NCBI GenBank assembly: GCA_036504735.1 | Contig: DASXUQ010000010.1 | Location: forward strand, 434,001-498,000 | Length of the DNA stretch: 64,000 bases | Origin: a bacterium | GTDB lineage: Bacteria; Electryoneota; RPQS01 | Direction of reading: 5' to 3' | Shown: in pieces, positions 1-64,000 of the stretch | Layout of the letters: the number at the start of each line of letters is the position of its first letter | Numbering within the stretch: position 1 is the first letter of the stretch | Position numbers and translations under genes: made by a program | The notes under the pieces: model-generated | The model's input: only the letters and a program-made list of their open reading frames with translations | Told to the model about the DNA's origin: nothing | Database searches by the model: none

Positions 1-246
1 GGCGACGACCGCGAAGTTTCCCAACTCCTCATAGCCCCGGTAAATCCGGAACATGGTAATCGTGGGGGATTGTTTGTCCAGCGTCCAGTTCAAACGCACG
101 CCATCGGTCGAGCTGGCATGGGCAGAGAACAGCGCGAGCAGCGAACAGAGTTCCGGCATGTCCGTGGAGGATGGCTCCGCCGCGCGGGCAAAGGCCGGTA
201 CGCCCAGCAGGCCGATCAGGACGAACGCAAGCACGATAGACTTCAT
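1..246 (-). CDS. Secreted protein, N-terminal part only (cut by window edge)
   Basis: An open frame of 82 codons runs from an ATG at 246 off the left edge, so the C-terminus is missing. It opens with a clear signal peptide (MKSIVLAFVLIGLLGVPAFA, then RAAEP), so the product is exported. The residues near the edge (DGVRLNWTLD, FRIYRGYEELG) look like the start of a fibronectin type III-like beta sandwich, which is an inference from the W and F-IYRG pattern. A GGAG ribosome binding site lies just upstream of the ATG. It follows the MFS gene by about 60 bp on the same strand and is probably the last visible gene of the operon. Its function is not known. Confidence 0.6.
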   Translation of the reverse strand, partial: MKSIVLAFVLIGLLGVPAFARAAEPSSTDMPELCSLLALFSAHASSTDGVRLNWTLDKQSPTITMFRIYRGYEELGNFAVVA

Positions 247-306
247 TGTATCTCCAAACATGAGTGAATGCCTTAGAGAAGCGGGGGAAAGGACGAATTC
301 GTATTT

Positions 307-1635
307 CTATTTGAATTGCTCAGCCTGCAGGCGGCCTTCGGCTTCATTGACACGGAGCAGGAGCAGGAAGCCCGCAAGGAAGAAGATGATCAGCGATAAC
401 ATGCCGTAGCGCAGACTGCCGGTGAGAAAAACCGCAAAACCGAAAATCAAGGGTCCCACGGCGCTGGCGAATTTCCCGGAGATCCCGAAGAAGCTGAAGA
501 ACTCCGCCGAACGTCCTTCGGGAATCAGCACGGCTTGCAAGGAACGCGACGCCGCCTGCGAGCCGCCCATGACGAGCGCGGTAATGACGCCGAGAATCCA
601 GAACTCGCCCACCGCATTGCCGAAGATGCCCAACTGCCAGCCCCAAAGCACAACGAGCAGCCAGCCGAGCAGACTGACAAGAATAGTGGTGCGATTGCCC
701 AGCAGGTCGGCCAGCCAGCCGAAAATCAGCGATCCGAAGAAGGCGACGAATTGCACCATGAGAAAAAACAGGATCAGATCGGACTGCGAAAGGTGCAATT
801 CCTGATTACCGAAGATCGAGGCCATTACAATCACGGTTTCGATGCCGTCATTGAAGAGCAAATAGGCAAAGAAGAAGCGCGAGAAGTGCGGCAGTTCCTT
901 TAGGCGTGGCAACAAGAGCTGCAGCGTGCGAATGGACTGGCGCAGACTCTGGCGGAGGTGAACCGGGCCGGCGACCTTGGCTGTGGGCACGGCTCGCAGA
1001 ATAGGAATAGAAAATATCGCCCACCAGATGGCGACGGAGAGGAAACAGTCCTGTACGCTAAAGTAGCCTGCCGGAAGTCCGAGAAGCTGCGGGAATTGCA
1101 GCATGACAAGATTCAGGGCGAGCAGCAGGCCGCCGCCGATGTAGCCCCACGCCCAGCCAAGGCCGGAGACTTTGCCGAAATCCTGCGCGTCGGCCACGTC
1201 GTAGAGCATGGCATTGTAGAAGACATTGCCGCCGGCAAAGCCGAGCTGACTCAGCAGAAACAGCACGCCGCCCCAGAGCCAGTTTCCCTGACTCACCGTG
1301 TACAGCGCCGCTGTTGATAGCACTCCGACGGCAAGATGCAGCGCGAGCATGCGCTTTTTCAAGCCCGCCAGATCACTCAAGGTGGCCAGCAAGGGAGAGG
1401 TCACGGCGATCAGGATCATCGACGCGGAGACAAAGAACGTGAACAGCGACGCGCCGGGGACTCGGACGCCGAAGATTTCTGTTCCGTTCGGGCCTCCAGC
1501 CACCACACCGGCGTAGTAGGTGTTGAAGATCACGGCCATGATGGTGGTGGCGTAGGCAGAGTTGGCGAAATCGTAGGTCGCCCACGCCCACACCTGACCG
1601 GGATTGCCGCGCCGGAAGGAGAAAAGTCCGCTCAC
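307..1635 (-). CDS. UMF1-type MFS transporter
   Basis: The 442-residue product has about twelve hydrophobic segments and belongs in the inner membrane. The N-terminal stretch WATYDFANSAYATTI (residues about 18-32) is the hallmark of the UMF1 branch of the major facilitator superfamily, related to fungal Atg22. Substrates of bacterial UMF1 members are mostly unknown. Only 6 bp separate it from the stop of the upstream 895-aa secreted protein, so the two are probably co-transcribed. The substrate cannot be inferred from the neighbours. Confidence 0.85.
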   Translation of the reverse strand: MSGLFSFRRGNPGQVWAWATYDFANSAYATTIMAVIFNTYYAGVVAGGPNGTEIFGVRVPGASLFTFFVSASMILIAVTSPLLATLSDLAGLKKRMLALHLAVGVLSTAALYTVSQGNWLWGGVLFLLSQLGFAGGNVFYNAMLYDVADAQDFGKVSGLGWAWGYIGGGLLLALNLVMLQFPQLLGLPAGYFSVQDCFLSVAIWWAIFSIPILRAVPTAKVAGPVHLRQSLRQSIRTLQLLLPRLKELPHFSRFFFAYLLFNDGIETVIVMASIFGNQELHLSQSDLILFFLMVQFVAFFGSLIFGWLADLLGNRTTILVSLLGWLLVVLWGWQLGIFGNAVGEFWILGVITALVMGGSQAASRSLQAVLIPEGRSAEFFSFFGISGKFASAVGPLIFGFAVFLTGSLRYGMLSLIIFFLAGFLLLLRVNEAEGRLQAEQFK

Positions 1636-1641
1636 GAGGGC

Positions 1642-4329
1642 CTAACGCACCAACTGCAGTGGCCGCACCAGCGTGGACGAGCCCGCGCGCAGCCGGTAAA
1701 CATACATGCCGCTGGAGACCGGAACACCGGCGGCGCTCAAGCCATCCCACGTGACGGTTTGCGAAGTGCCCATGCCGAGACCGTCATACAGCGTGCGCAC
1801 TTCCTGACCGAGCAGATTATAGATGGTCAGGCGCACCGGCTTTGCACCGCGCGGCGCAAGGAAGCTGATGGTAGTGGTCGGGTTGAAGGGATTGGGGAAA
1901 TTCTGGCTGAGAGTCAGACTCACGGGAAGCTCAGCGCGCGGCGCCGAGTAGGACGCGCTGTTCAGCCAGGCAAAGCAGCGCGTCAGAAAATCGGTGCGTG
2001 TGGTGGACTGGCTGATGCCGGAAGCCGCTTCAAGACCGACGCTGAGGAAGATGTAGCGCCCATCGCCGTAGGCTCCTTTGACGCCGCAGGTATCCTGAGT
2101 GCCGGCGGCAAAATGCAGAATTCCTTCTGAACCGGGCAATACAAAGATGGAAGACGGGCTGGTTTGGTTCTGTGCGCCGCCCTGGCCCAGCAGGTACAGG
2201 TCTACACCGCTGAACGTGGTATCATCCTCTTCACCGAATACGCGCCGGAGGTTGGTTGCGTTGTTGCGCGGTGAGCAATGCAGAACATCGCGCAGGAATG
2301 CCGTGTTACTGGTATCGTCGGAGATGTTCTGTCCGGACAGGATCAGGCGTCCACCACCGTTAAGGTACTCCATCATGCCGTTGCGGCCCAAACTGCCAAG
2401 AGTCGGCGATACCGCATTCCCCGTAAACCAGATGACGGTGGGGATAGAGGTCAAATCCACCATACCGAGGGCGGCCAGATCCCAGGTTCGCACATGTAGA
2501 CTAAACGGCTCCAGCGACGTTTCGTAGAACCGTTCCAGCGTGTCGCCGGGGCTGTTGTCGATCAAGGCGACATCTGTTCCGCCGAGGGTGAAGTCCACCT
2601 GTTGCGGAATCGCGCCCGGGGTCAAGGTCACATTCTGGCGAGCATCCATATAGCGCAACGGCGGAATCACGCGAATCGTGTTGATGCCGGCCATCAGATG
2701 ACGCGGGCCGTTGGTATAGAGGCTATCATTGGACTGCTCCACGGCAGTCCAGACCGAATCCGGATACGAACCATTGTAGAATTCGATCCGCACGGGGAAA
2801 TGATCCTGCGGAGACACTCCGGTAATTGCGCCGAAAACGTTCACGCCGCGCCGGATGTCAAAGGCGGTTGAAAGCGTATCGTTGGCCGCATTGTCATCGG
2901 CAGGCGCAGTCACGTGCAGGACGAGCGGGCAAGACGGCGGCAGGGTGGAATCATCGGCCATAACCCAGCGATGGGGCATGGTGATGACGCTGTCGCGTCC
3001 GCCTTCCAACCGAATGGAAACGGAATCGGAATAGGCAAGGCCCGAAACCCGCACCCACAGGGTCTGGGCTTCAATACCGTTGTTGACGACGGAGGCCGAG
3101 ATCAGCAGCGAATCCCCGGCCAGATGCGGCAGGACGGGATTGGGAGAGATGAATGCCCGCGCTGCCACATCAAAGTGCGGCATGCGATTGATGATGCGCT
3201 CCATCCCCATCCAGCCCATGTAGGAACTGACCCACGACGCGTCATTGGTGACGGGATAACTCCGGCCGGGAGTAATGCCGCCGTCGTTGTCGGTATCCAG
3301 ACCGATCAGAGAATCGGTGATGAACACGGCATTATTCCAGTAGGTGGAATCGCCCGTAAGTTCAAAGCACTTGTTCTGAGCGTTGCAGTACCACGCATTA
3401 TAGGAATGGTTCCACGTGCCGCTGGAAGACCAGACACGAAGCTGTGAACCGTATTGGTTGATCCACGCTTCGCCGCTGTCGGGATAGGCCGCGAACAGGC
3501 TCTCGCAGAGTCCCCACAGTGCGGTGCCGCCGCAGAGAGCCCAGCTCTCATTGCCGCTTAGACGCTGCGGATAGTTCTCGAACCAGCGTTTGATGGAGCG
3601 CGCGGTGTTAAGGGCGTGATTGGTCCAGTCGGTACGCTGCCGGTAAACCGCATGCGGATACATGCCACCGATGGCCAGTCCTGCTGCCAGCGGATCAAGC
3701 TGAGAAAGATCGTGCGAAGTCTCATTGATGACCAGCGTATTGATCATCGTCCACCAGGCGCAACTGTCCGCGTACCAATTCCACGTCGTATCATTATAGG
3801 CTTGGCGGTACTTGGCTACGGCTTCGAACCCCCAGCCGCAATTGTGACCGGAATAGTATCCCGCGCCTTCACGCCAGGCAGGCCACAGGGAAAGATACCC
3901 TTGGGCCATGCGGATATGCGGACCGTAGGTGGCCGTGTCGCCGGTCCAGATGGCATACTGCGACCAGACGCGGATGGCTTCCTGGGTGTTATCGGTCTCA
4001 ATAATGCTGTGATCGCTGCCGCTCTCACCTTCGATCATGCCGCCATGATTGGAGCCGGCGTCGGTAAATTGCAGACCGACCAGAAAATCGCAGAGCATGC
4101 GATAGTGCTGGAAGTAGGCGATATCGTCAAGGGCATGGCGCCGTCCATGGGGAGCGGTGGGGCGGAGGGAGGGATCCTGCGTGGCGTGAGTCCGCTGGAA
4201 TTCCTCAGCGATCTGCTGGGGAGTCCAGTAGGGAGTCGAAGATGCGGGCTTGACCGCAAACAGCACGCTAAGGACCGCAAGCACCGAGAAGATCCGGACA
4301 TGCCGGAAAAAAGCCTTGCCATGTGCCAT
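1642..4329 (-). CDS. Large multidomain secreted protein with FlgD-like C-terminal sorting domain
   Basis: The start at 4329 is preferred because a strong AAGGAGG sits 8 nt upstream; the TTG two codons earlier would be too close. The 895-aa product has a signal peptide (about 1-30). A W/Y-rich, probably alpha-helical region follows (about 35-370), possibly an alpha/alpha-toroid like that of polysaccharide-active enzymes. Next come a CARDB-like beta domain (about 390-500) and a glutamine amidotransferase/ThuA-like fold (about 590-790, with IPTVIWFTGN and GGGRLILSGQN). The end carries an NFPNPFNPTTTISF motif and a FlgD-like Ig domain finishing in LVRPLQLVR. That terminal domain is the Por-type secretion signal or FlgD-like repeat common in FCB bacteria. 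No catalytic residues can be assigned. The protein is probably extracellular or surface-bound. Confidence 0.75.
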   Translation of the reverse strand: MAHGKAFFRHVRIFSVLAVLSVLFAVKPASSTPYWTPQQIAEEFQRTHATQDPSLRPTAPHGRRHALDDIAYFQHYRMLCDFLVGLQFTDAGSNHGGMIEGESGSDHSIIETDNTQEAIRVWSQYAIWTGDTATYGPHIRMAQGYLSLWPAWREGAGYYSGHNCGWGFEAVAKYRQAYNDTTWNWYADSCAWWTMINTLVINETSHDLSQLDPLAAGLAIGGMYPHAVYRQRTDWTNHALNTARSIKRWFENYPQRLSGNESWALCGGTALWGLCESLFAAYPDSGEAWINQYGSQLRVWSSSGTWNHSYNAWYCNAQNKCFELTGDSTYWNNAVFITDSLIGLDTDNDGGITPGRSYPVTNDASWVSSYMGWMGMERIINRMPHFDVAARAFISPNPVLPHLAGDSLLISASVVNNGIEAQTLWVRVSGLAYSDSVSIRLEGGRDSVITMPHRWVMADDSTLPPSCPLVLHVTAPADDNAANDTLSTAFDIRRGVNVFGAITGVSPQDHFPVRIEFYNGSYPDSVWTAVEQSNDSLYTNGPRHLMAGINTIRVIPPLRYMDARQNVTLTPGAIPQQVDFTLGGTDVALIDNSPGDTLERFYETSLEPFSLHVRTWDLAALGMVDLTSIPTVIWFTGNAVSPTLGSLGRNGMMEYLNGGGRLILSGQNISDDTSNTAFLRDVLHCSPRNNATNLRRVFGEEDDTTFSGVDLYLLGQGGAQNQTSPSSIFVLPGSEGILHFAAGTQDTCGVKGAYGDGRYIFLSVGLEAASGISQSTTRTDFLTRCFAWLNSASYSAPRAELPVSLTLSQNFPNPFNPTTTISFLAPRGAKPVRLTIYNLLGQEVRTLYDGLGMGTSQTVTWDGLSAAGVPVSSGMYVYRLRAGSSTLVRPLQLVR

Positions 4330-4376
4330 GAGCAACCCTCCTTGAAGCCAATACGGTGAGTATGAACGGAACGTTG

Positions 4377-4892
4377 TTACTTCTTGTGAGCCGTCGCCTG
4401 AATGTAGGTCTTGAACCCTTCGCCCGATCCGGGAACGGCGACATCGAAGCGGATGGTCACATCTGCGCTGTCGGTGCGGGTGTAGGTCAAGCGATAACGA
4501 GACTGGCCCGCCAGTGAATCGCTGAGGAAGATGACAGCGTTCTTGTCGGCGGCGAATTCCACGCCGTAGCGAATCACGTGGCCTTCATTATCGTAGTAGT
4601 CTGCGCGGGTGGCATGATCCGGTAGTTGGTAGATTACCATCAGATCGTCGTGCCGGTAGGCGGGTTGATCCTTGGTGGCAGGATATTCCGCAATATTCTT
4701 GCGGGTGATCACCCTGCCTTGCAAATCGGGCGCGAAGATAAAAGAACCTGTCCCTTGGCCCGGACTGCCCCCGCCGCCTCCGGTCCACTCGCCTATGAGA
4801 AACTGACATGCGCTCCAATCCGGTTTGGATGGCGCGGGCTGTGCAAGCAGCAGAGCCGGGAGCAGGCAAAGGAGTGCGAACAGGCTTTTCAT
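4377..4892 (-). CDS. Small secreted beta-rich protein (DUF1579/nitrobindin-like)
   Basis: The 171-residue product begins with a signal peptide (MKSLFALLCLLPALLLAQPA). It then shows CQFLIGEWTGGGGGSPGQGTG, the G-W pattern that opens DUF1579 and nitrobindin/lipocalin-like barrels. The rest is a series of beta-strand-like segments with no obvious catalytic motif. It lies 7 bp downstream of the epimerase gene and 47 bp upstream of the 895-aa secreted protein. The family assignment rests on the short N-terminal motif only. A role in binding a small hydrophobic ligand is an inference. Confidence 0.6.
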   Translation of the reverse strand: MKSLFALLCLLPALLLAQPAPSKPDWSACQFLIGEWTGGGGGSPGQGTGSFIFAPDLQGRVITRKNIAEYPATKDQPAYRHDDLMVIYQLPDHATRADYYDNEGHVIRYGVEFAADKNAVIFLSDSLAGQSRYRLTYTRTDSADVTIRFDVAVPGSGEGFKTYIQATAHKK

Positions 4893-4899
4893 AGACGTT

Positions 4900-5940
4900 C
4901 TACATGAATTTCTTGAAGAATCTCAGGATGCCTTGATTCCAGGCAATGCGGTGAGTGACGCCGGTGCCTTTGGCGATCTCGTGCTTGTGGTCCAGATACC
5001 ATTGGTAGCTGCGGATCAGGGCGTCGGCATTGGAATACCTGGGCTGCCAGCCGAGGACACTCTTGGCCTTATCAATGGACACGAAGCTATCCTGGTCGGC
5101 GGTGCCATAGATCCACTTGTAGAGCGGGGAAAGGTGCAATGCTTCGAACAGCGCCAGCAAGGCCTTAATGGGAGCCGCCCACGTGCCCATAGGCCGCGCA
5201 CCATTGCCCGCGAAGTCGCACATGGCCTGCATGTCCTGCCGTACCGTGGTGAACTTCTCCGCGCCGATATTGAAGGTGTCATTGACTTTCTTCGGGTCCA
5301 ACGTAGCGGCAAGGAAGATGGCTTCGGCGAGATCGTCGACCTCGAGGAGCTGGTAGCGGTTCTTGCCGTTGCCGATCATGGGGATGCGCTTACCGTTCTC
5401 CACCCAGTCATACAGGATGGCAAACACACCAAGACGGTAGGAACCGATGAAGGACTTGGGACGGACGATAGGAACGCAGAGCTTGTCGCGGTATTTCAGG
5501 CAGATTTCTTCGCCCTGAATCTTGCTGATACCATAGTTGCCGACACCCTGAACCTTATCGGTCTCAAAAAGCGGGTGATGATCGGGAATTCCGTAAACCG
5601 AGGTGGAGGAGATGAAGATCACGCGAGGCACGCCGGAGGCCAATGCGGCGTCGAGGCAATTGCGGGTGCCCTCCACATTCGTCGAAAAGATGTCCTCTGG
5701 TTTCCACAAGGGGAGGGCGGCAGCCGCATGCACGATGACGTCCGGCTTGTGCTCCTTCAGCATGGCGTCAAATCCGGGGCGATCCCTCACATCATGGGTG
5801 ACAAAAACGGTTCCGGGCTGGTATTCCTGCTTCTCATACGGGGCGATATCTTCGAGGACAACGTCCCAACCTTTGTCGGAAAAGCAATGAGCGGCGTGCA
5901 GACCGAGGAAACCTGCGCCCCCGGTAATCAAAACCTTCAT
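4900..5940 (-). CDS. NAD-dependent epimerase/dehydratase (extended SDR)
   Basis: The start at 5940 has a well placed GGAGGT and gives MKVLITGGAGFLG, so the upstream extension to 5964 is not needed. The 346-aa protein carries the Rossmann motif GGAGFLG (residues 7-13), the serine-rich ISSTSVYG strand near 112 and the catalytic YGISK near 138-142. These are features of extended short-chain dehydrogenases acting on nucleotide sugars or related substrates. The substrate is unclear; nucleotide-sugar epimerase or hydroxysteroid-type dehydrogenase are both possible. It is the first gene of the leftward operon and has a long leader (5941-6178). Confidence 0.85.
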   Translation of the reverse strand: MKVLITGGAGFLGLHAAHCFSDKGWDVVLEDIAPYEKQEYQPGTVFVTHDVRDRPGFDAMLKEHKPDVIVHAAAALPLWKPEDIFSTNVEGTRNCLDAALASGVPRVIFISSTSVYGIPDHHPLFETDKVQGVGNYGISKIQGEEICLKYRDKLCVPIVRPKSFIGSYRLGVFAILYDWVENGKRIPMIGNGKNRYQLLEVDDLAEAIFLAATLDPKKVNDTFNIGAEKFTTVRQDMQAMCDFAGNGARPMGTWAAPIKALLALFEALHLSPLYKWIYGTADQDSFVSIDKAKSVLGWQPRYSNADALIRSYQWYLDHKHEIAKGTGVTHRIAWNQGILRFFKKFM

Positions 5941-6178
5941 TTCTGTGATACCTCCGAAATGCAAAGGATCAACATCCGGCGCGGGCGGGCACTGGCCGAA
6001 TGATTGGGGTCAAGCTACTGAAAATGGGGAACTTTAAGTCGCTCTGCCGGGTACTGGAAATGGCCGGGCTAAGAAAAGAGCGGTTAAAAGTCAAGCTGTT
6101 AATTATTCGGCGTTTGTGTGTACCTTTGCCTGTGGATTTTCGGCTGCAAAGGCTAATAGACAGACCGACTTAAGAGCA
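5941..6178 (-). promoter_or_regulatory. Long leader of the epimerase operon with three complementary 7-nt elements
   Basis: The minus-strand promoter at 6185-6213 predicts a start near 6178, leaving about 238 nt before the ATG. In the transcript, CCTTTGC occurs at 6152-6146, its complement GCAAAGG at 6129-6123, and CCTTTGC again at 5967-5961. The last copy lies about 5 nt upstream of the GGAGG ribosome binding site. The middle copy can pair with either partner, so two exclusive hairpins are possible. No known riboswitch class is recognised and no gene is seen in this stretch on either strand. Confidence 0.4.
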
Positions 6179-6184
6179 TTGAAT

Positions 6185-6213
6185 AAGATACCAATACGGT
6201 TTTGAACTTGCAA
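6185..6213 (-). promoter_or_regulatory. Predicted promoter of the epimerase operon
   Basis: Reading the minus strand, TTGCAA at 6213-6208 is followed after exactly 17 bp by TATCTT at 6190-6185. The same two hexamers and spacing occur upstream of ltaE. It diverges from the purF promoter. Confidence 0.5.
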
Positions 6214-6220
6214 GGGGAAG

Positions 6221-6238
6221 CCGGTGCCCGCGCGCCGG
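6221..6238. promoter_or_regulatory. GC-rich dyad between divergent promoters
   Basis: CCGGTGC and GCGCCGG form a 7-bp stem (one T-G wobble) around a 4-nt loop. The dyad sits between the -35 boxes of the two divergent promoters. It may be an operator. Read on the plus strand it is followed by a T-rich run (6239-6250), so it could also act as a terminator of an unseen transcript. Confidence 0.35.
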
Positions 6239-6254
6239 ATTTCTTTTCTTAAGG

Positions 6255-6283
6255 TTGACAAAAACTAAGCACTGCCGTATATT
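6255..6283 (+). promoter_or_regulatory. purF promoter
   Basis: TTGACA at 6255-6260 and TATATT at 6278-6283 are separated by exactly 17 bp; the -10 box continues as TATATTTG. The predicted start of transcription is near 6290, which leaves a leader of about 25 nt before the apparent purF start. Confidence 0.75.
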
Positions 6284-6314
6284 TGTAAGTTCTAATCTGC
6301 CGGAGGCTGACATC

Positions 6315-7763
6315 ATTCTGGACGACAAGCCCCGCGACCATTGCGGGATCATGGGTGTCTTTGGACACCCCCATGCTGCTGAACTGACGTATCTGGGCCT
6401 GTTTGCGTTGCAACACCGCGGGCAGGAATCCGCCGGAATCGTTTCGACCGACGGGAGCGCGCTGTTTGATGTGCGGGGCATGGGTCTGGTTGCCGACGTG
6501 TTTAATGACCATTCGAAGTTCAATTCCCTCACGGGTAACCGCGCGATTGGCCATGTACGATATTCAACCGCGGGCGGTTCGATACTGGCGAACATCCAGC
6601 CTCTCGTGGTGCGGACCAAAGACGGTCCGCTGGCGGTTGCGCATAACGGCAACCTGACGAATGCCCGCGAACTCCGTGCCAAACTGGAGGAAGAGGGCGC
6701 GATCTTTCAGACGGAATCGGACACGGAGCTGTTTGTGCATCTCGTGTCCCATTCCCATGAGCCGACTCTGCGGGGGCGGATCTCGGAAGCCCTGCTTCAG
6801 GTACGCGGAGCGTTTTCGCTGCTGTTTCTGACCAAGGATGAAATGGTGGTGGCGCGCGACCCGAGCGGATTCCGGCCCTTGTGCCTCGGGGGCAAGGGTG
6901 ATACGATTGTTGCCGCTTCCGAGACCTGTGCGCTGGACCTGATTGATGCAACCTACGTGCGGGATGTTGAGCCGGGCGAGATTGTAACGGTTTCGGTGAA
7001 TGGCATGGAGAGCCACCGTTATGCCCCGGCAGCGCTGCATATGTGCGTTTTCGAGTTGATTTATTTTGCCCGGCCCGACAGCCGGATCTTCGGCGATTCG
7101 GTGGACCGCACGCGGCGGAAGCTGGGGAAGATTCTGGCGCAGGAAGCGCCGGCGGAAGCGGATATTGTGATCTCGGTGCCGGACTCGTCCAACACATCGG
7201 CATTGGGCTATTCGCATCAGAGCGGCATCAAGTTCGAATTGGGGCTGATCCGCAACCATTATATTGGCCGGACCTTTATTAATCCGTCCCAGTTCATGCG
7301 CTCCTTTAATGCGCGGGTGAAATACAACCCGGTGGTGGGAGTGCTGAAGGATAAGCGCGTGGTGCTGGTGGAAGACTCGATTGTGCGCGGCACCACCTTG
7401 AAGAAACTGGTGGGGGTGCTGCGGCGGGCGGGGGTGAAGGAAATTCACGTGCGCGTGGCGTCACCGCCGATTTTGTACCCCTGCTTTTACGGCATGGACT
7501 TCCCGACCCGCAAGGAACTGATTGCCGCGTGGAACACGCAGGACCAGGTGCGGGACTATCTGGGGGTGGACTCGCTGAAGCACATCTCGGTTGAAGGCAT
7601 GCTGGCCGCCACCCATGATGAACCGGACAAGTATTGTACGGCCTGCTTTACGGGCAAATATCCGGTGCAGCTCTCGGACAGCGAGAATCACATCCTGCAC
7701 GAGTTCAGCGACAAGGAATGGGCCAAGGCTGAACTGGAACGAGTCATCAAATCCTTGGAATAG
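6315..7763 (+). CDS. purF: Amidophosphoribosyltransferase (PurF), apparent ATT start
   Basis: PurF makes phosphoribosylamine from PRPP and glutamine, the first step of purine synthesis. The N-terminal nucleophile cysteine is in DHCGIMGVFGH after a short propeptide of about 9 residues, as in the Bacillus-type enzyme. The PRPP loop is VVLVEDSIVRGTT (about residues 350-362). Cysteines in MCVFEL, YPCFYG and YCTAC match the four [4Fe-4S] ligands of the Bacillus-type protein. The frame has no ATG, GTG or TTG between the promoter and the catalytic cysteine. A GGAGG at 6302-6306 points to ATT at 6315, or less likely CTG at 6318. A TTG at 6255 opens the frame but is the -35 box. Confidence 0.9.
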   Translation: MLDDKPRDHCGIMGVFGHPHAAELTYLGLFALQHRGQESAGIVSTDGSALFDVRGMGLVADVFNDHSKFNSLTGNRAIGHVRYSTAGGSILANIQPLVVRTKDGPLAVAHNGNLTNARELRAKLEEEGAIFQTESDTELFVHLVSHSHEPTLRGRISEALLQVRGAFSLLFLTKDEMVVARDPSGFRPLCLGGKGDTIVAASETCALDLIDATYVRDVEPGEIVTVSVNGMESHRYAPAALHMCVFELIYFARPDSRIFGDSVDRTRRKLGKILAQEAPAEADIVISVPDSSNTSALGYSHQSGIKFELGLIRNHYIGRTFINPSQFMRSFNARVKYNPVVGVLKDKRVVLVEDSIVRGTTLKKLVGVLRRAGVKEIHVRVASPPILYPCFYGMDFPTRKELIAAWNTQDQVRDYLGVDSLKHISVEGMLAATHDEPDKYCTACFTGKYPVQLSDSENHILHEFSDKEWAKAELERVIKSLE

Positions 7764-7802
7764 AAGCCACGAGCCATAGAAGCCAAAATAGAAGAGACAC
7801 GT

Positions 7803-8420
7803 TTGCCTGATTCCTCCCAAAGACTTTGGACCTTTGCCAACATCCTCAGCATCGGCAGACTGGTGCTGCTGGTGCCGCTCTATTTCTTTTTGCATGAGGG
7901 CAGGGATTCGAATTGGCTGGCGATGGGCGTGATGGGGGTGGCGCTGTTGACGGATCTGCTGGACGGTCTGATTGCGCGGCATTTCCATCAGGAATCCGAG
8001 TGGGGCAAGGTGCTGGATCCACTGGCCGATAAAATCTGGATCGGTTTTCTGGCTCTGTTTCTGGCAATGCCCTGGCGCGATCCGCCGCTGCCGCTGTATT
8101 TTGTGGTTGCGCTGATTATCCGGTATGCCCTCGTGCTTACCGGGGCATGGGATGCGCACCGGCGCATGGGCATCATCGTGACTTCCAACTGGCTCGGCAA
8201 GATCACGATGGTCTGCGAGGCGCTGACGCTGATCGTCTATACGATCTACATGAATGATTTCTTCCAACAGGTGCTCATTCCCGATATCCTGATGTGGATC
8301 ACCATTGCCATGATGGTGGTCTCGACGGTCGCCTACTGGCGGCGCTACCAACGGATGCTTGCAGCCGCCCACCAAGCGGGCACGCTCTCCAAATCTTCTC
8401 CCCTCAAAATCGACTCGTAG
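7803..8420 (+). CDS. pgsA: CDP-alcohol phosphatidyltransferase (PgsA-like)
   Basis: This 205-aa multi-spanning membrane protein carries the full family signature D-x2-DG-x2-AR-x8-G-x3-D-x3-D, seen as DLLDGLIARHFHQESEWGKVLDPLAD (split: DLLDGLIAR, then G-x3-D-x3-D). The four aspartates bind the metal ions that activate a CDP-linked lipid. The likeliest reaction is glycerol-3-phosphate plus CDP-diacylglycerol to phosphatidylglycerol phosphate, but other alcohol acceptors cannot be excluded. The start is a TTG about 40 bp after purF with only a weak GAAGAG ribosome site. It is probably co-transcribed with purF and cysS. Confidence 0.8.
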   Translation: MPDSSQRLWTFANILSIGRLVLLVPLYFFLHEGRDSNWLAMGVMGVALLTDLLDGLIARHFHQESEWGKVLDPLADKIWIGFLALFLAMPWRDPPLPLYFVVALIIRYALVLTGAWDAHRRMGIIVTSNWLGKITMVCEALTLIVYTIYMNDFFQQVLIPDILMWITIAMMVVSTVAYWRRYQRMLAAAHQAGTLSKSSPLKIDS

Positions 8421-8422
8421 CT

Positions 8423-8578
8423 TTGAAGTCAAGGCCGGACTCGGATGTCGCTCTTGAACTGGTCATTGTTTACCCTGAACTCACGCCCAATTTGGAGAAA
8501 GAGGTGCGGGAGAAGGTCAGGTCTGCTCTGGGCAGAGCCGTCGATGTTAATTGGTTTTTGAACATGTGGAAGGTCTGA
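8423..8578 (+). CDS. Possible 51-aa protein or gene fragment
   Basis: A TTG directly after the phosphatidyltransferase stop opens 51 codons ending 6 bp before cysS. The product (MKSRPDSDVALELVIVYPEL..., ending NWFLNMWKV) has a plausible beta-alpha-beta pattern with a charged amphipathic helix, so it does not look like random translation. There is no clear ribosome binding site, so translation would depend on coupling. I do not recognise the family. It could be a small conserved protein or the C-terminal remnant of a larger gene. Confidence 0.3.
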   Translation: MKSRPDSDVALELVIVYPELTPNLEKEVREKVRSALGRAVDVNWFLNMWKV

Positions 8579-8584
8579 TCGCCT

Positions 8585-9985
8585 ATGTCCCTTCGCTTTT
8601 ATAATACGTTGACCCGGCAGGTGGACGAGTTCGTTCCGCGGGACGCTGGGAAGGTGGCGATGTATTCGTGCGGACCGACGGTTTATGACCGTGCACATAT
8701 CGGCAATTTTCGCGCGTTCCTGTTCGTGGATCTGCTGCGGCGGTATCTGAAGTATCGCGGCTATCAGGTCTTTTCGGTGATGAACCTCACCGACATCGAC
8801 GACAAGACGATTCGCGGTGCGCAGAAGGAAGGCGTTTCGCTGCGGGAGTTCACCGACCGTTTTATCCAGATTTTCTTCGACGAATGGGATGTTCTGCGGA
8901 TTCAGAAGGCTGACCTGCACCCACGGGCGACAGACCATATTCCGGAGATGGTGAACCTTGTGCAAACGCTGACCGAGCGCGGTCACGCGTACGAGGCGGA
9001 TCGCTCCTACTATTATAAGGTAGAGACCTTTCCCACGTACGGACAGTTTGCGCGGCTGGACATGAGCGGCATGCGGCTGGGCGAGCGCGTAGCGTCGGAC
9101 GAATACGAGAAAGAGAGCGCCCGGGACTTCGCCCTGTGGAAGGGCTGGGGGACCGATGACGGCGACGTCTTCTGGGATACGGCGCTGGGGAAGGGGCGGC
9201 CCGGATGGCACCTCGAATGCTCGGCCATGTCGCTGAAGTATCTGGGTAAAGACTTCGACATTCACACGGGCGGGGTGGATCTGATTTTCCCGCATCATCA
9301 GAATGAGATCGCGCAGACGGAAGGCGTGACTGACAAGCGCTTGGCGCGCTACTGGCTGCACAACGAGCATCTGCTGGTAGAAGGCGCGAAGATGTCCAAG
9401 TCCCTGGGCAACTTCTACACGCTGGAAGATTTGACGTCGCAGGGATGGAAGCCGCGCGAAATCCGGTATGCGCTGCTGTCGGCGCACTACCGTCAGAAGC
9501 TCAATTTCACGCAGGCCGGACTGGAAGCGGCGCGGGGAGGGCTCGAGCGGATCGACGCCTGCGTCCGCAACCTGAAGTTTGCCGAAGGTGCCGGGGCGCA
9601 GGATCTGCCGGCCATGCTGGCGGGGCACGAAGCGGAATTTGTGGCGGCGATGGATGACGATCTGAACTATCCCAACGCGCTGGCCGTGCTCTTCAATCTG
9701 ATCCGCGACGTCAATACGCTTTGCGCCGAACAGAAGATCGGACCTACCGAGGCTGAGGTGGCGCGCGGAACGCTGCGGAAACTGGACTCGGTGTTCGGGT
9801 TCCTCGATGTGGACCAGGCCGGGGAAGGGGAGAGCGACGAGGAGATTGAACTGTTGATCCAAGCCCGCAACGAAGCCCGCAAGGCCAAGGACTGGGCAGC
9901 GGCGGACCGCATCCGGCAGGAGCTTGCCGACCGGAATGTGATCATCGAGGACCGGGCGGGTGGGACGGTTTGGCACCGTAAATGA
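8585..9985 (+). CDS. cysS: Cysteinyl-tRNA synthetase
   Basis: The 466-aa class I synthetase charges tRNA-Cys with cysteine. It shows the HIGH-type motif HIGN (38-41) and the KMSKS motif (about 268-272). The zinc ligands that select cysteine are C29 in YSCGPTVYD, the cysteine in HLECSAMS, and the HHQNE stretch. The C-terminal helical region for anticodon binding is complete, so length and layout match the usual enzyme. It ends the purF transcript; about 85 bp later a new promoter drives the tRNA cluster. Confidence 0.97.
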   Translation: MSLRFYNTLTRQVDEFVPRDAGKVAMYSCGPTVYDRAHIGNFRAFLFVDLLRRYLKYRGYQVFSVMNLTDIDDKTIRGAQKEGVSLREFTDRFIQIFFDEWDVLRIQKADLHPRATDHIPEMVNLVQTLTERGHAYEADRSYYYKVETFPTYGQFARLDMSGMRLGERVASDEYEKESARDFALWKGWGTDDGDVFWDTALGKGRPGWHLECSAMSLKYLGKDFDIHTGGVDLIFPHHQNEIAQTEGVTDKRLARYWLHNEHLLVEGAKMSKSLGNFYTLEDLTSQGWKPREIRYALLSAHYRQKLNFTQAGLEAARGGLERIDACVRNLKFAEGAGAQDLPAMLAGHEAEFVAAMDDDLNYPNALAVLFNLIRDVNTLCAEQKIGPTEAEVARGTLRKLDSVFGFLDVDQAGEGESDEEIELLIQARNEARKAKDWAAADRIRQELADRNVIIEDRAGGTVWHRK

Positions 9986-10069
9986 GGAGGCGGAGGCAGC
10001 GGCGGGAGGACAACATGGGCAAAAACCTCAAATTCTCCTCAAAAGCTGTGGAAAATGCAACGAAGGGCC

Positions 10070-10098
10070 TTGACAAAGATAAATGTCGTGCTTAACTT
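10070..10098 (+). promoter_or_regulatory. Promoter of the tRNA-tuf region
   Basis: TTGACA at 10070-10075 and TAACTT at 10093-10098 are separated by 17 bp. The predicted start is about 25 nt before tRNA-Thr(UGU). No convincing separate promoter was found directly before tuf. Confidence 0.7.
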
Positions 10099-10131
10099 AG
10101 GGTCTTGCATTTTCCGAGGTGTGTTTTCGCC

Positions 10132-10204
10132 GCTGGCGTAGCTCAACTGGTAGAGCAGGTGATTTGTAATCACCAGGTTGCGGGTTCAAGTCCTGTCGCC
10201 AGCT
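10132..10204 (+). tRNA. tRNA-Thr (UGU)
   Basis: The acceptor stem pairs GCTGGCG with CGCCAGC. The anticodon stem GGTGA/TCACC encloses TGT at 10165-10167, which reads ACA. D-arm (GCTCAACTGGTAGAGC) and T-arm (GGTTCAAGTCC region) are standard. The 3' CCA is not encoded. Confidence 0.96.
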
Positions 10205-10251
10205 CGAGCATTCTTTTTGGCGCGCACGCGCACCCTTGGAGAGGCCTATTT

Positions 10252-10334
10252 GGTGGCGTGCCCGAGTGGCTAAAGGGGGCAGACTGTAAATCTGCTGGCA
10301 TACGCCTACGATGGTTCGAATCCACCCGCCACCA
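10252..10334 (+). tRNA. tRNA-Tyr (GUA)
   Basis: This 83-nt class II tRNA pairs GGTGGCG with CGCCACC. The anticodon stem GCAGA/TCTGC encloses CT-GTA-AA, which reads tyrosine codons. The long variable arm is as expected for bacterial tRNA-Tyr. CCA is not encoded. Confidence 0.96.
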
Positions 10335-10356
10335 CTTCTTGTACACGATTTCGACC

Positions 10357-10400
10357 AGCTAAGTTGGTTGATACTCAGAGCTTAAGGTGTTCGAGCCCGA
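10357..10400 (+). pseudogene. tRNA-like relic (no anticodon arm)
   Basis: AGCTAAGTTGGT (10357-10368) differs by one base from a normal D-arm, and GTTCGAGCCC (from 10389) resembles a T-arm. The spacing between them is about a dozen nt too short to hold an anticodon arm. This is probably a decayed tRNA gene, though chance similarity is possible. Confidence 0.3.
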
Positions 10401-10427
10401 CGGCGAGTGCCTCAAGGGGCTCTTTTT
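10393..10427 (+). terminator. Intrinsic terminator-like hairpin
   Basis: GAGCCC at 10393-10398 pairs with GGGCTC at 10417-10422 and is followed by five T residues. It lies between tRNA-Tyr and tRNA-Gly and may end part of the tRNA transcript. Confidence 0.45.
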
Positions 10428-10449
10428 CGCGCTTCTACGATCCGCCTTA

Positions 10450-10500
10450 TATCGTTGGCGGAGCTGCTGACTCTTAATCAGCGGGTTGACGGTATTTGAC
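10450..10500 (+). pseudogene. Decayed tRNA-Lys (CUU)
   Basis: The stretch around 10461-10486 closely matches the anticodon arm and variable region of bacterial tRNA-Lys. The stem GCTGA/TCAGC encloses CT-CTT-AA with anticodon CTT at 10473-10475, followed by GGGT. The D-arm is degenerate (only GTTGGCG remains) and no T-arm or matching acceptor stem can be drawn. It appears to be a fossil gene lying within a functional tRNA cluster. Confidence 0.45.
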
Positions 10501-10512
10501 AGTGTTTTTCGT

Positions 10513-10588
10513 GCGGGCGTAGCTCAGTTGGTAGAGCATCAGCCTTCCAAGCTGAATGTCGCGGGTTCGAACCTCGTCGCCCGCTCCA
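10513..10588 (+). tRNA. tRNA-Gly (UCC)
   Basis: The acceptor stem pairs GCGGGCG with CGCCCGC. The anticodon stem TCAGC/GCTGA encloses TCC, which reads GGA. The terminal CCA is encoded at 10586-10588, unlike in the Thr(UGU) and Tyr genes next to it. Confidence 0.96.
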
Positions 10589-10591
10589 CGG

Positions 10592-10662
10592 AAAATTAGA
10601 AATAAGAAACGAAAAATGAGAAAAGCGCGGACTTTTCGTTTTTGGTTTTTCATTTCGTTTTT
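10592..10662 (+). repeat. A-rich/T-rich imperfect inverted repeat between tRNA genes
   Basis: An almost pure A/G run (10592-10635, with GAAATAAGAAACGAAAAATG) is followed by a T-rich run (10631-10662, with CTTTTCGTTTTTGG). The halves are roughly complementary, for example GAGAAAAG against CTTTTC. Similar runs occur before rpsD and elbB. It may be a dispersed intergenic repeat or a processing spacer. Confidence 0.35.
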
Positions 10663-10738
<76 letters not shown>

Positions 10739-10977
10739 TTCGGTTGGGTTTTTGTAGATACTGCTCAGTCAAATCCAATCTACCGTTCCTTCCACCCAAA
10801 CAACTGCCCGTTATTCCTCCGGGGACTTCCCGGGAACCGAAATCGTTCAAATAAGTATAATTAGGTTTGGACTTCGCGGCAGTTGGCGGATCGTGTTCTC
10901 ATAGCGAACCGTTTTTATATCACTAATTCGACAAGAAATCAATAGATCTTCAAGCTTTTTGAGGAGGTTCATTCAGG
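10739..10977 (+). promoter_or_regulatory. tuf leader region
   Basis: This 239-bp gap holds no ORF. It contains the hairpin CCGGG-GACTT-CCCGG at 10819-10833, a TATAAT at 10856-10861 without a matching -35 box, and a very strong GAGGAGGT ribosome binding site at 10961-10968, nine nt before the tuf ATG. tuf is either read through from the tRNA promoter or has a promoter I cannot define. Confidence 0.35.
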
Positions 10978-12168
10978 ATGGCCAAGGCCAAGTTCCAGCG
11001 CAATAAGCCCCACGTGAACATCGGCACGATCGGCCACGTGGATCACGGTAAGACCACCCTTACGGCGGCCATTACACAGATTCTGGCTAAGACAGGGTTG
11101 GCGCAGGCGAAGAAGTACGACGAAATCGACAACGCTCCGGAAGAAAAGGCCCGTGGCGTCACGATTAACGTCCACCATGCAGAGTACGAAACCGTGAAGC
11201 GCCACTATGCTCACGTTGACTGTCCGGGCCACGCCGACTACATCAAGAACATGGTGACAGGTGCCGCTCAGATGGACGGTGCGATTCTGGTGGTAGGCGC
11301 CGACGACGGCCCCATGCCGCAGACTCGTGAACACGTGCTGCTGGCCAAGCAGGTGAACGTGCCCGCCATGGTCGTCTTCCTCAACAAGACCGATCTCGTG
11401 GATGATCCCGAACTGCTGGAACTGGTCGAAGTCGAAGTCCGTGACCTGCTCAGCAAGTATGGCTTCCCCGGCGACGATATTCCCGTGATCAAGGGGTCCG
11501 CTCTGGACGCGCTGTCCAACATTGACGATCCCGTCAAGACGAAGTGCATCTACGAGCTGATGGACGCCGTGGACAATTACATTCCCGAGCCGATGCGCGA
11601 CAAGGACAAGCCGTTCCTGATGCCCGTCGAAGACGTGTTCTCGATCACCGGCCGTGGTACCGTGGGTACGGGTCGTATCGAGCGCGGCGTGTGCAAGGTC
11701 GGTATGGACGTCGAAGTGATCGGTCTGGGTCAGCACAAGAAGACCGTCGTCACTGGCATCGAAATGTTCCGCAAGTTGCTGGATGAAGGTATGGCCGGCG
11801 ACAACGTGGGTCTCCTGATGCGTGGCGTGGAAAAGAACGATCTCGAGCGTGGCCAGGTTGTCTGCGCGCCGAACTCGATCAAGCCCCACCACAAGTTCGA
11901 AGCTCAGGTGTACGTGCTGTCCAAGGAAGAAGGCGGTCGTCATACCCCGTTCTTCCCGAACTACCGTCCGCAGTTCTTCTTCCGCACGACCGACGTGACC
12001 GGTTCGATCCAGCTCCCCGAAGGCGTGGAGATGGTGATGCCGGGCGACAACATTGTGATGACCGTGGAACTGATCACGGACATCGCCATGGATGAAGGTC
12101 TGCGTTTCGCTATCCGTGAAGGCGGCCGTACCGTCGGCGCCGGCGCGGTGACTAAGATCCTTGAGTAA
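10978..12168 (+). CDS. tuf: Elongation factor Tu
   Basis: EF-Tu brings aminoacyl-tRNA to the ribosomal A site as a GTP complex. The 396-aa protein has the P-loop GHVDHGKT (19-26), the switch [10 protein letters not shown] and the guanine-recognition NKTD. The C-terminal beta-barrels are complete, ending [11 protein letters not shown]. The switch I region reads [14 protein letters not shown], slightly different from the common RGITINTSHVEYET. The start has the strongest ribosome binding site in the window, fitting very high expression. Only one tuf copy is visible; the str operon further on lacks the usual second copy. Confidence 0.99.
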
Positions 12169-12195
12169 TCTTCGGCCATTGTGCTTCCCCCTTTG

Positions 12196-12217
12196 TCCCC
12201 CCACACGCGTGGGGGGA
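12196..12217 (+). terminator. Strong hairpin after tuf
   Basis: TCCCCCCAC pairs with GTGGGGGGA around the loop ACGC, giving a 9-bp stem. No T-run follows, so termination is uncertain, and tRNA-Trp begins only 20 nt later. The downstream phrase GGGGGATAGGGG recurs after mdh. Confidence 0.4.
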
Positions 12218-12236
12218 TAGGGGACGGGGAGACCGG

Positions 12237-12312
12237 ACGGCTGTAGCTCAATTGGTAGAGTACCGGTCTCCAAAACCGGGTGTTGGGGGTTCGAGTCCCT
12301 CCAGCCGTGCCA
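12237..12312 (+). tRNA. tRNA-Trp (CCA)
   Basis: ACGGCTG pairs with CAGCCGT in the acceptor stem. The anticodon stem CCGGT/ACCGG encloses CT-CCA-AA, which reads UGG. CCA is encoded at the 3' end (12310-12312). The order tuf, tRNA-Trp, secE is the common bacterial one, but rpmG (L33), often present here, is absent. Confidence 0.97.
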
Positions 12313-12367
12313 CGTCCGCGCCGCGAGATCTTGACGTCGCGGACAAGAATCCACGTGAAAGACAGTT

Positions 12368-12553
12368 ATGTTCAATAAGCTGATCACCTATCTCACGCAG
12401 GTCCGCGCTGAGATGAGCAAAGTAAGTTGGCCGACCCGTGCGGAGATGATGGAATCCACGCGCATTATTCTGGTTCTGTCCTTCATTCTCGCGATTGCGG
12501 TTTTTGCGGTTGATCGCATTCTGTCCTTCTCGCTCGAAAAAATTCTTCGATAA
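12368..12553 (+). CDS. secE: Preprotein translocase subunit SecE
   Basis: This 61-aa protein is the short form of SecE. The conserved amphipathic helix VRAEMSKVSWPTRAEM (about 12-27) clamps SecY, and a single membrane span follows (IILVLSFILAIAVFAVD). It works with SecY (37735-39063) in the inner-membrane protein channel. Position between tRNA-Trp and the nusG region is classical, but a methyltransferase gene separates it from nusG. Confidence 0.95.
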   Translation: MFNKLITYLTQVRAEMSKVSWPTRAEMMESTRIILVLSFILAIAVFAVDRILSFSLEKILR

Positions 12554-12570
12554 GCCGGCGCTGCCGCCAG

Positions 12571-13467
12571 GTGAGACTCGAGACCATACAGTGTCCGGCC
12601 TGCGGCTGTCCCGACTTTCAGCCTCACCTCGAGGTGCGGGATCGCTTTGAGACGGTGTCCGGTCAGTTCTTTTCCATTGTGCGCTGTTCAGGCTGCACGC
12701 TGCTCTATGTGAATCCGCGCCCGGACACCGAGTCCTTGCCGGCGTATTACGCCGCCGAAGGCTACGATCCGTTTGTCAGCAGCGGCAACGCCGCTTCCCT
12801 CAAGACCACAGCCTATCGTTTTGTCCGCCGCTTCACCATGCGCCGCAAAGCTGCGCGGGTGGCGGCAGGTCTGCCCAAAGGCGGACGGGCGCTGGACGTA
12901 GGGTGCGCGACGGGAGAGATGATTGTCCAGCTCAAGCTGCGTGGCTTTGACGCTTACGGCGTGGAACCCAATCCGGCTGCCGCGGAATTCGCGCGGTCGA
13001 CTCTGGGGCTGACGGTCTGGTCGGGCAGTATCGGGGATGTTCCCGCGCATGCGGGGCCGTTTGATCTGATCACGCTGTGGCATGTTTTGGAACATGTGCC
13101 GGACCTGAACCGCGCGCTGAAACAATTGCACGGGATGCTGACGGCAAGCGGGCGTCTGGCAATTGCGGTGCCGAATCCGTTGTCCCTCGACGCGAAAGTC
13201 TACGGCAGCACATGGGTGGCCTGGGATGCCCCGCGACATCTTTATGATTTTGAACCGGCGGTGCTGACGGCGTTGCTCGAGACATCGGGATTCCGGGCCG
13301 AACGGCAGGGAGCAGTGGCGTTCGACGCCTTCTACCATTGCCTGCTTTCGGAAAAACCGGGGGCGGCCGGAACCGTCAAGGCGGCGGTGCGCGGACTTCA
13401 GAGTTATGCGCGGGGGTTAGCCGGCGGGGAAGGGTCCTCGGAACTGTACTTCGCTTACAAAAGGTAG
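12571..13467 (+). CDS. Zinc-ribbon SAM-dependent methyltransferase inserted between secE and nusG
   Basis: The 298-aa product opens with a four-cysteine zinc ribbon (C8, C11, C39, C42), then a class I methyltransferase domain with the SAM motif LDVGCATGE (about 109-117), the acidic EPNP residue after strand 2 and LWHVLEHVPD. Similar proteins are often annotated as class I (Methyltransf_23-type) enzymes acting on sugars, lipids or unknown small molecules. The GTG start lies 17 bp after secE, and nusG starts 13 bp after its stop, so it is embedded in the transcript. The target is unknown; a ribosomal or transcription-factor substrate would be guesswork. Confidence 0.85.
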   Translation: MRLETIQCPACGCPDFQPHLEVRDRFETVSGQFFSIVRCSGCTLLYVNPRPDTESLPAYYAAEGYDPFVSSGNAASLKTTAYRFVRRFTMRRKAARVAAGLPKGGRALDVGCATGEMIVQLKLRGFDAYGVEPNPAAAEFARSTLGLTVWSGSIGDVPAHAGPFDLITLWHVLEHVPDLNRALKQLHGMLTASGRLAIAVPNPLSLDAKVYGSTWVAWDAPRHLYDFEPAVLTALLETSGFRAERQGAVAFDAFYHCLLSEKPGAAGTVKAAVRGLQSYARGLAGGEGSSELYFAYKR

Positions 13468-13480
13468 CAGAAGCATTATC

Positions 13481-14053
13481 GTGACATCTACTCCAGAAAC
13501 AGCCATTTCTTCCAGCGAATCCGCCTGGTATGTGATCCATGTCTTCACGGGTCAGGAAGAGAAGATCAAATCCTTCCTAATGGAAGAGGTGAAGCGGCTT
13601 GGTCTGGAAGAACAGATCACGCAGGTGCTGATCCCCAAGGAAGAAGTGATTGAGATGCGGGACGGGAAGAAGAAGGCGAAAACCCGCGTCTTCTTTCCCG
13701 GCTACATGCTGGTGGAGATGCTGCTGAACAAGGCCACCGAGCATCTGATTCTCAACACTCCGCAGGTCATTAATTTCGTCGGTCCGAAGAACAAGCCGCA
13801 GGCGCTGCGCAAGCATGAAGTCGAGCGGATTCTCGGACACGTGGACCGTGCCGAAGGCACGCAAGTGATCGAAGTGCCGTTCCAGGTGGGCGATTCCATC
13901 AAGGTGATCGACGGGCCGTTCAAGGATTTTACCGGCGTGGTGCGCGACATCAATCTGGAGAAGCGCAAGGTGAAGGTCATGGTTTCGATCTTCGGCCGCT
14001 CCACTCCCATCGAATTGGATTTTCTGCAGGTCTCGACAGACCTGTCTTCGTAA
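13481..14053 (+). CDS. nusG: Transcription termination/antitermination factor NusG
   Basis: NusG binds the RNA polymerase clamp and couples transcription to translation or Rho. The 190-aa protein has the NGN domain (WYVIHVFTGQEEKIKSFL, then the FFPGYMLVEM strand) and a C-terminal KOW domain (FQVGDSIKVIDGPFKDFTGVV). An extra 15 residues rich in Ser, Thr and Glu precede the NGN domain. The start is GTG with a weak AAGG site. It leads into rplK by a 48-bp gap, the standard order. Confidence 0.97.
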   Translation: MTSTPETAISSSESAWYVIHVFTGQEEKIKSFLMEEVKRLGLEEQITQVLIPKEEVIEMRDGKKKAKTRVFFPGYMLVEMLLNKATEHLILNTPQVINFVGPKNKPQALRKHEVERILGHVDRAEGTQVIEVPFQVGDSIKVIDGPFKDFTGVVRDINLEKRKVKVMVSIFGRSTPIELDFLQVSTDLSS

Positions 14054-14101
14054 CAGCGAATTTTTTCCCGCAGCGTTCGTTCAACAGGTTTCAGATAGAC
14101 T

Positions 14102-14527
14102 ATGGCAAAGAAAATAACCGGCATTATCAAACTCCAGCTCAACGCGGGCAAAGCCACACCGGCTCCCCCCGTTGGACCCGCGCTTGGCCAGAAACAGGTC
14201 AACATCATGGAGTTTTGCAAGCAGTTTAACGCGCGAACGGAAAAAGACGCGGGGATGATTATTCCCGTCGTGATCACGGTCTACCAGGACAAAAGCTTCA
14301 CGTTCATCACCAAGAGCCCGCCGGCATCGGTGCTGCTCCGCAAGATGGCGAACGTGGAAAAGGGCTCGGGTATTCCCAACCGCACGAAGGTGGGGACGGT
14401 ATCCGCGGCGCAAGTCCGCCAGATCGCCGAATTGAAGATGAAAGATCTGAACGCCAATGATGTGGACATGGCGATGCGCATGGTCGAAGGGACCGCACGT
14501 TCGATGGGCATCAACGTTCAGGGTTAA
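14102..14527 (+). CDS. rplK: 50S ribosomal protein L11
   Basis: The 141-aa protein binds the GTPase-associated region of 23S rRNA. The proline-rich N-terminal hinge ([20 protein letters not shown]) and the C-terminal rRNA-binding end ([23 protein letters not shown]) match the family over its full usual length. It begins the L11-L1-L10-L7/L12 run. Confidence 0.98.
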
Positions 14528-14583
14528 CCATTCATGGCTGGGAGGCTCGCAAGCCGCTTGGACCAGCCTGGAGGCCAGACAGA

Positions 14584-15279
14584 GTGAATGATTCGAAGCG
14601 CATTCGCGCAAACGAGAAGCTCGTAGACCACCGCAAAGAGTACACACTGGAAGAGGGCGTTGCCCTGATCAAGAAGTGCGCTCCGGCGAAGTTCAACGAG
14701 ACGGTGGAAATATCCGTGCGTCTGGGAGTCGATCCCAAGAAAGCGGATCAGATTGTGCGTGGCACGGTCGCGTTGCCGCACGGCACGGGCAAAACGGTTC
14801 GCGTGCTGGCGATTACGAAGACCAAGGCCGCCGAAGCCGAAGCCGCGGGAGCGGACTTTGTCGGTTTTGAGGACATCGTGGAGAAGATCAAGGGCGGCTG
14901 GACGGACGTGGACGTCATCGTGGCGACCCCTGAAGCGATGCCCGAGATCGGTAAGCTGGGCAAGATCCTCGGCCCGCGCGGCCTGATGCCGAACCCGAAG
15001 GCGGGAACGGTGACGGTGAATATCGCGCAGGCGATTCACGAGATCAAGGCCGGTAAAGTGGAATTCCGCGTGGACAAGTTCGGCATCCTGCATCTGGGTG
15101 TCGGCCGGATTTCGTTTACCGAGCAGCAGCTCCTCGAAAATCTTGTGGAGTTTTTCCGTAATATCATGCGCCTGAAGCCGCCGACGGCCAAGGGGCAATA
15201 TGTCAAGACCGTGTACTTGACCTCGACCATGGGCCCGGGCATCAAGCTGGGACGCGCCGTGGTGGAAGGCTCCAAGTAA
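14584..15279 (+). CDS. rplA: 50S ribosomal protein L1
   Basis: L1 forms the mobile stalk at the E site. The 231-aa product has the diagnostic GPRGLMPNPKAGTV segment and the C-terminal TSTMGPGIKL. The start is GTG at 14584, and length is normal for the family. In many bacteria L1 represses its own operon by binding its mRNA; no such site was recognised here. Confidence 0.98.
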   Translation: MNDSKRIRANEKLVDHRKEYTLEEGVALIKKCAPAKFNETVEISVRLGVDPKKADQIVRGTVALPHGTGKTVRVLAITKTKAAEAEAAGADFVGFEDIVEKIKGGWTDVDVIVATPEAMPEIGKLGKILGPRGLMPNPKAGTVTVNIAQAIHEIKAGKVEFRVDKFGILHLGVGRISFTEQQLLENLVEFFRNIMRLKPPTAKGQYVKTVYLTSTMGPGIKLGRAVVEGSK

Positions 15280-15334
15280 AGCGAACCGCCGTCCGGCGAA
15301 AACGATAAGCGAACCGCGAAAGCGCATTTATACC

Positions 15335-15901
15335 ATGGAAACGGAAACACACAAGAGACCGCCGAAGCCGAAGAAGATCGAAACCGTCCGCGAACTGACG
15401 GACCGTGTGCAGCGCGCACGGGGGATCTACTTCACCGAGTACAAGGGGCTGACGGTCGCTCAGATCACGGACCTGCGCCGGCAATGTTATCAGAAGCACG
15501 TCGAGTACCTCGTGTGCAAGAATACGTTTGCGCGCATGGTCATGACGGAGAAGGGCTATGGGGACATCCTGCCGCTGCTGGTCGGTCCCGTGGGCATGGC
15601 CTTCGCCTATGAGGATCCGGCGGTCCCCGCCAAGATCCTCTTTGATTTTGCCGCCAAGAACGAGAAACTCGTGCTGAAAGGCGGCATGTTCGAGGGCAAG
15701 CCTATCCGTCCGGCGGATATCGAGATCATCAAGGAACTGCCGAGCCGCGACGTGGCCCTCTCGACGTTGATTGCCGCGATTTACGGCCCTGTTCAGGGTT
15801 TTTACAATGTGGTGAACGCCGTGTTGCGTGACTTCGTATCGGTGATCGACCAGATCGCCGAGCAGAAGAAGGGCCCCGGCGCCGAACCTGTCGCCGAGTA
15901 A
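15335..15901 (+). CDS. rplJ: 50S ribosomal protein L10
   Basis: L10 anchors L7/L12 dimers to the ribosome. The 188-aa protein shows the YFTEYKGLTVAQITDLRR segment near the N-terminus, with a C-terminal helix for L7/L12 binding (STLIAAIYGPVQGFYNVVNAV onward). About 12 extra basic residues (HKRPPKPKK) precede the usual start. The rplA-rplJ gap is only 55 bp, too short for the large L10-binding leader known in enterobacteria. Confidence 0.96.
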   Translation: METETHKRPPKPKKIETVRELTDRVQRARGIYFTEYKGLTVAQITDLRRQCYQKHVEYLVCKNTFARMVMTEKGYGDILPLLVGPVGMAFAYEDPAVPAKILFDFAAKNEKLVLKGGMFEGKPIRPADIEIIKELPSRDVALSTLIAAIYGPVQGFYNVVNAVLRDFVSVIDQIAEQKKGPGAEPVAE

Positions 15902-15931
15902 CACAGAACACAAACCAGATATACGGAGTGA

Positions 15932-16303
15932 ATGGTGAACCAGATCATTGAAGCCATCGAGAAGATGACCGTCATGGAACTCGTCGAGCTGAAGAAGGCT
16001 CTCGAGGAAAAGTTTGGCGTAACGGCTGCCGCCCCGATGATGATGGGTGCAATGCCCGCGATGGGCGCCGCCGCCGCCCCGGTCGAAGAGAAGACCGAGT
16101 TTGACGTGATCTTGACCGGTTTTGGCGCGAACAAAATCCAAGTCATCAAGGTCGTGCGCGAGTTGACGGGTCTTGGGCTGAAGGAAGCCAAGGATCTCGT
16201 GGACGGCGTGCCGAAGCCGGTGAAGGAAGCCGTGACGAAGGACGAAGCGCAGAAGCTGAAAGCGAAATTGGAAGAGCAGGGAGCGACGGTCGACATTAAG
16301 TGA
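15932..16303 (+). CDS. rplL: 50S ribosomal protein L7/L12
   Basis: This 123-aa acidic stalk protein recruits translation GTPases. An N-terminal dimerisation helix ([15 protein letters not shown]) is followed by an Ala/Met-rich hinge ([16 protein letters not shown]) and the conserved C-terminal domain ([35 protein letters not shown]). The ATG at 15932 is preceded by GGAG. Confidence 0.98.
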
Positions 16304-16510
16304 CCGGAGTCTGGAGTGCCCCGTTATCGATTGCTTTTCTTTCAACTTGAACCTTAAGGTTGCCGGGTCAGTCCGCGGGAGGCGCGGAACGGGCTTGGCA
16401 ATCTTGCGTTTATTGACCGCGGGGTTTTCCCGGCGGTGACGACGGGTTTGACCGCCCCCTAAGGGCGGTTTGGCCGCCTATGGCCGTATACTAAATCAGG
16501 GAGATCAGCG
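16304..16510 (+). promoter_or_regulatory. rplL-rpoB intergenic attenuator region
   Basis: The 207-bp gap has no ORF. It holds a 6-bp hairpin TCCGCG-GGAGG-CGCGGA (16372-16388) and a 7-bp hairpin ACCGCCC-CCTAA-GGGCGGT (16451-16469) followed by a short T run. Such structures between rplL and rpoB usually attenuate or process the transcript so that polymerase is made in smaller amounts than stalk protein. A weak TTGCTT/TTAAGG pair at 16331-16359 could be an internal promoter. Confidence 0.5.
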
Positions 16511-20347
<3,837 letters not shown>

Positions 20348-20419
20348 TCCCGCAGCGTGACGTGCGCGCGGGATGACCGCGCGCGGTGTGGCCGGTGCAA
20401 TCCACAAGAGGAGACACAG

Positions 20420-24719
<4,300 letters not shown>

Positions 24720-24736
<17 letters not shown>

Positions 24737-24804
24737 AGCCTCTCTTTCGGTGTTAGAGTCCTTTCCTCGAATTAACAGTAGTTTAGAATGAAATAAGCTA
24801 CTGT
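24720..24804 (+). promoter_or_regulatory. Hairpins after rpoC
   Basis: AGAGGC/GCCTCT (24720-24743) overlaps the rpoC stop codon, and ACAGTAG/CTACTGT (24775-24804) forms a second stem. Neither has a good T-run, so they may be processing or stability elements rather than terminators. A new promoter follows at 24845. Confidence 0.3.
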
Positions 24805-24844
24805 AATGGTGTGGTCTGTCGCCGCAGATGACCTTGTGATGGCC

Positions 24845-24873
24845 TTGACAAAGTAAGGCAGAATCGTTTAATT
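24845..24873 (+). promoter_or_regulatory. Promoter of the str/S10 ribosomal operon
   Basis: TTGACA at 24845-24850 and TTAATT at 24868-24873 are spaced by 17 bp, with TTGTAAGT continuing downstream as at the purF promoter. It likely drives rpsL and a long ribosomal transcript. Confidence 0.7.
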
Positions 24874-24906
24874 TGTAAGTCTAAGCCGAAAAGGGGAATC
24901 ACTTCT

Positions 24907-25302
24907 TTGCCAACGGTTCAACAGCTAATCCGTCTGCGGCGCGAACCCGCCAAGTATAAAACGTCCGCACCTGCTTTATCCCGCTGCCCCCAGCGCCGGG
25001 GAGTCTGCACACGCGTCTACACCACCACGCCCAAGAAGCCGAATTCGGCCCTGCGCAAGGTTGCCCGTGTGAAGCTCACCAACGGCATGGTGGTCACGGC
25101 CTACATTCCGGGAGAAGGCCACAACCTGCAGGAGCACTCGATTGTGCTTATTCGCGGTGGCCGTGTTAAAGATCTGCCCGGAGTTCGTTATCACATCATC
25201 CGCGGTATTCTTGATGCCGCTGGCGTGGAAGGCCGCAAGCAGGGCCGTTCCAAGTACGGCACGAAGAAGAAGGCGGCAGTAGCAGCCAAGGGCAAGAAGT
25301 AG
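24907..25302 (+). CDS. rpsL: 30S ribosomal protein S12
   Basis: S12 sits at the decoding centre and controls accuracy. The 131-aa protein contains [12 protein letters not shown] and [13 protein letters not shown], the two loops altered in streptomycin-resistant mutants; both have the normal sensitive-type sequence. The start is TTG at 24907 with AAGGGG about 10 nt upstream. It opens the str operon with rpsG and fusA. Confidence 0.98.
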
Positions 25303-25358
25303 GCTGCGTCGTTCACCCGCGCGTCCTTTCCACTATCTGATTCAATTCCCAGGCGAAT

Positions 25359-25829
25359 ATGTCCAGAAGAAAGCGATCCTTCAGGCGTGAAAGGCTGACC
25401 GACCCGAAGTACGGTTCGGCAGAAGTAGCGGCCTTCATCAACGGTCTGCTCCGCAGAGGCAAACGCTCGATTGCCGAGAACATCCTTTACGGCGCGTTGA
25501 ATATTATCGAAGAGAAGACGAAGAGCGATCCGCTTGAAGTCTTCATCAAGGCTATGAAGAGCGTAGCCCCGATCGTCGAGGTCAAGAGCCGCCGCGTCGG
25601 TGGATCCACCTATCAGGTGCCCATCGAAGTCCGGCCCAACCGCCGTCAGGCATTGGCCATCCGCTGGCTGATCAACTACGGGCGGGCGCGGGGTGAGAAG
25701 ACCATGGCCCAGAAACTCGCCAGCGAGTTCATGGCCGCCGCCAAAGGTGAAGGCTCCGCGATCAAGAAGCGTGACGACACGCACAAGATGGCTGAGGCCA
25801 ACAAGGCGTTTGCCCACTTCCGCTGGTAG
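25359..25829 (+). CDS. rpsG: 30S ribosomal protein S7
   Basis: S7 nucleates assembly of the small-subunit head. The 156-aa product begins MSRRKRSFRRERLTDPKYGS and contains the conserved VGGSTYQVPIEVRPNRRQALA and the C-terminal MAEANKAFAHFRW. Length is standard. It lies 56 bp after rpsL and about 108 bp before fusA. Confidence 0.98.
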   Translation: MSRRKRSFRRERLTDPKYGSAEVAAFINGLLRRGKRSIAENILYGALNIIEEKTKSDPLEVFIKAMKSVAPIVEVKSRRVGGSTYQVPIEVRPNRRQALAIRWLINYGRARGEKTMAQKLASEFMAAAKGEGSAIKKRDDTHKMAEANKAFAHFRW

Positions 25830-25937
25830 CCGCAGGCGTGACGCCTGCACCCGAGTCGCCTGCTCGGCGGCGCGGAATTTTTCAGGCGGCACAGAGTGGC
25901 TATGATTCGATTGTACGATAGATAGAGAAGAGATACG

Positions 25938-28064
25938 TTGACCGTCCCTAATACTCAGACGAAGAAGGCCAGTGGCAAGGGCCAGAAGGATGTTTCCAAC
26001 CGCCTGCCGCTGACCATGACCCGGAATATCGGCATCATGGCGCACATCGATGCCGGTAAGACGACCACGACGGAACGCATTCTCTTTTATACAGGCCGCC
26101 TGCACCGCATGGGCGAAGTGCACGAAGGCGGGGCGACGATGGACTGGATGGAGCAGGAAAAAGAGCGCGGCATCACGATTACCTCCGCCGCGACGACCTG
26201 CTACTGGAGAGACCATCGCGTCAACATCATTGACACCCCGGGCCATGTGGACTTCACCGTAGAAGTTGAGCGTTCCCTCCGCGTGCTGGATGGCGCCGTG
26301 GCCCTGTTCTGCGCCGTGGGCGGTGTGGAGCCGCAATCGGAAACCGTGTGGCGTCAGGCCGATCGGTATCATGTCCCCCGCATCTGTTTCGTCAACAAGA
26401 TGGACCGGGCGGGCGCGGACTTCTTCCGCGTCGTGGAGATGATCCGGACCCGCCTGCACGCGAATCCGGTGCCGGTGGCGATTCCGCTGGGCGCGGGCGA
26501 CATGTTCAACGGCGTCGTGGACCTGATCACGTTCAAGTCCATGATCTGGGTGGAAGAATCCCAGGGATTGCGCTACGAAGAGTTCGACGTGCCCAAGGAC
26601 ATTTGGGATGTCGCCCACCACTGGCGCGAAAAGCTGATCGAAGCCGTTTCCGATTACGATGATCATCTGATGGAAGCTTTTCTGAACGAAAAGCCCATCG
26701 CCCCCGAAGAGATCCGGGCGGCCCTTCGCAAGGCCACCATCGACATGAAGATCTTTCCGGTGCTGGTCGGATCATCTTTCAAGAATAAGGGTGTGCAGCC
26801 GCTGCTGGATGCGGTGGTAGATTATCTTCCTTCGCCGGTGGATGTAGGCGCGGTCACGGGAATCCATCCCAAGACCGAAGAGGAAGAGATTCGCGAAGCC
26901 GATCCGGAAGCCCCCTTTGCCGCGCTGGCGTTCAAGATCATGAACGATCCCTATGTCGGCAAGCTGACGTTCTTTAGAGTCTATTCGGGCCGCCTGCAGA
27001 CCGGGTCCATGGTGCTGAATGCGAACACCGGCAAGAAGGAGCGCATCGCGCGCCTGCTGCTGATGAGCGCCAACAAGCGCGAGGACGTGCAGGAAGTTTC
27101 CGCCGGCGATATCGCCGCCACGGTCGCGTTGCGCGCCGTGCGCACGGGCGACACGCTGTGCAACGAGCATCACCCGATCATGCTGGAGAAGATGGAGTTT
27201 CCGACTCCGGTCATCGAAGTCTCGATCGAGCCGAAGTCGAAAGCCGACCAGGACAAGATTTCCGATGCGCTCACCCGGCTGGCGGACGAAGACCCGACCT
27301 TCCGGGTTACGCAGAACGACGAGACGGGACAGACGATTATCGCCGGCATGGGCGAGCTGCACCTTGAAATTATTGTGGACCGCCTGTTGCGCGAGTTCAA
27401 GGTGGATGCGGTGGTCGGAAGACCGCAGGTGTCCTACAAAGAGTGCATTCGCAAGTCGGCGCATATCAACTACAAGTTCGCCAAACAGTCCGGCGGGCGC
27501 GGCCAATTCGCGCATGTGGTCCTTGACATAGAACCGGCGACACCCGGTGTGGGATTTGTCTTCGAGAACAAGATCATGGGCGGTGCGATTCCCAAGGAAT
27601 ACATCCCCGCGGTGCAGAAGGGTCTCGAAGAGGCGATGAAGACCGGCGTGCTGGCAGGGTATCCGCTGATGGATATCAAAGCCACGCTGGTGGACGGATC
27701 CTATCATGAAGTCGACTCGTCCGAACTGGCCTTCAAGATTTGCGCCAGCATGGCGCTGAAGGACGGAGTCCGTAAGGCCGATCCGGCGCTGATGGAACCG
27801 ATCATGAAGGTCGAAGCGGTCACGCCGGACACATACCTCGGCAATGTGGTGGGCGACATCAATTCGCGCCGCGGCCGGATTCAGGATATGCATCCGCGTT
27901 CCGATGGCCAGGTCGTCCATGCCCTGGTTCCGCTCTCTGAGATGTTTGGATATGCCACGTCGCTCCGGTCGCTGACCCAGGGACGCGCCATTTTCTCGAT
28001 GATGTTCGACCACTTCCAGGAAGTGCCGACCTCCGTTTCCGAAAAGATACTGGAAAAGAAATAA
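25938..28064 (+). CDS. fusA: Elongation factor G
   Basis: EF-G drives translocation and ribosome recycling with GTP. The 708-aa protein has the P-loop AHIDAGKT (35-42), switch [15 protein letters not shown] guanine recognition, and domain IV-V signatures ([17 protein letters not shown]). An N-terminal extension of about 26 residues ([15 protein letters not shown]...) comes before the usual start; it begins at a TTG and a later start is possible, though the ATG at residue 27 (26016) lacks a clear ribosome site. No tuf gene follows, unlike the enterobacterial str operon. Confidence 0.98.
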
Positions 28065-28100
28065 CGAGCGCAGCGCGCGAGTTTACAACCGGTTTTCAAG

Positions 28101-28409
28101 GTGCAGAAAGGTTTCATACGCATTCGGCTGAAGTCTTACGATCATAATCTGATCGATAAGTCCACCGAAAAGATCATCCAGACCGCTAAGAGTACGGGCG
28201 CGGTAATCTCGGGCCCCATCCCCTTGCCGACGCGCCGTACCGTAGTCACGGTCAACCGCTCCCCTCACGTGGACAAGAAGTCCCGCGAGCAGTTCGAGAC
28301 CCGCGTTCATAAGCGGCTCATTGACATTCTCAACTCGACCCCCAAGACCGTGGACGCTCTGATTCGTATCGAGCTTCCTGCCGGTGTAGACATCGAAATC
28401 AAGACATGA
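28101..28409 (+). CDS. rpsJ: 30S ribosomal protein S10 (NusE)
   Basis: The 102-aa product carries [14 protein letters not shown] and [11 protein letters not shown], typical of S10, which also acts in antitermination with NusB. Start is GTG at 28101. Its stop overlaps the rplC start by 4 nt (ATGA), so translation is coupled. The gene follows fusA by 36 bp, joining the str and S10 operons. Confidence 0.98.
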
Positions 28410-29023
28410 TCGGACTCATCGGAAGAAAAGTGGGCATGACCCGCGTCTTTGACGCCAAGGGGAACGTTACCCCCGTTACCGTCATCGAACTCGGCCCCAA
28501 TCAGATCACCAACCTTCGCACCCTGGACAAGAACGGGTACGTGGCCACCTGTCTCGGCTTCGAACAGAAGCGGGATAAGCTGGTGCGCAAGCCGCAGAAG
28601 GGGCACTATGCGAAACTTGGGATCACCGCGCCGCGCGTGGAAAAAGAGTTGCGCGAAATGGAACTCGAAGGCAAGCGCGTCGGAGACAGCGTGAAGTGCG
28701 ACCTGTTCACCGTGGGCGACCTCGTCAAGGTGACGGGTGTGTCCAAGGGTAAGGGCTATGCGGGCGTCATCAAGCGCCATCATTTCTCCGGCCCGGTGTC
28801 CACGCACGGTACGCACGAGTTTTTCCGGCACGGTGGCGCCATCGGTGCGCACACCTTTCCCGGCCGCGTATGGAAAGACATGCGTATGGCTGGCCGCATG
28901 GGGCATGACAATGTCACCGTGCGTAACCTTAAGGTCGTCCGTGTGGACGTGGACGCCAATTTGATCATGATCAAGGGTGCCGTCCCCGGCCCGAACCAAG
29001 GGCTTGTCGTAGTCCTAAAGTAA
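28406..29023 (+). CDS. rplC: 50S ribosomal protein L3
   Basis: L3 starts large-subunit assembly and reaches the peptidyl transferase centre. The 205-aa protein begins [16 protein letters not shown] and contains the central loop [25 protein letters not shown]. It overlaps rpsJ by 4 nt and rplD by 1 nt. Confidence 0.98.
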
Positions 29024-29688
29024 TGAAAGTCGCCATGCAACTGCCTGTATATAAGCGAGACGGCTCGAAGACCCCGGAGACCGTGGAAATCCCGGATGTG
29101 CTGGTTCACGGCACCGCCGAGACCCCGTTCGAGCCGAACGACCACGCCATCTGGCTGGCTGTGCGCAGCGAAGAAGCCGCGCAGCGCCAGGGCACGGCCG
29201 CTACGAAGAACCGCAAGATCGTGCGTGGCGGCGGCCGCAAGCCCTTCAAGCAGAAGGGAACCGGCAACGCCCGTCAGGGTACCATTCGTTCGCCCCTCAA
29301 TCCCGGTGGCGGCACCATTTTCGGACCGCAGCCCCACCTGTACCACGTCAAGCTGACGGACAAGCTCCGCAAGCTGGCGCGCCGCAGCGCCTTCGTGTAC
29401 AAAGTGCAGGAAGAGAAGATCCGCGTGGTCGAAGACTTCAGTCTGGACGCACCGCGCACCCGGGACATCGCCGGCGTGTTCAACGCGCTGGGCTTGGGCA
29501 AGGAAAAGGTCCTGCTGCTCACTCCCGATTTCGATCTCACGCTGGCCAAGAGCGTGCGCAACCTGAAGTACGCCGTGTCCCAGAAGGCGGAAGCCGCCTC
29601 GACGCGCGAACTGATGGATTGCACGGCGATCCTGGTTCAGAAGAGCGCGCTGCCTAAACTTGTGAAGGTGCTCGACCATGCTGCATAA
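29023..29688 (+). CDS. rplD: 50S ribosomal protein L4
   Basis: L4 lines the exit tunnel through its extended loop (GGGRKPFKQKGTGNARQGTI, about 65-86). The 221-aa length is normal, with the C-terminal domain LTPDFDLTLAKSVRNL. In enterobacteria L4 represses the S10 operon; no leader for that is visible because rpsJ follows fusA closely. It overlaps rplW by 11 nt. Confidence 0.97.
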   Translation: MKVAMQLPVYKRDGSKTPETVEIPDVLVHGTAETPFEPNDHAIWLAVRSEEAAQRQGTAATKNRKIVRGGGRKPFKQKGTGNARQGTIRSPLNPGGGTIFGPQPHLYHVKLTDKLRKLARRSAFVYKVQEEKIRVVEDFSLDAPRTRDIAGVFNALGLGKEKVLLLTPDFDLTLAKSVRNLKYAVSQKAEAASTRELMDCTAILVQKSALPKLVKVLDHAA

Positions 29689-29968
29689 GAGATCCGTTCT
29701 GCGCAAGCCGCTGCTCACGGAGAAAGTGGCCCAGATCCAGGACAAGCACAACCAGTACGCCTTCATGGTGGATCCCGACGCCAACAAGGTCGAGATCAAG
29801 CGCGCCGTCGAACTGAAGTACTCCGTGACCGTCAAGGAAGTCAACACGATGTGCGTGCGCGGAAAGATGAAGCGACTTGGCCGGTTTGAAGGCAAGCGGG
29901 CCGATTGGAAGAAGGCCATTGTCACGCTGAAGGCCGGTGACAGTATCGAGTTGGCCCAGAACGTATAG
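29678..29968 (+). CDS. rplW: 50S ribosomal protein L23
   Basis: L23 lies at the tunnel exit and docks trigger factor and SRP. The 96-aa protein has [20 protein letters not shown] and the [20 protein letters not shown] loop of the family. It overlaps the end of rplD, so the two are translationally coupled. Confidence 0.97.
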
Positions 29969-29993
29969 CCGAAGATTTGCGAGCGTTTCACAT

Positions 29994-30836
29994 ATGCCTG
30001 TAAAGAAGTTCAGACCCCTTACCCCAAGTCAGCGTTTCCGCACCGTTCTGGTACGGACCGACTTGTCGAAGGAAAAGCCCGAGAAGAGCCTGCTGACTCC
30101 GCTGCCCCACAGCGGCGGCCGCAACAATAACGGGCGAGCGACCAACATCAATACCGGTGGCGGCCATAAGCGGTTCTATCGCATTATTGATTTCCGCCGC
30201 GACAAGTTTGATATCCCGGCCAAGGTCGCGCGGCTCGAATACGATCCGAACCGCAGCGCCAACATCGCCCTGTTGTTCTACGCCGACGGCGAAAAGCGTT
30301 ACATCCTCGCGCCCGACGGGCTGCGGGTGGGTGACACGATCACCTCGTCGCGCACCGTGACGGACATTCGCGTGGGCAACGCGATGCCGTTGGCGAGAAT
30401 CCCCCTCGGGTCCTTCGTCCACAACGTGGAAATGAGGGTCGGCAAGGGCGGACAGATCGCGCGCTCGGCGGGAACCAGCATTCAGGTCATGTCGGTCGAT
30501 ACGAACTACGCGCTGCTTAAGCTGCCTTCGGGGGAAGTGCGCAAGGTTCCGGTGCAGTGTCTGGCCACGGTGGGCCAGGTGGGCAACCTCGACCATGAAA
30601 AGATTTCGTCGGGCAAGGCCGGCCGCACCCGCTGGCTGGGCCGCCGCCCCCATAACCGCGCCGTGGCGAAGAACCCGGTGGACCACCCGATGGGTGGTGG
30701 TGAAGGCAAGAGTTCAGGCGGTCGCCATCCCTGCACGCCGTGGGGTAAGCCGACCAAGGGTTACAAGACGCGCAATCCGCGCAAGCTGTCGAGCAAGTTG
30801 ATTGTTCGCCGCCGCAACGTTCAGACGAGAGGATAA
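29994..30836 (+). CDS. rplB: 50S ribosomal protein L2
   Basis: The ATG at 29994 gives [15 protein letters not shown], the normal L2 start; the open frame to 29937 overlaps rplW and is not needed. The 280-aa protein has the [19 protein letters not shown] segment and the C-terminal [20 protein letters not shown] loop whose histidine lies near the peptidyl transferase centre. Confidence 0.98.
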
Positions 30837-30842
30837 TTCTCC

Positions 30843-31130
30843 ATGGCACGATCTCTGAAGAAGGGGCCGTTCATTGACCCCAGACTGGAAGGGAGAATTC
30901 TGAAGATGAACGATGCGCACGAGAAGAAAGTGCTCAAGACGTGGTCGCGTCGTTCGATGATTTCGCCGGATTTTGTCGGCCACACGCTGGCCGTGCATAA
31001 CGGCAAGAAGTTCTTGCCCGTGTATATCACGGAAAATATGGTCGGGCATAAGCTCGGCGAATTCGCCCCGACACGGACATTCAAGGGCCACACGGCCAAA
31101 AAAGCCGAAAAAACGGTCGCCAAGAAGTAG
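30843..31130 (+). CDS. rpsS: 30S ribosomal protein S19
   Basis: The 95-aa product begins [15 protein letters not shown] and contains [24 protein letters not shown], the S19 signature. It binds the 16S rRNA head beside S13. It starts 6 bp after rplB and ends 8 bp before rplV. Confidence 0.98.
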
Positions 31131-31138
31131 GAAGAGTC

Positions 31139-31615
31139 ATGGAATCGCGCTGTGTGGCAAGATGGATTCGGATCTCCCCGCGTAAAATGCGCCTGGTGGC
31201 GGATATGGTTCGCGGCAAGACGGTCAACGAAGCTATCGGCCTGTTGAAATTCACGCCCCGTTCGGGCGCACGACCGACGCTGAAAGCGATTCAGTCGGCG
31301 GTGGCCAACATCGTCAACCGCGAGGACGCGCACGATGTGAACCCCGACGCACTGGTGGTCAAGACGATCTTTGTGGACGAAGGCCCGACGTACAAGCGCT
31401 TCTTACCGCGCGCCATGGGCCGGGCCACACCGCTGCGCAAGCGGTCGAGCCACCTGACGGTGGACGTGGCCATTCCTCAAATCAAGGGTACCGCCGTCGA
31501 AGCGAAGCCCGTCGAAGAGCCGAAAGAAAAGAAGCGCGTGTTCGGGCGCAAGCCCGCTCCCGCCGCCAAGAAGGCCGCACCGAAGCGTTCTCCTAAAACG
31601 AAGAAGACGGAATAA
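31139..31615 (+). CDS. rplV: 50S ribosomal protein L22 with C-terminal tail
   Basis: L22 contributes a beta hairpin to the exit tunnel. The core (about 1-112) has WIRISPRKMRLVADMVRGK and the loop RAMGRATPLRKRSSHLTV. At 158 aa it exceeds the usual 110 or so by a Lys/Ala/Pro tail (KPVEEPKEKKRVFGRKPAP onward), probably disordered and solvent-exposed. Confidence 0.97.
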   Translation: MESRCVARWIRISPRKMRLVADMVRGKTVNEAIGLLKFTPRSGARPTLKAIQSAVANIVNREDAHDVNPDALVVKTIFVDEGPTYKRFLPRAMGRATPLRKRSSHLTVDVAIPQIKGTAVEAKPVEEPKEKKRVFGRKPAPAAKKAAPKRSPKTKKTE

Positions 31616-31618
31616 CCT

Positions 31619-32392
31619 GTGGGTCAGAAAGTTCAACCGGTTGGCATGCGTCTGGGAATCATCCGCACGTGGAACAGTGCCTGGTTCGATGAACGCAACT
31701 TCGCCGACAAACTGCATGAAGATCTGTATCTCCGCAAGTACCTCACACAGCGTCTGAAGGGCGCCGGGGTGGCCGGGATCCAAATCGAGCGCACTCCCAA
31801 GCAGCTCACGCTGACCATCCGCACCGCGCGGCCCGGCATCGTGATCGGCCGCAAGGGCGCGGAAGTGGACAAGCTCAAGGCGGAGCTTCGGAATCTTACC
31901 AGCCGCGACGTGCAGGTCAATATCTTTGAGATCAAGCGTCCGGAACTGGAAGCCAAGCTGGTGGCCGACATGATCGCCCAGCAGCTCGAAGGCCGCGTGT
32001 CGTTCCGCCGCGCGATGAAGAAGGCGATGCAGACGACCATGCGCATGGGCGCAGAAGGCGTGAAGGTGTTGTGCTCGGGGTGCCTCGGCGGCGCGGAAAT
32101 GTCCCGCCAGGAAGGCTACCGCGAAGGCCGCGTGCCGCTGCACACCCTGCGGGCCGATATCGACTACGCGTTGTCCGTGGCGAAGACCGCCTACGGCACC
32201 ATCGGCGTCAAGGTCTGGATCTGCAAGGGTGAAGTGATCGGCAAGAACGTACTGGCCGGCGGTCAGATCCGTCCGCGGGACCAGCGTGAACGCGAAGTCC
32301 GTCCGGAACGGTCCGACCGCCCGGAGCGCGGGGATCGTGACCGGGATCGCGATAGAGACAGGGATCGTGACCGCGGCGAACGGACGAGATAA
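31619..32392 (+). CDS. rpsC: 30S ribosomal protein S3 with Arg-Asp repeat tail
   Basis: S3 is part of the mRNA entry helicase. The KH domain ([21 protein letters not shown]) and the C-terminal S3 domain ([33 protein letters not shown]) are complete. From about residue 215 the 257-aa protein continues with a highly charged tail ending in [18 protein letters not shown]. The start is GTG at 31619, three bases after the rplV stop. Confidence 0.97.
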
Positions 32393-32403
32393 TCTAAACG
32401 ACC

Positions 32404-32823
32404 ATGCTTACACCGAAAAGACTGAAATACCGCAAGCAGCAGCGCGGACGCCGCAAAGGGTATGATTACTGCGGGGCGGACGTGGCCTTCGGCGAATACG
32501 GACTCAAGGCGATGGGTGACTGCTGGATGACCTCGCGGCAGATCGAGGCGGCCCGTGTGGCGCTCACGCGTCACGTCAAGCGCGGCGGCAAGATCTGGAT
32601 CCGCGTGTTCCCCGACAAACCCGTCAGCAAGAAGCCGCTCGAAACCCGCCAGGGAAAGGGCAAGGGCCCGGTGGATTTCTACGGCGCGATCATTCGTCCG
32701 GGACGCATTCTGTTTGAAATTGAGGGCGTGGATGCCGCCACGGCTCGCGAGGCCATGCGTCTGGCGGCACAGAAGCTGCCGATCAAGACGAAGTTCGTTG
32801 AGCGCGACGTCACGCACACGTAA
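32404..32823 (+). CDS. rplP: 50S ribosomal protein L16
   Basis: The 139-aa protein begins [19 protein letters not shown] and has [20 protein letters not shown] near residue 80, which contacts the A-site tRNA elbow. Length is normal. It lies between rpsC and rpmC in the canonical order. Confidence 0.98.
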
Positions 32824-32839
32824 GGAATAGAGACAACTC

Positions 32840-33085
32840 ATGGCTAAGAGCAGTAGTGCAGGACCGCTGAAAATGACCGAGCTGAAGGAACTCCCCTTGT
32901 TGGACCTTCAGAACCGGCTGAAAGAGTGGGAAGAGAATCTTGAGACTCTCCGCTTTCAACTGGACTCGGGCCAGCTTCCGAATACGGCGCGCGTGCGTCA
33001 GATACGTCGCGACATCGGGCGGCTCAAGACCGTCATTCACGAGTGCGAGCTGGGCCTTCGCAAACCCAAAGGGATTTCGGCATGA
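32840..33085 (+). CDS. rpmC: 50S ribosomal protein L29
   Basis: The 81-aa protein is a two-helix ribosomal protein at the tunnel exit, recognised by [26 protein letters not shown] and by [17 protein letters not shown]. It is 10-15 residues longer than most family members because of [11 protein letters not shown] at the start and a short basic end. Its stop overlaps the rpsQ start. Confidence 0.95.
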
Positions 33086-33369
33086 TGGATACTTCCGTGG
33101 CGTCCCCCACAGCGGCGGACCGTGGATTGCGTAAGACTCGGGTGGGCAAGGTCGTGTCCAACAAGATGGACAAGACCATCGTGGTCGTCGTTGAACGCCG
33201 CGTGAAGGACCCGCTCTATCAGAAATATGTCAAGCGGACCCGTAAGTTCATGGCTCACGACGAGAAGAACGAGTGTGAGATCGGGGACCGTGTCCGGATT
33301 ATGGAGACCCGCCCGCTTTCCGCGCGGAAGAACTGGCGGCTGGTCCAGGTCATCGAAAAGAGAAAATAG
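33082..33369 (+). CDS. rpsQ: 30S ribosomal protein S17
   Basis: The ATG at 33082 overlaps the rpmC stop (ATGA). The frame is open to 33043 but inside rpmC. The 95-aa product has [20 protein letters not shown] and [20 protein letters not shown], the S17 OB-fold signature. About 15 residues precede the usual start. Confidence 0.96.
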
Positions 33370-33375
33370 CCGCTC

Positions 33376-33744
33376 ATGATTCAGGAATTCTCGATACTGA
33401 CCGTTGCGGACAACACCGGCGCCAAGAAGGCCCGCTGCTTCCGCGTGTATGGCGGCACGGGCCGTCGCATCGCATCGGTGGGCGACATCATCATGGTCTC
33501 CATCCGCAGCGCGATCCCCAATGGTTCCGTGAAAAAGGGCGAGACCTCGCGGGCCGTGGTTGTGCGCACAAAGAAGGAAGTCCGCCGCAAGGACGGGTCC
33601 TACATCCGCTTCGACGAGAACGCGGTGGTGCTGATTGACAAGGAAAACGAGCCGCGCGGCACGCGTATTTTTGGCCCGGTCGCCCGGGAGCTGCGCGAGA
33701 AGCAGTTCATGAAGATCATTTCCCTCGCGCCCGAAGTCGTCTGA
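33376..33744 (+). CDS. rplN: 50S ribosomal protein L14
   Basis: The 122-aa protein matches L14 from [20 protein letters not shown] to the C-terminal [16 protein letters not shown]. It sits at the subunit interface and contacts h14 of 16S rRNA. Length is exactly typical. Confidence 0.98.
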
Positions 33745-33785
33745 CCGGACCGCGTTCACTACACTGAGAATAGCAAGAGGCGAGT

Positions 33786-34127
33786 ATGTCCGCCCATATG
33801 AAGATTAAGAAGAATGACCTCGTGGTGGTGATTGCCGGCAATGGCCGCGGCAAGCGCGGGAAAGTCCTGAAGGTTTTTCCCGAAAAGCAGCGCGTGGTTA
33901 TCGAAGGGGTCAACTTTATCAAACGGCACCAGCGTCCGACGCAGACCCGTCCCCAGGGCGGCATCGTCACGCGCGAAGGCGCCATCCATGTGTCCAACGT
34001 CATGCTGCTGGATCCCAAGTCCGGCAAGCCGACCCGTGTAGGCCGCAAGGTCCTGACCGGCGGGGATAAGGCTCAGCGTGTGCGGTTCGCCAAAGTTTCA
34101 AACGAGATGATCCACGATGAGCGCTGA
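33786..34127 (+). CDS. rplX: 50S ribosomal protein L24
   Basis: The 113-aa product has the KOW motif [21 protein letters not shown] followed by VIVEGVNF-type strand ([15 protein letters not shown]). The common GKDKGK sequence is replaced by GNGRGK. It is one of the assembly initiators of the large subunit. Its end overlaps rplE by 11 nt. Confidence 0.97.
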
Positions 34128-34839
34128 ACAAGCTAAATCTGCTGCAAAGCCCGCCGGCGGCAAGCCGGCCAAGGGTGCACCGCCCGCAGGGGGAAAGAAG
34201 GGCGGCAAGGAAGCGAAGGGGCAGCAGCCCTTAGCCGGAGCGCGCCCCAAACTTCCCGCCGGTTATATCGCGCGGATGCAGACCCATTACGGCGAGAAGG
34301 TCGTTCCTGCCCTGCAGAAGCGGTTCCAGTTCAAGAACCCGATGGAAGTGCCCCGCCTGGTCAAGATCGTCGTCAACGTCGGCGTCGGCGAAGCGGTCAC
34401 CAATCCGCGGCTGATCGACGGCGTGGTCAAGGAACTGTCCCTGATCACCGGCCAGCGTCCCGCGATTTCCAAGGCCCGCAAATCGATCTCGAATTTCAAG
34501 CTACGTGAAGGCATGCCCATCGGCGTGTTCGTCACCATGCGCAAGACGCAGATGTGGGAGTTTCTGGATCGCCTGATTTCGCTGGCGACGCCCCGCATCC
34601 GTGACTTCCGCGGCCTGCCCGACAAGGGTTTCGACGGGCGCGGCAACTACACGGTCGGCTTGAAAGAACAGATCATCTTTCCGGAAATTGACCTCGACTC
34701 GGTCGAGAAGATTCGCGGCATGGATATCACCTTCGTGACCACCGCCAAGAATGACGTGGAAGCCTACGAGCTGCTGAAGGAGCTGGGTCTTCCGATGCGC
34801 AAAAGAGAACCCAAAGCTCAGGCCGCAGTCGCTGCCTGA
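34117..34839 (+). CDS. rplE: 50S ribosomal protein L5 with N-terminal extension
   Basis: L5 binds 5S rRNA. The family core starts near residue 50 ([19 protein letters not shown]) and runs through [21 protein letters not shown] and [18 protein letters not shown]. Before it lie about 45 residues rich in Ala, Lys, Gly and Pro ([20 protein letters not shown]). The extension overlaps the rplX end, so coupling supports the early start. Confidence 0.96.
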
Positions 34840-34866
34840 TAAGAGATTAAACGGCACTACAAGTTT

Positions 34867-35052
34867 ATGGCAAAAGCCTGCCTGATCGCCAAATCCAAGA
34901 AGACCCCTAAGTTTCACGTCCGGGCGCATAATCGCTGCCGCCGCTGCGGAAGACCGCGTGCTTTCTTGCGTAAGTTCGCGCTCTGCCGCCTCTGTTTCCG
35001 TGAGCTGGCCCTTTCGGGCGAGATCCCCGGAATCGTTAAGGCGAGCTGGTAG
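34867..35052 (+). CDS. rpsZ: 30S ribosomal protein S14, zinc-binding type
   Basis: This 61-aa short form of S14 has four zinc cysteines, C24, C27, C40 and C43 (CRRCGRP and CRLCF). It ends [11 protein letters not shown] as in the family. The longer zinc-free form is not seen in the window. It lies in the normal spc-operon place between rplE and rpsH. Confidence 0.98.
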
Positions 35053-35091
35053 TCTCTCTGTCCCCGTTCACGAAAGCGTTCTTAATCGACT

Positions 35092-35490
35092 ATGCCAACA
35101 ACCGACCCGATTGCGGACCTCTTGAACCGCATCCGCAACGCCCACAAGGCGAAGCACCCCCGCGTTGACATCCCGTTCTCCAAAGTGAAGAGCGAGATCG
35201 CACGCGTACTGATGGACTGTAACTTTATCCACGACTTCGTGCATGTGGATGAAGGCCCGCAAGGGTATTTGCGTCTGTATCTGAAGTATACGGCGCAGGG
35301 CAAGCCGGTGATCCAGGGAATCCGCCGGATTTCCTCTCCGGGTTTGCGGCGCTATGTGAATAAGGACGAAATCCCTCGCGTGCTGAACGGTCTGGGTGTC
35401 TCCATTCTGACGACATCCAGAGGGGTGATGACGGGGAATCAGGCGCGCAAGCAGGGTTTGGGCGGCGAAGTACTCGCCGAGATCTGGTAA
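35092..35490 (+). CDS. rpsH: 30S ribosomal protein S8
   Basis: The 132-aa product begins with DPIADLLNRIRNAHKAKHPRV and ends with the S8 hallmark GVSILTTSRGVMTGNQARKQ. It binds the central domain of 16S rRNA. In enterobacteria S8 regulates the spc operon; no matching mRNA site was recognised. Confidence 0.98.
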   Translation: MPTTDPIADLLNRIRNAHKAKHPRVDIPFSKVKSEIARVLMDCNFIHDFVHVDEGPQGYLRLYLKYTAQGKPVIQGIRRISSPGLRRYVNKDEIPRVLNGLGVSILTTSRGVMTGNQARKQGLGGEVLAEIW

Positions 35491-35545
35491 TTGCCAAGAT
35501 AAGTGTTCATCCGCTCGCGCGGATTGAGTTTTAGGAGTGTGAAGC

Positions 35546-36082
35546 GTGTCACGAATTGGTCGAGCGCCGATAACGGTTCCAAACGGGGTGAATATCACCA
35601 TCCAGGACCATTTCATTACGGTGAAGGGGCCGAAAGGGGAACTTTCGCGCAACCTGCATCCGGACATGATTCTGGATTACAGCGATAATACGATCACCGT
35701 CCAGCGCCCCACGGACGCCAAGCATCACCGTGCGCTGCACGGCCTGACGCGAGCCCTGGTCAACAATATGGTCAAGGGCGTGACCGATGGGTTCAAGAAG
35801 GATCTTGAAGTAATCGGTGTCGGTTTCCGTGTGGAAGCCAAGCCCCGCGGTGTGCTGCTCATGGTGGGCTTCACCCACGGTGTGTTTGTGCCGGCTCCTC
35901 CGGGAATCAAGATTGAAGTGCCGAAGGCCAACAATATTTCGGTCAGCGGCTGCGATGTGGAGCTGGTCGGCCAGGTGGCGGACGGCATCCGTGCCGTGAA
36001 GAAGCCGGAGCCGTACAAAGGCAAGGGCATCCGTTACGCGGGTGAAGCCATTAAGATCAAGGCCGGAAAGACTGCGAAGTAA
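35546..36082 (+). CDS. rplF: 50S ribosomal protein L6
   Basis: The 178-aa protein begins MSRIGRAPITVPNGV from a GTG with TAGGAG upstream, and ends with PEPYKGKGIRYAGEAIKIKAGK, the L6 signature. It sits near the sarcin-ricin loop. A 62-bp gap with no gene follows before rplR. Confidence 0.98.
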   Translation: MSRIGRAPITVPNGVNITIQDHFITVKGPKGELSRNLHPDMILDYSDNTITVQRPTDAKHHRALHGLTRALVNNMVKGVTDGFKKDLEVIGVGFRVEAKPRGVLLMVGFTHGVFVPAPPGIKIEVPKANNISVSGCDVELVGQVADGIRAVKKPEPYKGKGIRYAGEAIKIKAGKTAK

Positions 36083-36144
36083 TCACACGCTGTTGCCGGT
36101 CCCATGGGGACTTGGCACCTGTGAGTTAAGGAAATCTGTACGCC

Positions 36145-36516
36145 ATGTCAACGATAGCCGTTAAAAGAGCCAAGAGCCGCATCCGCCGTAAAAAGCACAT
36201 CCACAAAGTGGTGGTCGGCACCCCTGAGCGCCCGCGTCTCGTGATCTTCCGCTCCATGCGGCAGATCTATGCTCAACTGGTGGATGACCAGACCCGGACC
36301 ACCATCACCGGCGTGTCTTCGCTGAGCCCCGAACTGCGCGAAAGCGTGGCCAAGCTCAATCCGAGTCAGACCGGCCAGGCGGTGGGCGAGGCCATTGCGC
36401 GCAAGGCGCTGGAGAAGAATATTCAGACGGTCGTCTTTGACCGCAACGGTTTTCCGTACCACGGCCGGGTAAAGGCCTTGGCAGAGGGTGCCCGCAAGGG
36501 TGGTCTTCAATTCTAA
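36145..36516 (+). CDS. rplR: 50S ribosomal protein L18
   Basis: The 123-aa protein binds 5S rRNA with L5. It contains RPRLVIFRSMRQIYAQLVDD, IARKALEKNIQTVVFDRNGF and the YHGRVKALAEGARKGGLQF end of the family. Length is normal. Confidence 0.98.
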   Translation: MSTIAVKRAKSRIRRKKHIHKVVVGTPERPRLVIFRSMRQIYAQLVDDQTRTTITGVSSLSPELRESVAKLNPSQTGQAVGEAIARKALEKNIQTVVFDRNGFPYHGRVKALAEGARKGGLQF

Positions 36517-36524
36517 AGGAATAG

Positions 36525-37073
36525 ATGAACGATCAAGCAGAACGCGGCCCGCGGCGTCGGGAACGGGAACGTGATAGCGAATACGCCGGCGGCGAATCGC
36601 TGACCGAAAAAGTAATTACGATTAACCGCGTCGCCAAGGTAGTCAAGGGCGGCCGGAACTTCTCTTTCAATGCCGTGGTCGTGGTCGGTGACGGCAAGGG
36701 CCGCGCCGGATTCGGCATGGGCAAGGCGAATGAAGTTGTGGACGCCATCTCCAAGGCGACCCAGCAGGCGAAGCGCTCGCTGAAGCGCTATCCGATCGTG
36801 GGCACCACGCTGCCGCACGCCACCAACGGCAAGTTCGGCGCGGGGAAAGTCTTCCTCCGCCCGGCGTCACCCGGTACCGGTGTCATCGCCGGCGGTTCGG
36901 TGCGCCTGATCATGGAATGCCTGGGCGTGCGCGACGTGCTGAGTAAAGTGATGGGGACCAACAACCCGCACAACGTTGTCAAGGCCGTGTTTGAGGCTCT
37001 CGAAGGCCTGAACGACGTCCGACTCGTGGCCGAACGCCGCGGGATCTCGATTCGCGAAGTCTTTACCCTCTGA
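36525..37073 (+). CDS. rpsE: 30S ribosomal protein S5
   Basis: S5 helps decoding accuracy and mRNA unwinding. The 182-aa protein has [38 protein letters not shown] and the C-terminal [18 protein letters not shown]. The first 25 residues are charged ([19 protein letters not shown]), a common variable region. Confidence 0.98.
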
Positions 37074-37095
37074 AGTTACAACCCTGTGCGGTGCG

Positions 37096-37284
37096 ATGGA
37101 TAAGAAGCTTAAAGTCACTCTGAAGAGAAGCACGATTGGCCGGCCCCGGACGCAAAGACTGACGGTCAAGGCCCTGGGCTTCCACCGTCTGCATGAGACG
37201 CGTCTGTTTCCGGATAACCCCGCCACGCGAGGGATGATTAACAGCGTGTCCCATCTCCTGGATTGGGAAGAAGTTCAAGCTTAG
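37096..37284 (+). CDS. rpmD: 50S ribosomal protein L30
   Basis: The 62-aa product shows the L30 pattern LKVTLKRSTIGRPRTQRLTV, LGFHRLHETRLFPDNPATRGMI and a C-terminal helix. Small size and position between rpsE and rplO are as expected. Confidence 0.96.
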   Translation: MDKKLKVTLKRSTIGRPRTQRLTVKALGFHRLHETRLFPDNPATRGMINSVSHLLDWEEVQA

Positions 37285-37294
37285 GGATTAACGC

Positions 37295-37735
37295 ATGTCT
37301 TTGAATAATCTCCGACCGGCTGCCGGTTCCACTCATTCGAAAAAACGTCGTGGTCGCGGATCCAGCTCAGGATTGGGCGGAAGCGCGGGACGTGGCGAAA
37401 AGGGATACTATTCCCGCAGCGGTTCTACCCACAAGCGCGGCTTCGAAGGCGGCCAGATGCCGATTCATCGCCGTCTCCCCAAGCGTGGGTTCAAAAATAT
37501 CTGGGCTGATGCTATTCAGGTGGTCAACCTCCGCGACCTCGCCCGGCTGCCGGAAGGTGCGATCATTGAGCCGGAGACCCTCAAGAAGGCCGGTCTGATC
37601 CGCAAGGTATCGGTCCCGGTGAAGATCCTCGGGGAAGGCGATGCAACTCGCGCCCTCGAGATCCGTTCCTGCAAGGTGTCGGCCACGGCTGAAAAGAAAA
37701 TCACGGAAGCGGGCGGTAAGGTGGTTGTCGCCTGA
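37295..37735 (+). CDS. rplO: 50S ribosomal protein L15
   Basis: The 146-aa product has the Gly/Arg-rich N-terminus (KKRRGRGSSSGLGGSAGRGEKG) trimmed here to its key pattern and FEGGQMPIHRRLPKRGFKN. Its TGA stop shares a base with the secY ATG (TGATG), so the two are coupled. Confidence 0.97.
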   Translation: MSLNNLRPAAGSTHSKKRRGRGSSSGLGGSAGRGEKGYYSRSGSTHKRGFEGGQMPIHRRLPKRGFKNIWADAIQVVNLRDLARLPEGAIIEPETLKKAGLIRKVSVPVKILGEGDATRALEIRSCKVSATAEKKITEAGGKVVVA

Positions 37736-39063
37736 TGTTAGACCGCTACACCAATATCTTCAAGATCCCCGAACTGCGGGACCGCATTCTGTTCACGCTG
37801 CTGATCTTCCTCGTGTACCGCATCGGCGGGCACGTGCCGGTGGCGGGCATCAATGCGGCGGCGCTGGCCGAGTTCTTCCGCCAGAACGCCAACACGCTGT
37901 TCGGACTGTATGACATGTTCGTGGGCGGGGCTTTCCAGCGAGCCACGATTTTCGCCCTCGGCATCATGCCGTACATCTCGGCCTCGATTATCTTCCAGCT
38001 CATGGGCACGGTGGTTCCGTACTTCCAGAAGCTGCAGAAGGAAGGCGAGGAAGGCCGTAAGAAGATCACGCAGCTCACGCGTTACGGCACGGTGGTTATC
38101 GCCGCGCTTCAGGCCGGCGGCGTTTCGATCTTCCTGGAGAGACTGGTGGCGTCATCGGGCGCGCCGGTAGTCCCCAACCCGGGCTTCGGTTTCCGTTTTC
38201 TGACCATGGTGACTCTCGCGGCGGGCACGACGCTGATTATGTGGCTGGGTGAGCAGATCACCGAGCGCGGCATCGGCAACGGCATTTCGCTGCTGATCTT
38301 TATCGGTATTATCGACCGCCTCCCCTACGCCATCATCGAGGAAGCGCAGATGGTTCAGGCCGGCACGCGCCACATCATGGTGGACGTGCTCTTCGTGGCC
38401 ATGCTGTTCGCGATTACGATGGCGGTGGTGGCGCTGACCCAGGGCATGCGCAAGATTCCGGTTCAGTATGCCAAGCGCACCGTGGGCCGCAAGACCTACG
38501 GCGGGCAAAGCACCCACATTCCGCTGCGCGTCAATTCCGCCGGCGTGATGCCCATCATTTTCGCTCAGTCGATCATGTTCATCCCGGGGTCGGTTGCAAC
38601 CTTCCTTCCCGAAGGCGGTTTCCGCGACGCGCTGGTCAACGTGTTCTCGACTCACGGCGGCACCTACCTTGTTCTTGAAGCGCTGCTGATCATCTTCTTC
38701 ACCTACTTCTACACGGCCATCGTGCTCAATCCGGTGGACCTTGCGGACAACATGAAGAAGAACGGCGGCTTTATCCCGGGCATCCGCCCCGGCAAGCAGA
38801 CGTCGGATTTCATTGACTCGATTCTCTCCCGTGTGACGCTGCCGGGCGCGATTGCGCTGGCGCTGATTGCGGTCATTCCCACGATCATCGTTTCACGGTT
38901 CAATGTATCCTATAACTTTGCGTCCTTCTTCGGAGGGACTACGATCCTGATCGTGGTCGGTGTCACTCTGGACACCCTGCAGCAGGTCGAGTCCCACCTC
39001 GTGATGCGGCATTATGAAGGACTGATGAAGTCCGGCCGTATCCGCGGTCGCCGCCGGATGTAA
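37735..39063 (+). CDS. secY: Preprotein translocase subunit SecY
   Basis: SecY is the protein-conducting channel in the inner membrane. The 442-aa protein has ten predicted membrane spans, the plug-region pattern LGIMPYISASIIFQLMGTVV, and the cytosolic loops that bind SecA and the ribosome (TRYGTVV, YAKRTVGRKTYGGQSTHIPL). It partners SecE (12368-12553). Length and organisation are standard. Confidence 0.98.
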   Translation: MLDRYTNIFKIPELRDRILFTLLIFLVYRIGGHVPVAGINAAALAEFFRQNANTLFGLYDMFVGGAFQRATIFALGIMPYISASIIFQLMGTVVPYFQKLQKEGEEGRKKITQLTRYGTVVIAALQAGGVSIFLERLVASSGAPVVPNPGFGFRFLTMVTLAAGTTLIMWLGEQITERGIGNGISLLIFIGIIDRLPYAIIEEAQMVQAGTRHIMVDVLFVAMLFAITMAVVALTQGMRKIPVQYAKRTVGRKTYGGQSTHIPLRVNSAGVMPIIFAQSIMFIPGSVATFLPEGGFRDALVNVFSTHGGTYLVLEALLIIFFTYFYTAIVLNPVDLADNMKKNGGFIPGIRPGKQTSDFIDSILSRVTLPGAIALALIAVIPTIIVSRFNVSYNFASFFGGTTILIVVGVTLDTLQQVESHLVMRHYEGLMKSGRIRGRRRM

Positions 39064-39097
39064 CTCCCGTCGTCATGCACTTTCCGGAACAGCGCGG

Positions 39098-39763
39098 ATG
39101 TCGAAATATACTCTGATTCTTCTCGGAGCGGTTGGGGTGGGGAAGGGCACGCAAGCCCAACGCCTGTCGCGGAATCTGGGTGTTCCCCAGATTTCCACCG
39201 GGGACATTCTGCGGGCCGAAGTTCAGGCGGGTTCCGACCTCGGACTGAAGGCCAAAGAGATCATGAACCGGGGCGATCTGGTTCCCGATGAAGTGATCAT
39301 CGAAATGGTGCGCAAGCGTCTGCTCGAAGATGACGCTGTGCGGGGAGCGATTTTCGACGGTTTCCCGCGGACCGTTCCCCAGGCACAGGCGTTGGATGGA
39401 CTGCTTGCCGAACTGGAGCTTCCGGCTCCGAGAGTCATCTCCATTGAAGTGCCGGAAGAGGTTATCATCGAGCGGTTGTCGTCACGGCGGGTGTGCACCA
39501 CCTGCGGGGCGACCTTCAACGCCGCGATGAACGCCCAGGCTATCGAGCAGCACCGCTGCCCCAAAGGCAAGCCCAACATCATCCAGCGCGATGATGACAA
39601 GCCGGATACGGTGCTGGCGCGACTGAAAGTGTACGAAGAGAAGACGTTGCCACTGGTGAACTATTACCGGAAGAACGGCGCGCTGAGGCCGGTGTCGGGA
39701 CTGGGGACGGAAGACGAAGTCTTTGCCCGCATTCTCATCGCTATGGATCCGGAGCTTTCGTGA
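39098..39763 (+). CDS. adk: Adenylate kinase, variant P-loop and lid
   Basis: Adk interconverts ATP plus AMP and two ADP. The 221-aa long form has the NMP domain (STGDILRAEV), DGFPRT and the lid RDDDKPDTV. The P-loop reads GAVGVGKGT (10-18) where most members have GAPGAGKGT. The lid has VCTTCG and then HRCPKG, so three cysteines are present and the fourth zinc position is glycine. Both changes keep the catalytic lysine and arginines, so activity is likely. It overlaps map by GTGA. Confidence 0.95.
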   Translation: MSKYTLILLGAVGVGKGTQAQRLSRNLGVPQISTGDILRAEVQAGSDLGLKAKEIMNRGDLVPDEVIIEMVRKRLLEDDAVRGAIFDGFPRTVPQAQALDGLLAELELPAPRVISIEVPEEVIIERLSSRRVCTTCGATFNAAMNAQAIEQHRCPKGKPNIIQRDDDKPDTVLARLKVYEEKTLPLVNYYRKNGALRPVSGLGTEDEVFARILIAMDPELS

Positions 39764-40515
39764 TCATTGTCAAGACGGACCAGGAAATCGAGTTGATGCG
39801 TCTTGCGGGGAAGATCCTCGCCGGCGCCTTCGACGTGGCCGGACCCATGATGAAGCCCGGCACCGTTGCCCGCGATGTGGATCGCATGGTTGAGGAGTAC
39901 ATTCGCGCCGCGGGAGCGGTTCCCGCGTTCAAGAATTACCCCAACCAGAACGGCAATCCTTTCCCCGGTTCCGTGTGCTTCTCCATCGATGCGGAAGTCG
40001 TTCACGGCATTCCCGCGGGACAGATCCTCACGGAAGGCACGATCATCGGTCTGGACATCGGCGTGAAGTTCAAGGGGTATTATTCCGATGCCGCCCGGAC
40101 CTACGCCATCGGGCAGATTGACGCCCCAAGGCAGAAGCTGCTGGACGTTACGCGTCACGCGCTCGACTTGGGCATCGCCCAGGCTTACGCCGGCAACCAT
40201 CTGTCCAACATCGGGCACGCCATTCAGGTTTATGTGGAGTCGCACGGGTGCAGCGTGGTTCGCGACCTGGTGGGACATGGAGTGGGACGCCGGCTTCACG
40301 AGGATCCGCAGGTCCCCAATTACGGCGAAGCAAATCGCGGTCCGATCTTACGCAAGAACATGACTCTGGCCATCGAGCCCATGATCAACCTCGGCACGCA
40401 CGAGGTGGACATGATCGGCGAATGGCAGGTCCTGACCCGAGACAGGAAACCCTCGGCGCATTTTGAACACACCGTGGTCGTCACGGACACCGAGGCTGAA
40501 ATCCTGACTCTATGA
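39760..40515 (+). CDS. map: Type I methionine aminopeptidase
   Basis: The enzyme removes the initiator methionine from new proteins. The 251-aa product shows the five metal ligands: the two Asp in [15 protein letters not shown], His in the [10 protein letters not shown] neighbourhood, Glu in LAIEPM and Glu in AHFEHTVVV. The start is GTG, overlapping adk; the end overlaps infA by ATGA. It lacks the SH3-type N-terminal extension (type Ia length). Confidence 0.97.
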
Positions 40516-40784
40516 ATGTAAGACATCGCAGTAACAATAACGCACGGCCAGCGGAGAAACCCGTTACGACGAAAGAACAGGCGATAAAAGTGGATGGCGT
40601 GATTGAGGAGTGTCTCCCCAACGCCACGTTCCGCGTAGTCCTGGAGAATCAGCACAAGGTGCTGGCTCATATCTCCGGGAAGATGCGGATGCATTTTATC
40701 AAGATCCTGCCGGGTGACCGCGTGACCGTCGAACTGTCCCCTTACGATCTGCATCGCGGCCGCATCACATACCGGTACAAATAG
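40512..40784 (+). CDS. infA: Translation initiation factor IF-1 with N-terminal extension
   Basis: IF-1 is an OB-fold protein that occupies the A site during initiation. The core ([58 protein letters not shown]) is fully canonical. The product has 90 residues rather than about 72 because the only start, an ATG overlapping the map stop, adds about 18 basic and polar residues ([18 protein letters not shown]). Confidence 0.96.
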
Positions 40785-40827
40785 CCGGCTGGTCCAGAAG
40801 TTTGACACTCTTTAGAGATCCGAACGT

Positions 40828-40944
40828 ATGAAAGTCCGCACGTCCGTCAAGAAAATGTGTGAGCACTGCAAGATCGTCCGCCGTCGCGGCCGCATCTACA
40901 TCATCTGCTCCCGGTCCAAAAAGCACAAGCAGCGGCAGGGTTAA
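40828..40944 (+). CDS. rpmJ: 50S ribosomal protein L36
   Basis: This 38-aa gene is short but unmistakable: [20 protein letters not shown] followed by [17 protein letters not shown]. The zinc ligands C11, C14, C27 and H33 are present. It lies between infA and rpsM, the usual place. Nothing else occupies the 43-bp and 51-bp gaps around it. Confidence 0.97.
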
Positions 40945-40995
40945 ACCTCCGACTGTTCGGTTCACGCACACTGATTTTTTGAGGCATATCCAGTT

Positions 40996-41391
40996 ATGGC
41001 GCGTATAGCCGGTATTGATATTCCCCGCGACAAACACATTGATGTGGCGCTGTCCTATGTCTACGGCATTGGCCGCCCGCTCGCGCTGAAGATTCTGGCC
41101 GATTGCAACATTGATCCGAACAAGCGCACCCACCAGCTCTCCGACGCCGAATTGGCGGCCATCCGTAATATCGTTGCGGAGATGAAGGTGGAGGGCCCGC
41201 TGCGCGCCGAGATTCAGACGAACATCAAGCGTCTGATGGACATCGGCTGCTACCGTGGACTGCGTCACCGCAGGGGTCTGCCCGTGCGTGGACAGAACAC
41301 GAAGAACAACGCCCGCACCCGCAAGGGGAAGAAGAAGGGGCAGGTCATTCACCGGGCCGCGGCCTCCAAGTCGCCCACGGGCAAGAAGTAA
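40996..41391 (+). CDS. rpsM: 30S ribosomal protein S13
   Basis: S13 bridges the subunits and contacts P-site tRNA. The 131-aa protein has [20 protein letters not shown] and [20 protein letters not shown], followed by a basic tail that is slightly longer than usual (SKSPTGKK). Confidence 0.98.
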
Positions 41392-41468
41392 GCGTATCGG
41401 CGCCGGCGCGGCGGGACTCTGGGTTCCGATGCGCAGGCCTTAGATCCATGAAACGGAGATAATCAGCT

Positions 41469-41858
41469 TTGGCTACGCAGAAAAAAGAGACCAAGAAGAA
41501 GAAGGAACGCGTCGAGGCGACCGGTGTGGCTCACATCAAGTCGTCCTTCAACAATACCATCGTCACCATTTCCGACAATTACGGGAACACGATTTCCTGG
41601 GCGTCGGCGGGCAAGATGGGCCTTCGCGGTTCGCGCAAGAACACGCCGTTCGCTGCGCAGCTCGCCGCGGACAACGCCGCCAAAGCGGCCATCGCCCTCG
41701 GTCTGCGCAAGGTCGTCGTCGAAGTGCGCGGTCCCGGTGGCGGTCGTGACGGCGCGATCCGGTCTCTGGCGGCCTCCGGCCTGACGATCATGTCGATTCG
41801 CGACGTGACTCCGCTTCCGCACAATGGCTGCCGCCCTCCCAAGCGCCGCCGCGTGTAA
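41469..41858 (+). CDS. rpsK: 30S ribosomal protein S11
   Basis: The 129-aa product has [41 protein letters not shown] and the invariant C-terminal [13 protein letters not shown]. The start is TTG at 41469 with GGAGAT upstream. The 91-bp gap after it holds a small hairpin and a T-rich run shared with the elbB leader. Confidence 0.98.
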
Positions 41859-41949
41859 CGGATTTTCCGGTGCGGGCTTCGCCCTGCGCAATTACCAGTA
41901 TCTTTTCGCTTTTCAAATTTTCGCTTTTTCGATTTCCTAATAGGGGTCT

Positions 41950-42579
41950 ATGGCTCTTAATCACCAACCCGTCTGCCGCATCTGCCGCCGTGAAGGGAAG
42001 AAGCTCTTCCTCAAGGGCGACAAGTGTCTGGGACCGAAGTGCACCTTCGATAAGAAGGGCTATGCTCCCGGCATGCACGGTCGCACCCGTCGCGGCAAGA
42101 TTTCGCAGTACGGGATCCAGCTCCGTGAGAAGCAGAAAATCCGCGAGACTTACGGCATGCTCGAACGGCAGTTCCACCGCTTCTTCGGTGAAGCGCAGCG
42201 TCAGAAAGGCGTGACCGGCGAAAACCTGCTGGCCATGCTGGAAAGCCGTCTGGACAACGTCGTCTATCGGATCGGTTTCGCCAGTTCCCGGCGGCAGGCA
42301 CGCCAGCTCGTGCGTCACCGCCATTTCCTCGTCAACGACCGCATTGTGAACATTCCGTCGTTTGTGCTCCGGCCTAATGACCGGATCCGGGTGCGTGAGC
42401 GCTCGAAAAAACTCGCGGTGATTCACGAAGCGATGCAGAAAGCCCGCGATGCGAAGATGATGCCCAATCTTCAGCTCGATAAGGCCAAGATGGAAGGACA
42501 GTACACCGCCGTTCCCAATCGCGCGGAGATTCCTTTCGAAGCCAACGAGCAGCTTGTCGTCGAGCTTTACTCCCGTTAA
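41950..42579 (+). CDS. rpsD: 30S ribosomal protein S4, zinc type
   Basis: S4 starts assembly of the 5' domain of 16S rRNA and often represses its own operon. The 209-aa protein has four N-terminal zinc cysteines (C9, C12, C26, C31) and the S4 RNA-binding domain (LESRLDNVVYRIGFASSRRQ, ARQLVRHRHFLVND). Confidence 0.98.
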   Translation: MALNHQPVCRICRREGKKLFLKGDKCLGPKCTFDKKGYAPGMHGRTRRGKISQYGIQLREKQKIRETYGMLERQFHRFFGEAQRQKGVTGENLLAMLESRLDNVVYRIGFASSRRQARQLVRHRHFLVNDRIVNIPSFVLRPNDRIRVRERSKKLAVIHEAMQKARDAKMMPNLQLDKAKMEGQYTAVPNRAEIPFEANEQLVVELYSR

Positions 42580-42598
42580 TCATTCTGCGAGGAGATAC

Positions 42599-43591
42599 AT
42601 GAACGGTTTGAATTTCCAGATGCCCGAGGCGGTGGAGATTGATGAATCGACCCATACCGACACGTATGGCAAGTTCATCGTACAACCCCTCGAGCGCGGC
42701 TATGGCGTTACCATCGGTAACAGCCTGCGTCGTGTACTCCTGTCCTCCCTGCAAGGCGCCGCCATTGTCTCGATCAAGGTGGATGGCGTACTGCACGAGT
42801 TTTCCACGATTCCCGGCGTCAATGAAGACGTGACCGAAATGGTTCTGAACTTGAAGCAGGTGCGCTTCAAGCTGCTGAACAAGAAGCCCGACAAGGTCGT
42901 GCTTCATATGCGGGGACCGAAGGAATTCACCGCGCGCGACATCCAGATCGGCAACAACGAGTTCGAAGTCCTGAATCCCGACCTTCACATCGCGAACCTT
43001 AACCGCGACGCCGAAGTGAAGATGGAACTGCAGATCCGCAAAGGCCGCGGCTATGTGCCCGCCGAAGAGAACCGCCCCACGGACGCGCCCATCGGCACGA
43101 TCCCGCTGGATTCGATCTTCTCGCCGATCCGCAACGTGACGTATACGATCGAGAACACCCGCGTCGGGCAGCGCATCGATTACGAAAAGCTGACCCTCGA
43201 AATCTGGAGCGACGGTTCGATTACTCCGGATGACGCCCTGACCTTCGCCGCCCGCACCCTCCGCGATCATATCCAGCTATTCATCAACTTTGACATCAAG
43301 CCCGAGAAGGAAGAGGAAGAGGACATTGACGAAGAGACGCTCCATATCCGCAAGCTGCTGCGCAAGCCGGTTGAGGATCTGGAACTGTCCGTGCGCAGTG
43401 CCAACTGTCTGAAGGAAGCCCGCATCCGCACCATCGCGGACCTTGTGCGCCGCGAAGAGCCGGAAATGCTCAAGTTCAAAAACTTCGGACGCAAGTCGCT
43501 GGTCGAACTCAATGAGATCCTCAAGACCAAGGGGCTGCATTTCGGGATGGATGTGGACAAGTATCTCAACCCCGACTACGAGAAGAAATGA
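42599..43591 (+). CDS. rpoA: RNA polymerase alpha subunit
   Basis: The ATG at 42599 is supported by GAGGAG about 5 nt upstream; the open frame to 42554 overlaps rpsD. The 330-aa protein has the N-terminal assembly domain ([20 protein letters not shown]) and a complete C-terminal DNA- and activator-binding domain ([32 protein letters not shown]). Its stop overlaps rplQ by ATGA. Confidence 0.98.
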
Positions 43592-44202
43592 GACATCTGA
43601 ATAAAGGGCGGCAGCTCAATCGCAGCGCCAGCCATCGCAAGGCGCTTATGGAGAACCTGGCACAGGAACTCTTCCAGCACAAGCGCATCCGCACGACGCT
43701 CGCCAAGGCCAAGGAACTCCGTCCCTTTGCCGAGAAGCTCGTGACCATCGCCAAGAAGAATCACCTCGCCGCGCGCCGTCACGTCCTCGAGTTTCTGACC
43801 CGGAAGTCGGTGGTGAAGAGTCTGTTCGATGAGATCGCTCCGACCTACGCCGAGCGCAACGGCGGCTACTGCCGCATCATCAAGCTCGACCGCCGCGCCG
43901 GTGACGCCGCTCCGCTCGCGATCATCGAACTGGTGGGCTATGAGGGCGCGATTATCGCCGCCGCGGAAGCCAAGCACTCCCGCAAGAAGGAAGCCGACGA
44001 AGAGAAGGCCAAGCCGAAGTCGCAGCGCAGCACCAAGGCCAAGACGAAGAAGGCCGAAGAGGGCGAAGCCAAGCCGAAGCCCAAAGCCAAGGCCAAAGCG
44101 TCTCCCGCGCCGAAGAAGGCCGCGTCCAAGAAGGCATCCAAGGCCGAAGGCACCAAAGCCGCTCCCAAGTCTACGCGCACGCGCAAGACCGGCGAAAAGT
44201 AA
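43588..44202 (+). CDS. rplQ: 50S ribosomal protein L17 with long Lys/Ala tail
   Basis: The L17 core ([27 protein letters not shown]-type helix, YCRIIKLDRRAGDAAPLAII) covers about 115 residues. A further 85 or so residues form a Lys/Ala/Pro/Ser tail (KSQRSTKAKTKKAEEGEAKP onward) of histone-H1-like composition, making 204 aa against the usual 115-130. It ends the ribosomal cluster and is followed by a strong terminator. Confidence 0.96.
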   Translation: MRHLNKGRQLNRSASHRKALMENLAQELFQHKRIRTTLAKAKELRPFAEKLVTIAKKNHLAARRHVLEFLTRKSVVKSLFDEIAPTYAERNGGYCRIIKLDRRAGDAAPLAIIELVGYEGAIIAAAEAKHSRKKEADEEKAKPKSQRSTKAKTKKAEEGEAKPKPKAKAKASPAPKKAASKKASKAEGTKAAPKSTRTRKTGEK

Positions 44203-44222
44203 GCTCGATTTGATTGACATAG

Positions 44223-44250
44223 AGCCACATCCGAAAGGGTGTGGCTTTTT
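44223..44250 (+). terminator. Terminator of the ribosomal cluster
   Basis: AGCCACA pairs with TGTGGCT around an internal CC-GAAA-GG, followed by a T-run. It lies 20 bp after rplQ and just before the hutU promoter. Confidence 0.8.
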
Positions 44251-44267
44251 CATTTCTTCCGGTGCCG

Positions 44268-44296
44268 TTGCTTTTCCCGTCTGCCATGCGTATATT
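44268..44296 (+). promoter_or_regulatory. Promoter of the hut-glgA-Omp85 gene chain
   Basis: TTGCTT at 44268-44273 and TATATT at 44291-44296 are spaced by 17 bp, and the -10 box continues as TATATTTG as in purF. The leader to hutU would be 85-140 nt depending on the start. Confidence 0.6.
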
Positions 44297-44441
44297 TGAA
44301 AAATATCAGGTTCCGCCCGATTCTGGAACGCTTTGCCGTGCCCGCCTTTTTGCTTTTGTTATATAATAAATAACAGTATCTTGTGCTATGATGGAGAGCG
44401 GAACTCAGGAATTTGACCGAAACGCAACTCAGACACGCGCT

Positions 44442-46100
44442 ATGACTACCCGAGACATCCCCCGCACACCTCACGGTTCTACACTCTCCTGCAAGGGCTG
44501 GCTTCAGGAAGCCGCCCTGCGGATGCTGCTCAATAATCTCGATCCCGATGTCGCCGAAGACCGCGAACAGCTTATCGTCTACGGCGGCGCAGGCAAGGCC
44601 GCGCGCAACCGCGACGCGCTGTTTGCCATCCTTGATGCCCTGAAGAAGCTCGAAAACGACGAAACGCTGCTGGTGCAGTCCGGCAAGCCTGTGGGCGTGG
44701 TGAAAACCCACGTCGATGCCCCGCGTGTGCTGATTGCCAATTCCAATCTGGTACCGCAGTGGGCCAACTGGCCGTACTTCCATGAACTGGAAGCCAAGGG
44801 CCTGATCATGTACGGTCAGATGACCGCAGGCTCCTGGATCTACATCGGCACGCAGGGCATTCTGCAGGGCACGTACGAGACCTTCGCTTCCCTTGCCCGA
44901 AAACATTACGATGGCTCCCTGAAAGGCAAGTGGGTGCTTACAGGCGGCCTTGGCGGCATGGGTGGCGCGCAGCCCTTATCCGTGACGCTCAACAACGGCG
45001 TGGCGCTGTGTGTGGATGTGGATCCGACGCGCATCAAGCGCCGCGTGGAGATCGGTTACTGCGACCGCGGCACCGAAAGCCTCGATGAAGCGCTGGCTTG
45101 GGTCGCCGAGTATACCCAAAAGGGTGAACCGCTCTCCATCGGTCTGCTGGGCAATTGCGCCGACGTGCTGCCCGAGCTGCTGCGCCGCAACGTGATTCCC
45201 GATGTGGTCACCGATCAGACATCTGCGCATGACGAACTCAACGGCTATGTGCCCAACGGCATCTCCTTTGCCGAAGCGCTGAATCTGCGCAAGAGTGATC
45301 CGCAGGAGTACATCCGCCGCAGCGTACGCTCGATGGTCATTCACACGCAGGCAATGGTGGACTTCCAGAAGTGCGGCGCCATTACGTTCGATTACGGCAA
45401 CAACCTGCGCGGCCAGGCCTTCAAGGCCGGTTATGCCGACGCCTTTGCCTACCCGGGTTTTGTGCCTGCCTACATCCGTCCGTTATTCTGTGAGGGCAAA
45501 GGTCCCTTCCGTTGGGCGGCGCTGTCGGGAGATCCCAAAGATATTTACACCATCGACGCGGAGATCCTGCGGCTGTTCCCGAATGACGCCGGCCTGCATC
45601 GCTGGATCAAGGATGCCACGCCGAAGATTCCCTTTCAGGGGCTGCCCTCGCGCATCTGCTGGTTCGGCCAGGGGGACCGTGCCCGGATGGGACTGGCGAT
45701 TAACGAACTGGTGCGTACGAAGAAGGTTTCCGCGCCCATCGTGATTGGCCGCGATCATCTCGACACCGGTTCGGTCGCGTCGCCCTATCGCGAAACCGAA
45801 GCCATGAAAGACGGCAGCGATGCCATTGCCGACTGGCCGATTTTGAACGCCTTGGTGAATACGGCATCCGGCGCATCGTGGGTGAGCTTCCATCACGGCG
45901 GCGGTGTGGGCATCGGCGCTTCACTGCACGCCGGGCAAGTCATCGTCGCCGACGGCACCGAAGCTGCCGCAATCCGTTTGCAGCGCGTGCTGACCAACGA
46001 TCCCGCAATGGGCCTCTTCCGCCACCATGATGCCGGCTACGAAACCGCCACCGAAACCGCCGTCAAACATAACGTCAAAATACCCGGTCTGAATTTCTGA
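44442..46100 (+). CDS. hutU: Urocanate hydratase
   Basis: Urocanase converts urocanate to imidazolonepropionate, the second step of histidine breakdown, using tightly bound NAD. The 552-aa product has [29 protein letters not shown], the [11 protein letters not shown] nucleotide loop and [18 protein letters not shown]. The ATG at 44442 ([12 protein letters not shown]) fits the family; the frame is open to an ATG at 44388, and neither has a good ribosome site. hutH, hutG and ftcD are not in the window. It heads the nine-gene chain. Confidence 0.96.
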
Positions 46101-46123
46101 TAGACACTCAGCGGAACCTCTTC

Positions 46124-46909
46124 ATGACTCTTGAAAACCTTCTGCTCGAACAGGACGGCCCCGTTGCCGTCGTTACGGTGAATCGTCCGCGCGCTCTGAA
46201 TGCCCTCAACATTGCGACGATGATGGAACTGGAAACGGTCATCTCCGATCTGGAGAAACGGCCGGATGAGGTGCGCGCGGTGATCATTACCGGAGCGGGG
46301 GAGAAGAGCTTTGTCGCCGGTGCGGATATTCCGGAGATTCATGAACTGGATCTGATTGCAGGAAAAGCTTTTGCCGCACGTGGACTGCGCATCTATTCGA
46401 TGATTGAAAAACTGCGCGTGCCCGTCATCGCCGCGGTCAACGGCTTTGCCTTGGGCGGCGGCTGCGAATTGGCCATGGCCTGCCATCTGCGCATCGCGTC
46501 CGAAAACGCGAAGTTCGGCCAGCCGGAAATCAATCTCGGCATCATTCCCGGCTATGGCGGCACGCAGCGTCTGCCGCGCCTTGTGGGTCGCGGACGGGCG
46601 CTGGATCTGCTGCTGACCGGGCGGATGATTACCGCAGCGGAAGCTCTCCAATGGGGTCTTGTCAACGCCGTTGTCCCGCCGGCAGAGTTGCTCCCCACAG
46701 CCCGCAAACTGGCCGCTGATCTTGCATCCAAGGCTCGTCTCGCATCGTCAGCGATTCTTGAAGCGGTGGATGAGGGCTTGCAGGTGGGACTCGATCAGGC
46801 GCTGCAGGTGGAAGAGAATCTCTTTTCCATTTGCTGCGGCACACAGGATATGAAGGAAGGCACTTCGGCCTTTCAGGAAAAGCGCAAACCCGAATTCATG
46901 GGACGCTGA
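46124..46909 (+). CDS. Enoyl-CoA hydratase/crotonase family protein
   Basis: The 261-aa crotonase-fold protein probably hydrates short-chain 2-enoyl-CoA. The oxyanion-hole residues are in SFVAGADI and GFALGGGCELAM. Glutamates equivalent to both catalytic residues are present, in GGCELAMACHL and FGQPEINLGIIPGYGGTQRL. It lies 23 bp after hutU and 5 bp before hutI, an unexpected place for a fatty-acid or amino-acid degradation enzyme. A role in the same catabolic route is possible but not shown. Confidence 0.9.
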   Translation: MTLENLLLEQDGPVAVVTVNRPRALNALNIATMMELETVISDLEKRPDEVRAVIITGAGEKSFVAGADIPEIHELDLIAGKAFAARGLRIYSMIEKLRVPVIAAVNGFALGGGCELAMACHLRIASENAKFGQPEINLGIIPGYGGTQRLPRLVGRGRALDLLLTGRMITAAEALQWGLVNAVVPPAELLPTARKLAADLASKARLASSAILEAVDEGLQVGLDQALQVEENLFSICCGTQDMKEGTSAFQEKRKPEFMGR

Positions 46910-46914
46910 GACGC

Positions 46915-48174
46915 ATGGCAGATGTGCTGATCCGCAACATAGGACTGCTGGCATCTCCGCGGTTTGCTGACCGTGACGAGACACTCCGCAGCGTCGTGAA
47001 GATCCAGGGCGCGGCCATCCTCATTCAAGATGGCCGCATTGCTGATGCAGGCCCCGAGGCGGATGTTTTGCGCCGCGTGCCGCAGGGAATTCCCCATTAT
47101 GATGCCAAGGGTTGCCTTGCCCTGCCCGGCCTGATCGATTGCCACACCCACCCGGTATTTGTCGGTAATCGCGCCGCCGAATTCCATCTGCGCAATGCGG
47201 GCAAAACCTATCTGGAAATTGCGGCGGCGGGCGGCGGCATTCAAGCGTCCGCGCGCAAGGTGCAGGCTGCTCCCGTGGAGCAGATCGTCGCAGAGTCGTT
47301 GCCGCGCTTTCACCGGTCTCTTGCTTGCGGCGTCACCACCATCGAAGCCAAGTCCGGCTATGGTCTCGACTGGACAGGCGAACTCAAACTGCTGGATGCG
47401 CTGACGGAAATCAAGCGGCGCATCCCCCAGCGAATGCACCGCACCTTTCTGATTCATGCCCTGCCTTCCTCCTATGCCAACCGCCGCGCGGAGTTCTGCG
47501 ATGAGGTCGTGACGCGGATGATTCCGGCCGTGGCGGCGGGGAAACTCGCCGCATGGGTGGATGTCTTCTGCGAGACCGGCGCTTTTACGGTGGAAGAGTC
47601 GCGGCGCTTTCTGCTGGCGGCCAGGGAACATGGTCTCGGCTGCATGGTGCATGCCAATCAGTTCGGCCATTCCGGCGGAGCGTTGCTGGCGGCTGAGATT
47701 GGCGCGCGCAGCGCGCATCATCTCGAGTATCTGAACGATGCGGAAATGGACGCCATGGCGGCGGCGGGTGTGGTGGCGGTTGCGTTGCCTGCCAGCGTAT
47801 TCTTCCTCGGAAATTTGCCGTATCCCTCCGTCAGGACTATGATCGCACACCGGATGCGTGTTGCTGTCGCGTCGGATATGAATCCCGGTTCGTCGATGAC
47901 CGAGTCGCTGCCCTTCTGCCTCACGGCCGCGGCGGTCTACTGCAAGATGACCCCTGAAGAATTGCTCTGGTCGGTGACGCTGGATGCGGCGCGGGTGCTG
48001 GATGCGGATCATGATGTCGGTTCGCTGGAAGTGGGACGTCACGGCGACGTAAGTCTCTGGAACATTCCGGATCTGGAATCCTTATCCTATCACTTCGGAG
48101 ACATGCGCGCGGCTGCCGTCCTGATGAGCGGCGACCTCGTGTGGGAAAACTGCGATGCAACCCGGCACTATTGA
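46915..48174 (+). CDS. hutI: Imidazolonepropionase
   Basis: HutI opens the ring of imidazolonepropionate to give formiminoglutamate. The 419-aa amidohydrolase has the metal motif DCHTHPVF (about 75-82), FHLRNAGKTYLEIAAAGGGI, the His-rich VHANQFGHSGG and SDMNPGSS for the metal-binding Asp. The ATG at 46915 gives MADVLIRNIG; the longer frame from 46831 lies inside the crotonase gene. The end overlaps the next gene by 20 nt. Confidence 0.95.
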   Translation: MADVLIRNIGLLASPRFADRDETLRSVVKIQGAAILIQDGRIADAGPEADVLRRVPQGIPHYDAKGCLALPGLIDCHTHPVFVGNRAAEFHLRNAGKTYLEIAAAGGGIQASARKVQAAPVEQIVAESLPRFHRSLACGVTTIEAKSGYGLDWTGELKLLDALTEIKRRIPQRMHRTFLIHALPSSYANRRAEFCDEVVTRMIPAVAAGKLAAWVDVFCETGAFTVEESRRFLLAAREHGLGCMVHANQFGHSGGALLAAEIGARSAHHLEYLNDAEMDAMAAAGVVAVALPASVFFLGNLPYPSVRTMIAHRMRVAVASDMNPGSSMTESLPFCLTAAAVYCKMTPEELLWSVTLDAARVLDADHDVGSLEVGRHGDVSLWNIPDLESLSYHFGDMRAAAVLMSGDLVWENCDATRHY

Positions 48175-48991
48175 CATCGGCACGTCCGGCTGGAAGTTCG
48201 ACGATTGGGCGGGTACATTCTACCCACTGCGCGTGCCGCAAACCAAGTGGCTCGAATACTATGCCGCTCGCTTTCCCATCGGCGAACTCAACAGCACGTA
48301 TTATCGCATCGCTCCCACATCCGTGTATGAGGCGATTGCCCGGAAAACTCCGCCGCAGTTTCGGCTGTTTGCCAAAGTCCATGCGGATGTGACTCACAAA
48401 CGCGAGAATCCGGAAACGTCGCTGCGTAATCTGCTGATTGCTCTCGATCCGCTGCAAAGTGACGGCAAACTGCTCGGCCTGCTGGCCCAATTTCCCGGCA
48501 ACTTCCGGTATGTGCCGGAGAGTGTGGATTACCTGAAGAGTTTGCGCGATCTCTGTAAAGGCATCCGTCTGTGCGTGGAATTCCGCCACCGTAGTTGGGC
48601 CGGTGACGAAGCTCTTCAGCAGATCAGGGAGCTTGACTTGACCTGGGTCTCTCCCGACGAGCCGCCGCTGCCTGATCTGATGCCACGCCGGTTTGTGGCG
48701 ACGTCGGATATTCTTTATGTGCGTCTGCATGGACGGAACGCCGCGGCGTGGTACAATCGCGAAGCCGGCGACCGCTATGACTATGAATACTCCACGGAAG
48801 AACTGACGGAAATCGGCCGGGAGATTCTTGCTGCGGAGGCGCCCGCCAGGCGCGGCTACGTGTTGTTCAACAATTGCTACGTGGGAAAGGCTCCACGCAA
48901 CGCGTTGTGGTTGAAAAACTACTATGCCGCTTTGCTGGAAACCGGAGGAGATCAAGAGCCGTCTGATGGCTTCACTCTTTCAGCACATTAG
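48155..48991 (+). CDS. DUF72 (YecE-like) protein
   Basis: The 278-aa product begins IDIGTSGWKFDDWAGTFYP and contains LNSTYYRIAPTSVYEAIARK, LLAQFPGNFRYVPE and CVEFRHRSW, the recurring DUF72 motifs. The fold is a TIM barrel of unknown activity in the literature I know. It overlaps hutI by 20 nt and the diguanylate cyclase gene by 26 nt, so translation of the three is coupled. Confidence 0.9.
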   Translation: MQPGTIDIGTSGWKFDDWAGTFYPLRVPQTKWLEYYAARFPIGELNSTYYRIAPTSVYEAIARKTPPQFRLFAKVHADVTHKRENPETSLRNLLIALDPLQSDGKLLGLLAQFPGNFRYVPESVDYLKSLRDLCKGIRLCVEFRHRSWAGDEALQQIRELDLTWVSPDEPPLPDLMPRRFVATSDILYVRLHGRNAAAWYNREAGDRYDYEYSTEELTEIGREILAAEAPARRGYVLFNNCYVGKAPRNALWLKNYYAALLETGGDQEPSDGFTLSAH

Positions 48992-50399
48992 CCAATCGGC
49001 CAACGCCGACCTCTGGGAACGCTTTCGGCTGCCGTCTATGGAACTGGACAGGTTGATCGATACGGCGCGGGCGCTGGGGTTCTCCGTCCGGCAGCCTCCC
49101 TACGCGAATGACACCGGATCGTTTGTCCAGATCGATGATGCGCAGCGGGTGCTGTGTATTGCCGAGCCCTCGGGCCTTGCGCCGTCACCCTTTCACATTG
49201 ACCCCGAACCGTTCTCCGTGGCTTTCACCGATTCCGCCGAGGCCATCCGCGAGTACCGGAAGTGGACCGCTGCGTCCGAGGACGAATTGCCGGTGGTTCT
49301 GGATGCCGATGGAGTGCCCGCAGAGTTCGGCGCTCCGCTGGCGGTGATTCTGCGCAATGAGGAGCGGGCCGCGTGGCTCAGCCTCGAGGCTACAGTCCTT
49401 CGCTCGATGCAGACGCTCAACCAGCTCGATCTCGAGGCGGAACCGCTGTTCATGACGCTCAGTCACACGGTTCATGAAATGCTGGCCCCTGACCTGCTCG
49501 CCATCCGTATGGAGTCGCCCGGGGATTTCTGGCCGGGCAAAACACCGGAGTGGGTGTGGGTGGATGCGCGCGACGATCTGACCGACGTTATTCCCGCCTT
49601 GACACCGCGGCTCCAGCGATTACTGTACCGCCGCGAGCGCAGCATGTTCATCGAGGATATTTTAGCGGCGCCGGACGTGCTGGTGAATTCGGATGAGCAG
49701 ACGCCGCCGCTGGCGTCGTCTTTCCTGCTCCCGCTGATTTGCGGCGCCAAGTCGATTGGCATGCTCATGCTGTTCTACACGCGGCGGCTGTCGCCGCTTC
49801 CGGGTGAAACCGAAGCGGTGGAAGTGGTAAGGCACGAGCTATCCCATTTACTGGACCGCAGCCGCACCCATCTGCTGATGCAGCGTATGGCGACGGTCGA
49901 TGGCTTGACCAATCTCTTCAATCACCGTTTCTTCCGCGACCAGTTGCGCACCGAGTACCAGCGCGCGCTGCGCTATGGAAAGATGATGGCGGTGATTATG
50001 GTCGACATCGACAATTTCAAGAGTTACAACGATACCCACGGCCACCTCGCGGGAGACCGTGTGCTGTCAGAGACCGCGCGCACGATTAAGGCCGCCGTGC
50101 GGGACATCGATTTTGTCGCGCGCTATGGCGGCGAGGAGTTCGCGCTGATTCTGCCGGAAGTGGATGCCGGCGGCGGCATGGTGGTGGCGGAGAAGATTCG
50201 CAAGGCGGTGGAAGCTCAACGGTTCATTTCCGAAGATGGCGAAGCCATCGGTTCGATTACCATTTCCTGCGGCGTGACCGATAACACCGGCGCAAACGGG
50301 CCGGAGGAACTCATCGCGCGCGCCGATCGCGGCCTGTACTGGGTAAAGCGCCATGGCCGCAACCGCGTGCGTCTTTCCGTCGCGGAGCGTGATGAGTAA
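48966..50399 (+). CDS. GAF-like diguanylate cyclase (GGEEF)
   Basis: The 477-aa soluble protein has a sensor region (about 130-310, GAF-like: LFMTLSHTVHEMLAPDLLAI, SSFLLPLICGAKSIGMLMLF) and a complete GGDEF domain. The catalytic signature is RYGGEEFALIL near 388 and an RDID inhibitory site lies five residues before it, so product inhibition by c-di-GMP is expected. The start at 48966 is placed 15 nt after a GGAGGAG, which is rather far. There are no membrane spans. The signal sensed is unknown. Confidence 0.9.
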   Translation: MASLFQHISQSANADLWERFRLPSMELDRLIDTARALGFSVRQPPYANDTGSFVQIDDAQRVLCIAEPSGLAPSPFHIDPEPFSVAFTDSAEAIREYRKWTAASEDELPVVLDADGVPAEFGAPLAVILRNEERAAWLSLEATVLRSMQTLNQLDLEAEPLFMTLSHTVHEMLAPDLLAIRMESPGDFWPGKTPEWVWVDARDDLTDVIPALTPRLQRLLYRRERSMFIEDILAAPDVLVNSDEQTPPLASSFLLPLICGAKSIGMLMLFYTRRLSPLPGETEAVEVVRHELSHLLDRSRTHLLMQRMATVDGLTNLFNHRFFRDQLRTEYQRALRYGKMMAVIMVDIDNFKSYNDTHGHLAGDRVLSETARTIKAAVRDIDFVARYGGEEFALILPEVDAGGGMVVAEKIRKAVEAQRFISEDGEAIGSITISCGVTDNTGANGPEELIARADRGLYWVKRHGRNRVRLSVAERDE

Positions 50400-51888
50400 G
50401 CCGCCGTTGAAGGTACTGTTCGTTACGTCCGAGGTGACGCCGTTCAGCAAGACCGGCGGGCTGGCGGATATCAGTGCCGCCCTGCCTAAGGCGCTCGCCG
50501 CACAGGGGTGTGACGTGCGCGTGATAACGCCGCGCTACGGGTTCATCAGCCGCGAGAAGTACGGCATCCGGCTTGACGGCACGGGGGCCGGATTTTCCGT
50601 GGACCTGCACGGGCATTCGGTCAAGGTCGCGCTCTCCCACGCTGCCGATTCGCAGCCGGGGCTTCAGTTTCTCTTTGTGGAGTGTGACCCGCTGTTTGAC
50701 CGCCCCGGCCTGTATGTGGATCCCTTTACGAATCGCGACTATATCGATAACGATTACCGCTTCATCGTTCTCTGCCGCGCCGCAATGGAGGCGTGTCGCC
50801 TCGGCGAATGGACTCCGGATATTGTGCATTGCAACGATTGGCAAACAGGGCTGGTTCCGCTGTATCTGCATTCGGCGCGCGTCGCGGGCGAATTGACGCC
50901 ACTGCGCTCCGTGTTCACCATTCACAATATTGCCTATCATGGCATGTTTGGCGGCGACGCGGCTCGCCGGGCGGGAGAAGCCCAGCGCTATTTCTTCCCG
51001 GGCGGTCCGGTGGAATTCTACGGCTATCTGAGTTTTCTCAAAGCAGGACTGGAATTCGGCGACGCGCTCAATACGGTGTCTCCGACCTATGCGCGTGAAA
51101 TCGAAACCACCGGCGATTACAGTTTTGGTTTCGACTCGATCCTGCGGGCGCGGGGGGAACTGTCGGGCATTCTGAACGGCATCGATTACGATGTCTGGAA
51201 TCCCGCCACGGACCCCGCTCTTGCCGAACGCTACGACGCCTCGTCGCTCGAAAAGAAGGAACAGAACAAACGCGCGCTGTGTGCCCGTATCGGATTGGCC
51301 TATGATCCGGCGGTGCCGCTGATCGGAATGGTCACGCGCATCGTGGCTCAAAAGGGTTTTGAAATCATTGCGCCGGTGCTGCGCGAGATTCTCAGTCTGC
51401 CCGCGCAACTCGTGCTGCTGGGGAGTGGCGATCCCTATTTCGAGCATCTGTTCCGCGAAGCCGCGCATGTTTTTCCGGACCGGCTCGCGGTGCACATCGG
51501 ATATGATGAGGACTTCTCGCATCAGATCGAAGCGGGCGCGGACATGTTCCTGATGCCGTCCAAATTCGAACCCTGCGGCCTGAATCAGATGATGAGCATG
51601 CGGTATGGCACGCTGCCCATCGTTCGGGCTACGGGCGGCCTGGCCGACACGGTGATCGATGCCGGCGCAGGTGCTTCAAAGGGCACGGGGTTCAGCTTCA
51701 GCGACTACACTCCCGAAGCGCTGCTGCAAACGGTCAAACGCGCAACGGCGGCCCGTGCCGACGCAACGCTCTGGCGCGCCCTGCAGACCAACGCCATGGC
51801 GCAGGACTTTTCCTGGAAACGATCCGCCAAACGGTACATGGACCTCTATGCAAAGACCCTCAAGGCCAAGCCGCGGGTGATCCTATGA
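50392..51888 (+). CDS. glgA: Glycogen synthase
   Basis: GlgA adds glucose from ADP-glucose to growing glycogen. The 498-aa GT-B enzyme has KTGGLAD (20-26), the ADP-glucose loop, HCNDWQTGLVPLYL, the C-terminal MVTRIVAQKGF and the catalytic-region MPSKFEPCGLNQMMSMRYGT. The ATG at 50392 overlaps the cyclase by 8 nt. No other glg genes are present nearby, so it is isolated from glgB, glgC and glgP. Confidence 0.97.
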   Translation: MSKPPLKVLFVTSEVTPFSKTGGLADISAALPKALAAQGCDVRVITPRYGFISREKYGIRLDGTGAGFSVDLHGHSVKVALSHAADSQPGLQFLFVECDPLFDRPGLYVDPFTNRDYIDNDYRFIVLCRAAMEACRLGEWTPDIVHCNDWQTGLVPLYLHSARVAGELTPLRSVFTIHNIAYHGMFGGDAARRAGEAQRYFFPGGPVEFYGYLSFLKAGLEFGDALNTVSPTYAREIETTGDYSFGFDSILRARGELSGILNGIDYDVWNPATDPALAERYDASSLEKKEQNKRALCARIGLAYDPAVPLIGMVTRIVAQKGFEIIAPVLREILSLPAQLVLLGSGDPYFEHLFREAAHVFPDRLAVHIGYDEDFSHQIEAGADMFLMPSKFEPCGLNQMMSMRYGTLPIVRATGGLADTVIDAGAGASKGTGFSFSDYTPEALLQTVKRATAARADATLWRALQTNAMAQDFSWKRSAKRYMDLYAKTLKAKPRVIL

Positions 51889-52769
51889 GACGTCTGCTCG
51901 TAGCGCTGCTGCTCTGGGTGCCTTGTGCGCTCTTTGCTCAAACCGCTGCCAGGTGGACGAAGATTCTGCCCTCGGCAACGGTCCAGTTGCGCGATCCGCG
52001 CTGCGTCTCGGTTTCGCCCGAAGGGCTGATTTACATCGCCGATACCGGACATCACCGCGTGGTTGCCGTCGATACGACGGGCCGCCTTGTGGCGGAGACG
52101 GGCGGCCTCGGCAATGCCCACGGCCAGTTCCGCTGGGCGCGGGCGATCATCGCCGACCGTGGCAATGCGGTGTGGGTTCTTGATTACGGCAACCGTCGCA
52201 TCGAGCGCTTCACCCGGTCGCTGGAGTACCAGGGCACGTTCACGATCACGCTGCCGAATGATGATACTCCGCACCAACCGGAAGCTATGGCCATGTCACC
52301 GCAGAGTGATCTGTATATCTACGATCGCGATGCCGGCCGCCTCGTGCGTTACGATCCGCTCTTCAGCGCGCAGGCCGAAATAGGCAGCGGAGGCGGTTCG
52401 CAATTTGTGACGAATGTCGCCAGCATCGCCTGCGTTTCCGCGCATGGCCTGTTCTGGTGGGAGCGGGGCAGCAACGAAATCCGGCATGCGGACGGTCTGC
52501 TGAATCCTGCCGCGCCTCTGAGGCTCGGCGCCGCGCCCGAAGACCTGCGTCTCGCGCCGGCGGATTCCTGCCTGCTGTATGCCACGCCCGCGGGGATCTT
52601 TCGCCAGTGCTTGCAGGCGGCGCCGTCGGATACTTTGTTCTCGCTGGCCGAGCTTTCGGCGGCGGGAGTCACTCATATTGCCGGTCTGGCCATGGTGCCG
52701 GACCATGTTCTCTACGTGTTGGACGGTGGCACCGCCGCCGTATATCGGGTCAATCTGCTGCGGGAGTGA
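51885..52769 (+). CDS. Secreted NHL-repeat beta-propeller protein
   Basis: The 294-aa product has a signal peptide (MRRLLVALLLWVPCALFAQT) and repeated propeller blades such as LRDPRCVSVSPEGLIYIADT with GHHRVVAVD and GNAVWVLDYGNRRIERF. NHL propellers usually bind proteins or carbohydrates. It overlaps glgA by ATGA and its stop directly abuts the next start, so it is likely made together with the outer-membrane protein that follows. It is probably periplasmic or surface-exposed. Confidence 0.75.
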   Translation: MRRLLVALLLWVPCALFAQTAARWTKILPSATVQLRDPRCVSVSPEGLIYIADTGHHRVVAVDTTGRLVAETGGLGNAHGQFRWARAIIADRGNAVWVLDYGNRRIERFTRSLEYQGTFTITLPNDDTPHQPEAMAMSPQSDLYIYDRDAGRLVRYDPLFSAQAEIGSGGGSQFVTNVASIACVSAHGLFWWERGSNEIRHADGLLNPAAPLRLGAAPEDLRLAPADSCLLYATPAGIFRQCLQAAPSDTLFSLAELSAAGVTHIAGLAMVPDHVLYVLDGGTAAVYRVNLLRE

Positions 52770-55700
52770 ATGCCCACGACGCGACGGTTTAACGTCCGCA
52801 ATGGGCGGCGTGCATCCAGGCCGCTTGCTATTCTTCTTCTGATGTGGGTGCCGCTGGTTGCGGCAGCGCTTCCGCTGCGGTCGGGGTCTGTGACCTTCAC
52901 CGCAACCGCGCCGCGCGACACGCTGTTCACCCTGCCCGTAACGTGGGTGGTGCTGGACTCCGTGCATGTGTCGCGTAATGGAACGCCTATCTCCGAGTTC
53001 GCCGATTGGCGCATCGCCGAACCGGGTAACCGGATCTGGATCTACCGTCCGCTGGGACCCAGCGATACGCTGCGTGTGGCGTATGTTTACGAACCGATTC
53101 CGCTTTACCGCTCGTACGTGCGCCACAGCTTAAGGGAAATCGGACGCGAAACCACGGCGCATGCTGCGGGAGATACGTCGCGCATGGTGCCCGCGTTCGC
53201 ACCGCAGAGTGCCGCGCTGGAAGGGTGGAGCCGCCTGGTCAAATCCGGATCGCTGATTCGCAGCGTGCAGGTGGGAACGGGACAGGACTTGCAGCTTGAA
53301 TCCGCGCTGAATTTGCAGGTGCAGGGACGTGTCGGCAGAAATGTGGACGTGGTGGCGGCGTTAACAGATCAGTCCACGCCCATCCAGCCCGAGGGCACCA
53401 CCGAGACGCTGAACGAGCTGGAAAAAATTTTCGTCTCGGTGCGCAGTCCGCATCTTTCCACCACGCTCGGCGACTACACGTTGGATCTGCCCGGCGGCCA
53501 GTATGACGGCTACACGCGCAAACTCACCGGAGTGTTCGGCGAGGCCAACTACGGCGGCATCAAAGCGATGGGCGGTGGCGCGGTCAGCCGGGGCCAGTTC
53601 TTCACCAACACGTTCAACGGGCAGGAAGCCAACCAGGGTCCCTATCCGCTGCACGGCAAGAACAATGAGATCGGCATGGTGGTGCTGGCCGGGACCGAGA
53701 AGGTCTGGCTGGACGGGCAGTTGCTGCGGCGCGGCGAAGACAACGATTACACCATTGATTACTCGTCCGGCGAAGTAACCTTCACCCCGCGCCGCGTTAT
53801 CACCTCCGATTCGCGCATCGTGGTGGACTTCGAGTACGCCAAGGAAGACTATCAGCGCTTCTACAGCGCGGGTCGGATTGAAGGTGCCACCGCTGATGGT
53901 CGTCTGGGCGGCACGGTGACCTTCATCAATGAATCCGATGACCGCACGCGCCCGGTGGGGTTCGTGCTGAATGATGCGGACCGCGCGCGTCTTGCCGCCG
54001 TCGGCAACAATCCGGATTCGGCCATTGCCTTTGCCGGCGACACCACCAGCGCGCCGCGCGAATATGTGCAGGCGGACACCACGCTCGACACGCTGCACTA
54101 TGCGATTTTTGTCTACGCGCCGCATGACTCGCTGCATCCATTGTGGCACGTGCTCTTTGACGATTTCGGTTTGGGCAATGGTGAGTACGACGCCGCGGCG
54201 GACACCTTGGGCCACACCTATTTTCGCTGGGTCGGGCCGACTCGCGGGCGCTACCGTCCCTTCCGGAGGCTGCCGCTCCCGCAACAGCATTCCGTGGCCG
54301 ATGTGCGTGTAAACGGTTCGCCTGTCACCGGACTGACTCTTACGGGCGAAGTGGCCATGAGCAGCCGCGACCTGAATACCTATTCGTCTCTCGGCGACAA
54401 GAACAACAACGGCACGGCCTACACCGCAGGGGCGCGGTTGGACCGCAAAGAGCCGCAACTCTGGTTCGTCAAGCCGTACAGCGTTGGGGCGGACGTTCAG
54501 ATCCGGCATCGCGATCAGCGCTTTGTCGAACTCAGCCGGGTCTCCGAAGTCGAATTCCAACGGGACTGGGACGTCGGTGTGAATAATGGAGTCGCCGAGA
54601 CTATTCGCGAGGGCAATGCGCGGGTTAATCCGGTTCAGAATTTGTCCCTGTTCGGCGGCTATGGAGATCTCAGCCGCGCGCAGGCCTTTTCTTCACAGCG
54701 CCGCACGCTGGGGATGTCGGCCAGCCTATGGCAATGGAATCTCGCGGCAAATCATCTGTCTCTCCAAAGCGACGATTCGCTGACTCAGCGCCGCGGCAAC
54801 TGGATCCGCCAGAGTGGCCGGCTGAACGGAATTTTGGGCAAGGGATTTCTGGCGAGGTTTGCGCCGCGCTTCGGCGCCGACCGGGAAAATAAAAAAGACC
54901 GAATCGGCACGACCCACGCCGGTTTCCGCTATCTGGAATACTTCAGCGGCATGGGAATTTCGCTGCCGCATGATCTGAGTATGGATGGCGAATACCGCGA
55001 CCGCAGCGACGATCTGCTCGGCAGCGACGGAGTGTTTCGCAAATCGGCTCATGCCTACACTGTCTCCACCGAAACCGCTTGGACACCGGCAGACGGCGGA
55101 CGGACTTCACTGCGTTACGTGCACCGCGAAAAATCCTATGCCACGCTGGACTCGTCCAACATCTCAACGGATGTGGGCCGGCTCGAAACCCTGATCGCGT
55201 CGAATAACCGCCTGATCGAGGCCAACGCGACCTATGAAGTGGCCAAAACGCGCAGCCAGAATCAGGTTTTGATTGCGGTGCAGGTGCCGCCCGGCACGGG
55301 CAACTACCGGTTCGAGAATGGCCACTACATCCCCGACGATCAGGGAAATTATCTGCTGGTGCCGCGTTTCACCGGCGATTTTCAGCCGGCGACGGAACTC
55401 AATCTGAACACGCTGATTTCCGTGCGCCCCGATGAGCTTCTTCCGAATCAGACGTCGCCCTGGCTGCACGCGCTGTCCACCGAAACCGAGGTGGTAATCG
55501 AAGAGAAGACGCGGCGCAACCTGAGCGCAAGGCTGTTGCTGCTCGATCAGTCTCAATACCGCGGCGATTCGACGCTCTCCGGCGACCTGTCCTTCCGCCA
55601 GGATCTCAACGTCTGGCGGCTCAGCCAGAAGTTTGCGCTGCGCATGCGCTATCACGAAACGCAGTCGCTGCAGAATCAATATTTGAACGGCGGACAGGGG

Positions 55701-56216
55701 CACACGCTGCGGGAAGGCAGCGCCCGCGTTCGCGCGAAATATTTTGCCATGTGGCGCGGCGAGACCGAAACCACGGTCTCGCGCGAGACGTTCCACTATG
55801 GTTCGGGAATCTTCCCGAATCGCGATATCACCCGCTTCGATCTCTCCCAGATCAATACGGTCACGCTGTCGGACAAGTGGGAAACGGGCGCGGACCTGCG
55901 CTTCAGCGAAGCGCAGGACGAGCGCACATCCACGCAGATGAGCGTGAAGGAACTCAAGCCCCACGCCGCGCTGACGCTGCTGGGCAAGGGCCGTCTGGAT
56001 GCGGAATTCTCGTGGGTGCACGCGTCATCCAATAAGACGGCGATCCCCTTTGAACTGGGCCGGGGTGCCAACCGCGGCGAGAACCTGCGGTGGGATCTGC
56101 GGGGGACTTACCAGTTCGGCCAGAATTTCTCGGGATCGGTGAACTACACGGCGCGCCGCGACGCGGGAGAGCAGATCTTCCATACGGGCCGCCTTGAAGT
56201 GCGGGCGTCGTTCTGA
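52770..56216 (+). CDS. Giant outer-membrane beta-barrel protein
   Basis: The 1148-aa product has an N-terminal signal (ILLLMWVPLVAAALP). A periplasmic domain (about 35-200) follows, then the motif block TTLGDYTLDLPGGQYDGYTR, NQGPYPLHGKNNEIGMVVLA and DYTIDYSSGEVTFTPRRVIT (about 230-355). The remaining 700 or more residues alternate aromatic and polar residues like amphipathic beta strands and end RLEVRASF, a terminal Phe typical of outer-membrane barrels. Blocks like these occur in large SprA-like or unnamed surface proteins of FCB bacteria, as far as I recall. Its stop overlaps the Omp85 start by one base. Confidence 0.7.
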   Translation: MPTTRRFNVRNGRRASRPLAILLLMWVPLVAAALPLRSGSVTFTATAPRDTLFTLPVTWVVLDSVHVSRNGTPISEFADWRIAEPGNRIWIYRPLGPSDTLRVAYVYEPIPLYRSYVRHSLREIGRETTAHAAGDTSRMVPAFAPQSAALEGWSRLVKSGSLIRSVQVGTGQDLQLESALNLQVQGRVGRNVDVVAALTDQSTPIQPEGTTETLNELEKIFVSVRSPHLSTTLGDYTLDLPGGQYDGYTRKLTGVFGEANYGGIKAMGGGAVSRGQFFTNTFNGQEANQGPYPLHGKNNEIGMVVLAGTEKVWLDGQLLRRGEDNDYTIDYSSGEVTFTPRRVITSDSRIVVDFEYAKEDYQRFYSAGRIEGATADGRLGGTVTFINESDDRTRPVGFVLNDADRARLAAVGNNPDSAIAFAGDTTSAPREYVQADTTLDTLHYAIFVYAPHDSLHPLWHVLFDDFGLGNGEYDAAADTLGHTYFRWVGPTRGRYRPFRRLPLPQQHSVADVRVNGSPVTGLTLTGEVAMSSRDLNTYSSLGDKNNNGTAYTAGARLDRKEPQLWFVKPYSVGADVQIRHRDQRFVELSRVSEVEFQRDWDVGVNNGVAETIREGNARVNPVQNLSLFGGYGDLSRAQAFSSQRRTLGMSASLWQWNLAANHLSLQSDDSLTQRRGNWIRQSGRLNGILGKGFLARFAPRFGADRENKKDRIGTTHAGFRYLEYFSGMGISLPHDLSMDGEYRDRSDDLLGSDGVFRKSAHAYTVSTETAWTPADGGRTSLRYVHREKSYATLDSSNISTDVGRLETLIASNNRLIEANATYEVAKTRSQNQVLIAVQVPPGTGNYRFENGHYIPDDQGNYLLVPRFTGDFQPATELNLNTLISVRPDELLPNQTSPWLHALSTETEVVIEEKTRRNLSARLLLLDQSQYRGDSTLSGDLSFRQDLNVWRLSQKFALRMRYHETQSLQNQYLNGGQGHTLREGSARVRAKYFAMWRGETETTVSRETFHYGSGIFPNRDITRFDLSQINTVTLSDKWETGADLRFSEAQDERTSTQMSVKELKPHAALTLLGKGRLDAEFSWVHASSNKTAIPFELGRGANRGENLRWDLRGTYQFGQNFSGSVNYTARRDAGEQIFHTGRLEVRASF

Positions 56217-57955
56217 TGCGGTACGTTCTTTTCATAGCGCTGCTTCTCCTTGGCATGGCCCTGAACGCCACGGCCGCGGGTAAGTTCGTCTTCCACGGGA
56301 ACCGCAAGTTCTCGGGCGGGGAACTGCAGCAATTGCTTGATGTTTCCGATCCAACCTCCGCCGGTGCGGATACCATCGCGAGCCGTGTCAACGGCCTGGC
56401 GGACTCGCTCATCGCGCGCGATTTCCTCTTTGCCCGCGTGGACAGTTCTCACTGGGTCGATGGCCGGCGCGGACGGCGAGAATTGCACGTGTATCTGCAT
56501 GAAGGGCCGCTGGCGCGCATTTCGTCTCTGCGCTGGATGGGAGACAGCCTGAAGGTTTCGCCGTCCGTCAGAGGCAAGATCCTGTGTACGCCGGGATCGG
56601 TGTTTCACTGGAGCGATCTGCAATTCGACACCGATCTGCTGTTGACGTTCTTTGAGAATTCCGGCTATCCCTTCGCCAAAGTGGACGTCGCCAAACTGGA
56701 GACGGATTCGGCTGAAACTTCGGTGGACGTATGGCTGTCGGTTACAGCGGGGCCATTGACGCAGATCGAGTTCGTGTCGTTCCCCGGCAACCGGCAGACG
56801 CGCGACGCATTCTTGCGGCGTGAAACCCGTCTGCGCCGCAGCGAGCCGTATGATCAACGCAAAGTAGAATCGGCGCGGCGGCGCCTGGTGCGTCTGGATT
56901 TTGTGAAGCGCGCGGGACCGGGTGAAATCGCCGTTAATGAGGCCGGTCAAACCGGAGTGCGTTTCCCGATTGAGGAAGCGCGGTCGACGCGGCTGGATGC
57001 GGTGGCCGGTTACCTGCCGCAATCGAAAGGGCAGAAGGGGCTGCTCACCGGCCTGGTCAATGTGGAGTTCCTCAATCTGTTCGGTGGTGGCCGGCGTGCA
57101 CGCGTGCATTGGGAGCAGCCGGATCGCCGCGTACAGGCTGTGGATGTCGCCTACCGCGAGCCGTGGATCTTCAACCAGCCCCTCGCGCTGCGGCTGGATT
57201 TCGGGCAGCGGATTCAGGATACGCTCTATGTGACGCGCAAACTTGGCGCGCAACTCGAACTGGAGCTGCCGGGCAATCTGTCGGTGTGGGGCGCGATCCA
57301 TCAGGAATCCGTATTTGCCGACTCGCTGTCGTCGGCCCTCTACGGTTTACCCAACAGCAACACGACTTTCCTGGAATCCGGAGTGTCGTTCGACACGCGA
57401 GACCATCCCACCAATCCGCGTGGTGGCGTGTTCTTCTCCACTCAGGCAGGGACGGGCTGGCGCCACCGCGAACGCGTCGCGTCGTCCAACGAACCTGCCG
57501 GATCATTCCAGCAGACGCGCGGCGGCATCGACGCCGAAGTCGCCCGCGAGGTCTTTCCCTTCTGGATTGCGGATGTCAGCCTGCACGCCAAGGCGCTGGG
57601 CACGACCGAGCCTGAAGTGCTGCTGCCCGATCTTTACCGCCTTGGCGGCGCCCGCACGCTGCGCGGCTATCGCGAGGAACAGTTTCTTGGCTCGCGTGTG
57701 GGATGGACTTCGGCGGAATTGCGCTATTGGCTGGGTCCTGCGTCGCGCGTCTTCCTTTTTTGCGACGTGGGCAGTGCCTACCGCCAGCAACATGTAAATT
57801 CGGTGGCGCAGACCACTACCCTCGTCCGTGCGGGCTCGGGTATCGGACTCCGGCTGGAGACCGATCTCGGAGTCTGGGGATTCGATTACGGCATCGGACA
57901 GGGCGATAAGCTTTTGAGTGGGAAGTTGCATATCTCCCTGCTCAGTTCGTTTTGA
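56216..57955 (+). CDS. Omp85/BamA-TamA family outer-membrane protein
   Basis: The 579-aa protein has a signal peptide, about three POTRA-like repeats (GKFVFHGNRKFSGGELQQLL; ISSLRWMGDS with NSGYPFAKVDV; IEFVSFPGNRQTRDAFLRRE), and a 16-strand-type barrel with LGGARTLRGYREEQF, the Omp85 RGY/RGF motif (near 480). It ends in Phe (LHISLLSSF). BamA usually has five POTRAs, so this is closer to TamA or a dedicated assembly factor. Direct fusion of its start to the giant barrel gene suggests it inserts or exports that protein. Confidence 0.85.
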   Translation: MRYVLFIALLLLGMALNATAAGKFVFHGNRKFSGGELQQLLDVSDPTSAGADTIASRVNGLADSLIARDFLFARVDSSHWVDGRRGRRELHVYLHEGPLARISSLRWMGDSLKVSPSVRGKILCTPGSVFHWSDLQFDTDLLLTFFENSGYPFAKVDVAKLETDSAETSVDVWLSVTAGPLTQIEFVSFPGNRQTRDAFLRRETRLRRSEPYDQRKVESARRRLVRLDFVKRAGPGEIAVNEAGQTGVRFPIEEARSTRLDAVAGYLPQSKGQKGLLTGLVNVEFLNLFGGGRRARVHWEQPDRRVQAVDVAYREPWIFNQPLALRLDFGQRIQDTLYVTRKLGAQLELELPGNLSVWGAIHQESVFADSLSSALYGLPNSNTTFLESGVSFDTRDHPTNPRGGVFFSTQAGTGWRHRERVASSNEPAGSFQQTRGGIDAEVAREVFPFWIADVSLHAKALGTTEPEVLLPDLYRLGGARTLRGYREEQFLGSRVGWTSAELRYWLGPASRVFLFCDVGSAYRQQHVNSVAQTTTLVRAGSGIGLRLETDLGVWGFDYGIGQGDKLLSGKLHISLLSSF

Positions 57956-57981
57956 GCATCACCGCTATGCAGCGGAGATGC
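57956..57981 (+). terminator. Hairpin ending the hut-Omp85 chain
   Basis: GCATC-a-CCGCT pairs with AGCGG-a-GATGC around ATGC, directly after the Omp85 stop. The following T content is low, so termination strength is uncertain. The remaining gap to rng (to 58087) holds no gene and no promoter of the shared class. Confidence 0.5.
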
Positions 57982-58087
57982 GCTTTGAGTTAACGCAAGA
58001 CCATGTGCCTTCCGCCGGTCCTTCGGGACGCGCGCGGCAGAGCCGTGCGGCCTTGCCCTTTGATATTATAACAAAGCAATTGTACGC

Positions 58088-59629
58088 GTGAAAAGAGAAC
58101 TCATTATCAACTCCACCGTCACGGAGGCCCGCATTGCGCTCCTCGAAGACGGTGTGCTGGTCAACCTGTTTGTGGAGCGTCCGGAGCATGAACGCCACGT
58201 CGGCGACATCTATAAGGGGATTGTGCGCCGGGTAATGCCCGGTATGCAGGCCGCCTTCACAAACATTGGTTGGGATGTGGACGGTTTCATTCATTTCTCC
58301 GATCTGTTCCAGTCCGCCGTGGACATGGCCGAAGGTGTGGAAATGGATGAGGTGACGCTGCCGGAAAAGAAACCCGGTTACAAGCGCGCCTATAAGCCCC
58401 GTCCTGAATTGAAAGCCGGCCAGGAAATCCTGGTGCAGATTATCAAAGAACCGCTGGGCACCAAGGGACCGCGCTTAAGTTCGCAGATCTCCCTTCCTGG
58501 CCGGTTCCTTGTACTGCTGCCGGGCGACAACCTGATCGGTGTGTCCAAGCGCATTCCCGATCCCCGGGAACGCAAACGGCTTCGCAGCATTCTGAAGCAG
58601 CTCAAGCCCGAAGGCTTCGGCCTCATCTGCCGCACCGTGGGAGAAGGCAAGTCCGACGACGAAGTGCGCCGCGACTTGCGCGCCCTGCTTCGGCTGTGGA
58701 CCATGATCGAGAAGCAGATCGAAAAGGGCGGTGCGCCGTCCCGCGTCCACAAGGAAGCAACGCTGACCTCCAGCGTCATCCGCGACCTCTTCGGTCCGGA
58801 CATCGACCGCGTGGTGGTGGACGATCCCAAACTCTACCGCGAGATCCGCGCCTATGTGCGCAGTGTGGCGCCCACGCTGCTGGATCGCGTCCTGCTGCAC
58901 AGCATGCAGGAAGATCCGATCTTCGATGCCTACAAGATCGAGTCGGAAATCGAGAAGGGCATTGCGCGTAAAGTGTGGTTCGGCGGCGGCAGTTACCTGA
59001 TTATTGAGCAGACCGAAGCGGTCGTGGCGATTGACGTCAACTCCGGCCGCTTCATGGGACGCGAGAATCAGGAAGAGAACAGCCTCAAGGTCAATTTGAA
59101 AGCGGTGCAGGAGATTGCCCGCCAGCTTCGCCTGCGCGATCTGGGCGGCATCATCATCCTCGACTTCATCGATCAGACCGAAGAGCGCAGCCGCAAGAAG
59201 ATTTATGAAGCCATGAAGGTCGCGCTCAAGGATGACCGCGCCAAGTGGGACATCGCGCCCATCAGCCAGTTCGGCATCATGGAAATGACGCGCCAGCGCA
59301 CCAAGAGTTCGCTGCTCTACACCTTTAATGAGCCCTGCCCCACCTGTGGCGGCACGGGCATGGTGGTGGTCAAAGAAACGGTGGTGACGCAGCTTCAGTC
59401 GTGGGTGCGCCGCTTCCGGGCGCGCACGGGCGAGATGGGGCTGACGATCCGCGCCAATCCCGAGATCGTAGATTTCATCACCAAAGGCATGCGCTCTCAT
59501 CTGCGGCAGATCATGTGGGACTCCTTCACCTACATCAAGCTCGAACCGGATGCCGGCCTCAAGCTGGAAGAGTTCAAGTGCTTCAGTTGGAAACAGAAGA
59601 AGGAAGTCACCGAAGACTACCGCGGCTGA
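58088..59629 (+). CDS. rng: Ribonuclease G/E family protein
   Basis: The 513-aa enzyme cuts single-stranded RNA in rRNA and mRNA processing. It has an S1-type domain (GDIYKGIVRRVMPGMQAAFT), the catalytic Asp strands VVAIDVNSGRFMG and IIILDFID, and the zinc-link CPTCGGTGMVV used in tetramer formation. Length fits RNase G and lacks the long C-terminal scaffold of RNase E. The start is GTG. It stands before rplU-rpmA, but a promoter lies in between. Confidence 0.96.
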   Translation: MKRELIINSTVTEARIALLEDGVLVNLFVERPEHERHVGDIYKGIVRRVMPGMQAAFTNIGWDVDGFIHFSDLFQSAVDMAEGVEMDEVTLPEKKPGYKRAYKPRPELKAGQEILVQIIKEPLGTKGPRLSSQISLPGRFLVLLPGDNLIGVSKRIPDPRERKRLRSILKQLKPEGFGLICRTVGEGKSDDEVRRDLRALLRLWTMIEKQIEKGGAPSRVHKEATLTSSVIRDLFGPDIDRVVVDDPKLYREIRAYVRSVAPTLLDRVLLHSMQEDPIFDAYKIESEIEKGIARKVWFGGGSYLIIEQTEAVVAIDVNSGRFMGRENQEENSLKVNLKAVQEIARQLRLRDLGGIIILDFIDQTEERSRKKIYEAMKVALKDDRAKWDIAPISQFGIMEMTRQRTKSSLLYTFNEPCPTCGGTGMVVVKETVVTQLQSWVRRFRARTGEMGLTIRANPEIVDFITKGMRSHLRQIMWDSFTYIKLEPDAGLKLEEFKCFSWKQKKEVTEDYRG

Positions 59630-59944
59630 GTCTCAGATCCCCTCACGTCGCCCAAATCCCCGAAGCCTGTCGCTGGTATCCGAACGTGGCCTTCCGCCCG
59701 GCAGCAGGGGAGAGATGTCCCGGGTGTCGGTGCCCTTTTGCCTTGCGGCACAAGCGTTTTGCCTTTCAGACCGCCCGAATTCGCCGTCAGCCGCCTTTCG
59801 AGCGACGCACGAGGGGATTGGAGGTTGGGAGGACAAGCACTCTGATCCATAGCCCTGCGGCATATCGTCATACTTATCATCGCTTTACGTCAGACGCCGG
59901 AGGGAGATCGGAATCCTGAAGTTCGTGCCGTGACAAAGTTTGTC
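59630..59944. other. Non-coding gap between rng and rplU
   Basis: No convincing gene is present on either strand. The stretch contains a small hairpin TGCC-TTGC-GGCA near 59730 and a perfect 6-1-6 palindrome GACAAA-G-TTTGTC (59932-59944) that abuts the rplU -35 box and may be an operator. Confidence 0.4.
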
Positions 59945-59973
59945 TTGACATTTTAACTTGGATTCCGTATCTT
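59945..59973 (+). promoter_or_regulatory. rplU-rpmA promoter
   Basis: TTGACA at 59945-59950 and TATCTT at 59968-59973 are spaced by 17 bp. The predicted start near 59980 leaves only 20-27 nt before rplU, with no Shine-Dalgarno sequence. Confidence 0.7.
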
Positions 59974-60006
59974 CCTAAGCTTTTAAACAAACCAGTTGTG
60001 AACCCC

Positions 60007-60318
60007 ATGTACGCTGTCTTTAGTATCGTTGGCCGGCAGGTCAAGGCCCAGCCCGGCGAAACTCTCCGCTTGGATTTCATCCTCTCCGCCAAGGAAGGCG
60101 ACAAGCTGGCCTTCGACAAGGTGCTCTTACTCTCCGATGGCAAGGATGTCCGTGTCGGAACGCCCTATGTAGGGGCCAAGGTGCTCGCCACGGTAATCTC
60201 CCATGGCCGAACCAAGAAGATTATCGTTTACAAGAAGAAGAAACGCACGGACTCGCACAAGAGGCAGGGACACCGCCAGCAGTTCACTACGGTTCACATC
60301 GATTCCATCGAAGCCTGA
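60007..60318 (+). CDS. rplU: 50S ribosomal protein L21
   Basis: The 103-aa product (MYAVFSIVGRQVKAQPGETL) has family length and the GKDVRVGTPYV segment plus the basic KIIVYKKKKR end strand. A GTG three codons earlier (59998) is an alternative start; neither has a visible ribosome site. It is followed 13 bp later by rpmA. Confidence 0.95.
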   Translation: MYAVFSIVGRQVKAQPGETLRLDFILSAKEGDKLAFDKVLLLSDGKDVRVGTPYVGAKVLATVISHGRTKKIIVYKKKKRTDSHKRQGHRQQFTTVHIDSIEA

Positions 60319-60331
60319 TTGAGGTCATCTA

Positions 60332-60601
60332 ATGGCGCATAAAAAAGGACAAGGTTCTTCCCGCAACGGGCGTGACAGCCAGCCGAAAATGCTGGGTGTC
60401 AAGCGCTTTGCCGGGCAGACCGTACTCGCAGGCGAGATCATCGTTCGCCAGCGCGGCACTCGCATCCATCCCGGACTGCACATCGGCATGGGCCGCGATC
60501 ACACGTTGTTTGCCCTCATTTCCGGCAAGGTCAAGTTTGAGACCAAAAACGCCGGTACCCGCAAACTCGTTCACATCGAGCCCGCTCCCGTCGAGGCTTA
60601 A
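60332..60601 (+). CDS. rpmA: 50S ribosomal protein L27
   Basis: The 89-aa protein begins [20 protein letters not shown], the flexible N-terminal arm that reaches the peptidyl transferase centre, and has [20 protein letters not shown]. No cleavable N-terminal extension is present, unlike Firmicutes L27. A terminator follows. Confidence 0.97.
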
Positions 60602-60659
60602 ATCCCGGTTTTGCTGCCCGGTGCCGCCGTGGCTCTGCGAACTTCGCTCCGCTATCTCT

Positions 60660-60695
60660 GCGCGGTCCCCCTTTGGTGGCCGCGCTTGTTTTTTT
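60660..60695 (+). terminator. rplU-rpmA terminator
   Basis: GCGCGG (60660-60665) pairs with CCGCGC (60680-60685), followed by TTG and seven T residues. Confidence 0.8.
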
Positions 60696-60790
60696 CTCCC
60701 CCTACAAGGATTCAACTTTGGCAGATCAACCGCTTGCAAAAGGAAGGCGGCGGCCCGGTCTGAACCCAACCCTAAACTGGAAATGATCCC

Positions 60791-61711
60791 ATGAAAGTCA
60801 CCGTCATCGGCGCTGGTAATGTCGGCGCATCTGTTGCTTACGCGCTCGCCCAAAAGGGCATCGCCAACGAAATCGTGCTTGTTGATGTGGTGGAAGGCAT
60901 TCCGCAGGGCAAGGCGCTGGATATGTACCAGTCCGCCCCGGTGGAAGGATATGATTCGCGCGTAATCGGTACCAACGGTTACGGCGAAACCGCCAATTCC
61001 GATATCATCGTGATGACCGCCGGCAAGCCCCGCAAGCCCGGCATGTCCCGCGAAGATCTGCTCGCCGTCAATATCGAAATCGTCAAAGACGCCGTCGGCA
61101 AAGCCTCCAAGGTGTCGCCGAACGCCGTCATGATCGTCGTCTCCAATCCTCTCGACGCGATGTGCTACGGCGCGTTGAAGATTTCCGGCTTCAAGTCCAA
61201 CAAGGTGATGGGCATGGCCGGTATTCTCGACACCGCCCGTTTCCGCGCATTTATCGCCATGGAACTGAACGTCTCCGTCCGTGACATCGACGCCCTCGTG
61301 CTCGGCGGCCACGGCGATACGATGGTTCCGCTCGCCGGCAAGACCACCATTGGCGGCGTGCCCCTCACCAGCCTTATGTCCAAGGAAAAGATTGACGCCA
61401 TCGTTACCCGCACGCAAAATGGCGGCGCGGAACTTGTCAAGCTGATGGGCACCAGCGCCTGGTATGCTCCGGCCGCCGGCACCGTGCAGATGGTGGAGAG
61501 CATCATTCTCGACAAGAAGCGCGTTCTGCCTTGCGCCGCATGGCTGCAAGGTGAATATGGCATGAAAGATTTGTACATGGGCGTTCCCTGCGTCCTCGGC
61601 AAAAACGGCGTCGAGAAGATTCTCGAAATGCCGCTGACCAACGACGAAATGGGCATGTTCAAAGCGTCCGCCGACAAGGTTCGCGCCACCGTCGCCGAGA
61701 CCAAACTGTAA
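60791..61711 (+). CDS. mdh: Malate dehydrogenase (LDH-like type)
   Basis: The enzyme interconverts malate and oxaloacetate with NAD in the citric acid cycle. The 306-aa protein has the NAD loop GAGNVGASVA, the specificity-loop arginine in AGKPRKPGMSR, SNPLD and the catalytic His in GGHGDTMVP. These mark the LDH-like MDH branch rather than lactate dehydrogenase. It has its own transcription unit between a terminator upstream and a hairpin downstream; its promoter was not found. Confidence 0.95.
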   Translation: MKVTVIGAGNVGASVAYALAQKGIANEIVLVDVVEGIPQGKALDMYQSAPVEGYDSRVIGTNGYGETANSDIIVMTAGKPRKPGMSREDLLAVNIEIVKDAVGKASKVSPNAVMIVVSNPLDAMCYGALKISGFKSNKVMGMAGILDTARFRAFIAMELNVSVRDIDALVLGGHGDTMVPLAGKTTIGGVPLTSLMSKEKIDAIVTRTQNGGAELVKLMGTSAWYAPAAGTVQMVESIILDKKRVLPCAAWLQGEYGMKDLYMGVPCVLGKNGVEKILEMPLTNDEMGMFKASADKVRATVAETKL

Positions 61712-61732
61712 GATCCACCGCTCTTTCCTCCG

Positions 61733-61761
61733 CCCCTTTCTCCATTTCATGGGGAAAGGGG
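61733..61761 (+). promoter_or_regulatory. GC-rich hairpin after mdh
   Basis: CCCCTTTC pairs with GAAAGGGG around an inner CCAT-TTC-ATGG. It is followed by GGGGGATAGGGG, a phrase that also follows tuf. No T-run is present. Confidence 0.4.
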
Positions 61762-61859
61762 TTGGGGGATAGGGGGCTGCACTCTCAGCCGCATGCGAGC
61801 CGAAGCGTCGGGAATATGTTCATTCAAATTTTGAGAATTTCAGACTTTTAGATTTCCTT

Positions 61860-62525
61860 ATGAAAACTGTTGGTGTCGTTCTCGCCGGTTGCGGCTTTTT
61901 AGATGGCGCGGAAGTTCACGAGTCCGTGCTTACCCTCCTTGCACTCGACCGCGCCGGAATTTCGTACCAGTGTCTCGCGCCGGATATTCCGCAATATCAT
62001 GTTGTCAACCATGTGACGGATGGTGCGATGAATGAGACGCGCAATGTGCTCGTGGAATCGGCGCGCATCGCGCGCGGCAACATAAAGCCGCTTGACGGCA
62101 GTTGGGTTGAAAAACTTGATGCCGTAATTTTTCCCGGCGGTTTCGGCGCTGCAAAAAACTATTGCGATTGGGCGGTCAAAGGTGATGAATGTACAATTGA
62201 CCCGGCTATAGAATCCTTCCTATGGAAAGTTATCGCAGCAAAGAAACCTGTCGGTCTTCTTTGCATCTCGCCTCTCGTTTTTGCGAGAGCCTTCAAAGGC
62301 AAGGAACTGTCCGTTAAACTTACGGTCGGCGCGCCTTCACCGGCATCCGCGAGCGTCGAGAAATTCGGCGCGAAACATGTCATGTGTCCGGTAACGGAAG
62401 TGGTTGTAGATCGCGAGAATAGAATCGTGAGTACGCCCGCGTACATGTACGACGCGCGCATTGCCGACGTCGCGCAAGGAATCGATAAACTCGTGAGCGA
62501 GGTCATCTCGCTCATGAGCGTGTGA
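61860..62525 (+). CDS. elbB: ElbB-like glutamine amidotransferase-fold protein
   Basis: The 221-aa product matches ElbB over its length: VGVVLAGCGFLDGAEVHESV, NHVTDGAMNETRNVLVESAR, PGGFGAAKN and GAKHVMCPVTEVVVD. ElbB belongs to the class I glutamine amidotransferase/DJ-1 superfamily; E. coli ElbB has been reported as a glyoxalase. The nucleophile-elbow cysteine is in LLCISPLV. The ATG has no Shine-Dalgarno sequence. It is not closely linked to an isoprenoid gene here. Confidence 0.92.
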   Translation: MKTVGVVLAGCGFLDGAEVHESVLTLLALDRAGISYQCLAPDIPQYHVVNHVTDGAMNETRNVLVESARIARGNIKPLDGSWVEKLDAVIFPGGFGAAKNYCDWAVKGDECTIDPAIESFLWKVIAAKKPVGLLCISPLVFARAFKGKELSVKLTVGAPSPASASVEKFGAKHVMCPVTEVVVDRENRIVSTPAYMYDARIADVAQGIDKLVSEVISLMSV

Positions 62526-62527
62526 AA

Positions 62528-62556
62528 TTGCAAGTGGCACGAAGTTTTCTTATCTT
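62528..62556 (+). promoter_or_regulatory. ltaE promoter
   Basis: TTGCAA at 62528-62533 and TATCTT at 62551-62556 are spaced by 17 bp, the same pair as the epimerase promoter. The predicted start is near 62563. Confidence 0.5.
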
Positions 62557-62561
62557 AAAGG

Positions 62562-62591
62562 CTCCAATTGGTGACACTCCAACTGGTGCAC
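62562..62591 (+). repeat. Tandem 15-bp repeat at the predicted ltaE transcription start
   Basis: CTCCAATTGGTGACA is followed directly by CTCCAACTGGTGCAC. Each copy contains a CCAAnTGG core that is palindromic or nearly so, as expected for paired operator half-sites or for an RNA element at the 5' end. Confidence 0.45.
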
Positions 62592-62654
62592 TTGCCCGCG
62601 AAATCTGCCGCTAACGCGTTGACAGACTTCCACGCCACGTTGCATTTCTCTGAC

Positions 62655-62703
62655 ACAGGGACTGAACCATTTGCGTTCCGTCCCTGTTTCTCTTCTGTTT
62701 TAC
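62655..62703 (+). terminator. Terminator-like hairpin in the ltaE leader
   Basis: ACAGGGAC (62655-62662) pairs perfectly with GTCCCTGT (62680-62687), and a T-rich stretch (TTCTCTTCTGTTTT) follows. It lies 80 nt before ltaE and downstream of the predicted promoter, so it may be an attenuator rather than the elbB terminator. Confidence 0.55.
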
Positions 62704-62768
62704 ACACCGTTGCGATCCTGTTTTGCGCGGCGTGGCTTTTGCCTTCAGTAGTGAACCGGAGAATTACA

Positions 62769-63809
62769 ATGAGCGAGTTGTTCCCAATTGATCTGCGCAG
62801 CGATACGGTCACCCGCCCAACCCCCGCTATGCGTAAAGCTATGGCGGATGCGGTGGTGGGCGACGATGTATTCGGCGAAGATCCGACCGCTAACCGGCTG
62901 CAGGAACGTGTGGCCGGGATTCTTGGAAAAGAAGCCGCGCTGTTTGTTCCCAGTGGCACCATGGGAAATCAAGTCTGCATCGCCGCGCAGACTCGCCCCG
63001 GCGATGAAGTGCTGCTCGACGAAAATGCGCATATCTTCAATTATGAAGGCGGCGCGCCGTCCATGCTTGCCGGCGTACAGCTTCGGCCTCTGCCGGGAGT
63101 GCGCGGACAGATTACTGCGGAACAGGTCGCTGCCGCTGTTCGAGGCGGAGCCTCGCACTATCCGCAAACCACTATGGTCGCGGTGGAGAATACTCACAAT
63201 CGCGCCGGTGGCGCAGTGTATGATACGTCCGAATTGATGCGTATCCGCGAGGCGGCGAAGAAGCATCACCTCGTAGTACATCTGGACGGCGCTCGCATCT
63301 GGAATGCCGCTGTGGCTTGCGGGCGTAGCGAATCTGACATCGCGGCCTGCGCCGATACCGTGTCCTGCTGCTTCTCCAAAGGACTCGGCGCTCCAGTAGG
63401 AAGTGCGGTTGCAGGATCAAAAGAATTTATCAAACGCGCCCATCGTTTCCGGAAACTATTCGGTGGCGGCATGCGTCAAATGGGCATCCTCGCCGCAGCG
63501 GCGTTGTATGCGCTCGACCATCATCGCGCGCGTCTTGCGGAAGATCACGCCAATGCCGCTCTGCTGACAAAGATCCTGTTGGAGAGCGGCAAGGTCAAAA
63601 TCGATTTGCCGGTGCAGACCAACATTATGATGGTCACACTGCTTGAGGGCAACGTCTCGGCGCCCGAACTGGCGAAGGCGTGCGCGGAAAAGGGCGTGCT
63701 GTTCTTCCCGGAAAGCCAGACCAGATTTCGTCTTGTCACTCATCTCGACGTACCCGCCGCGGCCATCAAACCGGCCGCAGACATAATTCTGAAACAACTG
63801 GAATCGTGA
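62769..63809 (+). CDS. ltaE: Low-specificity L-threonine aldolase
   Basis: This PLP enzyme cleaves L-threonine or allo-threonine to glycine and acetaldehyde. The 346-aa product has [30 protein letters not shown], the [11 protein letters not shown] segment and the PLP lysine K204 in [12 protein letters not shown]. The ATG at 62769 has CGGAGA upstream; the frame is open for another 67 codons into the leader, but those codons are not family-like. Its end overlaps a response-regulator start by GTGA. Confidence 0.94.
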
Positions 63810-64000
63810 ACCGAATTACCGAACCTGTACTCACAGTCCTTGTCGTTGATGACGACGAATATATTCTTGAACTCTTGAAGGCATTCTTCGAGCAGACAGG
63901 AATGCGTGTATTCACGGCAGCGAATGCGGAAGACGCGCTCGCGCTTCCGCGGCTGGAGCAGGTTCATGTGGCGCTGCTTGATGTCCAGATGCCCGGCGCA
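63806..64000 (+). CDS. Response regulator receiver protein (cut by window edge)
   Basis: The visible 65 residues start at a GTG that overlaps the ltaE stop. They form the first half of a CheY-type receiver domain, with the acidic pair in VLVVDDDEY (about 13-19) and the phosphorylated Asp D59 in LLDVQMPG. The output domain and partner kinase lie beyond the window. Confidence 0.9.

Follow-up and report, generated by a model that had tools for sequence, protein, structure and literature searches.

Organization of the locus

Three contiguous genes for exported proteins lie on the + strand of the window, by which we mean the whole 64,000-nucleotide stretch of DNA that was analysed. They encode an NHL-type propeller, a giant barrel and a short Omp85; their coordinates, and those of three features of the barrel discussed below, are as follows.

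51885..52769, + strand: exported NHL-type beta-propeller protein of 294 aa, with a signal of the signal-peptidase-I type (Pfam NHL, E=3e-13)
52770..56216, + strand: giant outer-membrane barrel of 1148 aa, with ~38 barrel strands and an N-terminal beta domain predicted by AlphaFold
52947..53090, + strand: N-terminal beta module of the barrel, residues 60-107 (hhalign to a SprA module, probability 72%; strands at 37-107 in the model)
53634..53840, + strand: conserved block QGPYPL...DYTIDYSSGE of the barrel, residues 289-357, common to SprA and inserted after about the seventh predicted barrel strand
56181..56213, + strand: C-terminal beta-signal HTGRLEVRASF of the barrel, following the HTGR.EVRA.F pattern of its relatives
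56216..57955, + strand: short Omp85 of 579 aa, with three POTRAs and a barrel, a signal of the signal peptidase I type and a C-terminal F (Pfam Omp85, E=2.5e-18)

The preliminary description of this DNA had reported three exported proteins encoded without gaps, and the reading frames do lie at these positions, tightly packed and with signal peptides visible in the sequence of all three. The barrel frame starts at the base right after the NHL stop (TGAATG), the Omp85 start shares one base with the barrel stop (TGATG), and upstream the GlgA stop and the NHL start overlap by four bases. These fused starts had also been taken as a sign of synthesis in a fixed ratio. They are weak evidence for it, because the preceding housekeeping genes HutI (imidazolonepropionase), DUF72, GGDEF and GlgA (glycogen synthase), which occupy positions 46831-51888, overlap in the same way. 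The order HutI, GGDEF, GlgA, propeller, barrel, Omp85 is kept in most families of the phylum, with DUF72 found in many and absent in some. The Omp85 gene has the barrel and RNase G as its neighbours in the window.

Predicted architecture of the giant barrel

The barrel belongs to no Pfam, NCBIfam or PDB family, a sub-threshold NCBIfam match to SprA aside, and a PDB sequence search with its profile returned no match. The giant barrel proposed earlier emerges from the AlphaFold models of two members: the window protein itself, modelled from 29 sequences (pLDDT 81.7), and a distant Bacteroidota relative that is ~23% identical to it (pLDDT 82.8). The long barrel strands match one to one between the two models, which give a count of 38 strands, or 36 if the short hairpin before the conserved block is not transmembrane; the modelled barrel is expected to close. 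The QGPYPL/DYTIDYSSGE block singled out in the preliminary description is real, with nine residues (Q289, G290, P291, Y292, L294, G322, Y327, I329 and Y331) invariant in 30 members from several phyla. At the other end of the protein, 101 of 124 members terminate in F within the HTGR.EVRA.F pattern.

Foldseek placed SprA structures first for both models, with best E-values of 9e-11 and 5e-10. Superposition on SprA is nonetheless poor (TM-score 0.21-0.30), so the two proteins are alike in size and strand pattern rather than in exact shape. At the level of sequence, the NCBIfam SprA model TIGR04189 matches residues 305-356 at model positions 604-653 (E=7.5e-6; 23.4 bits against a cut-off of 200). 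In profile comparison by hhalign, one SprA module aligns with two stretches of the protein, residues 300-388 (96%, E=1e-9) and residues 60-107 (72%); beyond these two short modules nothing aligns convincingly, and the barrel was therefore rejected as a full-length SprA paralog. Usher homology was considered on account of the plug-like module near strand 7 and a Foldseek match to FimD, and was also rejected (hhalign E=0.77 with five E. coli K-12 ushers). Among relatives elsewhere, the barrel genes of three genomes each carry one in-frame TGA and one Omp85 gene carries an in-frame TAA (L010 (G033:C84), G362:C185, G393:C5 and G317:C6), reflecting either assembly errors or decay.

The short Omp85 among the Omp85 proteins of the genome

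Members of the short Omp85 family have about 580 aa and three POTRAs. The window protein lacks a lipobox, lipobox-like strings occur in 2 of 22 members, and the examined members all have a C-terminal phenylalanine within a beta-signal pattern. The three POTRA stretches found with Pfam agree with the earlier count of about three rather than the five of BamA. The best NCBIfam match of the window protein is TIGR03303 (BamA; E=3e-36), at 124.9 bits, below the cut-off of 297. Against the TamA model, which has a cut-off of 625 bits, it scores 15.3 bits and a Flavobacteria-type member scores 27 bits; for the latter, TamA is the best NCBIfam match. The ShlB/FhaC profile of two-partner secretion (TpsB) also stays below its cut-off with the window protein (20.5 vs 22.7 bits), and there is no tamB beside the gene at the locus.

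Seven Omp85 matches were found in the genome. One is a BamA of 829 aa, encoded on another contig together with neighbours named by eye as lpxD/lpxC/lpxA, dxr and rseP, which excludes the window protein as the only BamA of the genome. Given this separate BamA and a TamA/TamB-like cluster, the window Omp85 is an additional one, neither the general machine nor TamL. At L076:7050-13605 the BamA gene directly follows one for an exported protein of 1396 aa that looks TamB/AsmA-like by eye, and on contig C19 (L077) two Omp85 genes flank a second TamB/AsmA-like gene of 1247 aa, also named by eye. A full SprA, the other protein that the preliminary description proposed to look for, is present as well, in a 2,250-2,266-aa frame that does not neighbour the barrel. 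Across the phylum, one ortholog of the short Omp85 per genome is found in 37 of 39 genomes, and all 27 high-quality genomes have it; family f5 retains the gene as well, moved to a contig other than that of the barrel.

Distribution and gene order

Co-occurrence of the three families, which had been suggested as a check, extends far outside the genome of the window. The barrel is present in all 39 genomes of the window's phylum (which includes LCP-89), in 70 of 79 KSB1/Calditrichota genomes and, at E<1e-50, in 174 of 297 Bacteroidota genomes. More than 500 relatives were returned when GTDB genomes were scanned, and the best 80 of these belong to LCP-89, KSB1, Calditrichota, Ignavibacteria and other Bacteroidota; a 12-sequence barrel alignment was used for this contig scan, the 29-sequence one being too diverse. 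Searches of plasmids gave no match, in line with a chromosomal family.

Adjacency was counted with family profiles in LCP-89, KSB1 and Calditrichota and in genomes related to these, with some genomes entering twice. On this count the gene immediately upstream of the barrel encodes the propeller in 56 loci, and the one immediately downstream encodes the Omp85 in 40. Together with the presence of the barrel in all 39 genomes of the phylum, this places the set far beyond chance. The full triad is contiguous in LCP-89-type genomes, in KSB1 and in one Calditrichota locus; these are also the places where the Omp85 adjoins the barrel, and elsewhere it is usually unlinked. Propeller and barrel genes are direct neighbours in LCP-89, KSB1 and Calditrichota, and also in one lineage of Bacteroidota, where four genomes retain the pair and encode the Omp85 at a distance of some 5-6 kb. 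Most loci of Ignavibacteria and of other Bacteroidota have no propeller next to the barrel; in most Ignavibacteria the neighbours of the barrel, named by eye, are Nudix, PfkB, RecO and DegP. KSB1 propellers have 3-4 NHL repeats and match a 6-bladed-propeller family.

Two further neighbours of the short Omp85 were observed. In genome G058 (L206:11409-13733), PorZ, the anionic-LPS delivery protein of the type 9 secretion system (T9SS), lies ~3 kb from it (NF052228, E=1e-120). In four genomes of one Bacteroidota lineage (L192, L193, L194, L195), a surface protein of ~1175 aa with Ig/cadherin repeats is encoded divergently beside it and is a possible client.

Joint retention of the Omp85 and the barrel

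The genes of the short Omp85 and the barrel are usually unlinked in Bacteroidota, where the two families were compared genome by genome. A profile of the LCP-89/KSB1-type Omp85 (E<1e-40) found an ortholog in 147 of the 297 genomes, all of them barrel-bearing, and in none of the 123 genomes that lack the barrel. This left 27 apparent exceptions, 24 of which have a divergent Flavobacteria-type Omp85 that the first profile had missed; a Flavobacteria-type profile recovered these 24 and found nothing in the 53 barrel-less, SprA-bearing genomes tested with it. The Omp85 is thus present in 171 of 174 barrel-bearing genomes vs 0 of 123 barrel-less ones, 70 of the latter being covered by the LCP-89/KSB1-type profile only; the thresholds were set after the scores had been seen, and the E-values were transcribed by hand. 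The three barrel genomes with no Omp85 detected are G068, G122 and G326. The barrel match is weak in G068 and G122, two genomes of 2.1-2.4 Mb whose barrels are perhaps decaying or very divergent copies, but not in G326.

SprA is found in 228 of the 297 Bacteroidota genomes, including 173 of the 174 with the barrel, and 55 genomes have SprA without it. We used a SprA tree of 60 genomes, 28 of them barrel-less, to correct for shared ancestry. The barrel changes at least eight times on supported branches of this tree, and the Omp85 follows it in 8/8 independent contrasts, close sister pairs included (sign test p=0.008); the link is therefore not the accident of a single clade. A partnership between the two proteins is well supported: where the barrel is kept, the Omp85 is almost always kept. 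Thus, of the private Omp85 triad put forward in the preliminary description, the Omp85-barrel pair stands on strong evidence, and the propeller is linked to it by adjacency only.

A proposed dedicated Omp85-barrel module

The reading that we favour, and to which we give about an even chance, is a dedicated outer-membrane module with Omp85 and giant barrel as obligate partners, usually with the propeller as a third component, in which the Omp85 assembles the barrel or works with it. We infer the following mechanism. The 1148-aa protein would form a giant beta-barrel on the scale of SprA, carrying a beta domain in the periplasm and, after about strand 7, a module that resembles a plug. The short Omp85 would serve this barrel alone as assembly factor and would probably dock to it as well: it would recognise the barrel and help to fold it into the outer membrane, a task that the general BAM machinery may perform poorly on so large a barrel. 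The propeller would probably act as a plug or as an adaptor in the manner of BamB, bound either to the POTRAs or to the barrel on its periplasmic side, and the finished barrel would serve as a large envelope conduit. Insertion by the Omp85 and an adaptor role for the propeller, both proposed in the preliminary description, are plausible hypotheses. Assembly of the barrel is the simplest mechanism in view of what Omp85 proteins do. Some genomes keep SprA, a barrel of similar size, and lack this Omp85, so not every giant barrel requires a factor of its own.

The co-occurrence fits equally well with joint action of the two proteins on a third substrate. The Omp85 and the barrel could form one conduit for secreting or inserting other substrates, with the barrel as the pore and the Omp85 inserting or exporting the cargo, and with neither being the substrate of the other. 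A barrel of ~38 strands far exceeds a nutrient porin in size, the nearest-sized solved single-chain barrel, SprA, is a protein translocon, and the Ig-repeat surface protein is encoded divergently beside the Omp85 in four loci; no conserved substrate gene, however, travels with the barrel across lineages, and we regard such a conduit as rather unlikely. Lower still we place an accessory role in the T9SS, in which barrel and SprA would jointly handle part of the cargo or of envelope assembly. The near-constant presence of SprA in barrel genomes, the beta module common to both proteins and the PorZ gene near one Omp85 speak for such a role. Against it, 55 genomes have SprA and no barrel, the nesting of one distribution in the other may merely reflect clades that lost both genes, and in the genome of the window the barrel and SprA are not neighbours.

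Shared ancestry alone, with both genes ancestral and their losses in the same lineages due to unrelated causes, is already disfavoured and seems very improbable. Both genes are indeed missing from many small genomes, and barrel-less genomes cluster on the SprA tree; yet the independent changes on its supported branches are all concordant, even between close sisters, and the Omp85 is also missing from barrel-less genomes that are 3-7 Mb in size.

Retention or loss of the Omp85 together with the giant barrel across hundreds of bacterial genomes points to a widespread, undescribed envelope module. More tentatively, the module may be a new outer-membrane system, ancestral to much of Fibrobacterota-Chlorobi-Bacteroidota, in which a SprA-scale conduit of ~38 strands, with its own Omp85 and propeller, moves a macromolecule across or into the outer membrane. 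The barrel occurs in over half of the 297 Bacteroidota genomes and is nearly universal in two related phyla, and the family has been without a name, a structure or a function. Through its link with the Omp85 it offers a naturally occurring example of an Omp85 with a single client, and it makes the assembly of very large barrels directly testable in a tractable laboratory strain.

Comparison with known systems

SprA/Sov, the outer-membrane translocon of the T9SS, is a 36-strand barrel that acts within a multi-protein assembly (PMC10994853). The window barrel resembles it as a predicted giant single-chain barrel, in its top Foldseek matches and in the shared block 289-357 and N-terminal module. 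In contrast, it has half the length (1148 vs about 2,300 aa), lacks detectable similarity in sequence across the barrel proper and coexists with a true SprA in the same genome. Three barrels of Deinococcus radiodurans for which 38 strands were predicted (PMC9388160) agree with it in predicted strand number, the sole feature compared.

Like BamA, its best NCBIfam match, the window Omp85 combines a barrel with POTRAs; it differs in having three of them rather than five, in its sub-cut-off score and in the existence of a separate BamA in the lpx cluster. The propeller recalls BamB, a periplasmic propeller, in being encoded with an Omp85, which would be a functional analogy only: the window protein is of the NHL type and is not a lipoprotein. 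With TamL and the TamA-TamB system (TAM) the short Omp85 shares three POTRAs and a place accessory to BAM, whereas most of its members have no lipobox, no TamB is encoded next to it and the genome has a TamA/B-like cluster at another place.

The closest counterpart may be Fjoh_0402 of F. johnsoniae. Passages of PMC12045153, the one paper naming this protein that our literature search found, report it as a 'TamA' homolog with three POTRAs that is not a lipoprotein, has no tamB nearby and can be deleted without a growth defect; these passages do not link it to any barrel. It resembles the window Omp85 in each of these structural and genomic traits, and is probably an ortholog of the short Omp85 family, since TamA is likewise the top NCBIfam match of the Flavobacteria-type member. 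A linkage to the giant barrel would then explain an orphan Omp85, probably this F. johnsoniae 'TamA'.
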